Shown here one piece after another: positions 1 through 64,000 of a stretch of 64,000 bases of DNA (its first letter is position 1; every line of letters starts with the position of its first letter). A model generated the notes under the pieces. It saw only the letters and a program-made list of their open reading frames with translations, made no database searches and was not told where the DNA came from. Both the position numbers and the translations under genes were made by a program. Source of the DNA: Gottschalkia acidurici 9a (lineage in GTDB: Bacteria; Bacillota; Clostridia; Tissierellales; Gottschalkiaceae); contig NC_018664.1 in the NCBI RefSeq assembly GCF_000299355.1, positions 2,712,380-2,776,379 on the forward strand. The letters run 5' to 3'.

Positions 1-174
1 CTTTATATATTCCTTACTCTGCTTCATATATTTATATCTTTTAAATAATTCGCCTAAACAGCTATTATACATTTGTCTTGATATTTCTAATCGCTTATTT
101 AATATATCTTCTTGAAATTTTTCAGTTTTTAACTTCAATGTTAATATAAAATTTGATTTTGTATCACTTGACAC
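1..174 (-). CDS. tnpB: TnpB (IS605 OrfB) RNA-guided nuclease-family protein, N-terminal fragment
   Basis: The reverse strand from 174 to the window edge is open. It encodes a peptide with LTLKLKTEKFQEDILNKRLE followed by RQMYNSCLGELFKRYK, the typical N-terminus of TnpB/IS605 OrfB (long basic helix with a conserved YN). The start is taken as the GTG at 174, eight bases after a GGAGG at 183-187. An upstream GTG in the same frame overlaps that ribosome site. TnpB proteins are omega-RNA-guided DNA nucleases that help keep the transposon in place. Only about 58 codons are visible, so the catalytic RuvC residues and zinc finger cannot be checked. It follows tnpA with a 16-base gap and is probably co-transcribed. 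Confidence 0.8.
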   Translation of the reverse strand, partial: MSSDTKSNFILTLKLKTEKFQEDILNKRLEISRQMYNSCLGELFKRYKYMKQSKEYIK

Positions 175-190
175 AACACTCACCTCCATT

Positions 191-589
191 CTAATATCTT
201 GTTTTTTGTTCTTCTACATACTTCTTAATAGTTTCACTTGATACGTTTCCAGCAGTTGATACAAAATAACTTCTAGTCCATAGGCTAGGCATTTTACTTA
301 ATTCTACAAATTCTTCTCTAATGAGTTTACTACTCACTCCTTTTATCTTTTGCATTATGTCAGCTGGACTTAATGATGGTAGACAATTTAAAAACATATG
401 CGTATGATCTCTATCACATTCTATTGCTATAATTTCTACTTCTAATTTATCGCATATGTCTTTAACTATTTCTTTAAATCTAATTTCTACATTTTGTATA
501 TCGAATATCTTCCTTCTATATCTAGGACAGAATACAAAATGATAATTAATTAATGATACTGTTGTTTGATTCCTTCTATAATTTTTCAT
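191..589 (-). CDS. tnpA: IS200/IS605-family Y1 (HUH) transposase TnpA
   Basis: A protein of about 132 residues with the family layout. An N-terminal beta strand reads YHFVFCPRYRRKIF, the metal-binding histidine pair is DHTHMFL, then PSLSPADIMQKIKG, and the catalytic tyrosine sits in ETIKKYVEEQ near the C-terminus. TnpA cuts and rejoins single-stranded DNA at hairpin-marked ends. Length and motifs look intact. I chose the ATG at 589 (MKNYRRN), where the family usually begins. A start at 637 would add residues and lie upstream of the probable promoter. There is no clear Shine-Dalgarno in front of 589, in line with the low translation usual for these transposases. Confidence 0.9.
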   Translation of the reverse strand: MKNYRRNQTTVSLINYHFVFCPRYRRKIFDIQNVEIRFKEIVKDICDKLEVEIIAIECDRDHTHMFLNCLPSLSPADIMQKIKGVSSKLIREEFVELSKMPSLWTRSYFVSTAGNVSSETIKKYVEEQKTRY

Positions 590-595
590 AACATA

Positions 596-624
596 ACTAT
601 ATATTAATGTGTGTATGTAGTCAA
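596..624 (-). promoter_or_regulatory. Probable sigma-A promoter of tnpA
   Basis: On the minus strand TTGACT (624-619) and TATAGT (601-596) are separated by exactly 17 bases. The -10 ends only six bases before the ATG at 589, so the predicted transcript would begin at or next to the start codon. That would give a leaderless or nearly leaderless mRNA. Confidence 0.5.
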
Positions 625-686
625 CAGCTGTATACACGCATTTTTAATTATTATGTATTTTGAAAGATTAAAAGAAGGCTATCAAT

Positions 687-706
687 CCCACTCCTGAAGG
701 AGTGGG
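687..706. repeat. IS605 left-end hairpin
   Basis: CCCACTCC, TGAA and GGAGTGGG form a perfect 8-bp stem with a 4-base loop upstream of tnpA, the position of the subterminal palindrome bound by TnpA. The stem is not followed by a U-run on the minus strand, which argues against a simple terminator. Confidence 0.7.
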
Positions 707-777
707 CTTTCCGCCAAGGTTTGTAATCATTTTATCATTTTTCATTCTAATTTAAAAGAACAAAGATTTATACAAAA

Positions 778-809
778 CTACAGACCTGTAAAATTTTACA
801 GGTCTGTAG
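778..809 (-). terminator. Terminator overlapping the end of the chemoreceptor gene
   Basis: A perfect 32-base palindrome with 16-base arms (CTACAGACCTG core), followed on the minus strand by a short T-rich tail. The TAA stop of the chemoreceptor (796-798) lies inside the hairpin. Confidence 0.75.
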
Positions 810-2565
810 TTCTAAACTTATCTATATCTTCCCTTAAGTTTTCAGACATATTGTTCAAATCATTTGACATGTTTGTTAAGCCATATATTATCTTATTTTG
901 CTCTTCTACTGTGGCTGCTACTTCCTCGGTTGAAGCAGACAGTTCTTGTGATATATTAGTTATAGCTTCTACTTGTTCTAGTAGCTTCTCTTTTTTATCC
1001 ATTGAACTATTTATTTCTTCATAAACACTACTTATTAATGGTGCTATTTTATTTATTTCTATAAGTATCTCTTTAAATGATGATATCGAATCCTCTATAC
1101 TAGTTACTTGGCTTTTAAGTTTTGAAGTTGTTATGTTTGTAGTATTAGATACGCCACTAAATTCTTTTGTCATATTAGTTGTTATATCTATTATCTCTTT
1201 AGATGAATCAAGTGAGCCTTGCGCTAAATTCCTTATTTCATCAGCCACAACAGCAAATCCTTTACCATGTTCTCCGGCACGAGCAGCTTCTATAGAAGCA
1301 TTTAAAGCTAACAGATTTGTTTGATTTGCTATATTCTCTATAGTATCTGTAACGAAATTTATATCTTTCATATTTTCATTAAATAGGTTTATTTTTTCCG
1401 TTACGTCATTAAACGATTTTTCTATATCTTCAACTGATGCTAATAACTCTTTAAGATTCTTTTCACTCACATCTGCTGATGTTCTTACCCCTTCATTACT
1501 CTTAGATATGTCTTCAAATCTAATTCCTATTTCATCTAAATTCTTAGATAAATTTTCAGCTAAAGAAAGTATTTCTGTTAACTGATGTGCTTGTTCTCCA
1601 GCTCCATGTGCAATCTCTCCTACTACACTTTCTATGTTGTCACTAGAGCTACTTAATTCATTTGAAGAGTCTGATAATTCTTCTGAAGATCTATTTAAGT
1701 TTATTAAAGTATCTTTAATTTTTCCTATTACCTTATCTGTATCGTCTGTCATATTATTAAAGACATCACTTACATATCCTATCTCATCTTTTCTATCATA
1801 TGTACTTCTGACTGTTAAATCTCCATTTGATATGCTTTCCATACAATTAATTATACCTTCAAGAGGTAGTATCTTTCTTCCTATAACATAAATTAAAAAT
1901 ATACTAACTATTCCGCTGAAAACTATAGCTAGAGTTACTATTAGTTTCAAGAGGTTTTTTGCACCAATATAAAAGTCTTCTTCATAACATCCAACATTTA
2001 CATACCAGTCCCAAGGTTCAAAATATTTTACTGCATTAACTTTAGGCTTCTGTGTATCTTCCCCTGGGTTCTGCCACATATAATATACTATACCGTCATT
2101 TTTACGATTATTTCCTTCCTCAATTAATGATTTTGCTACATATTTTCCTTGTGTATCTTTGAAATCTATAATATTTTCTCCTTCTTTAAGAGGATGCATT
2201 ACTTCAAGACCTGTACTATCTATTGCATACATATAAGCTTTTATTTCTTCCATGTCAATATTAGGTTTAACTTCTCTTGTCTTTCCATCGCTTCCCTTAG
2301 GATTGAGCATTATTTGTCTAAATATTTCTTGAGCTTCTTCCCTTGTATATTTGCCCTTCTTAACTTGATTTTCAAGACTAGTCATAGTTTCTATCCCAAT
2401 GTTTACCTTATTATGAAGTGCTTTAATTCCTAATTCAGTTAGCTCCTTTTTAGCGAACGAATAACTTATAGTTCCTATTACAAACATGCTTAAAGTTATT
2501 ATTAGTGTAATAATAGCAAATGAACTGTATAATGACTTTCTTAATGTGCTCTTTTCTTTTTTCAT
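796..2565 (-). CDS. Methyl-accepting chemotaxis protein with periplasmic-side Cache domain
   Basis: A 589-residue transmembrane chemoreceptor. TM1 spans about residues 12-35, an extracytoplasmic Cache-type sensor about 37-200 (with a [10 protein letters not shown] stretch and a WDWYVNVG strand typical of sCache_2), and TM2 about 205-229. A HAMP domain lies at about 230-285. The long coiled-coil signalling domain carries the conserved tip [19 protein letters not shown], then [15 protein letters not shown], which contacts CheA and CheW. The start is supported by AGGAGGT at 2571-2576. The gene is monocistronic, between a strong upstream palindrome and its own terminator. The ligand cannot be read from sequence; Cache receptors usually sense small organic acids or amino acids. 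Confidence 0.95.
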
Positions 2566-2724
2566 ACTCTACCTCCTTATTTTTATTTTTATAATTAATA
2601 AATCTGTTTATATATTTGTTAATAAATCCTTTTTATAAATCTTCTACATTATTCTACATATATCCTCTATATTTTGTTAACTGAATAAATTTTGCTTAAT
2701 TAAATCTCACTCTTTTTGTGCAGT

Positions 2725-2778
2725 CATTTAAAATGATAAACACCCTTTCGATCGAAAGGGTGTTTATCATTTTAAATG
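2725..2778. terminator. Perfect 54-bp palindrome, probable terminator of the tetR gene
   Basis: Two 27-base arms match without a single mismatch and without a spacer; the centre is CGATCG at 2749-2754. The GC core ACACCCTTTCG is flanked by T-rich arms that give a U-tract on either strand, so it could terminate in both directions. It lies 17 bases beyond the stop of the minus-strand TetR gene and before the next minus-strand gene. Confidence 0.75.
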
Positions 2779-2795
2779 TATTGTCCTATTCTAAT

Positions 2796-3371
2796 TTACT
2801 TAGTATCTGCTCTGCCATTTTTTTTAGCAGTCTTTCCTGCATCCTTGTTCTCACTTATCGATGCAACAACTATTGCTCCCTCTATAAGTATAAGAAATTC
2901 TTTTGCAACTTGTTCTTTATTTACTATCATTGCATCTTCAGCAATTTTTAATATAAGTTCATATAGTTTTTCTTTATGATATTTTGAAATATTGTGTATA
3001 TAAGATTTGGTGGTTCCAACTTCCCCATAAGCATTTATAAATGCACATCCTCTAAAAACATCTTCATGAAACCAGTTATCTAAAGCATCAAATATAGCAA
3101 GCAATTTTTCTCTTGGTTCTTTTACTTGTGCAACCGAATTTTCTAACCATGACATCCAGTACTTATCTCTTTCTGTCAGATATACTTCAACCAATGTATC
3201 CTTAGATGGAAAGTACTTATACATTGTGTTCATAGCAACATTTGATTCTTTTACTATCCTATCTATTCCAACCGACTGTATACCCTCACTATAAAATAGA
3301 CGCTTAGCTGTATCTAAAATTCTCATTGCTGCTTCACTCTTACTATAGTCTATCTTTTTAGTGCTATCCAT
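2796..3371 (-). CDS. TetR/AcrR-family transcriptional repressor
   Basis: A 191-residue protein with an N-terminal TetR helix-turn-helix at about residues 14-60 (AAMRILDTAKRLFYSEGIQS, then VKESNVAMNTMYKYFPSKDTL). The all-helical ligand-binding C-terminus includes FRGCAFINAYGEVG, common in a subgroup of TetR proteins that control small detoxification enzymes. It is divergent from a DJ-1/PfpI-family gene. The shared intergenic region holds two copies of a TetR-like operator, so it most likely represses that gene and perhaps itself. The tail is lysine-rich (KTAKKNGRADTK). The ribosome site is a modest GGGATGG. The inducer is unknown. Confidence 0.92.
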   Translation of the reverse strand: MDSTKKIDYSKSEAAMRILDTAKRLFYSEGIQSVGIDRIVKESNVAMNTMYKYFPSKDTLVEVYLTERDKYWMSWLENSVAQVKEPREKLLAIFDALDNWFHEDVFRGCAFINAYGEVGTTKSYIHNISKYHKEKLYELILKIAEDAMIVNKEQVAKEFLILIEGAIVVASISENKDAGKTAKKNGRADTK

Positions 3372-3442
3372 TCTCTCACCATCCCTTTATTTATATTTTA
3401 TCAATATATTATCTTTTTATCTATACTTTAATAATTAAAGCA

Positions 3443-3471
3443 TTGACACTAGAGTGAACGTTCTATATAAT
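3443..3471 (+). promoter_or_regulatory. Consensus sigma-A promoter of the DJ-1/PfpI gene
   Basis: TTGACA (3443-3448), a 17-base spacer and TATAAT (3466-3471) match the consensus at every base. The spacer contains one TetR operator copy and the second copy sits at the start of the transcript, so this strong promoter is expected to be silent until the repressor is removed. Confidence 0.88.
3450..3465. promoter_or_regulatory. TetR operator copy 1
   Basis: TAGAGTGAACGTTCTA lies inside the promoter spacer. It matches copy 2 at 14 of 16 positions (consensus TAGARTGAWCGTTCTA) and is a near-palindrome of the TAGAACG/CGTTCTA type common to TetR repressors. Confidence 0.7.
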
Positions 3472-3481
3472 AAGTCCTAAG

Positions 3482-3497
3482 TAGAATGATCGTTCTA
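3482..3497. promoter_or_regulatory. TetR operator copy 2
   Basis: TAGAATGATCGTTCTA is a near-perfect palindrome (GTAGAA at one flank, TTCTAC at the other, 3481-3498) just downstream of the predicted transcription start near 3478. Its centre is 32 bases from that of copy 1, about three helical turns, so two dimers would bind the same DNA face. Confidence 0.75.
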
Positions 3498-3524
3498 CTC
3501 AATATCTTTCTAGGAGGTTTTCTT

Positions 3525-4187
3525 ATGAGTAAAAAAGTAGATGGCTTTAGACTAGGTATTTATATTTTTAAAGATGCTGAAATAGTGGACTTTGCAGCAC
3601 CGTATGGAGTATTTTCCGTTGCAAGAAGACTAGATCCTTCACTAGATGCATTTTTTATTAGTGATTCTTCAAGACCTGTTCAGGCACAAGGAGGATTTAC
3701 TATTTTACCCAATTATAGTTTTAGTGATAATCCTTCCATTGATGCATTCTTAATTCCTGGTGGATTTGGTACACGACAAGAAATATATAATACTAGACTG
3801 CATGACTATATAAACAGTCTACCTGAAAGTACTATTTTAACTAGCGTATGTACTGGTTCTTGGATATATGGACACATGGGACTTTTAGATGGGATTGCTG
3901 CTACGAATAGAAAAGAACCTGACAAATTAGAGTCTTCTGAAGCTGGAATGGTACCTATTGATAGGTTAGCTAAGATAGCTCCTTCTTGTAAGATTAGTCG
4001 TTCTCGTGTTGTTGATTCTGGAAGAATAGTTACTGGTGGTGGAATAGCTGCTGGGATGGAAGTTGGGTTTCATATGTTGAGAAGGGCTGGCTATGATGAA
4101 TACTTTATAAGTGAAGTTTCTAGAATAATGGAGTACAAAGAAGCCTATGATTTATATCGTGACGATATAGAGTATGACAATGTGTAA
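3525..4187 (+). CDS. DJ-1/PfpI-family protein (isonitrile hydratase-like)
   Basis: About 220 residues with a class I glutamine-amidotransferase-like fold. The nucleophile-elbow cysteine is in TSVCTGSWIYG, an acidic residue follows early beta strands (FKDAEIVDFAAPYGVFS), and the C-terminal GRIVTGGGIAAGMEVG loop is typical of GlxA/isonitrile-hydratase-like members. The start is the ATG at 3525, eight bases after AGGAGG (3512-3517); an in-frame ATG at 3486 falls inside the operator and has no ribosome site. The gene is divergent from, and almost certainly controlled by, the neighbouring TetR. The substrate is unknown; family members act on isonitriles or reactive carbonyls, so a stress or detoxification role is inferred. 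Confidence 0.88.
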   Translation: MSKKVDGFRLGIYIFKDAEIVDFAAPYGVFSVARRLDPSLDAFFISDSSRPVQAQGGFTILPNYSFSDNPSIDAFLIPGGFGTRQEIYNTRLHDYINSLPESTILTSVCTGSWIYGHMGLLDGIAATNRKEPDKLESSEAGMVPIDRLAKIAPSCKISRSRVVDSGRIVTGGGIAAGMEVGFHMLRRAGYDEYFISEVSRIMEYKEAYDLYRDDIEYDNV

Positions 4188-4214
4188 AAGCTAAATTTGA
4201 ATTTAATATAATAA

Positions 4215-4257
4215 AAGCACTATCAAAATTTATTAGAATCTTATATTGGTAGTGCTT
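4215..4257. terminator. Bidirectional terminator between convergent genes
   Basis: A 12-bp stem (AAGCACTATCAA with TTGGTAGTGCTT, one G-U pair) and a 19-base loop lie between the plus-strand DJ-1 gene and the minus-strand transporter gene. The AGCACTATCAA arm recurs in the hairpin at 7646-7682. Confidence 0.75.
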
Positions 4258-4263
4258 AATTTT

Positions 4264-4875
4264 CTATTTTTTAAATATGCCAAATGGCTTTCCTACTGGA
4301 AGAAATACTCTTCCGAAATGAGTATTTAATACACAAGCTGCTGAACCATAGAATGAAAATATTGCTATTAAAAGTTCTGCGTATCCTGCTAAAGTATGTG
4401 TAAATTCATATGCTATACCGAATGTACTAAGTGTTAAACCTATGAATAAAACGTCTATTAAACAAAATATTGTGAATAATACCTTATGAGTTTCCATAGC
4501 TCCTATAGTCATATATATAGTAAATAGTAAATATCCTAGATATGCGAATCCAAGTTGTTTAGGATCTACAGTATTTGCGAGATTTGCACCAAATACTCCT
4601 AATTTTATCATCCAACTCATAGCAACTCCAAACCAAAAAAATGCATATCCTCCAAAAGCGGTAGTACCGAAAATATTATTGCGTTTACAATCTTCTATAC
4701 AGGCAAATAGTTGTGCAAATGCTCCTAAAAATATTGCCCATGGAATTACAAATGATACTTCACCTGTTATCCCTAATTTATTACTTGATGCTACTAATGT
4801 AACCATGGCTAGTCCAAATAATCCTATTGCAGATGGATCAGCATTGACCATTTTTACGTTTTGTGTTCCTTCCAT
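4264..4875 (-). CDS. satP: GPR1/FUN34/YaaH-family acetate-succinate transporter
   Basis: A 203-residue membrane protein with about six TM helices and the family signature at the start, NADPSAIGLFGLAMVTLV (a variant of the NPAPLGL motif), followed by AFFWFGVAMSW. Relatives such as SatP/YaaH move acetate or succinate with protons across the cytoplasmic membrane and form hexamers. The start is supported by AGGAGG about ten bases upstream. It is a single-gene unit between two terminators, with a 200-base AT-rich upstream region. The substrate is inferred from the family only. Confidence 0.9.
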   Translation of the reverse strand: MEGTQNVKMVNADPSAIGLFGLAMVTLVASSNKLGITGEVSFVIPWAIFLGAFAQLFACIEDCKRNNIFGTTAFGGYAFFWFGVAMSWMIKLGVFGANLANTVDPKQLGFAYLGYLLFTIYMTIGAMETHKVLFTIFCLIDVLFIGLTLSTFGIAYEFTHTLAGYAELLIAIFSFYGSAACVLNTHFGRVFLPVGKPFGIFKK

Positions 4876-5075
4876 TTCATCCTCCTGAATCTGTTTAGCT
4901 TTTACACATACATCAAATAATACTCTCTTTTTTATTAGTTGTAAATATCTTTTATTACAATATGAATCAATGTAAAAATTTGGCCTTCATATATAACTAT
5001 ATATACCTTATTTGATATAAATATCAATAGATATAGTCAATATAGAAATATATACGATAAGATAAATAGTAAATA

Positions 5076-5109
5076 AAAAAATCCCTTCATAATCTTAGAA
5101 GGGATTTTT
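5076..5109 (-). terminator. Terminator of the large membrane-protein gene
   Basis: AAAAATCCCTTC (5076-5087) pairs perfectly with GAAGGGATTTTT (5098-5109), with a 10-base loop. On the minus strand the 3' arm runs into a long T-tract, and the hairpin lies five bases past the stop at 5114. Confidence 0.88.
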
Positions 5110-5113
5110 AATA

Positions 5114-6676
5114 CTATACTATAGCAAGAGAATATATTACACCTATTATACCAATGGTGCCTAATGTATACACTACTTTAGCTGGCATTTTTCCATTACT
5201 ATCAGCAGCTTTACCAAACATACCAAATACAAATGGATGAATTAAGAAAGGCATTGCAAATATAAAAGCAATCATCTGTGAAGCTAATTCTCCAAACATA
5301 CCCTCCTGAACTGCTGCAAATAGTCCAAAGTGAGATATAGCCGAAGCTGTTGCAACAGATGCATCATTTATTGACATACCCGCAAAGTGTAGCATGGAAA
5401 AACTTCCAAATACCGCAACTAGTTGCCATCCAAGTGAAAATTGTATTAATCCTTTAACCTCTATACTTTCTTTACCGTCTGAACTCTTTAATGTTTTTAA
5501 AGACCATACTGTAAGCAAAATACCTATGACTGCTATAGGCACAGCCCAACCTATCATTAAATATCCTCTTTCTGCACTTGCTGCTAATATAGAGAATACA
5601 AATACATGCCCTAGAAAAGGTATATTAATCATTATTGGTGCTCTAGATGCTGCTTCTTGACCTAAATCTCCTGCTGTACATGCTCCTGTTAACCCTGAGT
5701 GAGATAACCCACCTGCCATACCTGGTGCAAGGTTTCTTATGTGGTTCGCACGCCCAAATAATATTAACAGTGTAAGTCCAAAGAACATCCAAAATACTTG
5801 CCCAAATAAACCATAAGCCATAATAGACTTCATTTCTGTTAGTTGGAATGCTTCAATCATTCTTGAACCACCTACCATAAAATTCGCAGCTAGTACAACT
5901 GGTATCCCGGCAAACAATAATGATCTAACTGTAGGTCCAAATTTCCAATTAGATAAGACTCCACCCAATACAGAAGATATAACCATAGCAAAGAAAATTT
6001 GTGGTAGCCCAATAATAGGTTTTATAGCTTCTGCAATATTAGTTGAAATAACTAATATTGCTACTATAGCAACAATCTCTATAAAGCCCTTTCTTAAATA
6101 TTGTCCTTTATTTTTAATAGACGCTTTATAGTCAATAAGAATCATTGATACTACTATTCCTATATAAGCTATAATTGGATAGAACTTATGAACAGGATCA
6201 TCTGGTGATGAGCCTAATATCAGTCTTTTAACAGCCTCTATACCCATTAAAATAAAGAAAGCTCTCAAAATAAATATAAGTTGTGTACGTTTTGTACCAA
6301 GAATTACTTCTTCCTCTGATTGAATCATCAAGTCTTCAATCTCTAATTTTTGGTGCGATAATATCTTTCTAATTTCTTGCCCTCCAACAAAGAAGGTTAC
6401 AATTAAAGCTGTAACTGTCAATCTACTCATTAAGTCTACAATCGGAAGCTCAGGTAATCCTGGAGTTGCTACGTCACTTACAACGAGAATTGCCCCCATA
6501 GCTAGCCCGAAAACTACAATAATTAAAATGGGTGAATATCGAGTTCCAGCCACAACCGTCCGTGCAATTAACACGATAGGTATAATTAATATTAGTGTTA
6601 ACCAAAACTGGTTTAGCATTTGAACATGTAACATTTGATCAAGTAATTGTTCCATAAATCCTGATTCTAAAAACAT
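5114..6676 (-). CDS. Multi-pass membrane protein, probable transporter, family not recognised
   Basis: A 520-residue, very hydrophobic protein with roughly 11-13 predicted TM helices. The middle has a hydrophilic loop at about residues 105-125 (IRKILSHQKLEIEDLMIQSE). Glycine-rich membrane segments, FFVGGQEIRKI and GMAGGLSHSGLTGACTAGD, look like re-entrant or substrate-binding hairpins and loosely recall GltS-type sodium symporters, but I cannot assign the family. The start is uncertain. ATG 6676 has no ribosome site; ATG 6655 (MEQLLDQ) follows a weak AGGA. The leader, instead of a normal promoter region, carries a group I intron on the same strand. The gene ends at a strong terminator and appears to be transcribed alone. 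Confidence 0.7.
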   Translation of the reverse strand: MFLESGFMEQLLDQMLHVQMLNQFWLTLILIIPIVLIARTVVAGTRYSPILIIVVFGLAMGAILVVSDVATPGLPELPIVDLMSRLTVTALIVTFFVGGQEIRKILSHQKLEIEDLMIQSEEEVILGTKRTQLIFILRAFFILMGIEAVKRLILGSSPDDPVHKFYPIIAYIGIVVSMILIDYKASIKNKGQYLRKGFIEIVAIVAILVISTNIAEAIKPIIGLPQIFFAMVISSVLGGVLSNWKFGPTVRSLLFAGIPVVLAANFMVGGSRMIEAFQLTEMKSIMAYGLFGQVFWMFFGLTLLILFGRANHIRNLAPGMAGGLSHSGLTGACTAGDLGQEAASRAPIMINIPFLGHVFVFSILAASAERGYLMIGWAVPIAVIGILLTVWSLKTLKSSDGKESIEVKGLIQFSLGWQLVAVFGSFSMLHFAGMSINDASVATASAISHFGLFAAVQEGMFGELASQMIAFIFAMPFLIHPFVFGMFGKAADSNGKMPAKVVYTLGTIGIIGVIYSLAIV

Positions 6677-6740
6677 GTAAAGTCATACTTTTTTCGTATT
6701 TAGTTGTGTTACTTTTGTATTATTTTCTAAATAACCATCA

Positions 6741-6862
6741 AGTAGTAAGTGAGACTATTATTTACCTTTATGGTAAGTCTCCCACAACCGTATTTAAAAG
6801 TCCTATATTTTTAAAGTCGAGATTACTTTTACATATGCTTATAAGATTTTTAGGTACGGTTG
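6741..6862 (-). repeat. Nested hairpins 3' of the group I intron, resembling an IS605/IStron right end or omega-RNA
   Basis: Two stacked structures are seen. CAACCGTA (6785-6792) pairs with TACGGTTG (6855-6862). Next to it GAGACT (6751-6756) pairs with AGTCTC (6776-6781), enclosing TTACC/GGTAA with a small loop. On the minus strand both come after the intron core. IStrons combine a group I intron with IS605 ends, and TnpB guide-RNA scaffolds fold from the right end. The placement fits such an element with its tnpA/tnpB lost, but this is inference. Confidence 0.4.
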
Positions 6863-6949
6863 TTACTAATTTAAAAATTAAATTTATACGTGTTTTTAGA
6901 GTGTTCATATAGACTCGTTACATCTATACAGTTCTCAGGCTTTTATAAC

Positions 6950-7418
6950 CATGAACTTCTTATGCTTTCACATAAGCACAGACTATATCATAATCTTAAG
7001 ACTTACTAAACTTAATTAGTTTCAGAAAGAAAATAAAACTAATTTTCACTTAAGATCCTCCCTGTTTCCCTTAACTTTAAGGTACGAGATCTCTCTCTAG
7101 TCGTTGAACGTTCCTCTTTTCGAGGCTTCGCTGCTGATCACCCATTTTTTTCAGTGTTTAGGATTTAACCATGCACCATCTACTCAATTTTTTCTGCTTT
7201 CGCAACTTTCACGCTTAAGCTTTTTTCATCTTTACGTTGTAGTAAGGAAGCTTAGTTCCTTGCAGTCGCTTAGTATTCAAAGGATAAGCGAATGACACAA
7301 AATCAAAGATTTTGGTTATCTGCTTGAGTAGCTTTAGGGACTCCCAGCAATTAAAGGAGTTTTGGATAGACTTTTATCTATCACTCTACACTCTTTGTGA
7401 ATGTAGGGAGCTTTTTAT
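6950..7418 (-). ncRNA. Group I self-splicing intron core (no ORF)
   Basis: Read on the minus strand, all four conserved core strings occur in order. P is AATTGCTGGGAG (7352-7341). Q is GATCAGCAGCGAAGC (7139-7125). R is GTTCAACGACTAGAG (7108-7094). S is GATTATGATATAGTC (6995-6981). The CAGC of Q complements the GCTG of P (P4), and ACTA of R complements TAGT of S (P7). A P9-like hairpin, CTTATG/CATAAG, follows S at 6959-6976. Near the 5' side GATAGA/TCTATC (7364-7381) forms another stem. No homing endonuclease or transposase is encoded inside. The splice sites cannot be fixed by eye; the core boundaries given are approximate. It lies in the leader of the membrane-protein gene at 5114-6676, on the same strand. 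Confidence 0.88.
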
Positions 7419-7645
7419 TTTATAAAACATATTAGTACAATTTTACTATGTTTGTGTATGCCTTATTAAATCGTCTCTTGCTCCTTATTTTTAAGTTATT
7501 TTTTTGTGCCACTATATATTTACTCAATAATTTTAACATAAACTACATTCATTGTCTAAGCTTATTGAAAGTTCTTTATTTAATTTATTTTGGAATAAAA
7601 TATTTTGATAGCAGTATAGTTTCCATTTAAATTTCTAAACTTAAA

Positions 7646-7682
7646 AGCACTATCAAACTATTTTAAATAGTTTGATAGTGCT
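7646..7682 (-). terminator. Terminator of the GNAT-like gene
   Basis: A perfect 37-base inverted repeat (18-base arms around a central T) begins with AGCACTATCAAACTA. It lies seven bases after the minus-strand stop and has T-rich sequence on both sides. Its outer arm is shared with the terminator at 4215-4257. Confidence 0.85.
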
Positions 7683-7688
7683 CTGTTT

Positions 7689-8318
7689 TTAATTACTATA
7701 GTTTCTCATATTATCATAGTCACTATATAAATCTAAATACATATAATCAGATTTTACTTTCATTTCTTTAAAACCTAAACTAGAATAAAAACTTTTTAAC
7801 TTTTTTATTTTATTTGTTCTTTGCTTTAAATCCATATCATACAAAGAGTCAAAATTTTTATCATCTGTTATAGGATCTGGAAACAGTGCAATATATCTTA
7901 CATCTTCTTTTAAAAGATTAGATATTTCATCTTTAAAATAATGAAGTGTTTCTCTTCCTGTTCCATTACCTCTATAATTTGAATCTATATAAAATCTGTC
8001 TAAATGAACTATATTATTTCCACTACCTTTAATACAGTTTGTTTCTCTACAAAGATTTCTACATATATCAAAAGTCTCATCGTCGTATTGATTTAATATG
8101 TTTATTATATTGTCTGTTTTTCTTTCTGAATTTATAGAGCTTAAGTCAAAAAAATGACCTGTAATTTCTCCGATGTTTACTCTTTTACTTTTTTTATCCG
8201 AAATTATATTAAATTTAAATTCGTTACTATAAGAATATTCCTTTAAATTCTCATCTCTTTCTCTTAAATAAATGTTATTTATATTATTATTGTCTGAATC
8301 ATCAGAACCGGTGTCCAT
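7689..8318 (-). CDS. GNAT-like N-acetyltransferase-fold protein
   Basis: About 209 residues. The C-terminal half shows a GNAT core: a strand and acetyl-CoA loop in VHLDRFYIDSNYRGNGTG, which holds the RGNGTGRE version of the R-x-x-G-x-G/A motif, then YIALFPDP and a terminal FYSSLGFKEM. The first 100 residues are charged and low in similarity to anything I recognise. The start at 8318 (MDTGSDDSD) is set by GGAGGG at 8325-8330 with a 6-base gap; the in-frame ATG at 8345 has none. It is monocistronic. The substrate is unknown, and the acidic N-terminus suggests a specialised protein or peptide partner rather than an antibiotic. Confidence 0.75.
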   Translation of the reverse strand: MDTGSDDSDNNNINNIYLRERDENLKEYSYSNEFKFNIISDKKSKRVNIGEITGHFFDLSSINSERKTDNIINILNQYDDETFDICRNLCRETNCIKGSGNNIVHLDRFYIDSNYRGNGTGRETLHYFKDEISNLLKEDVRYIALFPDPITDDKNFDSLYDMDLKQRTNKIKKLKSFYSSLGFKEMKVKSDYMYLDLYSDYDNMRNYSN

Positions 8319-8742
8319 TGGTAACCCTCCTAATTTTTTAACCAAAATCCTTTATATATATGTTACCTCTTTTATTTCTTATACTCAATTTGAGTAATTT
8401 ACTATTTATTACATCTATCTCATTAGAATTGTCGGTCTGCTATCTTAAGTATATATCTCTATGCTATTCTCCTGACACTTCCTTTTTTCTACTTAGTTTA
8501 ATATATTGTTCTAATAAGTTTATTTAGTATTGCTAAACTTTTTTCTCAAAAACAGTATACTTTGACTATAAGTTTAGTATAGGTAGACTTATAACATATT
8601 GATATTTCAAGCTCTGATTAACTTCGGCTTATAATTTACAAATTATATTTTGATTTTTTACCAATTTATATTCTACCTACTTATATTTCTGTTTTCTCAT
8701 TTTTCATAGTTTATTAAATTTAATAATTTTTTTATATATTCG
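8319..8742. other. AT-rich intergenic region, 424 bases
   Basis: No coding sequence with a ribosome site was found on either strand. The only notable feature is ACTCAATTTGAGT at 8381-8393, a 13-base palindrome upstream of the GNAT-like gene that could be an operator. Confidence 0.5.
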
Positions 8743-8771
8743 TTGACATATTATATAAAAAGTGTTATCTT
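8743..8771 (+). promoter_or_regulatory. Promoter of the riboflavin operon
   Basis: TTGACA (8743-8748), 17 bases, then TATCTT (8766-8771). The predicted start near 8778 lies just before the FMN aptamer, as expected for a riboswitch leader. Confidence 0.82.
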
Positions 8772-8794
8772 GAACTTACAACTAGATAAAGATA

Positions 8795-8907
8795 AATCTT
8801 CAGGGCAGGGTGAAATTCCCTACCGGTGGTTATAGTCCACGAGCTGCTTGTGCAGTTGACTTGGTGAAATTCCAAGACCGACAGTAAAGTCTGGATGGGA
8901 GAAGATT
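8795..8907 (+). ncRNA. FMN riboswitch (RFN element)
   Basis: The conserved strings occur in order: AGGGCAGGGTGAAATTCCC, TACCGGTGGT, then ACTTGGTGAAATTCCAAGACC, GACAGTAAAGTCTGGATGGG, closed by AATCTT/AAGATT (P1, 8795-8800 with 8902-8907). FMN binding should favour the downstream terminator and lower expression of the riboflavin genes. Confidence 0.97.
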
Positions 8908-8968
8908 CTATTTTCGGTATACTAATTTAAATTATTAAATTTAGATTTATATTGATTTATTTTTGTAG

Positions 8969-9005
8969 AAATATCCCTGAAGTTAAACTTTAGGGATATT
9001 TTTTT
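8969..9005 (+). terminator. FMN-riboswitch expression-platform terminator
   Basis: A 15-bp stem with a 3-base loop and one G-U pair (AAATATCCCT with AGGGATATTT) is followed by a run of T. It lies 62 bases after the aptamer and 43 bases before ribD. Confidence 0.9.
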
Positions 9006-9047
9006 ATTCCTCCCTAAAGTTAATCTAACCTTAAAGGATGTGTATCT

Positions 9048-10145
9048 ATGGAATCAGTTTATATGAAAAGAGCTATAGAGTTAGCTAAAAAAGGTGAAGG
9101 TCATGTTAGTCCTAATCCCTTAGTTGGAGCAGTCATTGTGAAAAATGAAAGTATAATAGGTGAAGGTTACCATGGGTTTTATGGTGGAGATCATGCAGAA
9201 ATAAATGCATTAAAAAATTCTACTGAAAGTGTTGAAGGTAGTACTATGTATGTTACTTTAGAACCTTGCTCTCATTTTGGGAAGACACCTCCTTGTGTTA
9301 ATGCTATTGTGGAAAATAATATAAAAAAGGTAGTCATAGGGCTAAAAGACCCTAATCTTTTAGTATCTGGTAGAGGTATCCAAATACTTAAATCTAATGG
9401 AATTGAAGTTGTTACCAGTGTATTAGAAGATGAATGTAAAAAGTTAAATGAAATATTTTTAAAGTATATTACAACAAAGACTCCTTTCGTAATACTAAAA
9501 TATGCAATGACTCTTGATGGCAAAATAGCAACTCATATTGGTGATTCTAAATGGATCTCTAATTCATTGTCTAGAAAACATGTCCATGAAATTAGACATA
9601 AACTCTCATCCATCATGGTTGGAATAGGGACTGTTCTGAAAGACAATCCCAGTTTAAATACACGCTTAGAAGATAAAGAAGGCTTAGATCCAATTAGAAT
9701 TATAGTAGATACGAAGGGAAGAATTCCATTAGACTCTAAAGTTATTAATCTAAAGTCTAGTTCAAGGACTATAGTTGCCACTACTGAGTTAGCCCCTAAA
9801 GACAAATTGAAAGCCTTAGAAGATAAGGATGTAGAAATAATAATTACACCAGTTAAGGATAGTTATGTAGATCTAATTTATCTTTTAAAATCACTAGGAA
9901 GTAAAGGAATTGACAGTATTCTTCTTGAGGGTGGCAGCGAACTAAGTTTTAGTGCCTTACAAGAAAACATTGTTGATAAAGTAGTTGCATTCATATCACC
10001 TAAAATAATTGGTGGAAGTTCGGCTAAAACCCCTATAGGTGGTACTGGTATTGAATTTATGAAAGATGCTATAAATCTTAACAATATATCTTTAAAAACG
10101 TTTAATGAAGATATTATGATTGAAGGTTATATTGAAAAGGAGTGA
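9048..10145 (+). CDS. ribD: Bifunctional riboflavin deaminase/reductase RibD
   Basis: A 365-residue cytosolic enzyme for the second and third steps from GTP to riboflavin: zinc-dependent deamination of the pyrimidine, then NADPH-dependent reduction of its ribosyl side chain. The N-terminal deaminase has HAEINAL and PCSHFGKTPPC, giving the His and two Cys zinc ligands. The C-terminal reductase domain starts near residue 150 (FVILKYAMTLDGKIAT) and contains LLEGGSELSFSAL. Length is normal. It is the first gene of ribD-ribE-ribBA-ribH and is controlled by the FMN riboswitch. A spaced AAAGGATG precedes the ATG. Confidence 0.97.
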   Translation: MESVYMKRAIELAKKGEGHVSPNPLVGAVIVKNESIIGEGYHGFYGGDHAEINALKNSTESVEGSTMYVTLEPCSHFGKTPPCVNAIVENNIKKVVIGLKDPNLLVSGRGIQILKSNGIEVVTSVLEDECKKLNEIFLKYITTKTPFVILKYAMTLDGKIATHIGDSKWISNSLSRKHVHEIRHKLSSIMVGIGTVLKDNPSLNTRLEDKEGLDPIRIIVDTKGRIPLDSKVINLKSSSRTIVATTELAPKDKLKALEDKDVEIIITPVKDSYVDLIYLLKSLGSKGIDSILLEGGSELSFSALQENIVDKVVAFISPKIIGGSSAKTPIGGTGIEFMKDAINLNNISLKTFNEDIMIEGYIEKE

Positions 10146-10151
10146 TTATTC

Positions 10152-10805
10152 TTGTTCACTGGCTTAGTTGAAGAGATCGGAACTATAAAATCTATTAAAA
10201 AAGGAACTAACTCTGCTCAAATCACTATAATCGCTGATAAAGTTCTTTTAGATGTAAATTTAGGAGACAGTATATGTACTAATGGTGTTTGTCTTACTGT
10301 AACTAGCTTTTGTCCTAATTGCTTTACTGTAGATGTTATGGCTGAAACAATGAGAAAAAGTAATCTTGACGCTCTTACTCCTGGCAAAAAAGTTAATTTA
10401 GAACGAGCACTGAGACTAGGTGATAGATTAGGAGGTCATATGGTAAGTGGTCATATTGATGGAATTGGAACTATATCTAACTTAGAAAAAGAAGATAATG
10501 CTACTTGGGTGACTATAAGTACGTCTTATGACCTTCTAAAGTACATTGTCTACAAAGGGTCTATTGCTATTGATGGAGTAAGTCTGACTGTAGCTTATGT
10601 AGATGATAGTAATTTTAAAGTATCTATAATTCCTCATACTAAAGACATAACCACACTTTTAGATAAAAAAGTAGGAGATAAGGTTAATTTAGAATGTGAC
10701 ATGATAGGAAAATATGTTGAGAAGATGTTATCGCCAAAAGATGCTATTACTGAGTCTAAGGGTAGCGTAACTGTAGATTTTTTAAAAGATCACGGATTTA
10801 TCTAA
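10152..10805 (+). CDS. ribE: Riboflavin synthase alpha subunit
   Basis: A 217-residue protein with the hallmark MFTGLVEEIG start and two lumazine-binding repeats; the second begins at about residue 97 (GHMVSGHIDGIGTIS). It converts two 6,7-dimethyl-8-ribityllumazine molecules to riboflavin and one pyrimidine. The start codon is TTG (10152), ten bases after GGAG, giving the normal N-terminus. It lies six bases after ribD. Annotators use either ribE or ribC for this gene. Confidence 0.96.
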   Translation: MFTGLVEEIGTIKSIKKGTNSAQITIIADKVLLDVNLGDSICTNGVCLTVTSFCPNCFTVDVMAETMRKSNLDALTPGKKVNLERALRLGDRLGGHMVSGHIDGIGTISNLEKEDNATWVTISTSYDLLKYIVYKGSIAIDGVSLTVAYVDDSNFKVSIIPHTKDITTLLDKKVGDKVNLECDMIGKYVEKMLSPKDAITESKGSVTVDFLKDHGFI

Positions 10806-10838
10806 ACAATTTAATTTAAAAATTAAGGAGTGATATTA

Positions 10839-12050
10839 ATGTTCCACTTTAATACTATAGAAGAGGCTATCGAAGATATAAAAAACGGAAAAATAGTAGT
10901 AGTTGTTGACGATGAAAATAGAGAAAATGAAGGCGACTTACTCATGGCTGCTGAAAAGGTAACCTCAGAAGCTATAAACTTCATGGCAAAACACGGCAGA
11001 GGCCTAATATGTATGCCTATAATAAAGGAAAGATTAGATGAACTTAATATAAACCAAATGGTGAGCAAAAATACTGATTCTCATCATACTGCTTTTACAG
11101 TTTCAATAGACGCCATAGACACAACTACTGGAATATCTGCTCATGAAAGATCTCATACCATTTTAAAAGTTCTAGATTCTAGTTCAACAAGTAGCGATTT
11201 CAATAAACCAGGTCATATATTCCCCCTAGAGGCTAAGGATGGTGGTGTTTTAAGAAGACCTGGTCACACTGAAGCTGCTGTTGACTTAGCTAGATTGGCT
11301 GGGCTATACCCTGCTGGAGTTATTTGTGAAATTATGAATGAAGATGGATCTATGGCTAGAATACCCGACCTTATGACTTATGTTAAAGATCATAATTTAA
11401 AAATAATTACCATAGCAGATTTAATAGCTTTTCGCCGTAAAACAGAATTGTTAGTAAAAAAAGTTTCTGAGTGTAATCTACCTACAAAGCATGGTGACTT
11501 TAAAATGGTGGGATACGAAAATATTTTAAATGGTGAGCATCATATAGCACTAGTGAAAGGTAATATATCTAGTGATTCACCAGTTCTAGTAAGAGTTCAC
11601 TCAGAGTGTCTTACTGGAGATGCTTTTGGTTCTTTAAGGTGTGATTGTGGAGAACAGCTTGATGAGGCTATGAAAAAAATAGAATCTGAAGAATCAGGTG
11701 TACTTCTATACATGCGTCAGGAAGGTAGGGGGATTGGACTTATAAATAAAATAAAAGCTTATAATCTTCAGGATAGTGGTATGGATACTGTTGAGGCTAA
11801 CTTGGCACTAGGTTTTCCTGATGACATGAGAGACTATGGTATAGGGGCTCAGATACTTTCTGACCTTGGAATAAAAAAGATTAAGTTAATGACTAATAAT
11901 CCTAAAAAACTTTCTGGACTTTCTGGCTATGGTATAGAAATTGTAGATAGAGTTCCTATACAGATGAATCACAATGAAAAAAATAAGCATTATCTTGAAA
12001 CTAAAAAAGAGAAGTTAGGACATATTCTAAATTTTAAGGAGGAAAAATAA
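10839..12050 (+). CDS. ribBA: Bifunctional 3,4-dihydroxy-2-butanone-4-phosphate synthase / GTP cyclohydrolase II
   Basis: 403 residues. The N-terminal DHBP synthase half carries [14 protein letters not shown] and [19 protein letters not shown]. The C-terminal GTP cyclohydrolase II half begins near 200 and carries [20 protein letters not shown] (zinc-binding cysteines) and [10 protein letters not shown]. It supplies both precursors of riboflavin: the four-carbon unit from ribulose 5-phosphate and the pyrimidine from GTP. I place the start at ATG 10839, eight bases after AGGAG; an in-frame GTG at 10830 overlaps the ribosome site. Both halves look complete. Confidence 0.97.
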
Positions 12051-12051
12051 T

Positions 12052-12513
12052 ATGAAAATCTATGAGGGAAATTTAGTATCTGAAGGACTAAGATTTGGAA
12101 TTGTTATAGGAAGATTTAATGAATTTATAGGATCAAAGCTTCTATCTGGTGCTTTAGATGGTTTTAAACGTCATGGTGTACATGAGGATGATATTGATAT
12201 TGCTTGGGTTCCTGGTGCATTTGAAATTCCTCTTATAGCTAAGAAAATGGCAAAGTCTAAAAAGTACGATGGTGTTATTTGTCTAGGTGCTGTTATAAGA
12301 GGTTCTACTCCACACTTTGATTATGTGTCTAGTGAAGTTTCAAAAGGAATAGCTAGTGTATCTTTAGATACTGAAATACCAGTTGTCTTTGGAGTTCTAA
12401 CTACTGATACTATAGAACAAGCAATAGAAAGAGCAGGAACAAAAGCAGGAAATAAAGGATATGAAGCTAGTATTACTGCCATAGAGATGGCTAATTTGCT
12501 AAAAGAAATTTAA
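12052..12513 (+). CDS. ribH: 6,7-dimethyl-8-ribityllumazine synthase
   Basis: A 153-residue enzyme that condenses the two RibBA/RibD products into lumazine. Landmarks are [38 protein letters not shown] (with the catalytic histidine) and [11 protein letters not shown]. It normally assembles into a 60-subunit icosahedron. It starts one base after the ribBA stop, with the ribosome site AAGGAGG inside the end of ribBA, and ends before a 20-bp terminator, so it is the last operon gene. Confidence 0.97.
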
Positions 12514-12525
12514 GACTTATTTAAG

Positions 12526-12581
12526 TCAAATAAAATTAACTCTGCCAAATTGTAATATTCAGCAGAGTTAATTTTATTTGA
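12526..12581. terminator. Terminator after the riboflavin operon
   Basis: A perfect 20-bp stem (TCAAATAAAATTAACTCTGC and its complement) with a 16-base loop between ribH and the convergent HD-GYP gene. The AT-rich outer part can provide a U-tract on both strands. Confidence 0.85.
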
Positions 12582-12627
12582 TTTCTAAGTTTACTTATAT
12601 TTTTATAAATCTAAATATGTAGTTTGA

Positions 12628-13221
12628 CTACTCAAAGCATTCTATAAATTCTTTTACCACATTTGGATCAAACTGCTTTCCCGCTTCATTTTTTATTATG
12701 TATATAGCTTCCTCTGAACTTTTCGACTCTTTATAAGGTCTCTCTGCAACTATGGCATCATATGTATCTATCACACTTACTATCCTAGCACTTAATGGAA
12801 TTCTTTCTCCTTTTAATCCTTGAGGATACCCTTCTCCATCCCATCGTTCATGGTGATAGTATGCTATATCTAATATAATTTTTAGTTCATCAGATTCAAA
12901 ATAATTATTTTCTTTGTTGAACATGTATAGTAATATATCTCTACTATAGGTTGGGTGTTTTCTTATTTCAGTAAATTCTTCTTGTGAGATTTCTGAAGGC
13001 TTGTCTATTATTGATTGAGAGATTTCGATTTTACCTATGTCATGTAATAGTGCTCCCCATGATACTGCTTGTATGTCTTTTATTTTATTATAAAATCTAC
13101 TAGATAGTATCTCTGTATATTTAGATACATTTTGGGAATGCTCCCATGTATATTTACTGTTTTTACTTAATATTGTTTGAAGTATATCTATTAAATCTCT
13201 GTCTTTATCTAATTTGAGCAT
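12628..13221 (-). CDS. HD-GYP domain protein (probable cyclic-dinucleotide phosphodiesterase)
   Basis: About 197 residues, essentially a single HD-GYP domain: [12 protein letters not shown] helix, the metal-binding [10 protein letters not shown] (His60-Asp61), [31 protein letters not shown] with the GYP triplet, and [15 protein letters not shown]. Such domains hydrolyse c-di-GMP to GMP. There is no fused receiver or membrane part. The start at 13221 follows GGAG; a longer frame to 13314 has no ribosome site and begins next to the stop of the upstream XRE gene. It probably forms a two-gene unit with that regulator. Confidence 0.88.
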
Positions 13222-13314
13222 AGTTGATCTCCATTTCACATCTTTATACATAGTATTTATATACTCAATTATATAAATACTTTCTAAGTAATAGTTACAA
13301 AAAGCAACTTTCAT

Positions 13315-13527
13315 TTAATTGCTTTTAAATATAGTCTCTATATCTAATTTTTCAATAATAGCTTGTCTGTACTTTTCACCAGAACGTCTACCTCTTAATA
13401 TATCAGTAAGATAGTTTTCATTAACTCCAATATCTTTTGCTAGTTGTCTTTGTGTCATATCAAGTTCTACAAGTCTTTTCCTTACTTTCATAGAAAAATA
13501 CGGTATCGTATTTCGATTACTTTCCAT
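13315..13527 (-). CDS. Small XRE-type helix-turn-helix protein
   Basis: About 70 residues consisting of one lambda-repressor-like domain: VRKRLVELDMTQRQLAKDIG, NENYLTDILRGRRSG, then KLDIETIF. This is a minimal Cro-like regulator without a ligand domain. The start at 13527 (MESNRNT) is chosen because AGGAG lies eight bases upstream; the frame is open to 13587 without another ribosome site. It precedes the HD-GYP gene on the same strand by about 90 bases. It may regulate that gene or its own promoter. Confidence 0.82.
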   Translation of the reverse strand: MESNRNTIPYFSMKVRKRLVELDMTQRQLAKDIGVNENYLTDILRGRRSGEKYRQAIIEKLDIETIFKSN

Positions 13528-13959
13528 TCCATCAACTCCTATCCTTATGATATTTAAACTATACTTCAATGTTGTTTTTTGTATCAAGGTAGGTTAAACT
13601 GTTGTTGTAACTTGTATTTATAGTTACACTTAGTGACTACTTTCTCCTCTTAATCAGAATCTATATAAAGTCAAACTTCCTGTCCTTAAAATCAGTTTCC
13701 ACCGCAATCCATAAAGAATATCTTCTAGTAAATCTTCCTAATAACTTTCTAATTAAATAAACCAAAATACCAAACTGTTTAAATAATCTAAGCGATGTAT
13801 CTATAAAAGTGAATTTTTAAATATTAAAAGCTTCCTATTTGTGTTATTTTAGTTATATATCTATAAATCTATCAAAGTAAAGCTGAGTCTTTATAGTACC
13901 TATTAATTTTTAAAGTATGTTAAAATTACTTATATATTTTTCATTTAAATTTTACTAAT
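13528..13959. other. Intergenic region of about 430 bases, mostly featureless
   Basis: No gene with a start and ribosome site was found. On the minus strand 13661-13816 is open for about 51 codons and reads like protein in part (RRYSLWIAVETDFKDR) but has no ATG, GTG or ribosome site. It could be a fossil. The region is the leader between the leftward promoter near 13960 and the small XRE gene. Confidence 0.4.
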
Positions 13960-13987
13960 ATTTTACCACAAACGTGAACTTTGTCAA
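13960..13987 (-). promoter_or_regulatory. Possible leftward promoter with XRE-operator-like spacer
   Basis: On the minus strand TTGACA (13987-13982), 16 bases, then TAAAAT (13965-13960). The spacer contains AAGTTCACGTTTGTGG. A related string, AAAGTTCTCTTT, overlaps the start of the rightward XRE gene. The shared AAAGTTC-N-C core could be the operator of either XRE protein. Confidence 0.45.
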
Positions 13988-14037
13988 GAAATTTTTTACT
14001 AAAAAGATTTTTTTGTTGAAAAAGGAGGTTTTTTACC

Positions 14038-14427
14038 ATTAAAGAGAACTTTTCTTCTGCAGAAATCGGAAGCAGGATACAACAAAAGTTAACTGAGTAT
14101 AATCTAAAGCAGAAAGATTTATGTAATCTAACTAATCTTTCTAAGAACGCAATAAGTAATTACATATCTGGAAATAGGGTTCCTGATACAAATTCTATTT
14201 ACAAGATATCGATCGCTCTAAATGTATCTATAGAATGGTTACTAACAGGAGAGGAAACTTTAAGGACTCCTAATAATAGTCTAGGAAATTTATCTGTTGA
14301 AGAAATAAGGATCATTACTTTATTTAGAAAGCTGAATTCTATAGAAAGAAATAAGATAGAAGGTATGCTTGAAATAAAAGTTTTTGAATCTAAACAGGAG
14401 AAAAAAACAACATTATCAAATTGCTAG
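14038..14427 (+). CDS. XRE-family transcriptional regulator with an AUU start codon
   Basis: The frame encodes about 129 residues. There is an N-terminal XRE domain (IGSRIQQKLTEYNLKQKDLC, LSKNAISNYISGNRVPDTNS, IYKISIALNVSIEWLLTGEE) and a C-terminal helical tail (LSVEEIRIITLFRKLNSIER) typical of XRE regulators. A strong AAAGGAGG (14021-14028) ends nine bases before ATT at 14038. No in-frame ATG, GTG or TTG occurs upstream or in the first 100 codons, so translation most likely starts at AUU. It is divergent from the small XRE/HD-GYP unit. An automatic caller that requires ATG/GTG/TTG would miss it. Confidence 0.82.
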   Translation: MKENFSSAEIGSRIQQKLTEYNLKQKDLCNLTNLSKNAISNYISGNRVPDTNSIYKISIALNVSIEWLLTGEETLRTPNNSLGNLSVEEIRIITLFRKLNSIERNKIEGMLEIKVFESKQEKKTTLSNC

Positions 14428-14520
14428 AATGGAAAAGAAACAAAGATCAATAATAGTTTTTTTCATTTACTTATTTTGATAAGATTTCTTATCATTTTAC
14501 TATGATATTATTCTATTTTA

Positions 14521-14564
14521 AAAGGCTGACACATTAATTTTATATTTATAGTGCAGCCTTTTTT
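14521..14564 (+). terminator. Terminator after the AUU-start XRE gene
   Basis: AAAGGCTG-A-CAC (14521-14532) pairs with GTGCAGCCTTT (14551-14561) and is followed by T residues on the plus strand. It lies between the XRE gene and the convergent queC and probably serves the XRE gene mainly. Confidence 0.78.
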
Positions 14565-14616
14565 CTCTTTGCTTTTCAATATAGTTTAAAATAGTATTTA
14601 AATCAGTATAACTGTA

Positions 14617-15273
14617 CTATTTGAAGGAGTTTATATAATTTTCATATCCTCTATTTCTAAGAGTACAAGACGGACATTCTCCACATCCACTTCCTTTAAT
14701 ACCATTATAGCAAGTTAATGTTTCATTTTTAATTACCTCTAATACCCCCAAGTCATCCGCCATCTTCCAAGTTTCCTCTTTATCTATCCACATTAAAGGA
14801 GTATGTACTACATACTCATAGTCCATAGATAAGTTCAAAGTTACATTTAAAGATTTTATAAATACATCTCTACAATCCGGATATCCACTAAAATCACTTT
14901 GTGAAACTCCAGTTATTATATGTTTTATATCCCTTTGTTTTGCAAATACCGCTACAAACGTAAGAAATAGCATATTTCTTCCATCAACACATGAATTAGG
15001 TACTTCACCTTCACTTGCCTCTTTATCTACTTTTATATCTGTTCTTGTAAGAGAGTTTGGAGCTAATTGATTTAAAAGTGACATATCTAATATGTGATGT
15101 TCAAAATTATGCTTTTTACATATTTCCTTGGCACATTCCAATTCTTCGCTATGTCTTTGATTATAGTCAAAAGACACTGCTATTACTTCCTTAAATCTTT
15201 CTTTAGCCCAAAATAAGCAAGTTGTACTATCTTGGCCGCCGCTAAAGACTACTACTGCACTTTCATTTTTCAT
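14617..15273 (-). CDS. queC: 7-cyano-7-deazaguanine synthase QueC
   Basis: A 218-residue ATP-dependent enzyme making preQ0 from 7-carboxy-7-deazaguanine and ammonia. The PP-loop motif is [16 protein letters not shown] at the N-terminus. The C-terminal zinc site is [20 protein letters not shown] with four cysteines. The ribosome site AAGGAG overlaps the end of queE. It is the last gene of a preQ1-riboswitch operon of five genes. Confidence 0.97.
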
Positions 15274-15277
15274 TTGC

Positions 15278-15943
15278 TTACACTCCTTTTTGATTTGGAT
15301 CCCATATAAATTTGTGAAGTTGTAATTGAAAAGTTACATCGTTCATATTATTTTCCTTTATGAACTCAACTATATCTTTTGCATCAATATTTTCGTATAC
15401 TCCACTTATATATACATTTGTTTTCTTAGTTAAATCAAACTGTTCTATAATCAATTTTGCTTTTTCTAAATCTTCCATGCTACCAGCTACAAACTTTACT
15501 ACATCTTTTTCTTTTAGATATTCAAAATTTTCTAATAACATTTCATTTTCCATATTGCTATAAGGCAATTTGTAGTCCATAGTGAATCTCAGTTGATTTA
15601 TTTTTATGTCTTGAAATCTTTTTAAACTTATACTTCCATTAGTCTCTATCTCTATTGAAATATCATTATCCTTAGAAAGATATTCTAGTAATTCATATAT
15701 GTCCTTTTGTATTAGGGGTTCTCCCCCTGTTAAAGTTACATTTTTTACTTTAGTTTGCTTTATATAATTATAAATTTCTTCTTTAGTCATGATTTCATAC
15801 TTTACATCACTCTTATTAGCCCACTGTGTATCACAGTATCTACAGTTTAAATTACATTCTGCAAATCTTATAAATAGAGCTAACTGTCCACTTAATTTGC
15901 CCTCACCATTTATACTTATAAACTTTTCAACTACTCTATACAT
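15278..15943 (-). CDS. queE: 7-carboxy-7-deazaguanine synthase QueE (radical SAM)
   Basis: A 221-residue radical SAM enzyme. The [4Fe-4S] motif is [16 protein letters not shown] (C-x3-C-x2-C), followed by [15 protein letters not shown]. It rearranges 6-carboxy-5,6,7,8-tetrahydropterin to the deazapurine ring. The N-terminus, [16 protein letters not shown], is characteristic. It has an AAGGGAT ribosome site, starts eight bases after queD and precedes queC by four bases. Confidence 0.97.
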
Positions 15944-15951
15944 GTTATCCC

Positions 15952-16371
15952 TTACCTTTCATATGTTGCTGAATTAGTTGGTGTTTCAAAAACTGTAATT
16001 TTCCTTACGTTATATCCTTTTTCCTCTAATTTGTCATAGAAATATTTAGAGAAGTTTTCTGCCGTTGATCTAAAGTCTATAGTTATGACTTTAAATCCAT
16101 CTTGCACTATATTTTCTAGTGTTTCTTTTCTTAGACTATTCTCTTCTATTATTAATGCATGGTCAAAGTAATCAAGCATCTCTTTTAAGTCTTTTTTTAA
16201 ATCTCCAAAGTCTGTCACCATGCCTTTAAACTCTCCTGATTCTTTTAGCGTTTCTGATCCCACTTCAGCATGAACAGTCCATGTATGCCCATGTATGTTT
16301 CTACATTTCCCATTGTAATTAGAAAGAAAGTGAGCACTATCAAAGGTATTTTGCGCTTTTAATATATACAT
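15952..16371 (-). CDS. queD: 6-carboxy-5,6,7,8-tetrahydropterin synthase QueD
   Basis: A 139-residue member of the PTPS fold. Zinc ligands are the histidines in FDSAHFL and NIHGHTW; the catalytic cysteine is in NGKCRNIHGH. The later PTSENFSKY-like motif is present as RSTAENFSKYFYDKL, and the C-terminus has VFETPTNSATY. It converts dihydroneopterin triphosphate to the carboxypterin used by QueE. GTP cyclohydrolase (folE), which supplies the substrate, is not in the window. Confidence 0.97.
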   Translation of the reverse strand: MYILKAQNTFDSAHFLSNYNGKCRNIHGHTWTVHAEVGSETLKESGEFKGMVTDFGDLKKDLKEMLDYFDHALIIEENSLRKETLENIVQDGFKVITIDFRSTAENFSKYFYDKLEEKGYNVRKITVFETPTNSATYER

Positions 16372-16384
16372 TCATATCCCATCC

Positions 16385-17155
16385 TTATTTATTTTTAATT
16401 TTATCACCATAATAGCAACATCCAATCGCGCCATTTAACTGTGGTTCATCTAAAGTTATTATTTCTTCATACTCATCTTTTAGGTACTTTCTAATTGCAT
16501 AATTTCTAGCTACTCCACCACTTATAACAAGTTTTCTTCCCTTAAACTTGTTAAGCAGTGGCTGTAGTCTCTTAAACATGGAGTAATTAACTCCTGCACA
16601 AAGACTCTCTATACTTACTCCCTCTGCAATTTTCCCTATAAGTTCAGATTCTGAAAATACTGCACAAGTTGAATTTAATTCAACTGGGTCTGTATAATAC
16701 CTATGCATATAGTCTACGTTTATTTCCAATACGTTTGCCATATTCTCCAAAAATCTTCCACATGAAGCAGCACATTTTTCATTTAACTCTAAATCAGTAG
16801 TTATACCTTTCTCTATCTTTGCTATCTTTACATCTTGTCCACCTATGTCTAGTAGGATAAAATCTTTTAAGTGTGTTTGATAAAATACCCCATAAACATG
16901 AGCCTTTATTTCATTTATAGGTCTAAAGTTATTTAAATTCACATTATTTCTTCCATATCCAGTTGAGATGCACTTATCTACTTTATCTATATCTAGCTTT
17001 TTAAGATCTACGCTTAAACCTTTAATGTCATCATAATTACAGTAGTTCTTATAAAATGACATGGTACTAATTTTGAAACTATTTATAATCTTGCTGTCTT
17101 CCATTATAACTACCTTTACTTCTCTACTTCCAAGATCTATCCCTAGTATTCTCAC
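16385..17155 (-). CDS. BadF/BadG/BcrA/BcrD-family ATPase, 2-hydroxyacyl-CoA dehydratase activase-like
   Basis: A 256-residue member of the ASKHA ATPase family. ATP-binding motifs are GIDLGSREVKVVIM and LLDIGGQDVK. Cys128 (in EKCAASCGRF) and Cys164 (in NSTCAVFSESE) sit close to the positions that hold the shared [4Fe-4S] cluster of the homodimer in HgdC. Such activases use ATP to push one electron to very low potential onto a partner Fe-S enzyme. Here the partner is the HgdB-like protein encoded immediately upstream, with a 4-base overlap. The gene is inside a preQ1-riboswitch operon with queD-queE-queC, so a role in deazaguanine metabolism is inferred. Confidence 0.92.
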   Translation of the reverse strand: MRILGIDLGSREVKVVIMEDSKIINSFKISTMSFYKNYCNYDDIKGLSVDLKKLDIDKVDKCISTGYGRNNVNLNNFRPINEIKAHVYGVFYQTHLKDFILLDIGGQDVKIAKIEKGITTDLELNEKCAASCGRFLENMANVLEINVDYMHRYYTDPVELNSTCAVFSESELIGKIAEGVSIESLCAGVNYSMFKRLQPLLNKFKGRKLVISGGVARNYAIRKYLKDEYEEIITLDEPQLNGAIGCCYYGDKIKNK

Positions 17156-18153
17156 AGTATTCCCTCTTTTCTATCATGTAACATGTCTATAAATGCTTCT
17201 AGTCTAAGTTTAGTTCTTGCATCTAATCTATTTAATTTATCTCCCTCTATATTTAAAATAGGGATATTTAGTTTATCTTTTATTACTATATCCTGTACTG
17301 CTCTATAACAAAAACTCTGTGTATAATGAATAATTCCATCTAATTGTCTTAACTCTAATTGCTTTTTTATTTCAGATATTCTCACATTTATATCATAAGG
17401 ATAAGTGTAGTCAAAGTATTGATAGTATATATCTTTAGCTTCTTCAATTCTTGGAAATGCGAACTCCCTTTGAACTTCGTTATATACTATTTTTGCATCT
17501 AAGTTTTCAACAAACTCGTATATATCTCCAGTCATAGGAGGAACCCCTATATATCCTAATCTTAGTTTTTTCTTATTTTCATTTCTATTCTCTATTTCTC
17601 CTATAACTCTAGCTAGATTACTCTCATAGCTTTTCATATCTCCTTCGAAGTCACTTAAGCTTATTTGATAAAGATGATTTTCAAATCCTGTTGCTTTTTC
17701 ATCTATGAAAGTAAGCTCATCTATTTTTCTAGCTAATTTTCTTACTTTATTGGCCTTCTCTCTTATATTTTCCACTTCACTTAAAGAAACATTAAACATA
17801 TTCATAAACTTAATTGTTTCTTTTTTTACATCTTCATATTTATGAGTATTTGGATATGAAAATGGATATATTTTTATTCCTCTAAGTTCTAATACTTCAA
17901 TAAGTGCCTTAGTATTCGAGCAATCACCCTCCATAACTCCTACTATTTCATTTATATTTTCCTCTATGCAGACTCCATATATGCCTTTTATCCAAGCACA
18001 TAAGCTTTTAGGAAATCCGTCTCTTTCTGCTATTTCTATATACTTGTTATACTTTTCTGAAGTTATAAATATATTATTAAGATCTACTACTTTGTATCCA
18101 GCAGCAATAAGAACTTCAGAAGGTACTGTTGTTGTTATACCTATCTTCTTCAT
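17152..18153 (-). CDS. 2-hydroxyacyl-CoA dehydratase (HgdB)-like Fe-S protein
   Basis: A 333-residue protein of the HgdB/DUF2229-like group, first gene after the preQ1 riboswitch. It has four cysteines at conserved-looking places: Cys52 and Cys62 (SLCAWIKGIYGVC), Cys78 (VMEGDCSNT) and Cys282 (YTQSFCYRAV), enough for one [4Fe-4S] cluster. The RLGYIGVPPMTGDIYEFVE and LDGIIHYTQSFC segments match the second half of dehydratase subunits. It is a single subunit, unlike the HgdA/HgdB pair of amino-acid fermentation. Its activase overlaps its 3' end. Acting on CoA thioesters seems unlikely given the queuosine context; a reductase or radical reaction in preQ0/preQ1/queuosine metabolism is a hypothesis only. 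Confidence 0.85.
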   Translation of the reverse strand: MKKIGITTTVPSEVLIAAGYKVVDLNNIFITSEKYNKYIEIAERDGFPKSLCAWIKGIYGVCIEENINEIVGVMEGDCSNTKALIEVLELRGIKIYPFSYPNTHKYEDVKKETIKFMNMFNVSLSEVENIREKANKVRKLARKIDELTFIDEKATGFENHLYQISLSDFEGDMKSYESNLARVIGEIENRNENKKKLRLGYIGVPPMTGDIYEFVENLDAKIVYNEVQREFAFPRIEEAKDIYYQYFDYTYPYDINVRISEIKKQLELRQLDGIIHYTQSFCYRAVQDIVIKDKLNIPILNIEGDKLNRLDARTKLRLEAFIDMLHDRKEGIL

Positions 18154-18183
18154 TTATTACACCTCTAATTTAATTTTAGGCAT

Positions 18184-18247
18184 AAAAAAAAGGGCATAAA
18201 AAGGCCCTCAAAAACAAAAACTATCTTAGGCAAAAAATAGATAGTTT
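18184..18247 (-). terminator. Tandem terminator hairpins of the preQ1 riboswitch
   Basis: Two stems lie between aptamer and first gene on the minus strand. AAACTATCT/AGATAGTTT (18218-18247) is followed by TTTTTGTTTTT. AGGGC/GCCCT (18191-18208) is followed by seven or more T. The aptamer tail GGGC could pair with the GCCC of the second stem, offering a switch. Confidence 0.75.
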
Positions 18248-18252
18248 ATAAG

Positions 18253-18294
18253 CCCTAGTTTTATTTATAGACAGGATGGTGTGAATGAACTGTC
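18253..18294 (-). ncRNA. PreQ1-I riboswitch aptamer
   Basis: On the minus strand: P1 GACAG (18294-18290) with CTGTC (18274-18270), and a loop TTCATTCACACCATC with the conserved TTC..C.ACACC pattern. An A-rich tail TATAAATAAAACTAGGG follows, whose GG can pair with the loop CC to form the H-type pseudoknot. The spacing matches known class I preQ1 aptamers. It controls the HgdB-like/activase/queDEC operon. Confidence 0.9.
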
Positions 18295-18449
18295 TTAATT
18301 AAGTTTTATATACACTTTAACATAATTATTAGTTAATTGTAAATATTAATCTTAAAATCTGAAAATTAGTATATTTATCTATTGTTATAACACGAATATT
18401 TGTGTATAATTTTAGTTACTTAAAAATTTGACCTTTTAGGAGGGATTCT

Positions 18450-18668
18450 GTGGGTGTTAAAGAATTATTAAAACTGTGGACTGACTGTTCACTTAAGTTG
18501 TTAGACAATAAACTTATTCCTGAAAGAATTGAGACATTTGACACAGCTATTAAGGACCTAAGTAAATTTGGAATTACTGACTTAGTAATCTATAATATAT
18601 CTGACAATGATATCACTGTTAGATATAAAGAAAAAGGTAGTAAATCCTTTAGTACAGTTCAACTGTAG
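18450..18668 (+). CDS. Small conserved-looking protein of unknown function
   Basis: 72 residues, GTG start at 18450 with AGGAGGG at 18438-18444. It is soluble, with an amphipathic N-terminal helix (VKELLKLWTDCSLKLL) and a C-terminal part with alternating strands (TDLVIYNISDNDITVRYKE). The strong ribosome site, own terminator and clean frame argue that it is real. It is divergent from the queuosine operon and convergent with the RlmL-type gene. I do not recognise the family. Confidence 0.7.
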   Translation: MGVKELLKLWTDCSLKLLDNKLIPERIETFDTAIKDLSKFGITDLVIYNISDNDITVRYKEKGSKSFSTVQL

Positions 18669-18674
18669 TAATTT

Positions 18675-18699
18675 AAAGAGGCTTATTTTAAGCCTCTTT
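18675..18699. terminator. Bidirectional terminator
   Basis: AAAGAGGCTT pairs with AAGCCTCTTT, with a 5-base loop, followed by T on the plus strand and A-rich on the other side. It ends the small plus-strand gene and contains the last codons of the minus-strand methyltransferase. Confidence 0.88.
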
Positions 18700-19830
18700 T
18701 TTCTTTCTTGGTGGAAATGGTCCAAAGTATTGATAATAATAACATTGAATTCTTCCATTATAAAGTTTTCTATTTTTAGTTGACTTCTCACCATATAGTT
18801 TTTGGAAGTCTGGATGTGAAGTTAGTACAAATATAGACCACGCATCAAGATTACTAAATACTCTTCCCATACCTTTATATAATTCTTCTACTTCTCTTGC
18901 TTCTCCTAGTCGTTCTCCATAAGGTGGATTAGTTATTATACATCCATACTTTCTGCTTGAACTAAACTCTTGTACTGGTAGCTTCTGAACTGCTATATAG
19001 TCTTCTAAGTTAGCTCTTGCTATGTTATCTCTTGCTGTTTTTAATACTCTCCAATCTATATCTGATCCAAGTATTCTGAACTTTTCTTTATTTATTTTTG
19101 TCTTAGCATACTCTCGTATTTCAGTCCATACAGACTTATCTATGCCTTCCCATTCTTCTGCTACAAAATGTCTATTTAATCCTGGTGCCATATTTCTTCC
19201 TATCATTGCTGCTTCTATTAATATAGTACCTGATCCACATAGAGGATCTGCTAGTATTCTCTCTGGATTCCACTTACTTAAATATACTAATGCAGAAGCA
19301 AGTGTTTCCTTTAAAGGCGCTTCTCCCGCTGTAGTTCTATATCCCCTTTTATGAAGTCCAGGGCCCGTTGTATCTATAGTTAGTGTTACTATATCCTTAA
19401 GGAGTGCTACTTCTATCTTATAAGTAGGACCATCTTCATCAAATTGATCTATTTTATATTCTCTTTTCATAGATTCTACCACTGCTTTTTTTACTATTGA
19501 TTGACAATCTGGAACACTATAAAGTTTTGATTTTATTGACTTTCCTACAACATGCATTTTTCCATTTTTCGGTATATATTCTGCCCAATCTACTTCCTTA
19601 GTTCCTTGAAAAAGCTCTTCAAAGCTTTCTGCCTTGAATTCCTTTACTTTTATAAGAATTCTATCTGCTGTTCTAAGCCATACATTACAAGTAGCTAAAT
19701 CCCATTCGTCACCCTCAAAAGTAACTTTTCCGTTTTCTACTTCTAGTTCATCATATCCTAGGCTTCTTAATTCATCTGCAACTATAGATTCTAGTCCAAA
19801 TGTAGATGTTGCTATTAGGGTATATTCCAT
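18688..19830 (-). CDS. 23S rRNA guanine-N2 methyltransferase, RlmL/YpsC type (THUMP domain)
   Basis: A 380-residue protein. An N-terminal ferredoxin-like plus THUMP RNA-binding region occupies about residues 1-160. A Rossmann SAM methyltransferase follows: DPLCGSGTILIEAAMIG for SAM binding and ITNPPYGERLGE (NPPY) as catalytic motif for N2-guanine methylation. It most resembles YpsC of Bacillus, the stand-alone counterpart of the RlmL N-terminal half. The basic tail, PPRKKKEA, ends inside the terminator hairpin. Ribosome site AAGGAGAG. Confidence 0.9.
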   Translation of the reverse strand: MEYTLIATSTFGLESIVADELRSLGYDELEVENGKVTFEGDEWDLATCNVWLRTADRILIKVKEFKAESFEELFQGTKEVDWAEYIPKNGKMHVVGKSIKSKLYSVPDCQSIVKKAVVESMKREYKIDQFDEDGPTYKIEVALLKDIVTLTIDTTGPGLHKRGYRTTAGEAPLKETLASALVYLSKWNPERILADPLCGSGTILIEAAMIGRNMAPGLNRHFVAEEWEGIDKSVWTEIREYAKTKINKEKFRILGSDIDWRVLKTARDNIARANLEDYIAVQKLPVQEFSSSRKYGCIITNPPYGERLGEAREVEELYKGMGRVFSNLDAWSIFVLTSHPDFQKLYGEKSTKNRKLYNGRIQCYYYQYFGPFPPRKKKEA

Positions 19831-19913
19831 TATATTTTTCTCTCCTTGTGTTTTAAAGATTCTAGTCTAATAATACCATTATTGTGCCCCTAAATATATA
19901 TTTTTTATAGATT

Positions 19914-21458
19914 TTATTTAATAGGAAGATATACTATTATCTTTGTTCCCATATCTACTACACTTTTTACTTCTATATATCCATTATGACTAACTATAAT
20001 CCACTTACTTATTGCTAGTCCTAGTCCAGTTCCTCCAGTACCTTTTGTTCTAGACTTATCTGCTCTATAAAATCTTTCAAAAATATTAGGTATATCTTCC
20101 TTAGCTATACCCATACCTGTATCCTCAATTGTAATAATAACCTTATTTCGTTGAAGATAGGAATTTATCTTTATTTTCCCACCATCCTGAGTATATTTTA
20201 TACTGTTATCTATAAATATTCTTAATGCCTCTTTTATAAGTTTTGGATCAGCATTAATCTCTATAATTTCATTATTTTCATTCATTATCTCGTGTGTAGT
20301 ATCTATCAATCTCGTCTCTTTTATAATTTCATCTATTAGTTCATTTATATAAAAATTCTTTTTTTCTAATTTTTGAGTTCCTTTATCTCCTCGAGCTAAG
20401 AATAATAGTTTCTCTATCAAATCCTTCATATTTTCAGACTCAGACTTAATAGCTTCTATTGATTCTTCTAAAACCTCATTATTGTCTTTTCCCCATCTAT
20501 CTAATAAATTAGCATAGCCTTGAATAACTGCTATTGGAGTTCTAAGTTCATGAGAAGCATCTGATGCGAATTGTCTTTGATTCTCATAAGAACATTGTAT
20601 TCTATCTAGCATATCATTAAAAGTTTCGGCTAGATCCTTAAGCTCGTCATATGACTTCACTACATCTAGTCTAGTGTCTAAATCATTTGCACTTATATTT
20701 TTAACAGTACTTATCATTTTATCTATAGGTATAAGCATCTTCCTACTATATCTGGAACCTATAGTTATTATTATTAATATTGAAATTATGTCTATAATTA
20801 ATACAACCATAAAAATACTTTTTATAATCAACATTTCTTGGTCTAGAGTATAAATTGTCTGGACATATACATATTGTTCATTTAGTTTTAGTTTTTCAGT
20901 AAAAACCAAACAATTAATGGCACCTGAATCTCTAAAAGGAGTCTTTTCACTATATTGACCATAGTTATTTTTTATAAACATATAGTTATCATTTATATAA
21001 TATGAACCTTTTAATTTATCTTTTTCATAAAATACTATAGAATTATCATTTTTAGTCTTCACGCTTGATGTTGCATGTATTAACTTTTTATTTTTATCAA
21101 ATATATTTATATATGTGTTTTCATTGTTTATTATTTTATTAATATCATCGTATGGGTTTTCTTTATTATTTCTAATATAATATGATGCCATGTTAAAATC
21201 TTTCTCCATACTATCTTTAGTCACTTTTCCTAAGTATCCTATAAAACCTCCAATACTTAGAGCACTTAAAATCATTAATACTAATGTAAAATTAATAGCA
21301 TATACTGTTGTCAATTTAAATGTTATAGAGAATCTGAGTCTTCTTAGTATTAACTTATATAAACTTTTGACCAAATCTAAAGCTTGCTTAATAGCTATAT
21401 TAAATAAAGCTATAATCAATTTAATTAATTTACTTAAATATTGTTTTTCTCTACTCAT
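19914..21458 (-). CDS. Sensor histidine kinase (ArlS/CssS-like architecture)
   Basis: A 514-residue membrane kinase. There is a 45-residue basic N-terminal segment, TM1 (FTLVLMILSALSIGGFIGYL) near 55-75 and an extracytoplasmic sensor of about 150 residues. TM2 (IIKSIFMVVLIIDIISILII) is near 215-240, then HAMP (MISTVKNISANDLDTRLDVV). HisKA carries the phospho-accepting His in FASDASHELRTPIAVIQGYA, and the HATPase_c domain ends TGGTGLGLAISKWI. It overlaps its response regulator by eight bases. The signal is unknown. Confidence 0.94.
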   Translation of the reverse strand: MSREKQYLSKLIKLIIALFNIAIKQALDLVKSLYKLILRRLRFSITFKLTTVYAINFTLVLMILSALSIGGFIGYLGKVTKDSMEKDFNMASYYIRNNKENPYDDINKIINNENTYINIFDKNKKLIHATSSVKTKNDNSIVFYEKDKLKGSYYINDNYMFIKNNYGQYSEKTPFRDSGAINCLVFTEKLKLNEQYVYVQTIYTLDQEMLIIKSIFMVVLIIDIISILIIITIGSRYSRKMLIPIDKMISTVKNISANDLDTRLDVVKSYDELKDLAETFNDMLDRIQCSYENQRQFASDASHELRTPIAVIQGYANLLDRWGKDNNEVLEESIEAIKSESENMKDLIEKLLFLARGDKGTQKLEKKNFYINELIDEIIKETRLIDTTHEIMNENNEIIEINADPKLIKEALRIFIDNSIKYTQDGGKIKINSYLQRNKVIITIEDTGMGIAKEDIPNIFERFYRADKSRTKGTGGTGLGLAISKWIIVSHNGYIEVKSVVDMGTKIIVYLPIK

Positions 21459-22140
21459 CTTTTAATACATAGCCTACCCCTCTAATAGTATAGATAAATT
21501 TTTCATTATATTTGTCATCAATTTTACTTCTTAAGTATCTTATATATACGTCTGATATATTTGTATCTCCTACATAATCATACTCCCATACTTCATCCAA
21601 TATTTTTTCTCGAGTAAGAACTATATTTTTATTTTTCATAAGATAGCTTAATAAATCAAATTCTTTCTTAGTTAAATCTATTATATCTTCTTTAAAAGTC
21701 ACAGTATATGTGTTCAAATCTACTTTAAGATCTTTCACTTGTAGTATATTTGTATTAACTTCCACAATCCTAGACGAACTTTTTTTCAATGCAACTCTTA
21801 TCCTAGCTAAGAGCTCCTCTATAGCAAATGGCTTAGTTACATAGTCATCTGCTCCCATATCTAAACCAAGTACTTTATCCATAGTCTCATCTTTAGCTGT
21901 TAACATGATTATTGGTAGGTTTAAGGTTTGTCTAACCTTCCTTAACACTTCCATTCCATTCATTGAAGGTAACATTATATCTAGTATTATTAAGTCAAAA
22001 TTATCGTTTATAACCTTTTGAAGTCCTTCTCTGCCATCATATGCTTTTTCAACCTCGTATCCTTCATATATTAACTCTAATTCTAGAAATCTAGCAATTT
22101 TAATTTCATCTTCGATTATTAAAATTCTTTGTTTAGACAT
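21451..22140 (-). CDS. OmpR-family response regulator
   Basis: 229 residues. The receiver domain has acidic residues in IEDEIKIARFLELEL, the phospho-acceptor aspartate in DLIILDIMLPSMNGMEV, and the conserved Lys in DDYVTKPFAIEEL. The C-terminal winged helix ends IYTIRGVGYVLKDE. It is the first gene of the pair with the overlapping kinase; AGGAGAG lies eight bases upstream. Confidence 0.95.
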   Translation of the reverse strand: MSKQRILIIEDEIKIARFLELELIYEGYEVEKAYDGREGLQKVINDNFDLIILDIMLPSMNGMEVLRKVRQTLNLPIIMLTAKDETMDKVLGLDMGADDYVTKPFAIEELLARIRVALKKSSSRIVEVNTNILQVKDLKVDLNTYTVTFKEDIIDLTKKEFDLLSYLMKNKNIVLTREKILDEVWEYDYVGDTNISDVYIRYLRSKIDDKYNEKFIYTIRGVGYVLKDE

Positions 22141-22220
22141 TATGCCTCTCCTTCATAATATAAATATTTTATTTTAAGCAAACTAGATGTTTGTATAGTT
22201 TAGTTACCCATATCAAACAA

Positions 22221-22267
22221 AATAAAAGATCATTATTGATAGTATAAATTCAAAATGACCTTTTATT
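22221..22267. terminator. Terminator after the DUF4342 gene
   Basis: A 14-bp stem with one mismatch (AATAAAAG-A-TCATT with AATGA-C-CTTTTATT) and a 19-base loop. It lies 13 bases after the minus-strand stop at 22280, with T-rich arms. Confidence 0.72.
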
Positions 22268-22279
22268 CTTTATAAACTC

Positions 22280-22744
22280 TTATTCTATTATTGTATTATC
22301 TTTTTCCTTTTTTTCAATAATACTATCTTTAATATTATCTACGGTTTTAGATACTTGATCCATAGTTTTATTTATTTTCATATCCTCGCCGTTTTTTCCT
22401 TCAAATTTAATCTTATGACCTGTAACTAATGAAAGTCCTACCCCTATTACTGATATGTGAGGAGCTATTACAGTTATTCCTACAGCAATTGTCACAGGTA
22501 TGTTTGTAACAATTTTATCTCGTTTTTTTATTATAAAACTTGTTTCATTTCCTTTTTTAATTAATTTTTTGGCTTTCTCAGTAATAGTGCTATAAGTTTT
22601 AGTATCAACTTTCTTGTGGTTTTCTAAATATACTAAAGCCTCTAAAACATCCCCATTACTCGCTTCCAGTGCTTCCTTAGCATCATTATAGCTTACATTT
22701 GCTCTTTTTCTAAGTTCATCAATTTGCTCTAGTGTTATTGACAT
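22280..22744 (-). CDS. DUF4342-type protein with UBA/TS-N-like N-terminus
   Basis: 154 residues. The N-terminal 45 (ITLEQIDELRKRANVSYNDA, then SNGDVLEALVYLE) form a UBA-like three-helix domain as in EF-Ts. The rest has a hydrophobic stretch, VTNIPVTIAVGITVIAPHISVIGVGLSLVTG in parts, that may lie in the membrane, and a charged tail. The gene is monocistronic and divergent from the ABC exporter, upstream of the two-component system. Function unknown; the family is common in Clostridia. Confidence 0.8.
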   Translation of the reverse strand: MSITLEQIDELRKRANVSYNDAKEALEASNGDVLEALVYLENHKKVDTKTYSTITEKAKKLIKKGNETSFIIKKRDKIVTNIPVTIAVGITVIAPHISVIGVGLSLVTGHKIKFEGKNGEDMKINKTMDQVSKTVDNIKDSIIEKKEKDNTIIE

Positions 22745-22943
22745 TCTAATACCCCCAAATAATATTTTTTATGTTTTAGATAGAACTCTAAATAGAATTA
22801 ATAAATATTTATGTCTTAACTGACCTTAATAATATTATAGATTCACAGCATTAAAGATAACTTAGCGAAAGATTAGAATTTGATTAGAAATTAATTCTAT
22901 TAATTTAAAATCATTGATATTAATCTGACAGTAAGTTATACTT

Positions 22944-22973
22944 TAATTAGATATTTATCTAAATATCTAATTA
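22944..22973. promoter_or_regulatory. 30-bp palindrome upstream of ABC exporter, possible operator
   Basis: Two 13-base arms (TAATTAGATATTT and complement) separated by ATCT, 52 bases before the exporter start. No U-run follows and no gene ends here, so a protein-binding site is more likely than a terminator. Confidence 0.45.
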
Positions 22974-23025
22974 GTATTTTGTAGTATATATTTAAGCATA
23001 ATATTAACAAAAGGTGGTGTATTTC

Positions 23026-23934
23026 TTGGATGCTATTGAAGTTTATAATTTATCTAAAAGCTACGAAAGAGATCAATTAGTTTTGAACGATATCTCTCTT
23101 TCTATCCCTGCAGGAAATATATTTGGATTTTTAGGTCCTAATGGCGCGGGTAAAACTACTCTTATTAGAATATTGAATGGGATATTAAATCCTACTAATG
23201 GTGGTGGAAAGATTATGGGATATGATATTATTCATCAAAGAAAAGAGTTACGTAGTCTGTGTGGTGTAATGACAGAAAATGCAGGACTTTATGAGAACTT
23301 AAATGCAATTGAAAACCTACAGTTCTTTGGTAAAATGTTTGGACTTTCTGAGAAACAAGTTACAGAAAAAAGCTTATTTTTATTAGATACATTTAACCTA
23401 TTAGACTCAAAGAAGAAAAAAGTTAAAGACTTTAGTACCGGAATGAAAAAGCGATTATCTTTAGCCCGTACTCTTATTCATTCACCTAAGGTTTTATTTT
23501 TAGATGAACCTACTTCTGGTCTTGATCCCGAATCTTCTAAGATAGTTCTTGATATGGTAAAAAGAATGGCCGAAGAACAAAGAGTAACTGTATTTTTATG
23601 TACTCATCAACTAAAATATGCAGAAGAAATATGTAGTTTATATGGATTTGTTCATAGAGGAAACTTATTAGGATTTGGAACATTTGATGAACTTTTATCT
23701 AAATCTAATCAATCCTTAAAACTAGAAATCAAAGGAGACAGTATTCCTGCTATTAATAAGTTAGAAGATTTAGGTAATAGAAGATATAGTTTACCTATAA
23801 ATAGTGAAAAAGATATTCCTAACATACTAGAACATATTATAAGTAACAATGGTAAGGTATACGAAGCTAAGCAAGTTCACTGGAGTCTAGAAGATTTATA
23901 TTTCTATTATCAAAGGAGTGATGATAATGAGTAG
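23026..23934 (+). CDS. ABC transporter ATP-binding protein (ABC-2 exporter type)
   Basis: About 302 residues with Walker A GPNGAGKTT, signature FSTGMKKRLSLAR, Walker B KVLFLDEPTSGLDP and an H-loop in FLCTHQ, plus the roughly 80-residue C-terminal tail of NatA/DRA-type exporters. The start is TTG 23026, eight bases after AAGGTGG; an in-frame GTG overlaps that site. It overlaps its permease by eight bases. The substrate is unknown; such pairs often export sodium, lipids, peptides or drugs. Confidence 0.92.
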   Translation: MDAIEVYNLSKSYERDQLVLNDISLSIPAGNIFGFLGPNGAGKTTLIRILNGILNPTNGGGKIMGYDIIHQRKELRSLCGVMTENAGLYENLNAIENLQFFGKMFGLSEKQVTEKSLFLLDTFNLLDSKKKKVKDFSTGMKKRLSLARTLIHSPKVLFLDEPTSGLDPESSKIVLDMVKRMAEEQRVTVFLCTHQLKYAEEICSLYGFVHRGNLLGFGTFDELLSKSNQSLKLEIKGDSIPAINKLEDLGNRRYSLPINSEKDIPNILEHIISNNGKVYEAKQVHWSLEDLYFYYQRSDDNE

Positions 23935-24712
23935 TATAAAAAAAGCTATAGTTTATAAAGATATAAAAGAATTATTTTCAAGTAAACAAGTTTATATTCC
24001 AATAATTATTGTCCCATTATTCTTTTCATTACTAATGCCTTCTATGTTAGTGTTTGGTGCAAAGTATGGCAATAGTAGTATTGATGGTTTAGATAAAATA
24101 CTCAATCAATTACCGGCCAATCTAAACCTTAACTCAAATCCTCAAAAAATAATATATACAGCTTTAAATTATTTACTTCCATCATTATTCTTAATAATTC
24201 CTGTTATGTCATCTAGTGTTATAGGTGCAAGTAGTATTGTTGGAGAAAAAGAAAGAAAAACCTTAGAAACTCTACTCTATACTCCAATTAATTTAAAAGA
24301 ATTATTTTTATCAAAAGTTATAGGGATACTAATTCCTTCTTATATTATTACTTTGATTTCATCTGTTTTATTTGGAATTATACTTAATATAGGTGGATTA
24401 ATGTATTTTGATAAGCTCATTTTTCCTAATATGAAGTGGATTGTACTTCTGTTGTGGCTTTGCCCTAGTGTTACTATTTTGAGTTTAATAGTAGTTGTTT
24501 TAGCATCTGCAAAGGCCTCTACATTTCAGGAATCTCAGCAAGTTGTCAGCTTAATAATTATTCCAATAATACTTTTAGTAGTAGGTCAGTCTACAGGTCT
24601 TTTTCTCTTAAATACTTTTAGTATGTTTTTATTAGGTGCTTTCATTTTTATAGTTGATTTATTTTTATTAAAAATAATATCAAAATCTTTTAAAATTGAA
24701 AAATTAATATAG
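23927..24712 (+). CDS. ABC-2 type permease
   Basis: About 261 residues with six TM segments. The first loop (after IPIIIVPLFFSLLMPSMLVF) is extracytoplasmic. The central motif SIVGEKERKTLETLLYTPIN, then ELFLSKVIGILIPS, is the conserved coupling region of ABC-2 permeases. The start at 23927 lies eight bases from GGAG. It works with the ATPase encoded just upstream as a homodimeric exporter. The gene pair ends at a bidirectional terminator. Confidence 0.9.
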   Translation: MSSIKKAIVYKDIKELFSSKQVYIPIIIVPLFFSLLMPSMLVFGAKYGNSSIDGLDKILNQLPANLNLNSNPQKIIYTALNYLLPSLFLIIPVMSSSVIGASSIVGEKERKTLETLLYTPINLKELFLSKVIGILIPSYIITLISSVLFGIILNIGGLMYFDKLIFPNMKWIVLLLWLCPSVTILSLIVVVLASAKASTFQESQQVVSLIIIPIILLVVGQSTGLFLLNTFSMFLLGAFIFIVDLFLLKIISKSFKIEKLI

Positions 24713-24730
24713 TAATATAATAATATAATA

Positions 24731-24816
24731 AAAAGATCACCTTATCTACAATTGACTTAAATAAGATAACCAAAGTAAGTTTGATTTAAGTTCATTTGTT
24801 TTTATAGTGATCTTTT
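24731..24816. terminator. Complex bidirectional terminator
   Basis: AAAAGATCAC (24731-24740) pairs with GTGATCTTTT (24807-24816). The 66-base interior can fold further (CTTATCT with AGATAA; ACTTAAAT with ATTTAAGT). It sits between the convergent ABC permease and DEAD-box helicase genes. Confidence 0.65.
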
Positions 24817-24828
24817 ACACATTTTAAC

Positions 24829-26409
24829 TTATATTAAACTATTTTTCTTAGCTATTTCTAAGTTAACTTTTCTTCCACAGAATCTTTTGCCTTCACAAGT
24901 CTTGAACACTTTGTCAACAGCTTTTTGTGATATATCAAAGAATGAGAATTTATCTAGGATATCTATATCTCCTATTTCATCGCCTCTTATTCTTGCACTC
25001 TCTTTAATAAAAGTAATTAACTTTTTAGGATTTAATTTATCTTTACGTCCTACATTTAAGAATACTCTTACAAATCCACCCTCATTTGATGATATAGAGT
25101 TTTCTGTGTATTCATAACTTATTTCTTTAGTATAAACCATATACATTAAAGCTGAAGCTACATCTACAAGACTATATTCTTCATCTAGCTCTGTCACTAG
25201 AGGTACAAATCTCTTGTAATCGTCTTGACTTAAAGTTTCCTTTACTCTACCTACTATACTTTTATACTTAGATAAGAATATATCGTCTATAGTTGGTAAT
25301 TCTTTTCTTTTTATTGTTCCTTTAGTATCTTTCTCAATTTGTTTTAAGAATCTATATTCTCTTGCTGTAACTAAAGTATAAGCTGTACCTTGTCTATTAG
25401 CTCTTCCAGTTCTTCCGATTCTATGAACGTATGAATCTGAATCTTGAGGTAATTCATAGTTAAATACGTGTGTTATACTTTCTATATCGATTCCTCTTGC
25501 TGCTACATCTGTTGCTACTAAAAACTCTAGATTTCCTTCTTTAAACTTTCTTAAAGTATTCATTCTATGATCCTGAGTCATATCTCCATGCATACCTTCT
25601 ACATTATATCCTCTTACCTGTAATCCTTCTACTAACTCATCTACGCCCTTTTTAGTTTTACAGAATATTATGGCTGAACTTGGCTCATCATAATCTAATA
25701 TTCTACATAATGATTCGAATCTATTATTTTGTTTTATTTCAAAATAATATTGGCTAACTGTAGATACTGTAATTGTATTTTTTACTATAGATATATGTTT
25801 CATATCTTCTTTCATATAGCTTTTAGCTAGTCTTTTAATTTGCGGAGGCATAGTTGCAGAGAATAACATTGTTTGTCTGTCTTCTGGACAGTTTCTTATT
25901 ATTTCTTCTATATCATCTATGAATCCCATATCAAGCATTTCATCTGCTTCATCTAATACTAGAAAATTAACTCGACTTAAATCTACTACTCTTCTTCTTA
26001 TAAGATCTAGAACTCTACCTGGCGTACCTACTAAAACGTCTACACCTTGTTTAATAGCTCTTATTTGTCTATCTATAGGCTTTCCACCATAAACCGGAAG
26101 TGTTCTTACTCTAGTATATTTTCCTATACGGCTTATTTCATCGTTTACTTGTATTGCTAACTCTCTTGTAGGTGTTATAACGATACTACTTATCTTACCT
26201 GTAGACTTTTTTATCTTATTTATAACTGGAGCTCCAAATGCAAGTGTTTTTCCTGTTCCAGTTTGCGCTTGACCTATAACGTCAAATCCTTCTAATACTA
26301 CTGGTATAGCTTCTTTCTGAATTTTTGAAGGTTCCTCAAAGCCTAATTCATTTATTGCTTTAAGTATATCTTCATTAAGTCCTAAATCCTTAAATTTCAC
26401 ATCTGACAT
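24829..26409 (-). CDS. DEAD-box RNA helicase with DbpA-type RNA-binding domain
   Basis: 526 residues. Motif I AQTGTGKT (48-55), motif II LDEADEML (DEAD at 153-156), motif III SAT (184-186) and motif VI HRIGRTGRANR are intact. The C-terminal 80 residues (RVFLNVGRKDKLNPKKLITF onward) are a DbpA RNA-binding domain, which in DbpA/YxiN binds 23S rRNA hairpin 92. It is therefore probably a ribosome-assembly or cold-adaptation helicase (DeaD/CshA/DbpA group). The start follows GAAGGAAG. Confidence 0.94.
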   Translation of the reverse strand: MSDVKFKDLGLNEDILKAINELGFEEPSKIQKEAIPVVLEGFDVIGQAQTGTGKTLAFGAPVINKIKKSTGKISSIVITPTRELAIQVNDEISRIGKYTRVRTLPVYGGKPIDRQIRAIKQGVDVLVGTPGRVLDLIRRRVVDLSRVNFLVLDEADEMLDMGFIDDIEEIIRNCPEDRQTMLFSATMPPQIKRLAKSYMKEDMKHISIVKNTITVSTVSQYYFEIKQNNRFESLCRILDYDEPSSAIIFCKTKKGVDELVEGLQVRGYNVEGMHGDMTQDHRMNTLRKFKEGNLEFLVATDVAARGIDIESITHVFNYELPQDSDSYVHRIGRTGRANRQGTAYTLVTAREYRFLKQIEKDTKGTIKRKELPTIDDIFLSKYKSIVGRVKETLSQDDYKRFVPLVTELDEEYSLVDVASALMYMVYTKEISYEYTENSISSNEGGFVRVFLNVGRKDKLNPKKLITFIKESARIRGDEIGDIDILDKFSFFDISQKAVDKVFKTCEGKRFCGRKVNLEIAKKNSLI

Positions 26410-26595
26410 GTATCTTCATTCCTTCTTCCTTTTGTTTTATTTACTATTCATTTTATCAAAGCTTCATTATATCATATATTCACTATAAACTATATAAAAT
26501 CATAAAAATCCTATATATATTATTATGATTAAAATTGCTCTATTTTATTATCTTCCTCTAACAATATATTATTATGACTTACAGAAACCTTTTAA

Positions 26596-26630
26596 AAAAT
26601 AAAAACCTTATAAGAAAACTTCTTATAAGG
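26596..26630 (-). terminator. Terminator of the zinc-ribbon gene
   Basis: CCTTATAAGAA (26606-26616) pairs with TTCTTATAAGG (26620-26630), with a 3-base loop. On the minus strand it is followed by TTTTTATTTTTT. It separates the small gene from the helicase downstream. Confidence 0.88.
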
Positions 26631-26644
26631 TCATATTTCTATAA

Positions 26645-26812
26645 CTAATTTCTGAATCCTCTGTTATTATTTCTTTCTTTTTTTGCTTTTCTACACTCTG
26701 GGCATCTTTGTGGTTCATTTGTAAAACCTTTTTCTTTATAAAATTCTTGTTCACCTTCAGTGAATATAAATTCATTTGAGCAATCTTTACATTTTATAGT
26801 TTTATCTGCCAT
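26645..26812 (-). CDS. Small zinc-ribbon protein
   Basis: 55 residues beginning MADKTIKCKDCSNEF. Two CxxC pairs, CKDC and CPEC, about 27 residues apart, form a treble-clef or ribbon zinc site. The middle has EGEQEFYKEKGFTNEPQRCP and the tail is basic (RKAKKERNNNRGFRN). This layout is typical of the widespread small zinc-ribbon proteins of Firmicutes whose role is unknown. GGAGG lies eight bases upstream. It is upstream of the DEAD-box helicase on the same strand but has its own terminator. Confidence 0.85.
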   Translation of the reverse strand: MADKTIKCKDCSNEFIFTEGEQEFYKEKGFTNEPQRCPECRKAKKERNNNRGFRN

Positions 26813-27141
26813 TTAAAATTCCTCCTCTTTGGAATTAAGATTTAAAGTTGATTGACATCATATCCATAAAAGAGAGGAAGTGTAGTTAACCATATTAAAT
26901 CTATTAATATTTTTTCATTCTAGATTAGAATAACACTTTTGGAAGGTATATGCAAGTATTAAATCTATGTTAAAACATTCTATTTAACATGAATTTTACC
27001 ATTAACGACTCATATTTTTATAATATTATTATATACTAATGGATCTTTTTATTTCTATTTACATTTATGGTAAACTGTAATATACTATATCAAACTATAC
27101 ATATATGTATAGTAGGCTTTCAATGAGAGGAGATGGTTTAT
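26813..27141. other. Divergent intergenic region with one 20-bp palindrome
   Basis: No gene found. ACTATACATATATGTATAGT at 27094-27113 is a perfect 20-base palindrome about 30 bases before the chemoreceptor start and may be a regulator site or part of its leader. Confidence 0.4.
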
Positions 27142-29214
27142 ATGAAATTACAAAGAATAAGTACCAAAATAATTTCAGCTATAACAGTTATATCTATTGT
27201 TTTGTCACTGTCTATTACCTATTTAAGTATTAGCAATAGTTCACAGCTTTTAAAGGCTGAAGCTAGTGATAAAATGTCATTACTAGCGGAATCAAAGTCT
27301 AATCAATTTAATGTTACTCTTGCAAATACTACTAGTTCTATAGAAAGCCTACGCTCTACTATATCTAACTCGCTTGACTTAGAATCTCTTAAGAAAGATT
27401 CTGAATATATAGCAGAATACGATAATCTAATTTCTAAAATTATCATAGGAGATGTAAAGGAACATAAACTACTTAGTATGTATTTTTATTTTCATCCCGA
27501 ACTTATTAATAATTCTTATAGTATTTCTTATGGCAGTAAAGATTCCACTGTTACTAGAAATGATCAGTTAGATATTGAACAATTTAATAAAAATAACAAA
27601 GATATGGGTTGGTTTTATGATCCATTACGTAAAGGGAAGGGAGTTTGGAGTGATCCTTATTTCTGGGAAGCACATAATAAAACTATAATCTCTTATACTG
27701 TTCCTGTATACCAGGGAGATATCTTGATAGGTGTTGTAGGTGCAGATATGGATTTTAATATTTTTAAAGATGAGATAAATAATATGAAAGTCTATGATAA
27801 AGGATATGCTATGTTAATTAGTGAAGATTTAGAATTTTTAGTTCACCCTACTCTAACTGTCAAAGATAAGATGGACGTCATTCAAAATGGAAATTATAAG
27901 TCACTAGCTAACAAAATTAAGACTGAAAAATTTGGAGTATTAGAACATAAGTTTAATAATGTAAATAGTTTAATTGCTTTTAATAAATTAAGCAATGGAC
28001 ACACCTTAATGGTTTCTGTTTCTCAAGATGAAGTATTTTCAAAAATCTCATCATTAAGAAATTTTTTAATTCTCACTGGGTTTATAGCCATTATAGCTTC
28101 TATTTCTATAGGATATATTATTGGTAAAAAGATATCTAATCCTATAGTGAGGCTGACTAAGTTAGCTGATACTACGTCTAATTTAGATATTTCTTATGAC
28201 CAATCAGTAAATGATTTAGAAAATAATAAAGATGAAATTGGAAGCATGGCCATATCTTTTTTTAATGTAAGAGAATCTTTAAGAGACATTGTAAGTAATT
28301 TGAGAATAGCTTCTGATGAAGTCCTTAAAAATGCCGACTCACTTTCTACTACTGTTAACCAAACAACTAATTCTGTAGATGAAATTGCAAGCTCTATAGA
28401 TGAACTATCTACAGGTGCTAATACTCAAGCTGAAAAGTCTGCTGAAGGATTAGAAAAACTTTATGATCTAACTTCATCCATAGATGAGACTTTAAATGCA
28501 GCTATACTAGTTAAGCAAAATATAGATGAGACTGGTGCTGTAAGTAAAGATGGATCTGATGTGGTTAGTTTATTAAATACTAAAATTGAAACTACTTTAA
28601 AAAATGCTGAAAAGCTATCTCAAAATATTGATGAACTATCTAATAAGTCTAATTTAATTGGAGATATAATAGGAACAATAACTGCAATATCTAGCCAAAC
28701 TAATCTCCTTGCTTTAAATGCGTCAATAGAAGCTGCTCGAGCAGGTGAAGCAGGAAGGGGTTTTAGTGTAGTTGCTGAGGAGATAAGAAAGTTAGCTGAA
28801 GAAACAGACCTGGCTACTCAGAATATTAAAGGTATAATTCAAGAAATGCAGTTAAGTATTGAAGACACAGAAAACCATATGAGTGAGTCTAATAAAGTAA
28901 TATTTGAAACTTCGGAAGCTTCCTCAAGTGTTTTTGAGTTCTTTAATCTTATAGAAAGTAAGGTTCAAAATACTATAGAGCAAGTAGATTTATTTACTAA
29001 TATAATTAAAGATATTGAAGTAGGTAAAGACATAGCTATTAATGCTATGAAAGATATATCTACTGTTTCAGAGGAATCTGCTGCATCTACTGAAGAAATT
29101 AATGCTAGTATAGAGGAGCAAACAGCATCTATGCAGGAAATTGACATCATGGCTGTTAACTTAAAAGAAATTTCTGAGAAATTAAATACAGAAATAAATA
29201 AATTTCACTTTTAA
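27142..29214 (+). CDS. Methyl-accepting chemotaxis protein with dCache domain
   Basis: About 690 residues. TM1 is near residues 8-30, a large extracytoplasmic dCache_1 sensor near 40-300 ([20 protein letters not shown] and [20 protein letters not shown] are typical), TM2 near 305-325 ([20 protein letters not shown]), then HAMP. The signalling domain has the tip [20 protein letters not shown], then [18 protein letters not shown]. The start is placed at ATG 27142, nine bases after GAGAGGAG. It likely senses amino acids or organic acids. Confidence 0.94.
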
Positions 29215-29236
29215 TTTTTTATTTCCCACAATATAG

Positions 29237-29569
29237 TTAATCTATCAGTTCAATATCTTTTATGGTATCTATGCGTATAATTTTTACCTTTTCAACACCC
29301 TTTTTATCTTTAAATCTTATCTTAATCCATTCATCATCTACATCAATAACTTCACATTCTAAGTTCATATCTCCTACAATTAGTAAGGCATCATCACATG
29401 AAATTAAACACTTTTTTCCCTTTAGTTCACCTATTAACTTTGACATAGCACTTTCTCCTTTCATGCTTCTTTTTAATAGCTTTATTTCTTTTTTAAGTTT
29501 CTCTAATTTTGTCTTATAACTACTGTAACAAAAGTATAGTAAAACTATAAAAATCCATAAGAAAGTCAT
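29237..29569 (-). CDS. Small membrane-anchored protein of the exporter operon
   Basis: 110 residues. There is one N-terminal TM (FLWIFIVLLYFCY), a basic coiled-coil linker (KTKLEKLKKEIKLLKRSMKG), then a 60-residue beta-rich domain (GKKCLISCDDALLIVGDMNL onward) reminiscent of small barrel folds. GGGGG lies upstream. It starts 12 bases after the second ABC permease and is the last gene of the kinase-regulator-exporter unit. Function unknown; it may tune the exporter. Confidence 0.75.
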   Translation of the reverse strand: MTFLWIFIVLLYFCYSSYKTKLEKLKKEIKLLKRSMKGESAMSKLIGELKGKKCLISCDDALLIVGDMNLECEVIDVDDEWIKIRFKDKKGVEKVKIIRIDTIKDIELID

Positions 29570-29581
29570 ATTAACCCCCTG

Positions 29582-30676
29582 TCACTTTATAAAGTTTTTA
29601 ATTTTAAAATTTCCTGCTGTAAATAGCGCAGCTATCATAAGTATGAGTATAATTGAATTTGGAAATAAAGTTGAACTTTCTAAACTATCCAGTATCCAAT
29701 ATTGAGGCATAAATTTAGCTATATTATCTATTATCCAGAATTTATTATCAAGATAATCTCCACTTAAGGCTACTCCACTTATACTTAATGTTATTATATT
29801 AAAAAGAACTAATACAGTAGATACTACTCCTTCGTTTTCAAATATTCTAACTACAAGTAAGGATAAGCTTATAGACATAAGGCTTGATAATGCCATGTTT
29901 GTAAATACTATATGGATATTTGTTATACTATAGCCCATTATAAACTTTTGAACTATTAGTATAAATGTATACGTGATCATTTGAAGTGAAAATATAGCTA
30001 AGCATATACTTCCCATTATCTCATAACCCCTATTTGGTGTAGCTATAGCTCTAGACAATATATTTTGCTTTCTTAATCTTAATATATCTGTTCCTACTGA
30101 TGAAGATGAAAGTAATATAAAGTACATTATTAGAGTTAGGGTTAATGCTAATTTAGCATCTGCCCCTTGCTTATATTTATTTACTACACTTTCTTTGTAT
30201 AGCTTATGCACATCACTTTTATCTTCTATGATATCATGCTTTATTAGTATGTTTTCTTTCACTTTATCGTTTATCTTTTTTTCTAAATCTATTTCTATAG
30301 GTAGTACCCCTTTTTCTTCTTGTCTTCTCAAACTCTCTATAACAGGTTTTTTACCATCTTTTATTTTTTGTGTGAAGTCTTTAGGTATTTCGTATATTAC
30401 TGCAATATCATTTTTTTCTAAAAGTTCTAAAGCTTTTTTTCTATCTTTATAAAAAGTTTGATTGCTCACTTCTATGTCGTCTATTATCTCTTGACCATAT
30501 TTTCCCCTATCTTCTACATTAAAAGCTATATTTACACTTGGTTTTGCCTTCTCCCCATGATTAAGAAAATAAGTCATATTTATTACTAACAAAGGTGTTA
30601 CAATCATAGTAAATAAGCTATTTTTATCTTTTATAATTCTCTTCAGATGAACTAAGCTTAAATTTATCATTCGCAT
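29582..30676 (-). CDS. ABC-2 family permease, second subunit
   Basis: 364 residues. TM1 (NSLFTMIVTPLLVINMTYFL), an extracytoplasmic domain of about 140 residues, then five TM segments. The C-terminal part contains TPNRGYEIMGSICLAIFSLQ, matching ABC-2 coupling regions. It overlaps the upstream permease by ten bases. The two similar permeases probably form a heterodimer with the ATPase, as in BcrA/LinearGramicidin-type antibiotic exporters. Confidence 0.9.
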   Translation of the reverse strand: MRMINLSLVHLKRIIKDKNSLFTMIVTPLLVINMTYFLNHGEKAKPSVNIAFNVEDRGKYGQEIIDDIEVSNQTFYKDRKKALELLEKNDIAVIYEIPKDFTQKIKDGKKPVIESLRRQEEKGVLPIEIDLEKKINDKVKENILIKHDIIEDKSDVHKLYKESVVNKYKQGADAKLALTLTLIMYFILLSSSSVGTDILRLRKQNILSRAIATPNRGYEIMGSICLAIFSLQMITYTFILIVQKFIMGYSITNIHIVFTNMALSSLMSISLSLLVVRIFENEGVVSTVLVLFNIITLSISGVALSGDYLDNKFWIIDNIAKFMPQYWILDSLESSTLFPNSIILILMIAALFTAGNFKIKNFIK

Positions 30677-31851
30677 GAGTATGTCACCTCTTTTTTCTTA
30701 ACTCTAATTATGCTTAATGCGTAGAACACTACAGATAATAAAGCAGTTATTATTAGATTTATTTTTATAGAGTTAAAATCATTAAAAATTAAAAAGTTTT
30801 TATAAGTTTTTGTTATTATTACATCTGGAGAATAGTTAAATAAGGTTTTAAGTATCTCACTGTTACTTATTTTATCTATTGGAATAAATCCTCCCATAAG
30901 AGATTGATATATTATTAGTCCCATCAATATCATATTTGTTTGTTTTTTCTTAAATATTACTGACATAAATCCTGCTATAGTTGTTATTAGTAAGCTTTGA
31001 AATATCACTATAGATAATAGCAATGGTAATGAACCCTTAAAAGACATGTCCATCAATCTATAGCTAAATACATATATTAGATTTACAACAATAGCCATGA
31101 TATAATTTGAAACTAAGTTACAATTAAAGTATTCTACTTTGGTAATAGATGTTGACATTATTCTTTTATATGTACCATTCTCTATGGACATATATTCTGA
31201 TAATGCTAGTGCCATCATTAGTGTAATAAATGAAAAACTTAATAGTTTTATTGAATAATATTCATAAGAGCTTAAACTTTTCTGTAAATCTAATAAGTTA
31301 TCTTTTATAGATTTATTACTATATATTTCATTTATATCTTTATTTAAATTGTATATAATCTCTTGTTTATCTTCTTTTGAAATATCTCTTTTATCAATAC
31401 TCTCTTCTATCAATGTTTGATCTACTATTTTATAGTTATAACTATCTATCACAGAACCTAGTATCTCTCCAAGTCTACTTGCTCCTTCTTTACTTACATT
31501 TATATTTACTCTCGTTTCACTATTATCTCTTAATTTTAGTAAATCGCCTTCATATCCTTTAGGAATCTGTATTTCGTATTTTCCTTGGTTATTATTTTTA
31601 ATCTCTATAATTTCTTTCATATCCTCGCTATTTAAGAAGTTTATTAGTTCTCCTGACAACTTTGTCTTATCATTGTCTACTATACTTATTTCTATTTTTG
31701 GCATCTTAACTGATGGTGTAAATAGTTCTGTTTGAAAATAACCTATTATGAAGCTTAAAGCTATGGGAAATATGGTATAGGTTAACACAAGGGGTAGTAT
31801 CCCTCTAATCATACCCTTGATTCCAATCTTTATAAAAGCCATTAGTCTCAT
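30667..31851 (-). CDS. ABC-2 family permease, first subunit
   Basis: 394 residues with the same layout: TM1 at about 15-35, a roughly 150-residue extracytoplasmic domain (EISIVDNDKTKLSGELINFL onward), then five TM helices starting SFSFITLMMALALSEYMS. The segment ENGTYKRIMSTSITKVEYF corresponds to the cytoplasmic coupling helix. AGGAGG lies upstream. It starts 11 bases after the ATPase gene. Confidence 0.9.
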   Translation of the reverse strand: MRLMAFIKIGIKGMIRGILPLVLTYTIFPIALSFIIGYFQTELFTPSVKMPKIEISIVDNDKTKLSGELINFLNSEDMKEIIEIKNNNQGKYEIQIPKGYEGDLLKLRDNSETRVNINVSKEGASRLGEILGSVIDSYNYKIVDQTLIEESIDKRDISKEDKQEIIYNLNKDINEIYSNKSIKDNLLDLQKSLSSYEYYSIKLLSFSFITLMMALALSEYMSIENGTYKRIMSTSITKVEYFNCNLVSNYIMAIVVNLIYVFSYRLMDMSFKGSLPLLLSIVIFQSLLITTIAGFMSVIFKKKQTNMILMGLIIYQSLMGGFIPIDKISNSEILKTLFNYSPDVIITKTYKNFLIFNDFNSIKINLIITALLSVVFYALSIIRVKKKEVTYSCE

Positions 31852-31862
31852 ACTATCCCTCC

Positions 31863-32801
31863 TTAGTCTCTAAGCCTTTTGCCTGTAAGTGCTAAAAATA
31901 CTTCTTCTAGTGTAGGTTCTTCAAAGTTTATTCCTTTTATTTTTATATCTAGATTTTCAGTAGCTTTTACTAAATCTTCTAATTTAAAGTTTTCTTCATC
32001 TATTATTAGCTTTATATTATAGCTTTCTTCTATTAATTCTTTTACACCACTTAAAGACTTTATGTCTCTTAATACTTCTTTGTTATATTCACTTAGCTTT
32101 AGTACTATTTTGGTGTTTGTTCCAATCATAGATTTTATGGATTTCTTACTTCCATAAGCTATTTCTTTTCCTAAATCTATTATATATAGATTATTACAAA
32201 GTACTTCTACCTCTTGCATATAGTGGGATGTATATATAATAGTTGTTTTATCTTCTCTATTTATTTTTCTGGTAAACTCAAATATATGATTTCGAGATTG
32301 AGGATCTACTCCTACCATTGGTTCATCCATGATTAATATCTTTGGTTTATGAATAATCCCACAAGCTATATTTAGTCTTCTTTTCATTCCTCCTGAAAAC
32401 TTTTTTACTTTTTCTTTTTTCTTATCTAATAATCCTGTTATGTCTAAAACATCATCTATACTTTCTTTTAATTCTTTTCCTTTTAAACCATACAAGCTTC
32501 CGAAAAACTCAAGATTATCATAAGCAGATACTTCCTCCATTATAGCTAGTTCTTGAGGAACTAATCCTATTTGTTCTTTTACCTTTATTGGATTAGTTTT
32601 TAAATCATATCCCCCTATATTTATACTTCCAGTATCGCTTTCTAAAAGTCCCGTCATTATATTAATCATAGTAGATTTACCTGCCCCGTTAGGGCCTATA
32701 AGACCAAATATATCTCCTTCTTCTATATTGAAAGATATATTATCTAATATTAATTTATCATCAAATCTTTTAGTTATATTTTTAACCTCTATTAAGCTCA
32801 T
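31863..32801 (-). CDS. ABC transporter ATP-binding protein (bacitracin/daunorubicin-exporter type)
   Basis: 312 residues with Walker A GPNGAGKSTMI, signature FSGGMKRRLNIACG, Walker B KILIMDEPMVGVDP and the H-loop TSHYMQEVE. The C-terminal tail is as in BcrA/DrrA/CcmA-like exporters. Its ribosome site GGGGGAGG lies in the 3' arm of a 20-bp terminator hairpin that ends just before the start codon, so translation and readthrough are probably controlled together. It follows a NarL-type regulator and kinase of the kind that respond to envelope stress. Confidence 0.93.
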   Translation of the reverse strand: MSLIEVKNITKRFDDKLILDNISFNIEEGDIFGLIGPNGAGKSTMINIMTGLLESDTGSINIGGYDLKTNPIKVKEQIGLVPQELAIMEEVSAYDNLEFFGSLYGLKGKELKESIDDVLDITGLLDKKKEKVKKFSGGMKRRLNIACGIIHKPKILIMDEPMVGVDPQSRNHIFEFTRKINREDKTTIIYTSHYMQEVEVLCNNLYIIDLGKEIAYGSKKSIKSMIGTNTKIVLKLSEYNKEVLRDIKSLSGVKELIEESYNIKLIIDEENFKLEDLVKATENLDIKIKGINFEEPTLEEVFLALTGKRLRD

Positions 32802-32805
32802 AAAA

Positions 32806-32854
32806 AAACCTCCCCCAATTTCCTAATTATATTATAGGAAATTGGGGGAGGTTT
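32806..32854 (-). terminator. Terminator/attenuator that sequesters the exporter ribosome site
   Basis: A perfect 20-bp stem (AAACCTCCCCCAATTTCCTA and complement) with a 9-base loop. On the minus strand the 3' arm holds GGGGGAGG and is followed by TTTTTTT and the ATG of the ABC ATPase. The fold would stop transcription and hide the Shine-Dalgarno at once. Confidence 0.85.
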
Positions 32855-32886
32855 AACTATTATCTTAGGTAATTAATAAAAGTGAC

Positions 32887-33534
32887 TCAAGTAACTATTT
32901 CATTTTTAAATGCAAATATGACTACTTGAGTTCTATCTCTTAACTCTAGTTTAGATAATATCGTACTTATATTATTTTTTATAGTTCCTTCTGATAAATA
33001 TAATTTTTTACCTATTTCTTTATTAGTTAGACCATGTGCTATCTCTTTTATTATTGATAATTCTCTTTCAGTAAGCCCGTATTCTTCTAATTCCTTATAG
33101 TCATTCTCTTCTTTATGTATGTTAGGTATCATTTTTTCAGCTACTTCTGGATGAACCACTACGCTTCCTTTAATTGATGCTTTTATTCCTTCATATATTA
33201 AATCATATGAACTATCTTTTAGTAGGTATCCAGATGCCCCATATCTCAATGCCTCATGTATATATTCTGTGTCATTAAAAGTAGTTAATATAAGTATCTT
33301 TACATCTTTAAATTTTTCTTTAATTAATTTAGTACCTATTACTCCATTACACTTAGGCATTCTTATATCTAATAGAACAACATCTACTTGATTTGTATTA
33401 CAAAATTCAAAAGCTTCTTCACCATCTTCACAAAGTCCTACTACTTCTATATCTGCATATGTAGATAATATTATTTTTAATCCGTCTCTTATTAGTTTCT
33501 CATCATCTACTAAAAGAACTTTTATCTTATCCAT
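32887..33534 (-). CDS. NarL/LiaR-family response regulator
   Basis: 215 residues. The receiver has DDEKLI and the phospho-acceptor in DVVLLDIRMPKCNGVIG. The C-terminal LuxR-type helix-turn-helix is GLTERELSIIKEIAHGLTNK, then LYLSEGTIKNNISTILSKL. It follows its kinase by 14 bases. The downstream exporter, behind an attenuator, is the likely target. Confidence 0.95.
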   Translation of the reverse strand: MDKIKVLLVDDEKLIRDGLKIILSTYADIEVVGLCEDGEEAFEFCNTNQVDVVLLDIRMPKCNGVIGTKLIKEKFKDVKILILTTFNDTEYIHEALRYGASGYLLKDSSYDLIYEGIKASIKGSVVVHPEVAEKMIPNIHKEENDYKELEEYGLTERELSIIKEIAHGLTNKEIGKKLYLSEGTIKNNISTILSKLELRDRTQVVIFAFKNEIVT

Positions 33535-33548
33535 AACTCGTCATCCTT

Positions 33549-34739
33549 TCATATGATACCTTTAGATAATTGATTATTTAAGTTTAATACTACTTTCATC
33601 AAAAATCCTTGTCCACTTTTGCTATTGTAATCTATATAGCCTCCAACTTCGTTTACCCTCTCATATATACTTCTTAGCCCTATGCCCTTTTTTATATTAT
33701 CAGTACCTATTCCATTATCTTGTAGTGTTATAATTAAATCGTTATTATCATAGTTCATAAATATATTTACTCTTTCAGCTTTTCCATGTCTTAAGGAATT
33801 TGATAAAAACTCTTGAACAACCCTATATATTACGAATGACTGATCAGCGTTTAATGCCCATTTCTCCTTTGTAAATCCTAATCTTACATCTACACCTGTA
33901 AGTTTAGTAAAGTTTTTAGCCAAATCTTCTATAGCTATAATGCTTTCATATTTTTCATACTCCATTGGCTTTAGTTCTCTTATTGCAGTTCTTATTTCAC
34001 TCAATCCATTTTTAGCAAACTCAGCTAAGTTTTTAGCCATATCTGATGCTACATTTCCATCTTTTTTAGATATCTTTTCTATAGCACCTAACTGAATTAT
34101 TATAGTAGATAAACTGTGTCCTACACTGTCATGTATTTCTCTAGATATTCTATTTCTTTCTCTAAGTAAAGTAAGTTCTTCTATGGACTCTGTATATCTT
34201 TCTAAATCTCTGTTTGCCTTTTTCAAATTTTCCTCAGATATTCTGAGTTTATTATATAGCTTTTGTGCTGTTAACCTTCTATTACTTTCAAAACTAATGT
34301 ATAAACATATTATAGCTAGTACCATATTGGATGAAATCTCTGATATTATGTCGACTAGATTTAATTCTTTTCCTGTATATAACTCCATAATTATACATAT
34401 AGCTATGCTTAGATACGACTTCTTTCCGTCTAATAAAAATATACTATCTGATATAGCTATAAAGAAATAGAAAAATATTATTCCTTCATAATTTTTATAT
34501 AAGAAAAATCCCATGATACATTCAACAATTATAGATATAAAAACTAGCAGTTTTTTACTTCTAAATATAAAGAATCTAGTCTGACTATTTATTATAAATA
34601 AAAGAACTAATATAACTGAGTATATGTCTATATTTCCTTCTTTAACTAGAGAAATACCAAATATGATAAATAAAAATGATATATATCTAAGTATTGTGAA
34701 AAGTCTATTAGTATTCATAACTTTTACCATCGCTTTCAT
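33549..34739 (-). CDS. LiaS/DesK-type sensor histidine kinase
   Basis: 396 residues. Five or six N-terminal TM helices with very short outside loops (about residues 12-150), a coiled coil (KLRISEENLKKANRDLERYT), then HisKA_3 with the phospho-acceptor in RNRISREIHDSVGHSLSTII. The HATPase domain is QEFLSNSLRHGKAERVN and QDNGIGTDNIKKGIGLRSIY. Kinases with no real extracellular sensor usually detect membrane or cell-wall antibiotics, or their own exporter. No strong ribosome site was seen at the first ATG; starts four or eight codons later are possible. Confidence 0.93.
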   Translation of the reverse strand: MKAMVKVMNTNRLFTILRYISFLFIIFGISLVKEGNIDIYSVILVLLFIINSQTRFFIFRSKKLLVFISIIVECIMGFFLYKNYEGIIFFYFFIAISDSIFLLDGKKSYLSIAICIIMELYTGKELNLVDIISEISSNMVLAIICLYISFESNRRLTAQKLYNKLRISEENLKKANRDLERYTESIEELTLLRERNRISREIHDSVGHSLSTIIIQLGAIEKISKKDGNVASDMAKNLAEFAKNGLSEIRTAIRELKPMEYEKYESIIAIEDLAKNFTKLTGVDVRLGFTKEKWALNADQSFVIYRVVQEFLSNSLRHGKAERVNIFMNYDNNDLIITLQDNGIGTDNIKKGIGLRSIYERVNEVGGYIDYNSKSGQGFLMKVVLNLNNQLSKGII

Positions 34740-34861
34740 CTGAACTTATTTACTTATCTTTCTAAATATACTTAATTCCATACATTATATAATATCACTA
34801 TACACGATTATAGAATAATAAATTTAATATATGGTTATTAGTATATTTTTCAAGAAAAAAA

Positions 34862-34889
34862 CTAGAGGTCTACTTTCCCCTAGCCTTTC
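34862..34889 (-). terminator. Weak terminator after the TraB-like gene
   Basis: CTAG-A-GG pairs imperfectly with CCCTAG. On the minus strand it is followed by a T-rich stretch just past the stop at 34897. The stem is short. Confidence 0.4.
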
Positions 34890-34896
34890 TTTTAAA

Positions 34897-36267
34897 CTAT
34901 TTAATATGTTCTAGTTTGTATCCTCTTTCTTCTAGCCCTTTTAAAACTCCCGTTTTTCCAAATAGGTGTCCAGCTCCAAATACTACAAAGTAAGTTCCTT
35001 CATCTTCTGAATTTAAATAACCATCTATTTTTTTAGTCATATTTATGTTTCTTTCATGCCATAGCTTTTCATTATATTCCGTATCTTCTTTTGTAGCAAT
35101 ATTTATAATTTCTTCAAACCCATTAATATCTGAGTTTTTCCAGTAGTTCCACATTGTCTGCATCATTTCTCCCTGAATTGTAATATCATTATTAGTTTTA
35201 CCTAAAGATAATAGTGTACCTTCTAAGTTTTCTTCTTGGGTTTCTGGAGAAAAGTTGTCAAATAAATCAAACTGAAACTTAGCCCCTTCTAATTCCAGTA
35301 TTTCTTTATTAAAAACGCCTTTTGTTAAAAAATATTGATCAATACCCATTGCTTTCTCATATTCTGAAGTCTGGTAATCTAGAGTAGCTAGTGATAAAGC
35401 AGTATACCATGGTTTCGCTTTTTCAAATATAGAGTAATCTATACCATATTCCTCTAACTTTTTTAATAAGAGTTCGTGGGTTTCTTCAGATATATTATCT
35501 TTCAAACTACCTTCTTTATAAAACCCTTTGTCTAAAATTTCATTTTGAATATTCTCTAAGTCTAATATATTTACTTCAACTGATAAATGAGTTGAATCCT
35601 TAAATATATCAGTTATTTTACTATCTAAAGGATATAAATCTTTCTTTGCTATATGTATTGATCCAAGTATATAGACATCATTCTTACCACCTGAAACTTT
35701 CCACATTAAGCCCTTGGATGTATTCCCTAGTTCTTTAGCTACAAGTTCATATATTCTTTTTGATATTATAATAGCCTGTTCCTTAGTACATCTGCTTTTT
35801 AGCTTTAAGTCATTTCCCGATCCTTTCAAGATATTTTTAGAAATCATATATTTAACTGGATCAGTCTCATCTATTTTCACATTACCTATAGCCTTTAAAG
35901 TGTTGTAAAACACGGCCATAACATCTTCTTTTGTAACATATTCATTTAAACTTATCTTAGTATTATCAATTTTATCTTTGTTACTACTATCAGTGTCTAA
36001 GCTGTTATAAAGCAAAGTATCTAATGTTAATAAATCCTCAGCAGTTATATGTTTTTTATAATCTTTAGATAGCTCCTGATTTATAACACCATATATTTCT
36101 GCATCTATTATCTCATCCACAGCCCATTTACTTGGTACATCTTGAGATACGTTGTCTTCTAAACTAATTTCACCTGAAAGTGCATAAGTTGAGTTTGGTA
36201 ATATAAAGCTTGAAATAAACAGTGTTAAAGCTATTAAAAATGATGATACTTTAATATTTATTTTCAA
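34897..36267 (-). CDS. Secreted TraB/GumN-family protein with SLH-like N-terminal region
   Basis: About 456 residues. A signal peptide (SSFLIALTLFISSFILPNS, TYALS) is followed by about 150 residues with helical repeats like S-layer-homology domains (WAVDEIIDAEIYGVINQEL, EYVTKEDVMAVFYNTLKAI). The TraB domain starts near 185 with YILGSIHIAKKDLYPL and ends with TYFVVFGAGHLFGKTGVLKG (GxxH motifs thought to bind metal). Related proteins include putative membrane-associated proteases. AAAGGAG lies within the longer frame, 11 bases before TTG 36267, so I prefer that start to ATG 36288. Confidence 0.85.
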   Translation of the reverse strand: MKINIKVSSFLIALTLFISSFILPNSTYALSGEISLEDNVSQDVPSKWAVDEIIDAEIYGVINQELSKDYKKHITAEDLLTLDTLLYNSLDTDSSNKDKIDNTKISLNEYVTKEDVMAVFYNTLKAIGNVKIDETDPVKYMISKNILKGSGNDLKLKSRCTKEQAIIISKRIYELVAKELGNTSKGLMWKVSGGKNDVYILGSIHIAKKDLYPLDSKITDIFKDSTHLSVEVNILDLENIQNEILDKGFYKEGSLKDNISEETHELLLKKLEEYGIDYSIFEKAKPWYTALSLATLDYQTSEYEKAMGIDQYFLTKGVFNKEILELEGAKFQFDLFDNFSPETQEENLEGTLLSLGKTNNDITIQGEMMQTMWNYWKNSDINGFEEIINIATKEDTEYNEKLWHERNINMTKKIDGYLNSEDEGTYFVVFGAGHLFGKTGVLKGLEERGYKLEHIK

Positions 36268-36466
36268 TTCTATACAATCTCCTTTCATATTTCTTTATGT
36301 AAAAAATTATCCCTTTAGTAATTTAGTTATAGTATAAAGTATTCCAGCATATCTTAATATTGCCTTTAGTAATTAATAGTAATGACCTAAGTCATTTTAT
36401 ATACTTAATTTTACTTGAGGCTTATTAAAATATGTAATAAACTATTATATGTTACCAAAATATATC

Positions 36467-36496
36467 TTGACTAATTAAAACTTGATAAAATAATAC
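36467..36496 (+). promoter_or_regulatory. Promoter of the M20 amidohydrolase gene
   Basis: TTGACT (36467-36472), 18 bases, TAATAC (36491-36496), about 65 bases before the start codon. Confidence 0.55.
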
Positions 36497-36568
36497 AAAC
36501 ATATCTAATTTAAAATATAGTAATGTCTGTTTTATATTTGTTTATAAAAGTTCGAAAGGATGATATTG

Positions 36569-37747
36569 TTGGATCTTAAAGATTATATTTCTCTTTACGA
36601 GGATTACGTGATAAACCTTAGAAGGTTTTTTCATGAGTATCCTGAGTTAAGTGGTGAAGAAATAAACACATCTATGAAAATAAGAGAAGAACTAGATAAG
36701 ATGAATATTGAATATGAGATCGTAGGGGATTTTGGAATAATAGGAACTTTGAAAGGAAGAAATCAGGGTAAGACAATTGCACTTAGAGCTGATATGGATG
36801 CACTTCCAATCCCAGAAAGTGAATTTAACTTATCTCAAAAAAAGTCGATAATATCAAGTATAAGTAATATATCTCATGCATGTGGCCATGATGGTCATTC
36901 CGCTATGCTCCTTGGTACTGCAAAAATATTATCTGATTTAAGAAATAGTTTTGATGGTACTATTCTTTTTTGTTTTGAGCAAGGAGAAGAAGATGGTTCT
37001 GGGGTACTTCCCATGCTTGAAAAATTGGAACCCAAGAATGTAGATGCTATGTGGGGGATACATCTATATTCTGAACTTCCTTCAGGCATGATATGTGTTG
37101 ACGAAGGTCCTAGAATGTCTGGAGCTACTGTTTTTAGTGTCAATATAAGTGGAAAAGGAGGTCATGGTTCTAGTCCTCATCAGACTATAGATCCTATAAA
37201 TTGTACCGTTCAAATAATATCTAACTTATCATCTATATTGTCAAGAGAATTGAATCCAATTGATACAGGGGTACTAACTATTGGACACATAAACGCAGGA
37301 AAGGCACCAAACGTTATTCCTGATTCGGCTCTATTTAGTGGAACTATGAGATATTTTGACTTAGATATAGGAGCCCAAATTATAGAATCTTTCAAAAGAA
37401 TAGTATTTAATACTGCTTCTGCCCATAACTGTATAGTCAACTTAACCCTAGATGGTCCTGGCTATCCTGTTATAAACGATTCTAATTTATCTTTTTTAGC
37501 CAAAACTTCTATTGAAAATAGTATAGGTAAAGAATTCTTAACTAGTTGTAAACCTTGGATGGCATCTGAGTCTATGTCACGTTACCTTAGAAAATATCCT
37601 GGTGTTTTCGCATTTTTAGGAATAAATAATACAGGACTTGGCACTGGTGCTCCACATCATAACCCTAGCTTCGATATTGATGAGTCTTGCTTAAAAAATG
37701 GTGTAGCTTCATCTGTTCAGTTTGCATTAGACTTCTTAAAATCTTAA
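36569..37747 (+). CDS. M20-family amidohydrolase (N-acyl-amino-acid / hippurate hydrolase-like)
   Basis: About 392 residues of the M20D group. Metal-binding motifs are ALRADMDALPI, SHACGHDGHSAMLLG, FEQGEEDGSG and WGIHLYSELPSG, with GAPHHNPSFDIDE at the C-terminus. The dimerisation domain begins at about 175 (VNISGKGGHGSSPHQTIDPI). It releases an amino acid from an N-acyl conjugate; the acyl group is unknown. GAAAGGA precedes two tandem TTG codons (36566, 36569). An ATG at 36560 overlaps that ribosome site, so a TTG start is more likely. It is monocistronic. Confidence 0.92.
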   Translation: MDLKDYISLYEDYVINLRRFFHEYPELSGEEINTSMKIREELDKMNIEYEIVGDFGIIGTLKGRNQGKTIALRADMDALPIPESEFNLSQKKSIISSISNISHACGHDGHSAMLLGTAKILSDLRNSFDGTILFCFEQGEEDGSGVLPMLEKLEPKNVDAMWGIHLYSELPSGMICVDEGPRMSGATVFSVNISGKGGHGSSPHQTIDPINCTVQIISNLSSILSRELNPIDTGVLTIGHINAGKAPNVIPDSALFSGTMRYFDLDIGAQIIESFKRIVFNTASAHNCIVNLTLDGPGYPVINDSNLSFLAKTSIENSIGKEFLTSCKPWMASESMSRYLRKYPGVFAFLGINNTGLGTGAPHHNPSFDIDESCLKNGVASSVQFALDFLKS

Positions 37748-37889
37748 ATAAACTTATATTTAATTTTATAGGTTGATTAATAAGTGTTTTGTTATATTTA
37801 CATTTATTACATCTTATAATATTGTCTTTTTTATATGGTAGTTATATCCATTTTAGTATGTAATTTAATCAAAGCTCAGGAGGAATGCA

Positions 37890-39860
37890 ATGTTTGCAGA
37901 AATATTTGACAAAAGAAAAGCGCTGAAATTTTTATTTACTTTATGTTTATTTTTTTTAATGTACTACATATACTTTCATGATTTAAAATCGTTCTTATTT
38001 ATAACAGATAGTTTGGAAGCTTTAATGGGATTTATTATTGCAACTATAGCCATAAATACTTACAATATATCAAGAAACAAAATATTTACTTTTTTAGCTA
38101 TATCTCTAGGTTTCTTTAGTATAACAGAGGTAGCTTCCGTATTGTTCAACTACTATAATTATCTTGATACTCTATTGAGTGAACATATGTATATACAAAT
38201 TTTCGGAAGTTATTTAAAGATTTTTTCTATCATATTATCTTATAAATTTTATGATAAATATATTAATTTTAAGTTAATCAATCTCTTATATTTTATTGCA
38301 GTTTTAAGTTTTCTTTTACTTTTATTTGTTTTTAATGTGTTTCCATCTATATATACTACTGTATTCTTAAACTTTACTATAAAAGATCTTCTTAATTTTA
38401 TACTATATATGATTTCTTTATATTCATTATATATGTTCTATAAAAATGATGATAATCTTAACTTAAGCGATATGAGAATTTTAATGTATATAGCATTTTT
38501 CTTTAACTTCGCTATAACTTTATTTTGTTTACATAGAACAGGAAAGCCTAGCAGTATTTTTAGATTTGCTGCAAATATTTCATTATTAGTTCATCTTTAC
38601 TTTATGTGTAAAGTTATTATTCAGGCTGTTTTAGTTAAACCATATAATATGCTGTTTTATGATCTAGATAAGAAATCTAAGGAACTTGAAAAAAGTAAAG
38701 ATTTATATAAAGGTTTAGTTGATTCGTTACCTGCATCCGTACTTATAAGAAAAAATAATAAAATTTTATTTTCAAACGTTACATCTTTAAATTTATTTAA
38801 ATGTAATGAAAAAGATGGTTTAAAAGGTAAAGATATAACTAGTATGATACCTAGTGATCATATAATTGATTTTATGAAAAATTCGAAAAGTCGTAAAGAT
38901 TCTTTTGAAACTAAATTTAAAACTTACGATGAAGATACATTTGATGCTATGGTTAGTGAGATAAATGTCACATTTGAGGATTCCCAATGTGTTTTAGCTT
39001 TAATTAGAGATATTTCTGAACGTAAAAAAATTGATGAACTTAATATGAAGCTTCAGAAAAAAATAGAAGAAGATAATCTTAGAACTGAATTCTTCTCTAA
39101 TCTTTCCCATGAGCTTAAAACACCTATAAACGTTATTTATAGTATTCTTCAACTTGAAGATATCTATATTAAAAATAGAGACATTGATGGTATAGAAAAA
39201 CACAATCATGTATTAAAGCAAAATTGTTTTAGACTTCTTAGAATATGTAATAATCTTATAGATGTCACAAGAATAGATGGTGGTTTTTTTAAACCTAATA
39301 TGAAGTGTAAAAACATTGTTCATACAATAGAAAGTATAGTTGACTCTGTTGTGTATTACATAGGATCCAAGAATATGGAGATTGTATTTGATACCCAGTC
39401 TGAGGAAATTTATACTCTATATGATGAGGACTTAGTAGAAAGAATTATTTTAAATCTGATTTCAAATTCATTAAAATATGGAAATCAGTACGGAAATATA
39501 TGGGTCAATATATATGATGAACAGGAAAATATAAAAATAATTTTTAAAGATGATGGTCCTGGAATAGCAAAAGATGAGTGCGAAAATATATTTGAACGAT
39601 TTGTTCAAGTAGACAGATCTTTTACAAGAAAATGTGAGGGAAGTGGACTTGGTCTTTCTCTTGTAAAATCTCTCATAGAACTTCATAATGGAAGTATAAC
39701 CTTAAATAGTGGTGAAGGTTTAGGATGTGAATTTATAATTCGACTTCCTAAGTACTCAGACCTTATTATTGATGAAGTAGCCGTGTCTAATGATAAAGTA
39801 TTAGAAAACAATGATCTTGTTGATAAAGTTCAAATAGAATTTTCTGATATCTATCTGTAA
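37890..39860 (+). CDS. MASE3-PAS sensor histidine kinase, copy 1
   Basis: 656 residues. The N-terminal MASE3 membrane sensor has seven or eight TM helices (about 10-250). PAS spans about 265-375 (YKGLVDSLPASVLIRKNNKI). HisKA has its His in FFSNLSHELKTPINVIYSIL and HATPase_c ends GSGLGLSLVKSLIELHNGSI. The C-terminus ends VQIEFSDIYL. A close paralogue with the same ending lies 6 kb away on the other side of the sulfate transport genes. No response regulator is adjacent. The start lies eight bases after AGGAGG. Confidence 0.92.
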   Translation: MFAEIFDKRKALKFLFTLCLFFLMYYIYFHDLKSFLFITDSLEALMGFIIATIAINTYNISRNKIFTFLAISLGFFSITEVASVLFNYYNYLDTLLSEHMYIQIFGSYLKIFSIILSYKFYDKYINFKLINLLYFIAVLSFLLLLFVFNVFPSIYTTVFLNFTIKDLLNFILYMISLYSLYMFYKNDDNLNLSDMRILMYIAFFFNFAITLFCLHRTGKPSSIFRFAANISLLVHLYFMCKVIIQAVLVKPYNMLFYDLDKKSKELEKSKDLYKGLVDSLPASVLIRKNNKILFSNVTSLNLFKCNEKDGLKGKDITSMIPSDHIIDFMKNSKSRKDSFETKFKTYDEDTFDAMVSEINVTFEDSQCVLALIRDISERKKIDELNMKLQKKIEEDNLRTEFFSNLSHELKTPINVIYSILQLEDIYIKNRDIDGIEKHNHVLKQNCFRLLRICNNLIDVTRIDGGFFKPNMKCKNIVHTIESIVDSVVYYIGSKNMEIVFDTQSEEIYTLYDEDLVERIILNLISNSLKYGNQYGNIWVNIYDEQENIKIIFKDDGPGIAKDECENIFERFVQVDRSFTRKCEGSGLGLSLVKSLIELHNGSITLNSGEGLGCEFIIRLPKYSDLIIDEVAVSNDKVLENNDLVDKVQIEFSDIYL

Positions 39861-39866
39861 ATATAT

Positions 39867-39906
39867 AATAGCCGTATATCTATTAAAATATAGATATACG
39901 GCTATT
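39867..39906. terminator. Bidirectional terminator
   Basis: A 17-bp stem (ATAGCCGTATATCTAT and complement) with a 6-base loop, followed by TTTTT on the plus strand. It lies between the convergent kinase and cysA, whose stop is two bases away. Confidence 0.9.
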
Positions 39907-39907
39907 T

Positions 39908-40981
39908 TTATATAACATAATCTTCAGGTATAAACACTTTCACATCTTTAAGTCTTACAAATACCGCTTCACCAGTTTTAAGATTAAGCTCTTTATAAAC
40001 ATCTCTACTTAGTTCAGCCTCTAGATACTGATCCTCGTCTTCTCTTTTTAACTCTATATGAATAGTAGATCCTAATGGTCTTATAAATATAATCTTAGCT
40101 CTTATAAACCCTTTGCCTGTATGTTCTCTTTTTATTTCTATATTATATGGTCTTACATAACTCACTGCATTCTCACTAGTTCTATCCATATATTCTGGGG
40201 CATCAAATTCAGCAGTTCCTATCCTAACTTTTCCTCCTTGAACTCTACCTTTAAACAAGTTTACATTTCCAAGAAAGTTATATACAAAAGGTGTAGCTGG
40301 ATTTTCATATACCTCCTCGGGAGTTCCTATCTGTTCTATTTTACCTTGATTTAAAATTACGATTCTATCTGCAACATCCATAGCTTCCTCCTGATCATGA
40401 GTTACAAATAGGCTTGTAATTGATATATCATTATGGAGATTTCTAAGCCATCTTCTTAAATCTTTCCGAACTTTAGCATCTAGCGCTCCAAATGGTTCAT
40501 CAAGAAGCAATACTTTAGGTTCCACCGCTAAGGCTCTTGCTAGAGCTATCCTTTGTCTTTGACCTCCAGATAGCTGAGTTGGATACCTATTTCCAAATTC
40601 CTTCATTTTAACTAACTCTAATAGTTCTTCTACTTTTTCTTTTATCTCCTTCTTACTAAGTCTATATTTTTTAGGACGAATATTTAATCCAAATGCTATA
40701 TTATCAAATACAGTCATCTGTTTAAATAGCGCATAATGCTGAAATACAAACCCTACACCACGATCCTGAACTCTTTTTTTAGTATGATCTTCTCCATTAA
40801 ACAAGATATTTCCATAGTCTGAAGTCTCAAGCCCAGCTATTATTCTTAGTAAAGTAGTTTTACCTGAACCAGAAGGTCCTAGTAATGCAACTAATTCTCC
40901 GGTCTTTACTTCTAAGTTAATATTTTCTAATGCCTTATAACTTTCAAAACTTTTAGATACATCATTTACTTCTATGCTCAT
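39908..40981 (-). CDS. cysA: Sulfate/thiosulfate ABC transporter ATPase CysA
   Basis: 357 residues with Walker [10 protein letters not shown], signature [15 protein letters not shown], Walker [17 protein letters not shown], the H-loop in [14 protein letters not shown] and a C-terminal TOBE-like regulatory region ([14 protein letters not shown]). The [20 protein letters not shown]-type Q-loop segment is typical of CysA. It is the last gene of sbp-cysT-cysW-cysA and energises sulfate import. Confidence 0.95.
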
Positions 40982-40993
40982 AAAATCATCCCC

Positions 40994-41875
40994 CTAATTT
41001 TCTAACTCTTTGCTTATCTTCCACCCTATAAATTTCTTTAATATCAAATTTATTATGGCTATTATGGTTAACAAGGATGCTACTGAAAAAGCAGATACAA
41101 ATTTATATTCGTTATATAATATCTCTACATGTAATGGTAGTGTTGTCGTAACACCCCTTATATGTCCAGAAACTACTGACACTGCACCAAATTCACCTGC
41201 TGCTCTAGCTAGCGTCAATACTATTCCATATAAAAGGGCCCATTTTATATTAGGAAGAGTGACTAAAAAAAAAGTCTTCCATCCACTAGCCCCTAATGTT
41301 AATGCTGCTTCTTCTTCAGTACTTCCTTGGGATTGCATAAGAGGGATAAGTTCTCTTGCAACAAATGGAAATGTCACAAATATAGTTGCTAGTATTATCC
41401 CTGGAGTATTAAATATGATTCTTATGTCATGATTAGTTAAAAAATCTCCGAGAAGTCCATGACTATTACTGAATAATAACACAAATATAAATCCAGCAAT
41501 AACTGGAGAAATAGCAAATGGTAAGTCTATTATAGTTATAAGAAGATTTTTTCCCCTGAACTCAAATTTAGCTATTGCCCATGCTGCTATTACTCCAAAT
41601 ATAGTATTTAGTGGAACCGATATTAATATAGTTATTAGTGATAGCCTCAAAGCTTTTATAGTCATTACATCTTTTATAGAATCTATATATACTAGCACCC
41701 CATTTTGTAATGCTTTAGAAAATACTGCTACAAGTGGTATAACTAAAATTAGTCCTACATAAATTAAAGCTATAGATACTAAAATCCACTGTACTAACTT
41801 TGACTCTTTCGTTACCTCAATGTTTGACGTAGTCTTAGAATCTTCTTTTTCTTTTAATGATATATCTACACTCAA
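40994..41875 (-). CDS. cysW: Sulfate ABC transporter permease CysW
   Basis: 293 residues, six TM helices. The EAA loop EEEAALTLGASGWKTFFLVT contacts CysA. The stretch ARAAGEFGAVSVVSGHIRGV (with its TTTLPLHVEILYNEY follow-on) is diagnostic of CysW. It starts 19 bases after cysT and ends 12 before cysA. Confidence 0.95.
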   Translation of the reverse strand: MSVDISLKEKEDSKTTSNIEVTKESKLVQWILVSIALIYVGLILVIPLVAVFSKALQNGVLVYIDSIKDVMTIKALRLSLITILISVPLNTIFGVIAAWAIAKFEFRGKNLLITIIDLPFAISPVIAGFIFVLLFSNSHGLLGDFLTNHDIRIIFNTPGIILATIFVTFPFVARELIPLMQSQGSTEEEAALTLGASGWKTFFLVTLPNIKWALLYGIVLTLARAAGEFGAVSVVSGHIRGVTTTLPLHVEILYNEYKFVSAFSVASLLTIIAIINLILKKFIGWKISKELEN

Positions 41876-41894
41876 TATAATCCCTCCTTTACAA

Positions 41895-42740
41895 TTAGGT
41901 ATGTTTAGTAGCTACTTTCCATTGAATAAAATTTATTATAAGCAATAATATAAAAGAAATTACGAGCATGATTGCTGCAACTGCAGTAGCTCCAGTATAA
42001 TCATACTGTTCTAGTTTAGTCATAATTATAAGTGGAGATATTTCCGTTTTCATAGGCATATTTCCAGCAATAAATATAACAGAACCATATTCCCCTAAAG
42101 TTCTTGAAAAAGCTAAAGAAAATCCAGTTATTAATGCTGGCAATACTTCTGGAATTATAACTTTAGTAAAAGTTTGAAAACGTGTTGCTCCTAAACTAGC
42201 TGCCGCTTCTTCTAATTCTTTATCAAGATTAATTAGTACTGGCTGAACAGTTCTAATTATGAACGGAAACCCAACAAATATAAGTGCTACAACAATTCCT
42301 AAGAAAGTAAATGATACCTTTATTCCGAATAAACTCAGATACTTTCCTATCCATCCTTCTTCCGCATATAGTGTCGCTAATGTTATTCCAGCAACTGCTG
42401 TAGGAAGTGCAAAAGGCAAATCCACAAGTGCATCTATAATTTGCTTTCCTGGAAAATCATATCTAACCAATACCCATGCTAGTAAAAATCCGAAAACTAC
42501 ATTTACAAGACTTGCAATAAATGCGGCTCCAAAGCTTACTCTAAATGAATCCAAGACTCTTGGTTCTGTAGCTACCTGTATGAATTTTTCCCACCCCATA
42601 TTAGCAGTATTTAAAAATACCATTGATATTGGAATTAAAACTAGAAAACTAATATAAAGTACTGTAAATCCTAAAGTAAGTCCAAAGCCTGGTATTATAC
42701 TATATTTCTTGACCTTGGAAATTTTATGTGACAGTTCCAC
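41895..42740 (-). CDS. cysT: Sulfate ABC transporter permease CysT (CysU)
   Basis: About 281 residues with six TM helices and the EAA loop ELEEAAASLGATRFQTFTKV. The diagnostic segment SRTLGEYGSVIFIAGNMPMK is followed by TEISPLIIMTKLEQYDY. The start is GTG at 42740, with AAGGAGG about eight bases upstream; the frame is open a little further. It pairs with CysW as a heterodimeric channel. Confidence 0.95.
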   Translation of the reverse strand: MELSHKISKVKKYSIIPGFGLTLGFTVLYISFLVLIPISMVFLNTANMGWEKFIQVATEPRVLDSFRVSFGAAFIASLVNVVFGFLLAWVLVRYDFPGKQIIDALVDLPFALPTAVAGITLATLYAEEGWIGKYLSLFGIKVSFTFLGIVVALIFVGFPFIIRTVQPVLINLDKELEEAAASLGATRFQTFTKVIIPEVLPALITGFSLAFSRTLGEYGSVIFIAGNMPMKTEISPLIIMTKLEQYDYTGATAVAAIMLVISFILLLIINFIQWKVATKHT

Positions 42741-42822
42741 AACTATACCTCCTTGAACCAATATTCTATCTTTATATCAATATAGGGATGATGAACTTTA
42801 AGAAGTTTACCATCCCTATTTA

Positions 42823-43887
42823 TTATTTACTGATTATCTCATCAAAAACTCCGCCATCATCAAAGTGTTCTTTCTGTGCCTTACTCCATCCTCCAAATAC
42901 ATCATCTATTGTAAATAGTTCTATCTTAGGAAATTCACTTTCATACTTCTTCGCTATCTCTTGATTTCTTGGACGATAATAGTTTTTAGCTGCAATTTCT
43001 TGACCTATATCTGTATATAAGTATTCTAGATATGCTTCTGCAACTTCTCTTGTTCCTTTTTTATCTACATTTTCATCTACTACTGCTACTGGTGGTTCTG
43101 CTAATATACTTACTGAAGGTACTACTATTTCAAATTCTCCATCCCCAAATTCTTTCATTGATAATAAAGCTTCATTTTCCCAAGCTAATAAAACATCTCC
43201 TTGCTTACGTTCAACAAAAGTTGTAGTAGATCCCCTCGCTCCTGTATCTAGTACGGGAACATTAGCAAATAACTTCTTAACAAATTCTTTAGCTCCATCT
43301 GCATCTCCACCATTTCTTTTTAACTCATATCCCCATGCAGCAAGATAGTTCCATCGTGCTCCTCCAGATGTTTTTGGATTAGGTGTAATTACTTCTACTC
43401 CTTCTTTAACTAAATCATCCCAATCTTTTATTCCTTTAGGATTTCCAGCTCTAACTAAGAAAACTATAGTTGATGTGTATGGTGTAGAGTTATTTTCAAG
43501 TCTTTTTTGCCATCCTGACTTTATAATTTCTTTCTTAGTATTTATTGAGTCTATATCGTATGCAAGTGCCAGTGTAACTACGTCAGCATCTAATCCATCT
43601 AATACTGTACGCGCTTGCTTACCTGACCCTCCATGTGACTGTTCTACTTCTACCTCTTGCCCTGTTTTATCTTTCCAATAGCTTATAAATGATTTATTAA
43701 ACTCATCATATAATTCCCTTGTTGGATCATAAGAAACATTTAGAATTTTAACTTTTTCTGTATTTTTACTATCTGCAATATTGCTATTTGTTTGTTCTCC
43801 GCCCTTAGTACTGCAACCTATCAAAGCCCCTGTAGTAGTTAGAATTGCTAACACTAATGATAAATACTTACTTTTCAGCTTAATCAT
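42823..43887 (-). CDS. sbp: Sulfate/thiosulfate-binding lipoprotein (Sbp)
   Basis: About 354 residues. A lipoprotein signal peptide ends at lipobox GALIGC (Cys25). The mature protein is a type II periplasmic-binding fold with sulfate-binding landmarks [57 protein letters not shown] and [15 protein letters not shown]. It delivers sulfate to CysTWA. The start lies after GGAGGAG at 43893-43900; a longer in-frame start has none. First gene of the operon. Confidence 0.95.
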
Positions 43888-43916
43888 AATTTTCTCCTCC
43901 TTTTCAATACCCAAGT

Positions 43917-43930
43917 AATCCTATAGGTTA
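43917..43930. promoter_or_regulatory. Operator-like palindrome at the sbp transcription start
   Basis: AATCCTATAGGTTA (core CCTATAGG) overlaps the predicted transcription start of sbp. It shares AATCCTATA with the palindrome at 44012-44026. The pattern resembles binding sites of CymR-type Rrf2 regulators of sulfur genes, but the regulator is not known. Confidence 0.5.
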
Positions 43931-43936
43931 ATATGT

Positions 43937-43965
43937 ATATTATGTTAAATCTCATATAATGTCAA
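43937..43965 (-). promoter_or_regulatory. Promoter of the sulfate transport operon
   Basis: On the minus strand TTGACA (43965-43960), 17 bases, TAATAT (43942-43937), about 50 bases before sbp. Confidence 0.8.
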
Positions 43966-44011
43966 TACTATTTTTCTTTTTTATTTTTATTAATTTTAAG
44001 TCACTATACTG

Positions 44012-44026
44012 AATAGGAATCCTATA
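44012..44026. promoter_or_regulatory. Operator-like palindrome at the araC-family gene -35 region
   Basis: AATAGGAATCCTATA is a palindrome but for its central base. It takes the place of the -35 element of a plus-strand promoter whose -10 is TATAAT at 44035-44040. The poor -35 suggests activation, or repression by occlusion. Confidence 0.5.
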
Positions 44027-44065
44027 CACTATGTTATAATTTATATCAAAGGAAGGTGGGAGAAT

Positions 44066-44944
44066 ATGTTAGACACTAAGTATCAAAAGATTAAAAGGCT
44101 TATAGGTCCTATAACTAGTGAACAATTAAAGTATGTAGACAGTTTTCCTAGCGATAATTTAGGAGTATTTACGCCTGTTTCAGGACCGTGTCTATATTCT
44201 ATATCTCCTATGCATACTCATCCGTCTTATATGTTCGTGATTTATTTTAGCAACGATGCAACTCTAATTATAGATAATGTTAAAATTAAGTCGGAGCAGG
44301 GAAAACTTCAAGCATTATCTCCAAATATACCTCACCATGAAGTTTTGGATGAAGGTTTTAATAGATATATTGCAATATTTATTGACAAAGACTTTTTTGA
44401 ATTACAGCTTGAAGAATATAGTGTAAAAGATAATTTATTATTTAATGGAGAGTCTTATAGCTTATCTCCTAACCTCATTTCTAAAATAAAGGAGTTCATT
44501 TTAGAAATAGATAATGATATTCCAGGTGGACGAATAGTTGCTCACTGCATTAGTATTGAAATATGTCATATCATAATTAGAAGCATATTAAATATCAGTC
44601 ATAAGCGAGATATAATATCAACTCGTATGGAAATCGATAAAGTAATAAATTTTATTAGCTCAAATTATGGTGATAATATCTCAATAGATAAATTAGCTAA
44701 AGTGGCTTGTATGTCTTCGTCTCACCTTACTCGAATATTTAAAAGAGAATTACAAATATCACCTATGAAATATTTATATAGAGTGCGTATGAACAAAGTT
44801 AAAGAGCTTTTAAGACTTAAAGAAAAGTCCATAACGCAAATAGCCTTGGAGTGTGGCTTCAATAGCTCCTCTTACTTATCATCTTGCTTTTATAAGGATT
44901 TCAAAATTACCCCTACAGAATATCAGAATTCTTGGAATGAATGA
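44066..44944 (+). CDS. AraC-family transcriptional regulator
   Basis: 292 residues. The N-terminal cupin-like ligand domain includes PMHTHPSYMFVIYFSN and LSPNIPHHEVLDEGFNRYIA. The C-terminal pair of helix-turn-helices starts near 190 (KVINFISSNYGDNISIDKLA, KVACMSSSHLTRIFKREL) and ends ALECGFNSSSYLSSCFYKDF. It is divergent from the sulfate transporter, but a link to sulfur is only positional. A strong GGAAGGTGGGAG ribosome site. Confidence 0.92.
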   Translation: MLDTKYQKIKRLIGPITSEQLKYVDSFPSDNLGVFTPVSGPCLYSISPMHTHPSYMFVIYFSNDATLIIDNVKIKSEQGKLQALSPNIPHHEVLDEGFNRYIAIFIDKDFFELQLEEYSVKDNLLFNGESYSLSPNLISKIKEFILEIDNDIPGGRIVAHCISIEICHIIIRSILNISHKRDIISTRMEIDKVINFISSNYGDNISIDKLAKVACMSSSHLTRIFKRELQISPMKYLYRVRMNKVKELLRLKEKSITQIALECGFNSSSYLSSCFYKDFKITPTEYQNSWNE

Positions 44945-45041
44945 TTTAATTTTTAAAGACTATGATCGTTTTTTTAAAGACTCGTCTCCTAAATCTGTAT
45001 ATAATCTAATGAAATAATTCAATTAATTAGGGGGAGTTAAT

Positions 45042-45467
45042 ATGGGTTTTAACGAGATAATTAAATTCGCAAATGAAAATCAAAGTTGCTTTTTATCAAC
45101 TATAGACGAAAATAAACCAAGAGTAAGAGGTATGCTAATGTGGTTTGCAGATGAAAGTGGGTTTTACTTTCATACTAGTTCCACAAAACAATTATATTTA
45201 CAATTAGTGGCTAACAACAATATTGAACTTTGTTTTCTTTCTTCTGGAGACAACAGTAAAATGATGAGAGTCAATGGAAAAATTTCATTTCTAAATGACA
45301 ATATTTTAAAAGAAAAATTACTAAAAGAAAGACCTTGGCTAAATCAAATGTCTGAAGATGATATTGATAATTTCCTTATAGTATTCAAAGTATATACCGG
45401 TGAATGTCATTTCTGGACTATGGCAGATAACATGATGGAAGGAAAAATAGAAAAAATAAGTTTTTAA
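45042..45467 (+). CDS. Pyridoxamine 5'-phosphate oxidase-family flavin-binding protein
   Basis: 141 residues, split-barrel fold: CFLSTIDENKPRVRGMLMWF, then FYFHTSSTKQLYLQL and ELCFLSSGDNSKMMRVNGKI. This short group usually binds FMN or F420 and is of unknown reaction; it is too short for genuine PdxH. GGGGGAG lies about seven bases upstream. It is downstream of the AraC gene by about 100 bases and may belong to its regulon. Confidence 0.85.
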   Translation: MGFNEIIKFANENQSCFLSTIDENKPRVRGMLMWFADESGFYFHTSSTKQLYLQLVANNNIELCFLSSGDNSKMMRVNGKISFLNDNILKEKLLKERPWLNQMSEDDIDNFLIVFKVYTGECHFWTMADNMMEGKIEKISF

Positions 45468-45497
45468 TTGAATCTTAAAAATAGATAGATTTTATAG

Positions 45498-45549
45498 TAG
45501 TCACTTTCCCGTGAGAAGTACCTTACCGCAGTAGAGTGACTATTTTTTG
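45498..45549 (+). terminator. Terminator after the PNPOx-like gene
   Basis: TAGTCACT (45498-45505) pairs with AGTGACTA (45535-45542), followed by TTTTTT. The 29-base loop contains further GC-rich sequence (CCGTGAGAAGTACCTTACCG). Confidence 0.8.
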
Positions 45550-45726
45550 GATTCTAAAGTTAAAACAAAAAATAATCATGCTTTAATTCAAACCCATATA
45601 TTAGTTCAATTTTAAATACTTTCAAATATCTATACATATTTAGGACTCTATGATATTATTATCTTTGTATGTTAATTTTTTGTATATTATCATATAATCT
45701 TGACATTAAAACTTAGGAGGATAATA

Positions 45727-47691
45727 ATGCCATTCGCAATATTCAAACAAAAGAAAGTATTAAAGCCTTTGTTAACTTTATGTTTATTTTTTACTTTGTA
45801 TCTAATATACCTTTATAATTCAAATGCATTTATGTTTTTATCAAATGGATGTGAAGTTTTTATCGGATTTACTATTATGATTATAGCTATAAACACACGT
45901 AATATATCACAAAATAAAACATTTACTCTCTTGGCTCTATCATTAGGTTTTGTTAGTCTTGTAGAGATGGTATCTATATTTTTCGCTTATAATGCTAATA
46001 TTCATACTTCCTCAGATAAATATATATACTTACAAGTCTTTGGGGATTATTTAAAGGTACTCTCTATAATATTATTTTGCAAGTTTTATAATAAACCTAT
46101 TAAATTTAAGGCTATTGCTTCATGGTATTCAGCTTTCATTTTAATATTTATGTTACTCTTAATTTGTTTCGATGTTTTTCCATCTATACATGAAATCTTA
46201 TTTTTTAATATTACTATAAGGAATACTGCGAATATACTTCTTTACATAGTTTCTTTACTTTTAACACATGATATTTATAAAAATAGGAGAAAATTTACTT
46301 CGCATGATGCAAAGACTTTATTATCCATATCTGTTTCTCTTAATATAACTATTCTTTTATTTATTTTTGCTAAACCTTATGATAAGATTTTTAACCCGAC
46401 TGCTCATATAGCTTTATTAGTATATTTGTTTTTTGTATATAAGATGGTTATACAATCTATTTTAGTTGAACCATATAATATGCTTTTTAATGATTTAGTT
46501 AAAAGGACTAATGAGCTCGAAAAAACTAAAGATCTGTATAAGGATTTAGTTGAGTCTTTACCTGCATCTATACTTATAAGACAAGATGATAAAATAGTAT
46601 TTGCAAATGCTACGTCTTTAAATTTATTTAAATGTAGTAACAAAAATGATATAAAAGGTAAACATATAACTAGTATGATTTCCCCTGAGTGTATTGTATC
46701 TTTTATAGAAAAATCAAAATCAGATGAAGGCTCTTTTGAAACTCAATTTAAAACTTTAGATGAAAACGTTTTTGATGCAGAGGTTAGTGAAATAGATATC
46801 TTATTTAACGATTCTCCATGTACATTGACTTTAATTAAAGACATATCTGAAAAGAAAAAAATTAATGAGCTTAATCTAAAGCTACAAAGAAAAATAGAGG
46901 AAGATACTATTAGAAACAACTTTTTTTCTAATCTTTCTCACGAGCTTCGAACACCTATAAACGTAATGTACAGTGCCATTCAGTTACAAGATATATATAT
47001 CAGTAATAAAAATATAGATGGTATTATGAAGTATAACGAAATAATAAAACAAAACTGCTTTCGTCTTCTTAGAATGTGTAACAACTTAATAGATATAACA
47101 AGATTAGACTCCAACTATCTTAACCCTAATAAAAGTTTCTTAAATATAGTTACTATAATTGAAAATATTATTCTATCAGTTTCTTTTCATGTAAAAAATA
47201 AAAATATGAGTATTGTATTTGATACCAATATAGAAGAATGCTTTGTATTATGTGACGGTGATATAATAGAACGAATCATGTTAAATTTAATATCAAACTC
47301 ATTAAAATATGGTAAAGATCATGGCAATATTTTAGTTAATATAGTTGATGATGATGACCACATTTCTATATTTTTTGAAGACGATGGTCCAGGTATACCA
47401 AAAGATAGTCTAGATAGTATATTTGATAGGTTCGTTCAAGTGGACAAGTCCTTTACGAGAATATCTGAGGGAAGTGGACTTGGATTACCTCTAGTGAAGT
47501 CCCTTGTGGAACTTTTGGATGGAAGTATAAGTTTAACAAGTGTTGAAGGTGAGGGTTGTAAATATAAAATTACTTTCCCTAAAGCCTTAAACTTTAGCTA
47601 TAGTGAAGTTGCTGTCTTTAGTGATAAATACATAGAGAGTACAAAGACGATAGAAAAAGTTAATATAGAATTCTCTGATATATACTTATAA
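45727..47691 (+). CDS. MASE3-PAS sensor histidine kinase, copy 2
   Basis: About 654 residues, paralogous to the kinase at 37890-39860 over its full length. It has the same MASE3 membrane region (LTLCLFFTLYLIYLYNSNAF), PAS (YKDLVESLPASILIRQDDKI), HisKA (FFSNLSHELRTPINVMYSAI), HATPase_c (SEGSGLGLPLVKSLVELLDG) and the same terminal VNIEFSDIYL. The start is ATG 45727, six bases after AGGAGG. It has no partner regulator nearby. The conserved short C-terminal tail shared by both copies may be a docking peptide. Confidence 0.92.
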   Translation: MPFAIFKQKKVLKPLLTLCLFFTLYLIYLYNSNAFMFLSNGCEVFIGFTIMIIAINTRNISQNKTFTLLALSLGFVSLVEMVSIFFAYNANIHTSSDKYIYLQVFGDYLKVLSIILFCKFYNKPIKFKAIASWYSAFILIFMLLLICFDVFPSIHEILFFNITIRNTANILLYIVSLLLTHDIYKNRRKFTSHDAKTLLSISVSLNITILLFIFAKPYDKIFNPTAHIALLVYLFFVYKMVIQSILVEPYNMLFNDLVKRTNELEKTKDLYKDLVESLPASILIRQDDKIVFANATSLNLFKCSNKNDIKGKHITSMISPECIVSFIEKSKSDEGSFETQFKTLDENVFDAEVSEIDILFNDSPCTLTLIKDISEKKKINELNLKLQRKIEEDTIRNNFFSNLSHELRTPINVMYSAIQLQDIYISNKNIDGIMKYNEIIKQNCFRLLRMCNNLIDITRLDSNYLNPNKSFLNIVTIIENIILSVSFHVKNKNMSIVFDTNIEECFVLCDGDIIERIMLNLISNSLKYGKDHGNILVNIVDDDDHISIFFEDDGPGIPKDSLDSIFDRFVQVDKSFTRISEGSGLGLPLVKSLVELLDGSISLTSVEGEGCKYKITFPKALNFSYSEVAVFSDKYIESTKTIEKVNIEFSDIYL

Positions 47692-47698
47692 ATATACT

Positions 47699-47739
47699 AG
47701 AAACCGTACATTTGTGTAAAATTTAAATGTACGGTTTCT
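47699..47739. terminator. Terminator between kinase copy 2 and recQ
   Basis: A perfect 15-bp stem (AGAAACCGTACATTT and complement) with an 11-base loop between convergent genes. The U-tract is weak. Confidence 0.78.
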
Positions 47740-47745
47740 AAAAAT

Positions 47746-49950
47746 CTAAAATTTACTTTTAATTAAAATTAATTTTATATCCAAATAACTAATATCATCT
47801 GGAAGACTTTCTTTTATAGGCTTTAACTTTTCCCTACCTACTTTTTTTATTGCTTCTAGTATCATTTTTTCTTTTTCTGTGTCACTAACAAAACTAGACC
47901 AGTCTATATCTTTTCCATCCTCTTCAAGTTTCATAAGATGTTTTAAAACTGTTTCTTCAGTTAAATTTCTTTCTTCGGCTATCTTATCTAATGATTTTCC
48001 TTCTATATATTTATTATATGTTAATTCATAAGTAGATTCTATTTCAATTGAACCATCATCAATTTTATAATTATCATTAGTTTGATTACTTTCTCTATTA
48101 ATATTTTCTCTTACTTTTTCTATATCTATATTTTTATCCTGACAATAGTCTTTAATAGCATTTATAAAGTTTTTTCCATAGTTTTCGTATTTCTTAATCC
48201 CTACTCCTTTTATTTTAAGGAGTTCATCTTTATTTTGTGGATAATATGAAGACATTTGTTTTAAAGTTATATCATGAAATATTACAAAAGGTGGTAATTC
48301 TTTTTCTTTAGAGATTTCAAATCTTATATCTCTTAAAAGAGCAAATAATTCCTCATCGTATTCTTCAATAGTATTTTTTATTTTACTATTTTCACCATTC
48401 TTGTTATCAATTCTTCTTCTATGAACTAATTCTCTTTTATGATATATCTTTTCTTTTCCTTTTAAAATATCCATAGATTTTTGTGTTAACTTTAAAATAG
48501 GAAATCTATCAGTAGTTATACCCAAATATCCTTTAGATACAAGTGTCATTATTATTTCTCTTATACTTCCTTCACTATATTCCTTCATAATTCCGTAAGT
48601 TGATATTCTATCAAGTCCATAAGTTAATATGTTCTTATTTTTTGAACCTCTTAAAGTTTGTATAATAGTACCTGCACCGTATCTTTGATCCGCTCTATAT
48701 ATGCACGATAGTATTTTTTGGGATTCAATAGTTATATCTATCATTTCACCTTCATCTAAACAGTTACCGCAACTTCCACAATTATCTTCCTTTAACTCTT
48801 CTCCAAAATATTTAAGTATATCATTTCTTAAACATTCATTTGTATGGCAAAAATCCACTAAATACTGAAGATTTTCATACATTAATTTTTCTCGTTCAGG
48901 TGATAACGTCTCACTCTGTATAATAAATTTCTGATTTACTATATCTGATGGTGAATACATAAGTATACATTCACTCTGCTCTCCATCACGTCCAGCTCTT
49001 CCTGCCTCTTGATAGTAACTTTCCATATTTTTAGGCATATTATAGTGAATCACATATCTTACATCTGGCTTGTTTATTCCCATTCCAAAAGCATTAGTTG
49101 CTATGATAATTTTTGTTTTATCTAAGATAAAATCATCTTGATTATATTGTCTATCTTCTGAACTCATTCCTCCATGATATCCTATAGCTGAAAACTTTTT
49201 CTCGTTTAGCTTTTTAGTTAGGGACTCTACAGTTTTTCTTGTAGAGCAATATATTATTCCTGATGATTCCCTAGGTATATTTTCTAAGTAGTCTATCAAA
49301 TAATTAAACTTATTACTAGGTTTTACTACACTGTATATCAGATTTGGTCTATCAAATCCAGTTATTATTTCTATAGGATTGGATAAATTTATTATTTGTT
49401 TTATTTCTTTTACTACTTCTTTTGTAGCAGTAGCAGTAAAAGCAGCCACTAATGGTTTCTTATTTAGTGAATTTATAAATCTAGGTATTTCTACGTAACT
49501 CGGTCTAAAATCGTGACCCCACTGACTTATACAATGAGCTTCATCTATCGCAACTAGTGATACTTCTATACTGTTCATTAAATTTAAGAATATACTACTA
49601 CCTAATCTTTCTGGTGCTACATATATAATTTTGTATTTGTTATTTTTTATTTCTTCTATTCTATTTACTAGATCATTATTATCTAAAGTACTATTTATAA
49701 ATGTAGCTGGAATTCCTACCTCATTCAGAGAGTCTACTTGGTCTTTCATTAATGATATTAGCGGTGATATAACTATAGTCATATTTTCTAATAGTATAGC
49801 TGGTAATTGATAACATAGTGATTTTCCCCCACCTGTAGGCATAATTCCTAATGCGTCTCTTCCACTAAGTATCCCCCTTATTATTTCTTCCTGACCTGTC
49901 CTAAATTCGTCGTAACCAAAGTGTATTTTCAATGCTTCTTTTATCTGCAT
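47746..49950 (-). CDS. recQ: ATP-dependent DNA helicase RecQ
   Basis: 734 residues. Helicase motifs include IMPTGGGKSLCYQLP, AIDEAHCISQWGHDFRP and YYQEAGRAGRDGEQSECILM. The RecQ zinc site is CLRNDILKYFGEELKEDNCG plus SCGNC, followed by a winged helix. HRDC-like (FEISKEKELPPFVIFHDITL) lies near 540, and a C-terminal helix-turn-helix segment (SLDKIAEERNLTEETVLKHL). It unwinds DNA 3' to 5' in recombination repair. GGGGTT precedes the start. The gene is monocistronic. Confidence 0.96.
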   Translation of the reverse strand: MQIKEALKIHFGYDEFRTGQEEIIRGILSGRDALGIMPTGGGKSLCYQLPAILLENMTIVISPLISLMKDQVDSLNEVGIPATFINSTLDNNDLVNRIEEIKNNKYKIIYVAPERLGSSIFLNLMNSIEVSLVAIDEAHCISQWGHDFRPSYVEIPRFINSLNKKPLVAAFTATATKEVVKEIKQIINLSNPIEIITGFDRPNLIYSVVKPSNKFNYLIDYLENIPRESSGIIYCSTRKTVESLTKKLNEKKFSAIGYHGGMSSEDRQYNQDDFILDKTKIIIATNAFGMGINKPDVRYVIHYNMPKNMESYYQEAGRAGRDGEQSECILMYSPSDIVNQKFIIQSETLSPEREKLMYENLQYLVDFCHTNECLRNDILKYFGEELKEDNCGSCGNCLDEGEMIDITIESQKILSCIYRADQRYGAGTIIQTLRGSKNKNILTYGLDRISTYGIMKEYSEGSIREIIMTLVSKGYLGITTDRFPILKLTQKSMDILKGKEKIYHKRELVHRRRIDNKNGENSKIKNTIEEYDEELFALLRDIRFEISKEKELPPFVIFHDITLKQMSSYYPQNKDELLKIKGVGIKKYENYGKNFINAIKDYCQDKNIDIEKVRENINRESNQTNDNYKIDDGSIEIESTYELTYNKYIEGKSLDKIAEERNLTEETVLKHLMKLEEDGKDIDWSSFVSDTEKEKMILEAIKKVGREKLKPIKESLPDDISYLDIKLILIKSKF

Positions 49951-50209
49951 TGCCAGAACCCCTTTTCTAAAATAAACTTATTTTTTATCATATTGTTTGA
50001 TTATATCATAGTCAATTGTACTTATAAAATATAATGGATATGATGACGATGGGCAAGAAAGAAGATGATTTTCAATAAAATATAGTCCTCTATAAGAATT
50101 TTATATTAGATTGTTGTTTTTATTAATTGTACTAGAATATATTTAATGTACAAATGAATATAAGTATATCTATAAGCCCAATTAAACTCTATGCCTTAAA
50201 TATCCCTAT

Positions 50210-50902
50210 CTAGTTTGATTTATATTTACTTAATTCTAACCATTCAAATAATTTAGCTCTTTCTGGTAGATGCCTTCCTTTTGTTAATAATAGATATTGG
50301 TATAGGGCTTCAAAGTCATCTATTTTATCTACGTCACTCATTTTATTTAAAAAATCATAGTATATATTTTCGTTTTTCAACTTTTGTAGCAACTGTTCAA
50401 GAGTATCTTCTCTGCTATAAGAAACACTTGTCCATATGTTTTCGGTGATTAAATAAGAGCATCCAAAAAGATAAAATCCTCCATCATATGCAGGTCCAAC
50501 AACACAATTTTTTGGATTTTCATTTAATTTATCTATAGTTTTTAATATCAGTTCATATTCAATTTGAGGGCTATCTGTACCAATTAATATAACTTTATTA
50601 TGTTTCTTTAAAAGTTTATCTGATATATTAAATAATCGTTTCCCTAAATCTCCTTCTCCTGTCCATATAGTCTTAAATTTATTCCACATTGGATGATTTA
50701 GTCCATTCTCTTCTGCTAATGCCCAATAGAGCTCTACAGAGCTTTGTGATTTCATTTTTAGTTCCAATAATACTTCTTCAGTGGCTTTGACACTCATTTC
50801 ATAAAATATTTCTGCCGTATCTTTTCCTATATCTTTAGCAAGTCTCGTTTTTACTTGTGAAAGTCCAGGTGTTTTTGCAAATACGGCTATTGCAGTACTC
50901 AT
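50210..50902 (-). CDS. TIGR04282-type glycosyltransferase (DUF2064), arsenosugar-cluster family
   Basis: 230 residues. A nucleotidyl/glycosyltransferase-A-like fold begins IAVFAKTPGLSQVKTRLAKD, with VILIGTDSPQIEYELI and VVGPAYDGGFYLFGCSY. This family is regularly found with a TIGR04283 partner and ArsS. It starts inside the 3' end of the partner (4-base overlap). The sugar donor and acceptor are not known. Last gene of the island operon. Confidence 0.88.
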   Translation of the reverse strand: MSTAIAVFAKTPGLSQVKTRLAKDIGKDTAEIFYEMSVKATEEVLLELKMKSQSSVELYWALAEENGLNHPMWNKFKTIWTGEGDLGKRLFNISDKLLKKHNKVILIGTDSPQIEYELILKTIDKLNENPKNCVVGPAYDGGFYLFGCSYLITENIWTSVSYSREDTLEQLLQKLKNENIYYDFLNKMSDVDKIDDFEALYQYLLLTKGRHLPERAKLFEWLELSKYKSN

Positions 50903-51579
50903 GTTTTATCACTCCTATTATGCTTTTTAAAGTCTTTATATGCTTGAATTTGCCACAGATATAGATGTGTAAGAGTAGTTTTAAGCCAACCATTTTTTTT
51001 ATATTTCCTACCACTAGTATAAAGTTTTGCTTTTATTACTGTTAACTTAACTTTATTTCTGATAGCATGTTTGACAAATAAATGATCTTCTCCATAAGGG
51101 GCATCAATTACATATCCACCTAATTGTTCAAAAATATCTCTTCTTATACAGAATCCTTGATCTCCAAAAGGTGTTTTCAAAAAGTGTGATCTAAAATAAA
51201 CTCCCAGTTCATTTAGTTTTATTGCCTTAGGTGCATCATAAAATGCTAAGTTAAAATATAAAAGATCTTCTGGATTTTCATACATAGCTCGAATTAACGA
51301 TGGTACTGTATCTTTATCTAGCCTTGAATCTGCATGGAGGAACCATAGAAATTCTCCCTTAGACTCCTTAGCTCCTACATTCATACTCTTTCCCCTTCCA
51401 GATGGAGACAATATTTTTCTAACCGTTAACTTACTATCTACACTAATATCATCCAAATTTTCAAAGCTCGAAGTAACTAGTAAAATCTCTATATCTTTTG
51501 GTAATTCTTTTAAATCTTCCATAAGATATTTTAATTGTCCCTCTTTAAATCCTACTGGCATTACTATAGATAATCTCAT
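50899..51579 (-). CDS. TIGR04283-type family 2 glycosyltransferase, arsenosugar-cluster family
   Basis: 226 residues. The GT-A fold has LSIVMPVGFKEGQLKYLMED, SPSGRGKSMNVGAKESKGEF, LWFLHADSRLDKD (DxD-like) and FGDQGFCIRRDIFEQLGGYV. The C-terminus carries KKNGWLKTTLTHLYLWQIQA. The start is one base after the arsS stop without its own ribosome site, so translation is probably coupled. The family name comes from arsenosugar gene neighbourhoods; the real product is unproven. Confidence 0.88.
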   Translation of the reverse strand: MRLSIVMPVGFKEGQLKYLMEDLKELPKDIEILLVTSSFENLDDISVDSKLTVRKILSPSGRGKSMNVGAKESKGEFLWFLHADSRLDKDTVPSLIRAMYENPEDLLYFNLAFYDAPKAIKLNELGVYFRSHFLKTPFGDQGFCIRRDIFEQLGGYVIDAPYGEDHLFVKHAIRNKVKLTVIKAKLYTSGRKYKKNGWLKTTLTHLYLWQIQAYKDFKKHNRSDKT

Positions 51580-51580
51580 A

Positions 51581-52558
51581 TTAAACTAGTGCTCCTGTGC
51601 AAGAACTTCCACTTCCTGCTGTACATCCAAAGCAGTGATTTGCAAAAGATATTTCTTTTTCCACATCACTAAAATCAGATATATCCCATATCGATATAGA
51701 TTTATTTTTTAAAGTAATTTCTAATGCTTGATTAAAGTCACAGTCATAAATCTTTCCGTCCCAAGATATTGATAAAAGATCTCTACACATAACATTTAAA
51801 GCAGTATCAGGATTAAAGTTTTCTAGTAACAGATTACAGTACTCTTCATATTTACCTTCTCTTTTTAGATTTTCTTGAAAACGACTTATTGGCATGTTGG
51901 TAATCGTAAGCAGTTGATTGAAGTCTATATCATAATTTTCTTTTAAATGCTTTTTATAATCTTTTTCTAGTGCCTTCTGTGGTGGTGGAAGTGTCCCCCC
52001 TTTAGGATTAAATACTAAGTTTAGAATAAGGTCTGTATCTTTTTTACCATATCCTAAACTATTTAACTTTTTAAGTGCAGATATGCTCTTTTTAAAAACA
52101 TCATCTCCACGTTGATAGTCTACGTTCCCTTCTAAGTAACAAGGAAGTGATGCCATAATTTGTACTTTATTATTTGCTAAAAACTCTGCTGTATCTTCTT
52201 GTCCACTTTCAAGCAGTATAGTTAAGTTACAACGATTTAAAATTGTTTTATTTAAAAAAGAAAGCTCACTTATAAGATATTTAAATTTAGGATTTAATTC
52301 AGGTGCTCCTCCAGTTATATCTACTGTATCTATGCTTTTATTCTTTTTTATTAATTCTAGTATCCTATCAATAGTTTTTCTATCCATAACCTCTTCTCTA
52401 TCTGGTCCTCCGTTTACATGGCAATGAACACAAACTTGATTGCATTTTTTCCCAACATTTATCTGTAGAGTTCCTATTTCTTTTCTTTTTAAATCAAGCT
52501 TATTTTCTTTAAGTGTGTCTTCAAATTTAACTGTATCTTTAAATAATCCTTCAATCAT
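51581..52558 (-). CDS. arsS: ArsS-type radical SAM protein (DUF3641 C-terminus)
   Basis: About 325 residues. The radical SAM motif is KCNQVCVHCHVNGGPDREEV (C-x3-C-x2-C), followed by DTVDITGGAPELNPKFKYLI. The C-terminal domain has further cysteines, MCRDLLSISWDGKIYDCDFN and FANHCFGCTAGSGSSCTGAL, the DUF3641 auxiliary region. In cyanobacteria ArsS joins a 5'-deoxyadenosyl group to dimethylarsenic. No arsenic methyltransferase (arsM) lies in the window, so the substrate here is open. The start at 52558 is nine bases from GGAG. Confidence 0.9.
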   Translation of the reverse strand: MIEGLFKDTVKFEDTLKENKLDLKRKEIGTLQINVGKKCNQVCVHCHVNGGPDREEVMDRKTIDRILELIKKNKSIDTVDITGGAPELNPKFKYLISELSFLNKTILNRCNLTILLESGQEDTAEFLANNKVQIMASLPCYLEGNVDYQRGDDVFKKSISALKKLNSLGYGKKDTDLILNLVFNPKGGTLPPPQKALEKDYKKHLKENYDIDFNQLLTITNMPISRFQENLKREGKYEEYCNLLLENFNPDTALNVMCRDLLSISWDGKIYDCDFNQALEITLKNKSISIWDISDFSDVEKEISFANHCFGCTAGSGSSCTGALV

Positions 52559-52605
52559 TTTCTCCATCTCCTAACTTGGCTTGATATTTAAAATTAAGAA
52601 CATTT

Positions 52606-53835
52606 TTAATAAAGTTTTTCTATTTCTTTTAAATTGTTCACAAAGTCTATTCCTGATTTAAAAGATTTTCTATTTTTTATAAAGTTTTTAGCAGTTGCTA
52701 AGCAAATTCTTTCTGCTTTAACTCTAGAGTTTTCACAATTAATAGATTCTATATCTTTTATCTTGGCTTCAGGTATTCCTATAATACGTCTCGATAGCTC
52801 AATACCTACTACTCCAGAAGTATTATCAAGAATACTATCTAAGTACCATTTATCAAATTCTTCAGATTGTGTTGATATATCTTTAGCATTTTCTTTAAAA
52901 GATTTTAAGAACTTTGTTTTAAACATATCTATAATTTCAACTATACTATCCTCAAGCCATTTTTTATAATCCTCCTTTTCTTTTACATCCTCAATATTAG
53001 CATCAGCATTTACCCATGCAAATATCAAATGTGCTATCAGATTTCCTAAGTCATGTCCTATTGGACCATAAAAAGCAAACTCTGGGTCTATAACTTTTAC
53101 AGAATTATCTTTTACAAATATAGAACCTGAATGTAAATCCCCGTGTACTAATGCTTGCGCATTGTTCATAAATTCATACTTAATTTTCGCAACTTCTAGC
53201 TTTAATTCTTCATCTCTATAATAATGTTCAATAACCCAGTCTTTATTAGCTTCAAATATGCTGTTTCTATTTAGATAGTTCGTAAAAGGTTCTGTATAGA
53301 CTACGTCCTTTGTTATTTCACATAGTACTGGATTTATATAGTCTTGATTTAACTCTCTTTTTTCTTTATGACTCATAACTATATCTGTTGTCATTATAAG
53401 TGAGTTGACTAAAAAAGTAGTTATGAGGTCTGTAAACCCTAATACTTTTTTATGATTAAGTAATGATGTTCTAAGTACTTCGTGATCAGACAAGTCTTCC
53501 ATTATAAAGCAATTCATAACAGTATCTATATGATATATTTTTGGAGTTGATCCAGGTGCTAGTTCACCTTGTAATTTTAAAAGATTTGCTTCTGTTCTAT
53601 TTCTATCTGGAGAAAACTTAAACTCTTCTGAAGCTCTCGCAGTTGGTCCTGCTTGTTTAAGTATTATAGACTTCTCAGTTTTTTCATTCCAAATCTTAAA
53701 TATATAGTTTACATTGCCATCACCAAATTCTACACATTTTAAATTATCATCTTTTCTAAAGATATCAGTTTTTTCTAATACATACTCTATAACTTCATCT
53801 GTATTCATCAAAAACTTTTCATTAAATTTAGACAT
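52606..53835 (-). CDS. mtnK: S-methyl-5-thioribose kinase-like protein (MtnK)
   Basis: 409 residues of the aminoglycoside-kinase-like fold. Landmarks are VEFGDGNVNYIFKIWNEKTE, ILKQAGPTARASEEFKFSPD, the catalytic VHGDLHSGSIFVKD and the metal site VIDPEFAFYGPIGHDLGN. MtnK phosphorylates methylthioribose, made from SAM by-products. No other methionine-salvage gene is near. In this island it sits directly before arsS, so it may act on a 5-substituted deoxyribose made from the ArsS product instead. Confidence 0.88.
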   Translation of the reverse strand: MSKFNEKFLMNTDEVIEYVLEKTDIFRKDDNLKCVEFGDGNVNYIFKIWNEKTEKSIILKQAGPTARASEEFKFSPDRNRTEANLLKLQGELAPGSTPKIYHIDTVMNCFIMEDLSDHEVLRTSLLNHKKVLGFTDLITTFLVNSLIMTTDIVMSHKEKRELNQDYINPVLCEITKDVVYTEPFTNYLNRNSIFEANKDWVIEHYYRDEELKLEVAKIKYEFMNNAQALVHGDLHSGSIFVKDNSVKVIDPEFAFYGPIGHDLGNLIAHLIFAWVNADANIEDVKEKEDYKKWLEDSIVEIIDMFKTKFLKSFKENAKDISTQSEEFDKWYLDSILDNTSGVVGIELSRRIIGIPEAKIKDIESINCENSRVKAERICLATAKNFIKNRKSFKSGIDFVNNLKEIEKLY

Positions 53836-53857
53836 TTAAAATACCCCCTAAGTAAGA

Positions 53858-54517
53858 TTAATTCTTCATAGAAAACTTCTTCTTTAATACAAACGATAGT
53901 GCAAATAGCAATATTACTAAACATATAGATATATAAAATCCATTAGATCCTATATTCATAGACTTATCTCCTAAATTTGTATACACTATAATCCCTGGTA
54001 TAGACCCTATTACTGTAGCTATTGTAAAGTCTTTAAATCTTATATTAGATAATCCTGCACTATAACTTACTACTTTAAAAGGAAATAGTGGTATAAGTCT
54101 TAACATTAGTATTATAAAAAGACCACCTTGTTCCGAATACTTCTCTAGGTTTACTGATTTACCTTTTATAAATTTACTAACTATTTTTTGACCTAAAATT
54201 CTAGATATATAGAATGATACTGTAGCTCCTAAAAATGAACCTATACTAGTTAATATAGTACCTTTGACTAACCCAAATACCATACCCCCAGCTATCACTA
54301 GTACGGAGTCTGGAAAAAGTAGCAAAGGTAGAAGTGTAAGCAGTGCTACATAAACTATGGGAGATAAAATTCCAAATGAATTTATATAGTCTTTTATTTC
54401 ATTGGCTCCATATCCTTTTAATACATTAACCTTATTTAGTCCATAAATTATTCCTAATGTTAAAATTACTATAATTGTATATTTTAATATCAGTTTATTT
54501 TTCTTTATCTCTGACAT
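53858..54517 (-). CDS. TVP38/TMEM64-family membrane protein, copy 1
   Basis: 219 residues with about five or six TM helices and the VTT/SNARE-associated domain signature: LLLFPDSVLVIAGGMVFG, GSFLGATVSFYISRILGQKI and MLRLIPLFPFKVVSYSAGLS. Related DedA/TMEM41/TVP38 proteins are lipid scramblases or transporters. It starts inside the 3' end of the Fe-S gene (23-base overlap). A second member lies three genes up the same strand. Confidence 0.9.
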   Translation of the reverse strand: MSEIKKNKLILKYTIIVILTLGIIYGLNKVNVLKGYGANEIKDYINSFGILSPIVYVALLTLLPLLLFPDSVLVIAGGMVFGLVKGTILTSIGSFLGATVSFYISRILGQKIVSKFIKGKSVNLEKYSEQGGLFIILMLRLIPLFPFKVVSYSAGLSNIRFKDFTIATVIGSIPGIIVYTNLGDKSMNIGSNGFYISICLVILLFALSFVLKKKFSMKN

Positions 54518-55646
54518 TGCTAGCTATTCTCCTTTTTACCTTATATCTATTACTCCATTTTTTTATAGTACCTATATCTTCTTGGTTAAATGTTTTATCT
54601 ATATCATCATTGAACAATAAGTCTAATATATGAATAGATTTCTTGCCACCTTTTTTCATAGATTCAACACATTCTTCACAATAAGATATTATATAATTGC
54701 TTTTACTTTGATTCGCTCTCTTTTGTCTTTGTTTTAAGGATAAATCTTTATTCGTTACTCCTATCATTGCACCCGATCCACAACAAAGTGTTTTTTCTCT
54801 TATAAATTCCATTTCATTAATTTTAAGTCCTAACTGTAATGTTATATTTCTTATAGCATCATGTATTTTGCTTTCATTTCTTGTAGGGCAAGGGTCATGA
54901 ATGCTAAATGTTTTATCTGTACATTTATAATAATCTTTTTTATCTTCTGGCACTCCATATTGACTTATAACTTCCCACAAAGACGTTATTACTATATTAG
55001 GGCTATTTTTTTCTATTGTTTTATAGCAATTTTGACATGCAACTATTACTTCTTTTATTTTATTATTTTTAAATTCAGTCTGAACAGTATTATAAAAATC
55101 ATTAAATTTTTCTTTTTCACCCATAGTATGTGTAGGATTCCCACAGCATTTTAATATAATGCCTATCCCTGGTAATTTTTCCTTTAGATATTGATAAGTT
55201 TTCATAACCACATCTGGACTATATGAACTTAAACTGCACCCTGGGAAGAATACGGTTCTTTTTTCTTTACTCTCCAATCCTTTAATTCCTGTAGAAAACA
55301 TTTTTGAAAAACTATTTTTTTGATGAAATTTTACAGCACTATATCCTAACTCTTTAGGTGGAATTTGATTTGTATCTACTATATGAGTGCGTAAATTATA
55401 GAAAATATCTTTAAGATTTACATCTTGAGAGCAAACTTGAGTGCAGTAATTACATAGTGCACATGAATACGGAATAACTTCATCTATTTCTTTATTGTTT
55501 TTTATTCTTTCTAATAATTCCTTTGGTGTATTACAAAATTCATCTAGCATAGGACAATTTTTCATACATAGTTTACATCCTATGCACTTTTCATTTTCTT
55601 CTTCTATTTTTTTAATTATCTCTTTTGATATTTTAATTTTTCTCAC
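54495..55646 (-). CDS. HdrD/GlpC-like (Fe-S)-binding oxidoreductase subunit
   Basis: 383 residues. Two ferredoxin-type clusters lie at the N-terminus (CIGCKLCMKNCPML and CALCNYCTQVCSQDV). Two CCG domains follow: FFPGCSLSSY with LKCCGNPTHTMGEK and CQNCY, then HDPCPTRNES with CCGSGAMIG and SYCEEC. These cysteine-rich domains occur in heterodisulfide reductase HdrD, GlpC and LutA, and often bind quinone or disulfide partners. No flavin partner is adjacent. The start is GTG with AGAAGGGA upstream. Its place between two TVP38 genes is conserved-looking but unexplained. Confidence 0.9.
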   Translation of the reverse strand: MRKIKISKEIIKKIEEENEKCIGCKLCMKNCPMLDEFCNTPKELLERIKNNKEIDEVIPYSCALCNYCTQVCSQDVNLKDIFYNLRTHIVDTNQIPPKELGYSAVKFHQKNSFSKMFSTGIKGLESKEKRTVFFPGCSLSSYSPDVVMKTYQYLKEKLPGIGIILKCCGNPTHTMGEKEKFNDFYNTVQTEFKNNKIKEVIVACQNCYKTIEKNSPNIVITSLWEVISQYGVPEDKKDYYKCTDKTFSIHDPCPTRNESKIHDAIRNITLQLGLKINEMEFIREKTLCCGSGAMIGVTNKDLSLKQRQKRANQSKSNYIISYCEECVESMKKGGKKSIHILDLLFNDDIDKTFNQEDIGTIKKWSNRYKVKRRIASNVRDKEK

Positions 55647-55659
55647 TTTTTATCCCTTC

Positions 55660-56370
55660 TTACAGCTTACTTGATATATTTTTATCATTATTATTTTTAT
55701 CGTTCCATATTTTTTTAAATAAAAATATTAAAATACTTAATGCAAATAGAATCAAAAGTCCTGTTACAAATTTTTTAACTCCTCCCGTAAGCATTCCTCC
55801 AACATATGAATATACAATCGTTGCTGGCAATTGACCTATCCCTGTTGCCCAGAAAAAAGACCAAAAACTCATAGATGTTAGCCCTGCTGCATAACTCACA
55901 ACATCAAATGATACGAATGGAAGTAGTCTAGCTATTAATATAGTATATTTACCATACCTTTCAAAGAAGCCGTCTAAGCTTTCAAGTGCAAATTTACCAG
56001 TCAATTTCTCTACTGTATTTCTTCCATAAAGTCTTGCTATATAAAAGCATAGTGCTGCTCCTGCCATAGCACTTGACCAAGATAGAACGGCACCTTTAAC
56101 CCAACCGAAAAGTCCCGCATTTGCAAAAGTTATAAGGAACGCTGGTAGTGGAGCTGCCACTGATTGAAATATCATTAATAAGAATGAAATTATCGGAGCC
56201 CATACTCCAAATGATAATATATACTCTTTAATTACTTCCACATCCAGCATACTAAAGATAAATACTATTTTATTTATTGAACTTTTCACTGGTTGTACAA
56301 ATAAATAAGTGCAAATTAAAGCTAATATTATACCTATCTTGAATAGTGTTGATTTTTTTATACTATTCAT
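55660..56370 (-). CDS. TVP38/TMEM64-family membrane protein, copy 2
   Basis: About 236 residues: TM1 KIGILALICTYLFVQP-like, then the VTT domain PLPAFLITFANAGLFGWVKG, GAALCFYIARLYGRNTVEKL and LLPFVSFDVVSYAAGLTSMS. The central SAMAG and C-terminal FATGIGQLPATIVYSYVGG-like segments match the family. The start at 56370 is preferred because AAAGGTG overlaps the longer GTG start. It precedes the Fe-S gene by 13 bases. Confidence 0.9.
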   Translation of the reverse strand: MNSIKKSTLFKIGIILALICTYLFVQPVKSSINKIVFIFSMLDVEVIKEYILSFGVWAPIISFLLMIFQSVAAPLPAFLITFANAGLFGWVKGAVLSWSSAMAGAALCFYIARLYGRNTVEKLTGKFALESLDGFFERYGKYTILIARLLPFVSFDVVSYAAGLTSMSFWSFFWATGIGQLPATIVYSYVGGMLTGGVKKFVTGLLILFALSILIFLFKKIWNDKNNNDKNISSKL

Positions 56371-56449
56371 TATAAATTTCACACCTTTCTCAGATTTAAA
56401 AATAATATAAATAGGTACGAGTTTTCACCCGTACCTTTAAAAGTATTTC

Positions 56450-56938
56450 TTATTTTTCTAAAAGATCGTCGTATTTCCAACCTTTTTGACCCTTTTCTAA
56501 TATAAATAAACGATCTTTGTCTATACCTTTTTCAACTAGATAAGCGTGAGTTTTTTCTGCTCCACCTTTTCCACCAGGACATATTATTACTACTGGATTG
56601 TCATTTGCTTCTATTGAAGGTATTACTATATCTAGTTTTGCCTTATCTTTATCACTCTTTGCAGGATAAGCATTAGTTTGTACTGCCCCTTTAATGTGAT
56701 GCTTGTCCCAGTCTTCTTTAGTTTGTATATCTAAAAGATATAAGTCTTCATTTTTTTCAATACTTTCTTTTAATTGTTCAGCTGTATAGTATTGAAATCC
56801 ATTAGATTCACTTGATCCTTGAGAAGTTTGTGGTGTTCCACTTGTGTCTTTTGTATTTTTATCACTACTACAACCTGTTATAGATAATGTAAGTACCGAT
56901 ACTGCTGCTATAGTCATTAATATTTTTTTAGCTTTCAT
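56450..56938 (-). CDS. Rhodanese-like lipoprotein, single domain
   Basis: 162 residues. A lipoprotein signal ends at SITGC (Cys23), then a Ser/Thr-rich linker, then one rhodanese domain: LYLLDIQTKEDWDKHHIKGA and the active-site loop VVIICPGGKGGAEKTHAYLV (Cys120). Located outside the membrane, it may carry persulfide sulfur or bind an oxyanion. AAAGGAG lies upstream. It sits between the two-domain rhodanese and the TVP38 gene on one strand. Confidence 0.9.
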   Translation of the reverse strand: MKAKKILMTIAAVSVLTLSITGCSSDKNTKDTSGTPQTSQGSSESNGFQYYTAEQLKESIEKNEDLYLLDIQTKEDWDKHHIKGAVQTNAYPAKSDKDKAKLDIVIPSIEANDNPVVIICPGGKGGAEKTHAYLVEKGIDKDRLFILEKGQKGWKYDDLLEK

Positions 56939-56954
56939 TCTTCATTCTCCTTTT

Positions 56955-57938
56955 CTATTTCTCTATTTCTAAATTATTATCTCCAGCCCAGCTATAAAAG
57001 CTTTGATCATAGTTTCTAACATTATCATATCCTATCATAGTTAGAACTATCTGCATATGAGCTGAACGTATGCCTGCTGTACAATAAGTTACTATTTCAT
57101 CATCTTTTTCAATACCATTTTTATCAAGTATTTCTTTTATTTCTTCTGGCTTTTTAAGGGTTCCATCTTTATTTAGAAACTCACTAAATGTTATATTTAT
57201 AGCTCCTGGTAAATGTCCTCCCCTAGCTTCTCCAAATTTTGTAGCTCCTTCATACTCTTCTTTTTCTCTAGTATCTATAATAACTAAGTCTTTTAGTTTA
57301 TCAACTATCTCTTCCGTTCTTATATTCATCTTTTCTATATTTTGTATTGCAGATAGTTCAAAGCTTGATCGAGCTGGAGTTTCTGTTTCCTTTGACACTT
57401 CATTTTTACTTGCATTCCAGTAGTTCCATCCACCATCTAATATTTTAGAATTATCTATACCTGCCATTCTTAACATCCAAACTATTCTTCCGTCATCTCC
57501 CCAGCCTTTTTGGGTGTCTGCGTATACCACTATATCCTTATCTTTAGTTACACCTATCGCTGAAAGCTTTTCAGATAGCTCTTTAGCGTCAAGCACTGTT
57601 CCCCACTCTGTTTCTCCTGGCTTACCATCTATTTTTGAAAATTGTTGCCATGTAACAGATATTGCTCCTGGTATATGACCTTTTTTGTAATCTTCCTCTC
57701 CCCTAGCATCTAGTATTAGTAGTTCTTTCTTGTTAAGGTTTTCCTTTAGCCAGTCAATACTTACTATATAATCATCATTTTCAAACTTAATACTTTCTTT
57801 AGAGTTTGTACTTATTTCATCAGTTTTATTTTTTGAATCAGCCTCATCACTATCACTGCTACATCCAACAATTACTAGTGATATCATCATTAGCGTTGCT
57901 AAGATTAGAGATAACCTTTTGTTAACGAGTTTTTTCAT
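56955..57938 (-). CDS. Two-domain rhodanese lipoprotein (sulfurtransferase)
   Basis: 327 residues. Lipobox SLVIVGC (Cys26). The N-terminal rhodanese domain (LLILDARGEEDYKKGHIPGA) has no cysteine at the active loop (VVYADTQKGWGDDGR) and is inactive, as in two-domain sulfurtransferases. The C-terminal domain has LVIIDTREKEEYEGATKFGE and the catalytic loop IVTYCTAGIRSAH (Cys286), like thiosulfate/3-mercaptopyruvate sulfurtransferases. AAAGGAGAG lies upstream. Its 3' end exists a second time as a decayed copy just upstream, at 58053-58111. Confidence 0.92.
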   Translation of the reverse strand: MKKLVNKRLSLILATLMMISLVIVGCSSDSDEADSKNKTDEISTNSKESIKFENDDYIVSIDWLKENLNKKELLILDARGEEDYKKGHIPGAISVTWQQFSKIDGKPGETEWGTVLDAKELSEKLSAIGVTKDKDIVVYADTQKGWGDDGRIVWMLRMAGIDNSKILDGGWNYWNASKNEVSKETETPARSSFELSAIQNIEKMNIRTEEIVDKLKDLVIIDTREKEEYEGATKFGEARGGHLPGAINITFSEFLNKDGTLKKPEEIKEILDKNGIEKDDEIVTYCTAGIRSAHMQIVLTMIGYDNVRNYDQSFYSWAGDNNLEIEK

Positions 57939-58052
57939 TATATCTCTCCTTTTTCATAGTTTGTGTAAAAAGCATTCTTCACAGACATCCTACCATATTG
58001 AGCTTGTTTTTTACAATTGAAAGAGTTTATAGTTTTTCTTTTTTGTATAGAA

Positions 58053-58197
58053 TTTTTCTATATTCGAATTATTATATCCAACCTAACTATAAAAAGTTTG
58101 ATCATAGTTTTAAATCCAGCATAAGCAAATATAACTATAGGCATACTTCCTGCTATATCGCCTATACCTCTTGGAAACAATAACTCTCTAGTTAAGT
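58053..58197 (-). pseudogene. Chimeric remnant: amino-acid-permease fragment joined to a rhodanese 3' end
   Basis: On the minus strand, 58197-58108 translates to LLFPRGIGDIAGSMPIVIFA then YAGFK, matching residues about 188-211 of the permease at 59489-60892 (LLPGGIRGIAGSMLIVTFAY). It runs straight into 58111-58053, a diverged nucleotide copy of the last 60 bases of the rhodanese gene (shared ACTATGATCAAA, TTTTATAG, ATAATAATT). The rhodanese part is no longer in its own frame. No complete gene is present. Confidence 0.72.
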
Positions 58198-58205
58198 ACA
58201 TGCTC

Positions 58206-59372
58206 CTACTCATAAGCTAGGTTTAATATATTTAAGACATCCTCTCTATCAAGTACTTTTATTTTTCCACGGGGTAGTGAAAGTGCTACGTTATCTGCTA
58301 TATCATTTAATTGACTTTTATTTAGTCCTATTTCTTTTAAGGTAATTGGCACTCCTATTTCTTTAAAAAATTCTTTAAGTTTTTCTATTCCTTTTAAAGC
58401 TATTTCTTCATCTGTTCCTTCTGATATGTTAAATATTTTTTCTCCAAATCTTCTAAACTTTTTTATATCTTCTTTGTATACGTATTTCATCCATGCAGGA
58501 TGTATTATAGCTAAACCAGCTCCATGAGCTATATCTGTAAATGCACTTATTGAATGCTCTATACCATGAGTTGCCCAGTCGCCATTGTCTTTACCATTTT
58601 TAAGGTTTCCATTTAACGCCATCGTAGCTCCCCATGCTATTTGACAACGTGAATTATAGTTTTCAGGATCATTTAAAAGTATTTTTGCATGTTTTATTAT
58701 TGCTCTTATAATTCCTTCTGACATTTCATCTATAACATCAGTTCTATCTTCACCTATAAAATAGTTTTCTAGAACATGACTTATTGCATCTACTGCTCCA
58801 TATGATGTTTGATTTTTAGGTAATGTATACTGTACAGTTGGGTCAATTATTGATACTTTAGGAAAAACAAAAGGAGATCCCGCACTCCACTTTTTCTTTT
58901 CTTCTTCTCTAGTTATTACAAATGATCCATTCATTTCAGAACCAGTTGCAGACATAGTCAGAACAGTAAATATGGGTAGTGCCTTCTCTATTATGCGTTT
59001 ACCCTCCAAAACTTCCCATATGTCATACTTACATGCCATACCTGCTGATACAGCCTTTGAAGTATCTATAGTACTTCCACCACCTAAAGCTAATATCCCA
59101 TCTACATTTTCTCTTCTTCCTATTTCTATAGCTTCATGTACTTTTGAAAGTACTGGATTAGATTTAACACCACCTATCTCAGTGTAATCTATATTTTCTT
59201 CTTTCAATGATTTTATTACAGAATCATAAACTCCATTTCTATGTATTGATCCCTTTCCGTATATAATTAAAACCTTTTTTATACCATGATTTTTTATTTC
59301 TTTTCCTATATTTTTTATAGTATCTCTTCCGAATATTATTTTAGTAGGATTTTGAAATATGAAATTGTTCAT
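58206..59372 (-). CDS. Iron-containing alcohol dehydrogenase (butanol dehydrogenase-like)
   Basis: About 388 residues of the group III ADH family. NAD(P) binding lies in VDGILALGGGSTIDTSKAVS; the metal-site histidines are in GAVDAISHVLENYF, WATHGIEHSISAFTDIAHGA and GLAIIHPAWMKYV. It reduces aldehydes to alcohols in fermentation; BdhA/YqhD-like members prefer NADPH. The start at 59372 (MNNFIFQNPTKIIFG) lies ten bases from AAAGGAG; the ATG at 59381 touches it. Confidence 0.93.
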   Translation of the reverse strand: MNNFIFQNPTKIIFGRDTIKNIGKEIKNHGIKKVLIIYGKGSIHRNGVYDSVIKSLKEENIDYTEIGGVKSNPVLSKVHEAIEIGRRENVDGILALGGGSTIDTSKAVSAGMACKYDIWEVLEGKRIIEKALPIFTVLTMSATGSEMNGSFVITREEEKKKWSAGSPFVFPKVSIIDPTVQYTLPKNQTSYGAVDAISHVLENYFIGEDRTDVIDEMSEGIIRAIIKHAKILLNDPENYNSRCQIAWGATMALNGNLKNGKDNGDWATHGIEHSISAFTDIAHGAGLAIIHPAWMKYVYKEDIKKFRRFGEKIFNISEGTDEEIALKGIEKLKEFFKEIGVPITLKEIGLNKSQLNDIADNVALSLPRGKIKVLDREDVLNILNLAYE

Positions 59373-59457
59373 AATACCCATCTCCTTTAAATATCTACTT
59401 TTTCTATATATAATTATATCATTTTTAGAATTTTTATTATATATTTTGAGTTATGTA

Positions 59458-59500
59458 GATAAAAAGTAGAGTCGCAGGATTATAGGCTCTACTTTTTATC
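59458..59500 (-). terminator. Terminator overlapping the permease stop
   Basis: A 14-bp perfect stem (GATAAAAAGTAGAG and complement) with a 15-base loop. The stop codon of the permease at 59489 lies in the stem. A T-rich tract follows on the minus strand. Confidence 0.82.
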
Positions 59501-60892
59501 TTCTTTATGTTTATATAATTCTTTTGAAAACTCCGTATCTAGTTTAGGATTTAGTTTAAAAGAAGTTCTTTCAAAACGCTCTGTTCTTTTATAGTTCTTA
59601 TATAACTTCATTCCAAGATATATTATAGAATATAGTGATAATATAGTTAATCCAGCTATAAGTCCTAGCCCTTGACCTGATACTAATGGCATGCTTGCTA
59701 TAATAATAACTATGCTTATCAAAGCTATCCAAGAAGTAAATGGTGTTGAATCTCCCTTTTCCTTTCTAAATTTTATATGCGTAGCTACTATTACTCCATA
59801 TGTAAAAAGTAAAGAGAAGCCTCCAAAGCTTGTTAAAAATATATAAACATTAGACGGTAATATAAATCCAAGCCCGAGCCCTGAAAGTATAGCAAATCCT
59901 GAAAACAATATACATCTGTATGGGACGTCTCGTTTATCTTTTAACCACTTAGGTGCCTGACCTTCATCTGTAAGAGACCTAATCATTTTAGCTAGCCCAA
60001 ACATAGATGCAAGCATTGTAGATAGAATAGCTGTAATTAGAACTATATTAATAGCAGTTCCTGCCCATGTAAATCCCCATCTGTTTAATGCTGCAACCAT
60101 AGGGCTGACATCTTCTATGACTTCATTAGTCGGAATTAGAAAAATTAGTAGTGATACAGATGTTATATATAGTCCAACCAAAGTAATAACAGTATATCGT
60201 ATTGCTTTAGGAACTGTTTTCTTAGGATCTTTGGCTTCTGAAGCAGCTAACCCTATAATTTCAAACCCAGCGTAAGCGAACGTAACAATTAGCATACTTC
60301 CTGCGATACCTCTTATCCCACCTGGGAGCAGCGGTTGACTAGTTAAACTTCCCATTCCTATCCTTGGAATTCCAGGCATAAGACCTATAATTATGAGTAT
60401 TGCTAGAATAATGAATGACACTATTGATAATAACTTTATTGATGCTAATCCACTTTCAATTCTACTTAACTTTTCAGCACCAAGTAAATTCAATAGTGTA
60501 ACTCCTATAATAATAATTGATCCTACTAAAGCAACTGGAAATCCTGGAAACCATTTCGTGAATAATATTGATGCAGCCATAGCTTCACTGGACATTGCTA
60601 GAACAATACCAGTCCAATAGACCCATCCTACAATAAATCCCGCTCCTGATCCAAATGCTTTTCTTGCAAAAGTACGAAAAGATCCTGGATCTGTATCTGA
60701 TAATGTTAATTCTAAAAGAGCTGAAAGAACAAAGTAGACCAATATACCTCCTAGAATATATGAGATTATAACGGCAGGACCCGCTGACCTAATAGATACA
60801 GATGATCCTAAAAAAAATGATCCTCCTACTACTGTACCTAATGTCATCATTGTAAGTTGCCATACTGACAAGCCTTTTTGATTTTTTTCCAT
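59489..60892 (-). CDS. APC-superfamily amino acid permease
   Basis: 467 residues with 12 TM helices. It begins LSVWQLTMMTLGTVVGGSFF, the APC re-entrant TM1 with its glycine motif, and has FAYAGFEIIGLAASEAKDPKKTVPKAIRYT near residue 205-235 in parts, the family consensus. The tail is polar (KLNPKLDTEFSKELYKHKED). The substrate is not determinable. The start has GGAGG about nine bases upstream. A fragment of a related gene is at 58108-58197. Confidence 0.93.
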   Translation of the reverse strand: MEKNQKGLSVWQLTMMTLGTVVGGSFFLGSSVSIRSAGPAVIISYILGGILVYFVLSALLELTLSDTDPGSFRTFARKAFGSGAGFIVGWVYWTGIVLAMSSEAMAASILFTKWFPGFPVALVGSIIIIGVTLLNLLGAEKLSRIESGLASIKLLSIVSFIILAILIIIGLMPGIPRIGMGSLTSQPLLPGGIRGIAGSMLIVTFAYAGFEIIGLAASEAKDPKKTVPKAIRYTVITLVGLYITSVSLLIFLIPTNEVIEDVSPMVAALNRWGFTWAGTAINIVLITAILSTMLASMFGLAKMIRSLTDEGQAPKWLKDKRDVPYRCILFSGFAILSGLGLGFILPSNVYIFLTSFGGFSLLFTYGVIVATHIKFRKEKGDSTPFTSWIALISIVIIIASMPLVSGQGLGLIAGLTILSLYSIIYLGMKLYKNYKRTERFERTSFKLNPKLDTEFSKELYKHKEDKK

Positions 60893-61162
60893 ATGTAAAG
60901 CCTCCTACATTTATATGATAAATATATCTTTCCACGAATCCTTAAAAATTATATATAGTTCAATATCTAATTTCTAAATCTCCTTGCAGCAGTTAACATT
61001 TTTCTATTTGTTTTTTCAAGCAAAGCTATTCATACTATTTAAAATTCCAATTAACAAGCTATCTTTAATGCTTGTTTGTATATAACCTCTATAATATACT
61101 TAAAAAATTCTTAATAATTAGCAACGTACTTTATTAAACTAAACAAATAGGAGGAATTGTTA

Positions 61163-61681
61163 ATGAAATACTAAAAAAACTTAGTCTTCTTTCTTTAGTT
61201 GTAGCCATGGTAATATCAATGATCTCAGGTTGTAGTTGATGCAAGAATAAATGATGCCTACAACGGTGGGGCTCTTGATGGTGTTAAAAGAGGAGGTTAT
61301 ATTGAAGGTGCAGTTGACTTTTCTTCTAATTGAATTGATGCATACGTTAAAGATAAAAATAAAACATTAGATGATACTCTAAAAGTAAAAGGAATAACTT
61401 CTGATATAAATGTCATTGTCTATGATGCTAGTAGAAAGGACGTAAAAAAGGTTGCTAATTTTCTTTCTGACAAAGGATTTAAAAATATATACACTTATGA
61501 TGGTAAAGAATGAGCTAATGATAAAAGCCTTTCAATGAAGAGCTATCCGAAATATGATATGATAATTCCAGCTTCTTGGGTTAAAGAAGTTATAGATAAT
61601 AAAAATGATTGTAACCCTTTCAAAATATTTGAAGTGAGCTGGTGTGAAGAAGCCGAGGATTATAAAAGAGACATATACTAG
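61163..61681 (+). pseudogene. Decayed rhodanese lipoprotein gene
   Basis: AGGAGG and an ATG (61163) are followed, after a frameshift, by a lipoprotein signal (LSLLSLVVAMVISMISGCS) that runs into TGA. Another frame from 61235 gives a rhodanese-like chain, VVDARINDAYNGGALDGVKR, GGYIEGAVDFSSN, TGA, IDAYVKDKNKTLDDTL and NVIVYDASRKDVKKVANFLS, then GFKNIYTYDGKE, TGA, ANDKSLSMKSYP, ending at TAG 61679. Both internal TGA codons fall where this family normally has Trp, so simple G-to-A decay explains them. The chain also stops short of a full second domain. Confidence 0.75.
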
Positions 61682-61683
61682 AG

Positions 61684-61822
61684 CATTATTTTCATTTTTC
61701 ACATAAGCAAATGCTGTTCTATAAAGAATATCCTTCTTATCTTATATTAGCTTATGAAAAGCAGCATCATTTCCGTTCATGGCTTCTATAACCATCTTTT
61801 CAAAGTCATCAACATGTTTCAT
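61684..61822 (-). pseudogene. Fragment of an ECF sigma-factor gene
   Basis: On the minus strand from ATG 61822: MKHVDDFEKMVIEAMNGNDA, AFHKLI, TAA, DKKDILYRTAFAYVKNENNA. This matches the first 45 residues (region 2.1-2.2) of small ECF sigma factors of the SigV/YlaC type. An in-frame TAA interrupts it and the frame ends abruptly beside the rhodanese pseudogene, so it is a 5' fragment. Confidence 0.7.
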
Positions 61823-61982
61823 TCATAAGTGCCTACTTAATGATAAGTATAGTGTATTTTAAATATGATATTTTCTTTTATATCTATACTTATAAATAGA
61901 CTCCCCCTTCTCTCAAAATATACTTAGTATATAAATTAAACTTACGAATACAAGCTTTTAAATCTCTAAATTTATATCTCGT

Positions 61983-62019
61983 AATTATAGACAGTCTATC
62001 TATTAGACTGTCTATAATT
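61983..62019. repeat. Perfect 16-bp inverted repeat
   Basis: AATTATAGACAGTCTA pairs with TAGACTGTCTATAATT, with a 5-base loop. No gene ends nearby and no clear U-run follows, so its role is unclear; it may be the terminator of the lost sigma-factor or rhodanese locus. Apart from this and the terminator below, 61823-62241 shows nothing. Confidence 0.5.
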
Positions 62020-62134
62020 GAAAACGGTTTTGGTAAAATAGAATATTTTTTTAAAGTTTTATTTTAGAAACTAAATTTTAGAAAGATATAGTCTTTTAGA
62101 GTATTTTACTACTCTTATTAAAAAGTAGGTAATA

Positions 62135-62163
62135 AAAAGGCACCTTCTTTGAAGGTGCCTTTT
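62135..62163 (-). terminator. Terminator of the right-edge histidine kinase gene
   Basis: AAAAGGCACCTTC (62135-62147) pairs with GAAGGTGCCTTTT (62151-62163), with a TTT loop; T-rich on the minus strand. It lies 79 bases after the stop. Confidence 0.88.
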
Positions 62164-62241
62164 AGTTTATCTTAATATACTTTAAATATATATGTTGAAG
62201 CTTCTGTGTTTGTATATAGTTTTAACATTGGATTTTCTTTA

Positions 62242-64000
62242 TTATTGACCATAAGAAGTTGCCTTTTGATAAAATTCTACGTTTACTTTAAAAAGATCCC
62301 CGTCTATAGTAATATCTAATTTACCCCCTTGAAGTTCAACTATACTCTTTGCTATTGCAAGCCCAAGTCCAGATCCCTCTGTGTTTCTCGAATCATCTCC
62401 TCGTTTAAACCTCTCGAAAATTTCATCTACACCAAAATTTAATTCATGGGATGAAATATTTTTCATTGTAATTATTACTTTTTTATCTTCTTCAATGATA
62501 TCTATATATACTCTAGTATTAGGTTGAGAATACTTTAGTATATTACTTATAAGATTCTCAAATACTCTCCACATCTTATTTCCATCAAGGTCCATATATA
62601 TATTTTGGTTTGAAGTATTAGTTTTAATACTTAATGATGATTTTTTAATTTTTCCTTCGAATTCAGCCATAGCTTGTCTTAGCAAAGCTACTACATCTAC
62701 ACGTTCAATTTTTAAATCTACTTCTCCACTCGATAGTTTAGTTACTTCAAATAAATCATCTATTAAAGTTTTTAATCTTTGTGATTTTCTATCTAATATT
62801 TCTACATACCCTTCAATCTCTTCTTTAGATGAATCTTCTTTTTTTAGTATATTTACATAATTTATTATAGATGTTAGCGGTGTTTTTAAGTCATGAGACA
62901 CATTTGTTATAAGTTCTGTTTTCAGTCTCTCACTTTTAATTTGAGTTTCTAAAGATTTTTTAAATCCTTCCCTCATATGATTTATGTTATATCCTATTTT
63001 AGCTAGTGTTCCGCTTCCTTTTTCCTCTATCTCATAGTTTAAATTACCACTCGATATTTCTTCTATCCCTGTTACTAAATTATTAAGATATGCTATCTTC
63101 CTTAATACATAATTTATAATATATAACATATATACTATAGTAATCATCATAAATGTAATTAAGAATAATTCATTATTAATACCTAGAAATATGATTGAGA
63201 GAATAGCTAGTGCTAAAAATATTAATATAGCTATGAATCCTTTTAATATTATTTTGCTTATATTTTTAGTAAAAAATATATCTTTAGTACTTTTAAAACT
63301 ATTAACTGTTCTTTTCCACAAACTAACACTCCATTGTTGACTTAACTCATCTCTATTTTTATATAGTCTTACAATACACGTTCCATTAAGTATAAAATAA
63401 ATAATGCTTAAAGATATAAATGTGAGCTTTATAAAGTGATCCATATTTAAAGGAAAATAAAAAAAGTTCGCCTCACTTAAATATACGTTCATGATTATTG
63501 CATATACAAATAGTATTGATATTCTTATATCTAAAGGTATCTTCTTGTACTTATTAATAACCTTTTCAAGCCATTCTGGTACTTCTATATATTTTAATAT
63601 TTTTTTCTTTATTATAATCGATATCATAACTATTGCCGAAGTAAATGATACGATCAATAATACTAGTTCTTTAACTAGTCTATCCTTTATTGAATCAATA
63701 TACTTTAAATCTTCATGTATTTGACTATATCCATTTGCTTTTTTAGGCACAACAAAATATCCTTCTAGTCCATGTTCTTCAAATTTTCTTCCATTGTTTA
63801 TAGAGTAATTATAATCACTAGATTTATATGGTATTTTCATGCTAAATATGGAGTTAGTATTTATATATTCTTTAACATCATTTATATTTTTAATATTATC
63901 TATGTTTGTATACGTGTCTTTAGTTTTAGTATTTATAATAAAGTACTTTATATTTTTTTGCTTTTCTATATGTTCTTTTGCTTTTTTATGCTCATCATTC
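62242..64000 (-). CDS. Sensor histidine kinase, N-terminus outside the window
   Basis: The frame is open from 62242 through the window edge, so the ATG at 63840 is probably internal. The visible residues upstream of it (DVKEYINTNSIFSMKIPYKS) continue a soluble extracytoplasmic domain without a break. Then come several TM helices (VLLIVSFTSAIVMISIIIKK; YIINYVLRKIAYL region), a HAMP-like segment, HisKA with its His in LITNVSHDLKTPLTSIINYV and HATPase_c with EGSGLGLAIAKSIVELQGGK. It is probably the second gene of a two-component pair whose regulator lies to the right. Confidence 0.9.
   Translation of the reverse strand, partial: NDEHKKAKEHIEKQKNIKYFIINTKTKDTYTNIDNIKNINDVKEYINTNSIFSMKIPYKSSDYNYSINNGRKFEEHGLEGYFVVPKKANGYSQIHEDLKYIDSIKDRLVKELVLLIVSFTSAIVMISIIIKKKILKYIEVPEWLEKVINKYKKIPLDIRISILFVYAIIMNVYLSEANFFYFPLNMDHFIKLTFISLSIIYFILNGTCIVRLYKNRDELSQQWSVSLWKRTVNSFKSTKDIFFTKNISKIILKGFIAILIFLALAILSIIFLGINNELFLITFMMITIVYMLYIINYVLRKIAYLNNLVTGIEEISSGNLNYEIEEKGSGTLAKIGYNINHMREGFKKSLETQIKSERLKTELITNVSHDLKTPLTSIINYVNILKKEDSSKEEIEGYVEILDRKSQRLKTLIDDLFEVTKLSSGEVDLKIERVDVVALLRQAMAEFEGKIKKSSLSIKTNTSNQNIYMDLDGNKMWRVFENLISNILKYSQPNTRVYIDIIEEDKKVIITMKNISSHELNFGVDEIFERFKRGDDSRNTEGSGLGLAIAKSIVELQGGKLDITIDGDLFKVNVEFYQKATSYGQ

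Follow-up and report, generated by a model that had tools for sequence, protein, structure and literature searches.

The window analysed here, a stretch of 64,000 nucleotides from Clostridium (Gottschalkia) acidurici 9a, carries on its minus strand an operon in which a preQ1-type leader precedes two genes for an Fe-S protein and its activase, followed by three queuosine genes. Its features, in gene order, are:

18314..18343, minus strand: promoter-like site (TTTACA, 18 nt, TAAAGT) from a consensus scan; weak evidence, as the region has 8 such sites and shuffles give 3.6
18252..18294, minus strand: preQ1-I type-I-like aptamer, read in the sequence and matched by a pattern; motif shared with relatives
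18211..18223, minus strand: putative antiterminator strand, rich in U and complementary to the tail of the aptamer
18190..18209, minus strand: intrinsic-terminator-like hairpin with U tail, from a hairpin scan and also present in the predicted fold
17152..18153, minus strand: single-subunit Fe-S protein, HgdB-like, the candidate catalytic subunit of an ATP-driven preQ0 reductase (333 aa; PF06050, E 1.7e-34)
16385..17155, minus strand: activase, an ATPase of the BadF/HgdC family, proposed electron pump (256 aa; PF01869, TIGR00241)
15952..16371, minus strand: queD (TIGR03367 above cut-off)
15278..15943, minus strand: queE, clostridial type (TIGR03963, 338 bits, above cut-off)
14617..15273, minus strand: queC (PF06508, E 4.1e-84; TIGR00364 above cut-off)

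Open reading frames, family profiles and the leader motif confirm this aptamer- and terminator-led operon, which a sequence-only reading of the window had described, and the 4-base overlap it claimed between the HgdB-like gene and the activase gene is present at 17152-17155. It was also right that queF, queG and queH are absent from the operon. A whole-genome profile search located queA and queG elsewhere in the host genome, and found neither QueF (PF14489) nor queH at E <= 0.001.

The HgdB-like protein scores 120.4 bits against PF06050 (cut-off 28.4), the sole Pfam family that it matches; there is no match to the QueF family (PF14489). A RefSeq record annotates the family as 2-hydroxyacyl-CoA dehydratase. 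The AF2 model (pLDDT 88.4) has as its fold relatives in the PDB BzdN, DCCP and HadB, with Z values of 29-31 (VIA-align structure rows with Z <8 were disregarded). The protein contains four cysteines, as had been noted from the sequence, at positions 52, 62, 78 and 282. Across 125 distinct aligned sequences, window included, Cys52, Cys78 and Cys282 are invariant and Cys62 occurs in 84; the three invariant residues align with cysteines of HadB and are the candidate ligands of a predicted [4Fe-4S] cluster. The activase scores 170.9 bits against TIGR00241 (cut-off 125.4), its closest PDB match is 1hux (E 4.1e-37), and Cys128 and Cys164, which we take to be the cluster-binding pair, are invariant in 119 distinct aligned sequences. 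Predicted fold and cysteines are both in line with the superfamily whose Fe-S enzymes are driven by activases. The genomic setting of the HgdB-like gene, with the activase gene, queD, queE and queC downstream, argues for a deazaguanine rather than a CoA ester as the probable substrate.

An alignment-based scan yielded 280 named relatives of the HgdB-like protein, and we analysed the best 80; a single-sequence scan of genome contigs had returned no relative, its peptide patterns probably coming from variable stretches. In these best 80 of 280, the activase gene adjoins the HgdB-like gene at every locus, que genes lie near it at 64, and the aptamer motif is found less than 700 nt upstream at 75, with no more than one mismatch to the pattern. 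Even where que genes are lacking the aptamer is still there, at 15 of 16 such loci. In an evenly drawn sample of the host's class, the pair stands beside que genes at 13 of 19 loci (6 are away from them) and has the aptamer at 11 (8 are without it). An association with queuosine genes and with the aptamer, which the sequence-only reading had put up for checking, is therefore borne out in both sets. The motif also precedes queD-queE operons in some genomes that encode QueF (7 of 13 stretches). The five named loci without it are L095, L130, L147, L151 and L163; in two of them, L095 and L147, hardly any sequence upstream is available.

The aptamer consists of a P1 stem (GACAG/CUGUC) with UU after the 5' strand and UC before the 3' strand, an A-rich tail, and GG. 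PMC11625349 gives the UU and UC marks as characteristic of type-I preQ1-I aptamers. Both marks occur in all 75 aptamers of the relatives, and the window sequence agrees; the UU mark is partly imposed by our search pattern, which was derived from aligned leaders, and the UC mark is not. The real loci contain 78 plus-strand and 0 minus-strand places at up to 2 substitutions, and 81 and 2 places, respectively, at up to 4. In a Markov control, scanned on the plus strand in two replicates of 1.25 Mb each, there was no match at up to 2 mismatches and there were five at up to 4 substitutions. Given its recurrence upstream of 75 of the 80 relatives and its absence from the control, the leader motif is more than chance. 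A U-rich stretch complementary to the tail follows 55 of 75 aptamers, compared with 5 of 79 control pieces. In the window one terminator-like hairpin lies downstream of the aptamer (18209-18190; shuffle average 0.2), and the leader fold that contains it has a z of -2.27. The leader thus resembles the preQ1-I type-I riboswitch (RF00522) in its UU/UC marks, its A-rich tail and the terminator downstream in the window operon, and differs from it in scoring far under the gathering threshold: the copy in one relative (L027) matches RF00522 with only 14.6 bits against a gathering score of 39. Rfam at its own thresholds reported no aptamer in the window, the window leader, searched with E values as weak as 5 allowed, gave no Rfam aptamer match, and nine loci scanned with Rfam gave no PreQ1 match at the gathering score.

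We compared the presence of the HgdB-like protein, QueF and QueC in two genome samples. In the class sample (243 genomes), 39 genomes have QueC, of which 18 encode the HgdB-like protein and 21 QueF, none both and none neither. The phylum sample (373 genomes) has 116 with QueC, divided into 55 and 61, again with none in either remaining category. In the union of the samples, 151 QueC genomes, which are not independent of one another, split into 71 with the HgdB-like protein and 80 with QueF, 0 with both and 0 with neither. The two proteins are mutually exclusive and jointly exhaustive in 151 of 151 QueC genomes, the pattern of a non-orthologous replacement of QueF, and they never occur together in either sample, whether QueC is present or absent. 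The anticorrelation with queF that had been set beforehand as a test is thus complete. The contrary picture, an intact queF in the host and no que association elsewhere, did not appear: no QueF was found in the host, and the association exists.

These counts depend on several assignments. Thirteen of the 41 class-sample matches to PF14489 (E 2.7e-7 to 5e-4; profile positions 1-58 to 1-61; ORFs of 186-253 aa; three above the curated cut-off) were dropped on the assumption that they are FolE-like; the genomes concerned have neither the HgdB-like protein nor QueC, so the split is unchanged. Class-sample matches to PF06508 weaker than E 1e-40 were treated as other PP-loop enzymes, the next match among those listed being at E 2.9e-10. 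G223 has its QueC divided between two contigs, and these were taken as a single QueC. One phylum-sample genome without QueC, G315, was kept as a QueF genome (profile 1-59, E 2.7e-19).

Eight families, and no fewer than 2 genera, include genomes with the pair as well as genomes with QueF; since mixed genera were counted against the class-sample QueF genera only, two is a lower bound. Four of the mixed families (f36, f75, f85 and f185) have QueC in genomes of both kinds. In one mixed genus, G063 has the order aptamer-hgdB-activase-queD-queE-queC, and G149 and G217 have aptamer-queD-queE-queC-queF. The pair has been exchanged repeatedly with QueF. We presume that QueF carriers include aerobes, the named pair carriers being anaerobes, and this difference in lifestyle could sharpen the split.

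The other steps tested are in place. QueA was found in all 49 genomes tested (40 class-sample genomes, G001 and 8 queC-less pair genomes), and exactly one of QueG and QueH in all 41 genomes tested, with or without the pair; QueF is therefore the only gap seen. Acting in the same pathway, the pair might instead take over the reduction of epoxyqueuosine on tRNA from QueG or QueH: both of these are reductases, and QueG, too, is of the Fe-S kind. However, the 19 class-sample pair genomes have QueG (12) or QueH (7), none has neither, G001 as the twentieth has QueG, and each of the 21 genomes that combine QueF with QueC also has one of the two. We rejected action at this step on the 41 of 41 count, and regard the idea as scarcely credible. 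The sequence-only reading had offered three options, a non-orthologous reductase at the QueF step, one at the QueG/QueH step, or an enzyme for another deazaguanine compound: the first is supported by the 151-genome split, the second is not, and the anticorrelation with queG and queH that it had suggested looking for is absent.

We assign the QueF step to the pair because the complementarity with QueF is complete and QueG or QueH is kept throughout. On the sequence evidence, the pair would very probably be an oxygen-sensitive, ATP-dependent preQ0-to-preQ1 reductase that replaces the NADPH-dependent QueF. In the mechanism that we infer (reaction, cluster type, electron flow and switch logic), the HgdB-like protein and the activase would together convert preQ0 (7-cyano-7-deazaguanine) to preQ1 (7-aminomethyl-7-deazaguanine). 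The activase would be a homodimer with one bridging [4Fe-4S] cluster, held by the two invariant cysteines of each chain, and would use ATP hydrolysis to pump low-potential electrons into the [4Fe-4S] cluster of the HgdB-like protein. That cluster, with Cys52, Cys78 and Cys282 as its ligands, would take the nitrile at its open iron site, and four electrons, delivered one at a time, would give the amine. PreQ1 would pass on to TGT, QueA and QueG/QueH, and would turn the operon off through the leader aptamer and terminator. No open-licence PMC paper was found that ties the pair to queuosine or preQ1.

Radical SAM enzymes need low-potential electrons, and the pair lies beside queE in many operons; it might thus supply electrons to the radical-SAM QueE, or to QueG, instead of reducing preQ0. 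Such a role would leave unexplained why QueF was found in no pair genome and why the pair persists beside precursor transporters in two queC-less genomes (see below), and the sampled QueF genomes (13 stretches) have queE without the pair. We consider it highly unlikely.

Nine of the 80 pair genomes in both samples are without QueC, and only one of these, G275, has the aptamer. There a QueT-family gene comes right after the pair, under the aptamer; in G274 a transporter gene of the Vut_1/COG1738 type stands directly ahead of the pair. These precursor-transporter neighbours fit uptake of preQ0 followed by its reduction. In the other QueC-less pair genomes, 15 neighbouring ORFs were scanned and none was Q-related; they include an Asp/Glu racemase, RNase PH and a CAP-domain protein. 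A second function of the pair in QueC-less lineages is possible. These nine genomes, the copies among unrelated genes and the dehydratase label in RefSeq would suit a pair whose substrate is a different deazaguanine or an unrelated compound of the CoA type and whose place in the operon is incidental, an unseen gene replacing QueF. That third enzyme would have to accompany the pair without exception, though, and the reading must contend with a QueF complementarity that is complete in 151 genomes and repeated within families, and with an aptamer on the pair at nearly all named loci without que genes. We give it a small chance of being right.

Outside the host's class we examined the best 28 of 61 loci in 4-kb pieces. 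Four encode proteins 64-65% identical to the window protein, with queC next door in 3 and the aptamer in 2; the other 24 (44-49% identical) showed no que gene and no aptamer within these pieces. The activase was visible in 23 of the 28. Linkage to que genes is weak there, and the case for preQ0 reduction outside the class would rest on complementarity alone. The HgdB-like protein had no match in phage records and one in plasmid records, on the Ilyobacter polytropus megaplasmid, where the pair heads a pair-queD-queE-folE-queC series.

To our knowledge, no enzyme of primary metabolism other than QueF is known to convert a nitrile into an amine by reduction. We think it likely that the pair would be a second natural solution: a two-gene, ATP-driven preQ0 reductase with a single [4Fe-4S] cluster, from the 2-hydroxyacyl-CoA dehydratase/benzoyl-CoA reductase superfamily, present in anaerobic Bacillota and some Fusobacteriota, repeatedly exchanged with QueF and, in Clostridia, often preceded by the same preQ1 riboswitch. 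If so, this superfamily would act not on CoA esters alone but also on a free nucleobase and on a nitrile, and the queuosine pathway would be completed in many anaerobes; 71 of the 151 QueC genomes look incomplete if QueF is required. A queuosine reconstruction for gut bacteria counts QueF among the genes defining full synthesis (PMC6593275), and a 2024 study uses QueF, together with other genes, to infer which type of pathway is present (PMC11130926). Rules of this kind could misclassify pair-bearing organisms.

Among characterised systems, DCCP with its reductase DCCP-R (6eno, 7yzm, 7yyl) resembles the pair in combining a single-subunit HgdB fold with one activase; DCCP superimposes with a Z of about 30 and 2.6 A across 312-313 residues, and is the top PDB sequence match to the HgdB-like protein. 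The further cysteines of DCCP, whose cluster-binding assignment we presume, have no counterpart in the alignment among the three invariant cysteines of the HgdB-like protein; with Cys62 in only 84 of 125 sequences, further ligands for an [8Fe-9S] cluster were not found. Membership of the double-cubane family (NF040772) was rejected at 55.6 bits against a cut-off of 350. Class I benzoyl-CoA reductases (BzdNO, MbdONPQ; 8s02, 9gai), which catalyse ATP-driven reductions, tie with DCCP for the top fold rank (Z 28.6-31.3). They differ, judging from entry titles, in being heteromeric and acting on a CoA-bound arene, and we know of no nitrile chemistry in them. (R)-2-hydroxyisocaproyl-CoA dehydratase HadBC with its activator (3o3m; activator 4eht) shares the fold (Z 29), the aligned invariant cysteines and the activase family. 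HadBC dehydrates CoA esters and has two subunits, whereas the HgdB-like protein, searched against the host genome at E <= 0.001, matches itself alone, a search that a distant subunit could escape, and its gene sits in a queuosine operon. QueF, an NADPH-using, metal-free enzyme, is the counterpart in function: the pair is proposed for the same reaction at the same position in the pathway, and in G149, G217 and G131 queF lies directly behind queC on the same strand. The QueF protein is unrelated to the HgdB-like protein, and the pair would instead use ATP-driven electrons and Fe-S clusters.

The aptamer-led series proposed by the sequence-only reading, in which genes for an HgdB-like Fe-S protein and a BadF/HgdC-type activase (together, the pair) share four bases and precede queD, queE and queC, is present as stated on the minus strand of the window. 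Its elements run in this order:

18343-18314, minus strand: promoter-like site (weak evidence)
18294-18252, minus strand: putative 43-nt aptamer, preQ1-I type-I-like
18223-18211, minus strand: U-rich stretch, complement of the aptamer tail
18209-18190, minus strand: terminator-like hairpin
18153-17152, minus strand: HgdB-like gene
17155-16385, minus strand: activase gene, with the 4-base overlap
down to 14617 (end of queC), minus strand: queD, queE and queC, in that order

Downstream of the operon (12628-13587, minus strand), a small helix-turn-helix-like protein is followed directly by an HD-domain (HD-GYP-like) protein, both recognised by eye. The window also contains an FMN riboswitch (123 bits; 8792-8910, plus strand) upstream of riboflavin-like genes (by eye, 9048-10145 and 10830-12513), and a group I intron (RF00028, 75.6 bits, gathering score 50; 6959-7410, minus strand) between two ORFs. 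The genome paper of Clostridium acidurici 9a describes a chromosome of 3,105,335 bp and a plasmid of 2,913 bp (PMC3519856); the word "queuosine" is absent from its main text.

An anticorrelation of the pair with queF, which the sequence-only reading had suggested looking for, is complete: the 151 QueC genomes of our two samples joined comprise 71 with the pair and 80 with QueF (PF14489), with no exception. The class sample (243 genomes, evenly drawn from the host's class) contains the pair protein in 19 genomes, QueF in 28 and QueC in 39; the QueC genomes divide into 18 with the pair and 21 with QueF, none having both or neither. The phylum sample is a second set of 373 mostly different genomes (pair protein, 63; QueF, 108; QueC, 116), and its QueC genomes divide into 55 and 61, again with none having both or neither. 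Fisher tests of this split return very small p-values but assume independence between genomes, an assumption that does not hold; the occurrence of both solutions within families and genera is better evidence. Pair and QueF both occur within eight of the 33 pair-bearing families, and within at least two genera. QueC is found in both kinds of genome in four of these families (f36, f75, f85 and f185), and is missing on at least one side in the remaining four. In one mixed genus, genome G063 has the order aptamer-hgdB-activase-queD-queE-queC, and genomes G149 and G217 have aptamer-queD-queE-queC-queF (the G063 and G149 layouts as given omit an ORF of ~198 amino acids between queE and queC).

Which step the pair might serve was addressed in 41 genomes: all 19 class-sample genomes with the pair (the host is one of them), 21 QueF genomes with QueC, and G001, a pair-bearing genome of the host's family. 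QueA was found in all 41, as was exactly one of the epoxyqueuosine reductases (QueG in 15, QueH in 26); the host has QueA and QueG. Therefore, among the steps tested (QueA, QueG/QueH, QueF), conversion of preQ0 to preQ1 is the only one without a known enzyme in pair genomes. The pair had been put forward as a stand-in for either QueF or QueG/QueH; the first half of that proposal is supported, QueF being absent from pair genomes, and the second is contradicted by the 41 genomes.

Nine of 80 pair genomes have no QueC, and all nine (the ninth being G052) have QueA. In one, G275, the aptamer is followed by the pair and then by a QueT-family gene; in another, G274, the gene directly upstream of the pair encodes a Vut_1 (PF02592) transporter, its longest ORF sharing four bases with that of the next gene, whose start is uncertain. 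Both transporter families have been described as queuosine-precursor carriers (PMC11130926), and so these settings fit uptake of preQ0 followed by its reduction and speak against the pair helping to make preQ0. Around the pair in the remaining seven genomes, 15 neighbouring ORFs were scanned and none is Q-related (examples are a racemase, RNase PH and Ham1), nor does anything match the aptamer pattern; there, the pair possibly has another role.

The two proteins travel together. The activase adjoins the HgdB-like gene in all 20 loci of our first alignment (own family and class sample) and lies within 400 bases of it in all 80 named loci; outside the host's class it was seen in 23 of 28 loci (the best 28 of 61, in 4-kb pieces). 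In family f83 of the phylum sample (L078, L081, L082, L084, L086, L088), no activase adjoins the HgdB-like gene within the 4-kb pieces, of which that of L078 is cut; in L088 an activase match starts ~1.2 kb downstream. Relatives occur in Clostridium, Tepidibacter, Caloramator, Ruminiclostridium and other Clostridia, in Natroniella, Halonatronum and Fuchsiella, and in Fusobacteriota including Propionigenium and Ilyobacter. Of the 80 named loci, 64 have que genes on the same strand no further than 5.4 kb away; the aptamer is still upstream in 15 of the other 16. Since the named loci are the best 80 of 280 relatives, they are biased towards close kin of the window protein; the class sample gives lower figures, with que genes beside 13 of 19 pair loci and the aptamer at 11 of 19 (excluding one further match elsewhere in stretch L035). 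Genome G075 has queC-queD-queE (L041) and hgdB-activase (L029) as separate loci, each with its own preQ1-I-like aptamer, and the 962-kb megaplasmid pILYOP01 of Ilyobacter polytropus (L178) carries the pair with queD, queE, folE and queC. The HgdB-like ORF of Ruminiclostridium sufflavum (L026:6704-7828, L157:8001-9101) is longer by ~42 residues and has an insertion close to residue 172 of the window protein.

The Rfam PreQ1 model reported nothing for the window aptamer. Clostridial preQ1-I type-I-like aptamers occur among the leaders of L027 and L090-L169; the one run against RF00522, that of L027, scored 14.6 bits, far below the gathering score of 39. The motif exceeds chance, although it is below the Rfam threshold: 75 of the 80 named relatives (best 80 of 280) carry it no more than 700 nt ahead of the HgdB-like gene, and in 72 it matches the pattern without mismatch. 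With up to two mismatches allowed, the pattern matched the plus strand of the named loci at 78 places and their minus strand nowhere; two 1.25-Mb Markov replicates gave no match on the plus strand. UC before the P1 3' strand, a mark of type-I preQ1-I aptamers (PMC11625349), is present in 75 of 75; the UU mark is also seen, partly imposed by the search pattern. The same motif precedes queD in seven of 13 que-bearing stretches from QueF genomes (L046-L049, L053, L056, L057) and is absent from six (L051, L052, L054, L055, L058, L059), as it is from a fourteenth in which queF lies apart from the other genes (L050). Of the 75 putative aptamers, 55 are followed by a stretch complementary to the A-rich tail, versus five of 79 control pieces, which would fit an antiterminator/terminator switch such as that described for B. 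subtilis (PMC11625349). A model made from the 75 aptamers might uncover preQ1 switches not yet listed.

An AF2 model of the HgdB-like protein (20-row alignment; mean pLDDT 88.4, pTM 0.85) is closest to BzdN (Z 31.3, 2.6 Å, 314 residues) and DCCP (Z 30.4, 2.6 Å, 313 residues), which are tied, followed by HadB (Z 29.1, 3.0 Å, 314 residues). Cys52, Cys78 and Cys282 are invariant in 125 distinct aligned sequences, and cysteines of HadB and DCCP align with them; three invariant cysteines suggest one [4Fe-4S] cluster with an open site, not a double cubane. Membership of the double-cubane family was considered and rejected, the protein scoring far under the family cut-off. It matches only itself in the host genome, and the enzyme is therefore probably a homodimer. 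Polar residues at least 98% identical across the alignment include Asn225, Glu226, Gln228, Arg229 and His276, candidates for substrate binding. Cys128 and Cys164 of the activase are invariant in 119 distinct sequences; we take them, by analogy with the HgdC family, to be ligands of a bridging cluster.

In the mechanism we propose, the activase would pass single electrons, driven by ATP, to the three-cysteine cluster, the nitrile of preQ0 would bind to the cluster's open iron site, and the addition of four electrons with protons would take it to the amine. Related systems spend about two ATP per electron; at that rate preQ1 would cost about eight ATP versus two NADPH, which would be bearable for a trace cofactor. 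We found no open-licence PMC paper tying the pair to queuosine, and in the Ilyobacter record the two proteins carry the names 2-hydroxyacyl-CoA dehydratase and acyl-CoA dehydratase activase. Superfamily and reaction are both known already; combining the two appears to be new. Reduction of small multiply bonded substrates by DCCP and by nitrogenase is a precedent that makes a nitrile substrate plausible and is not itself evidence.
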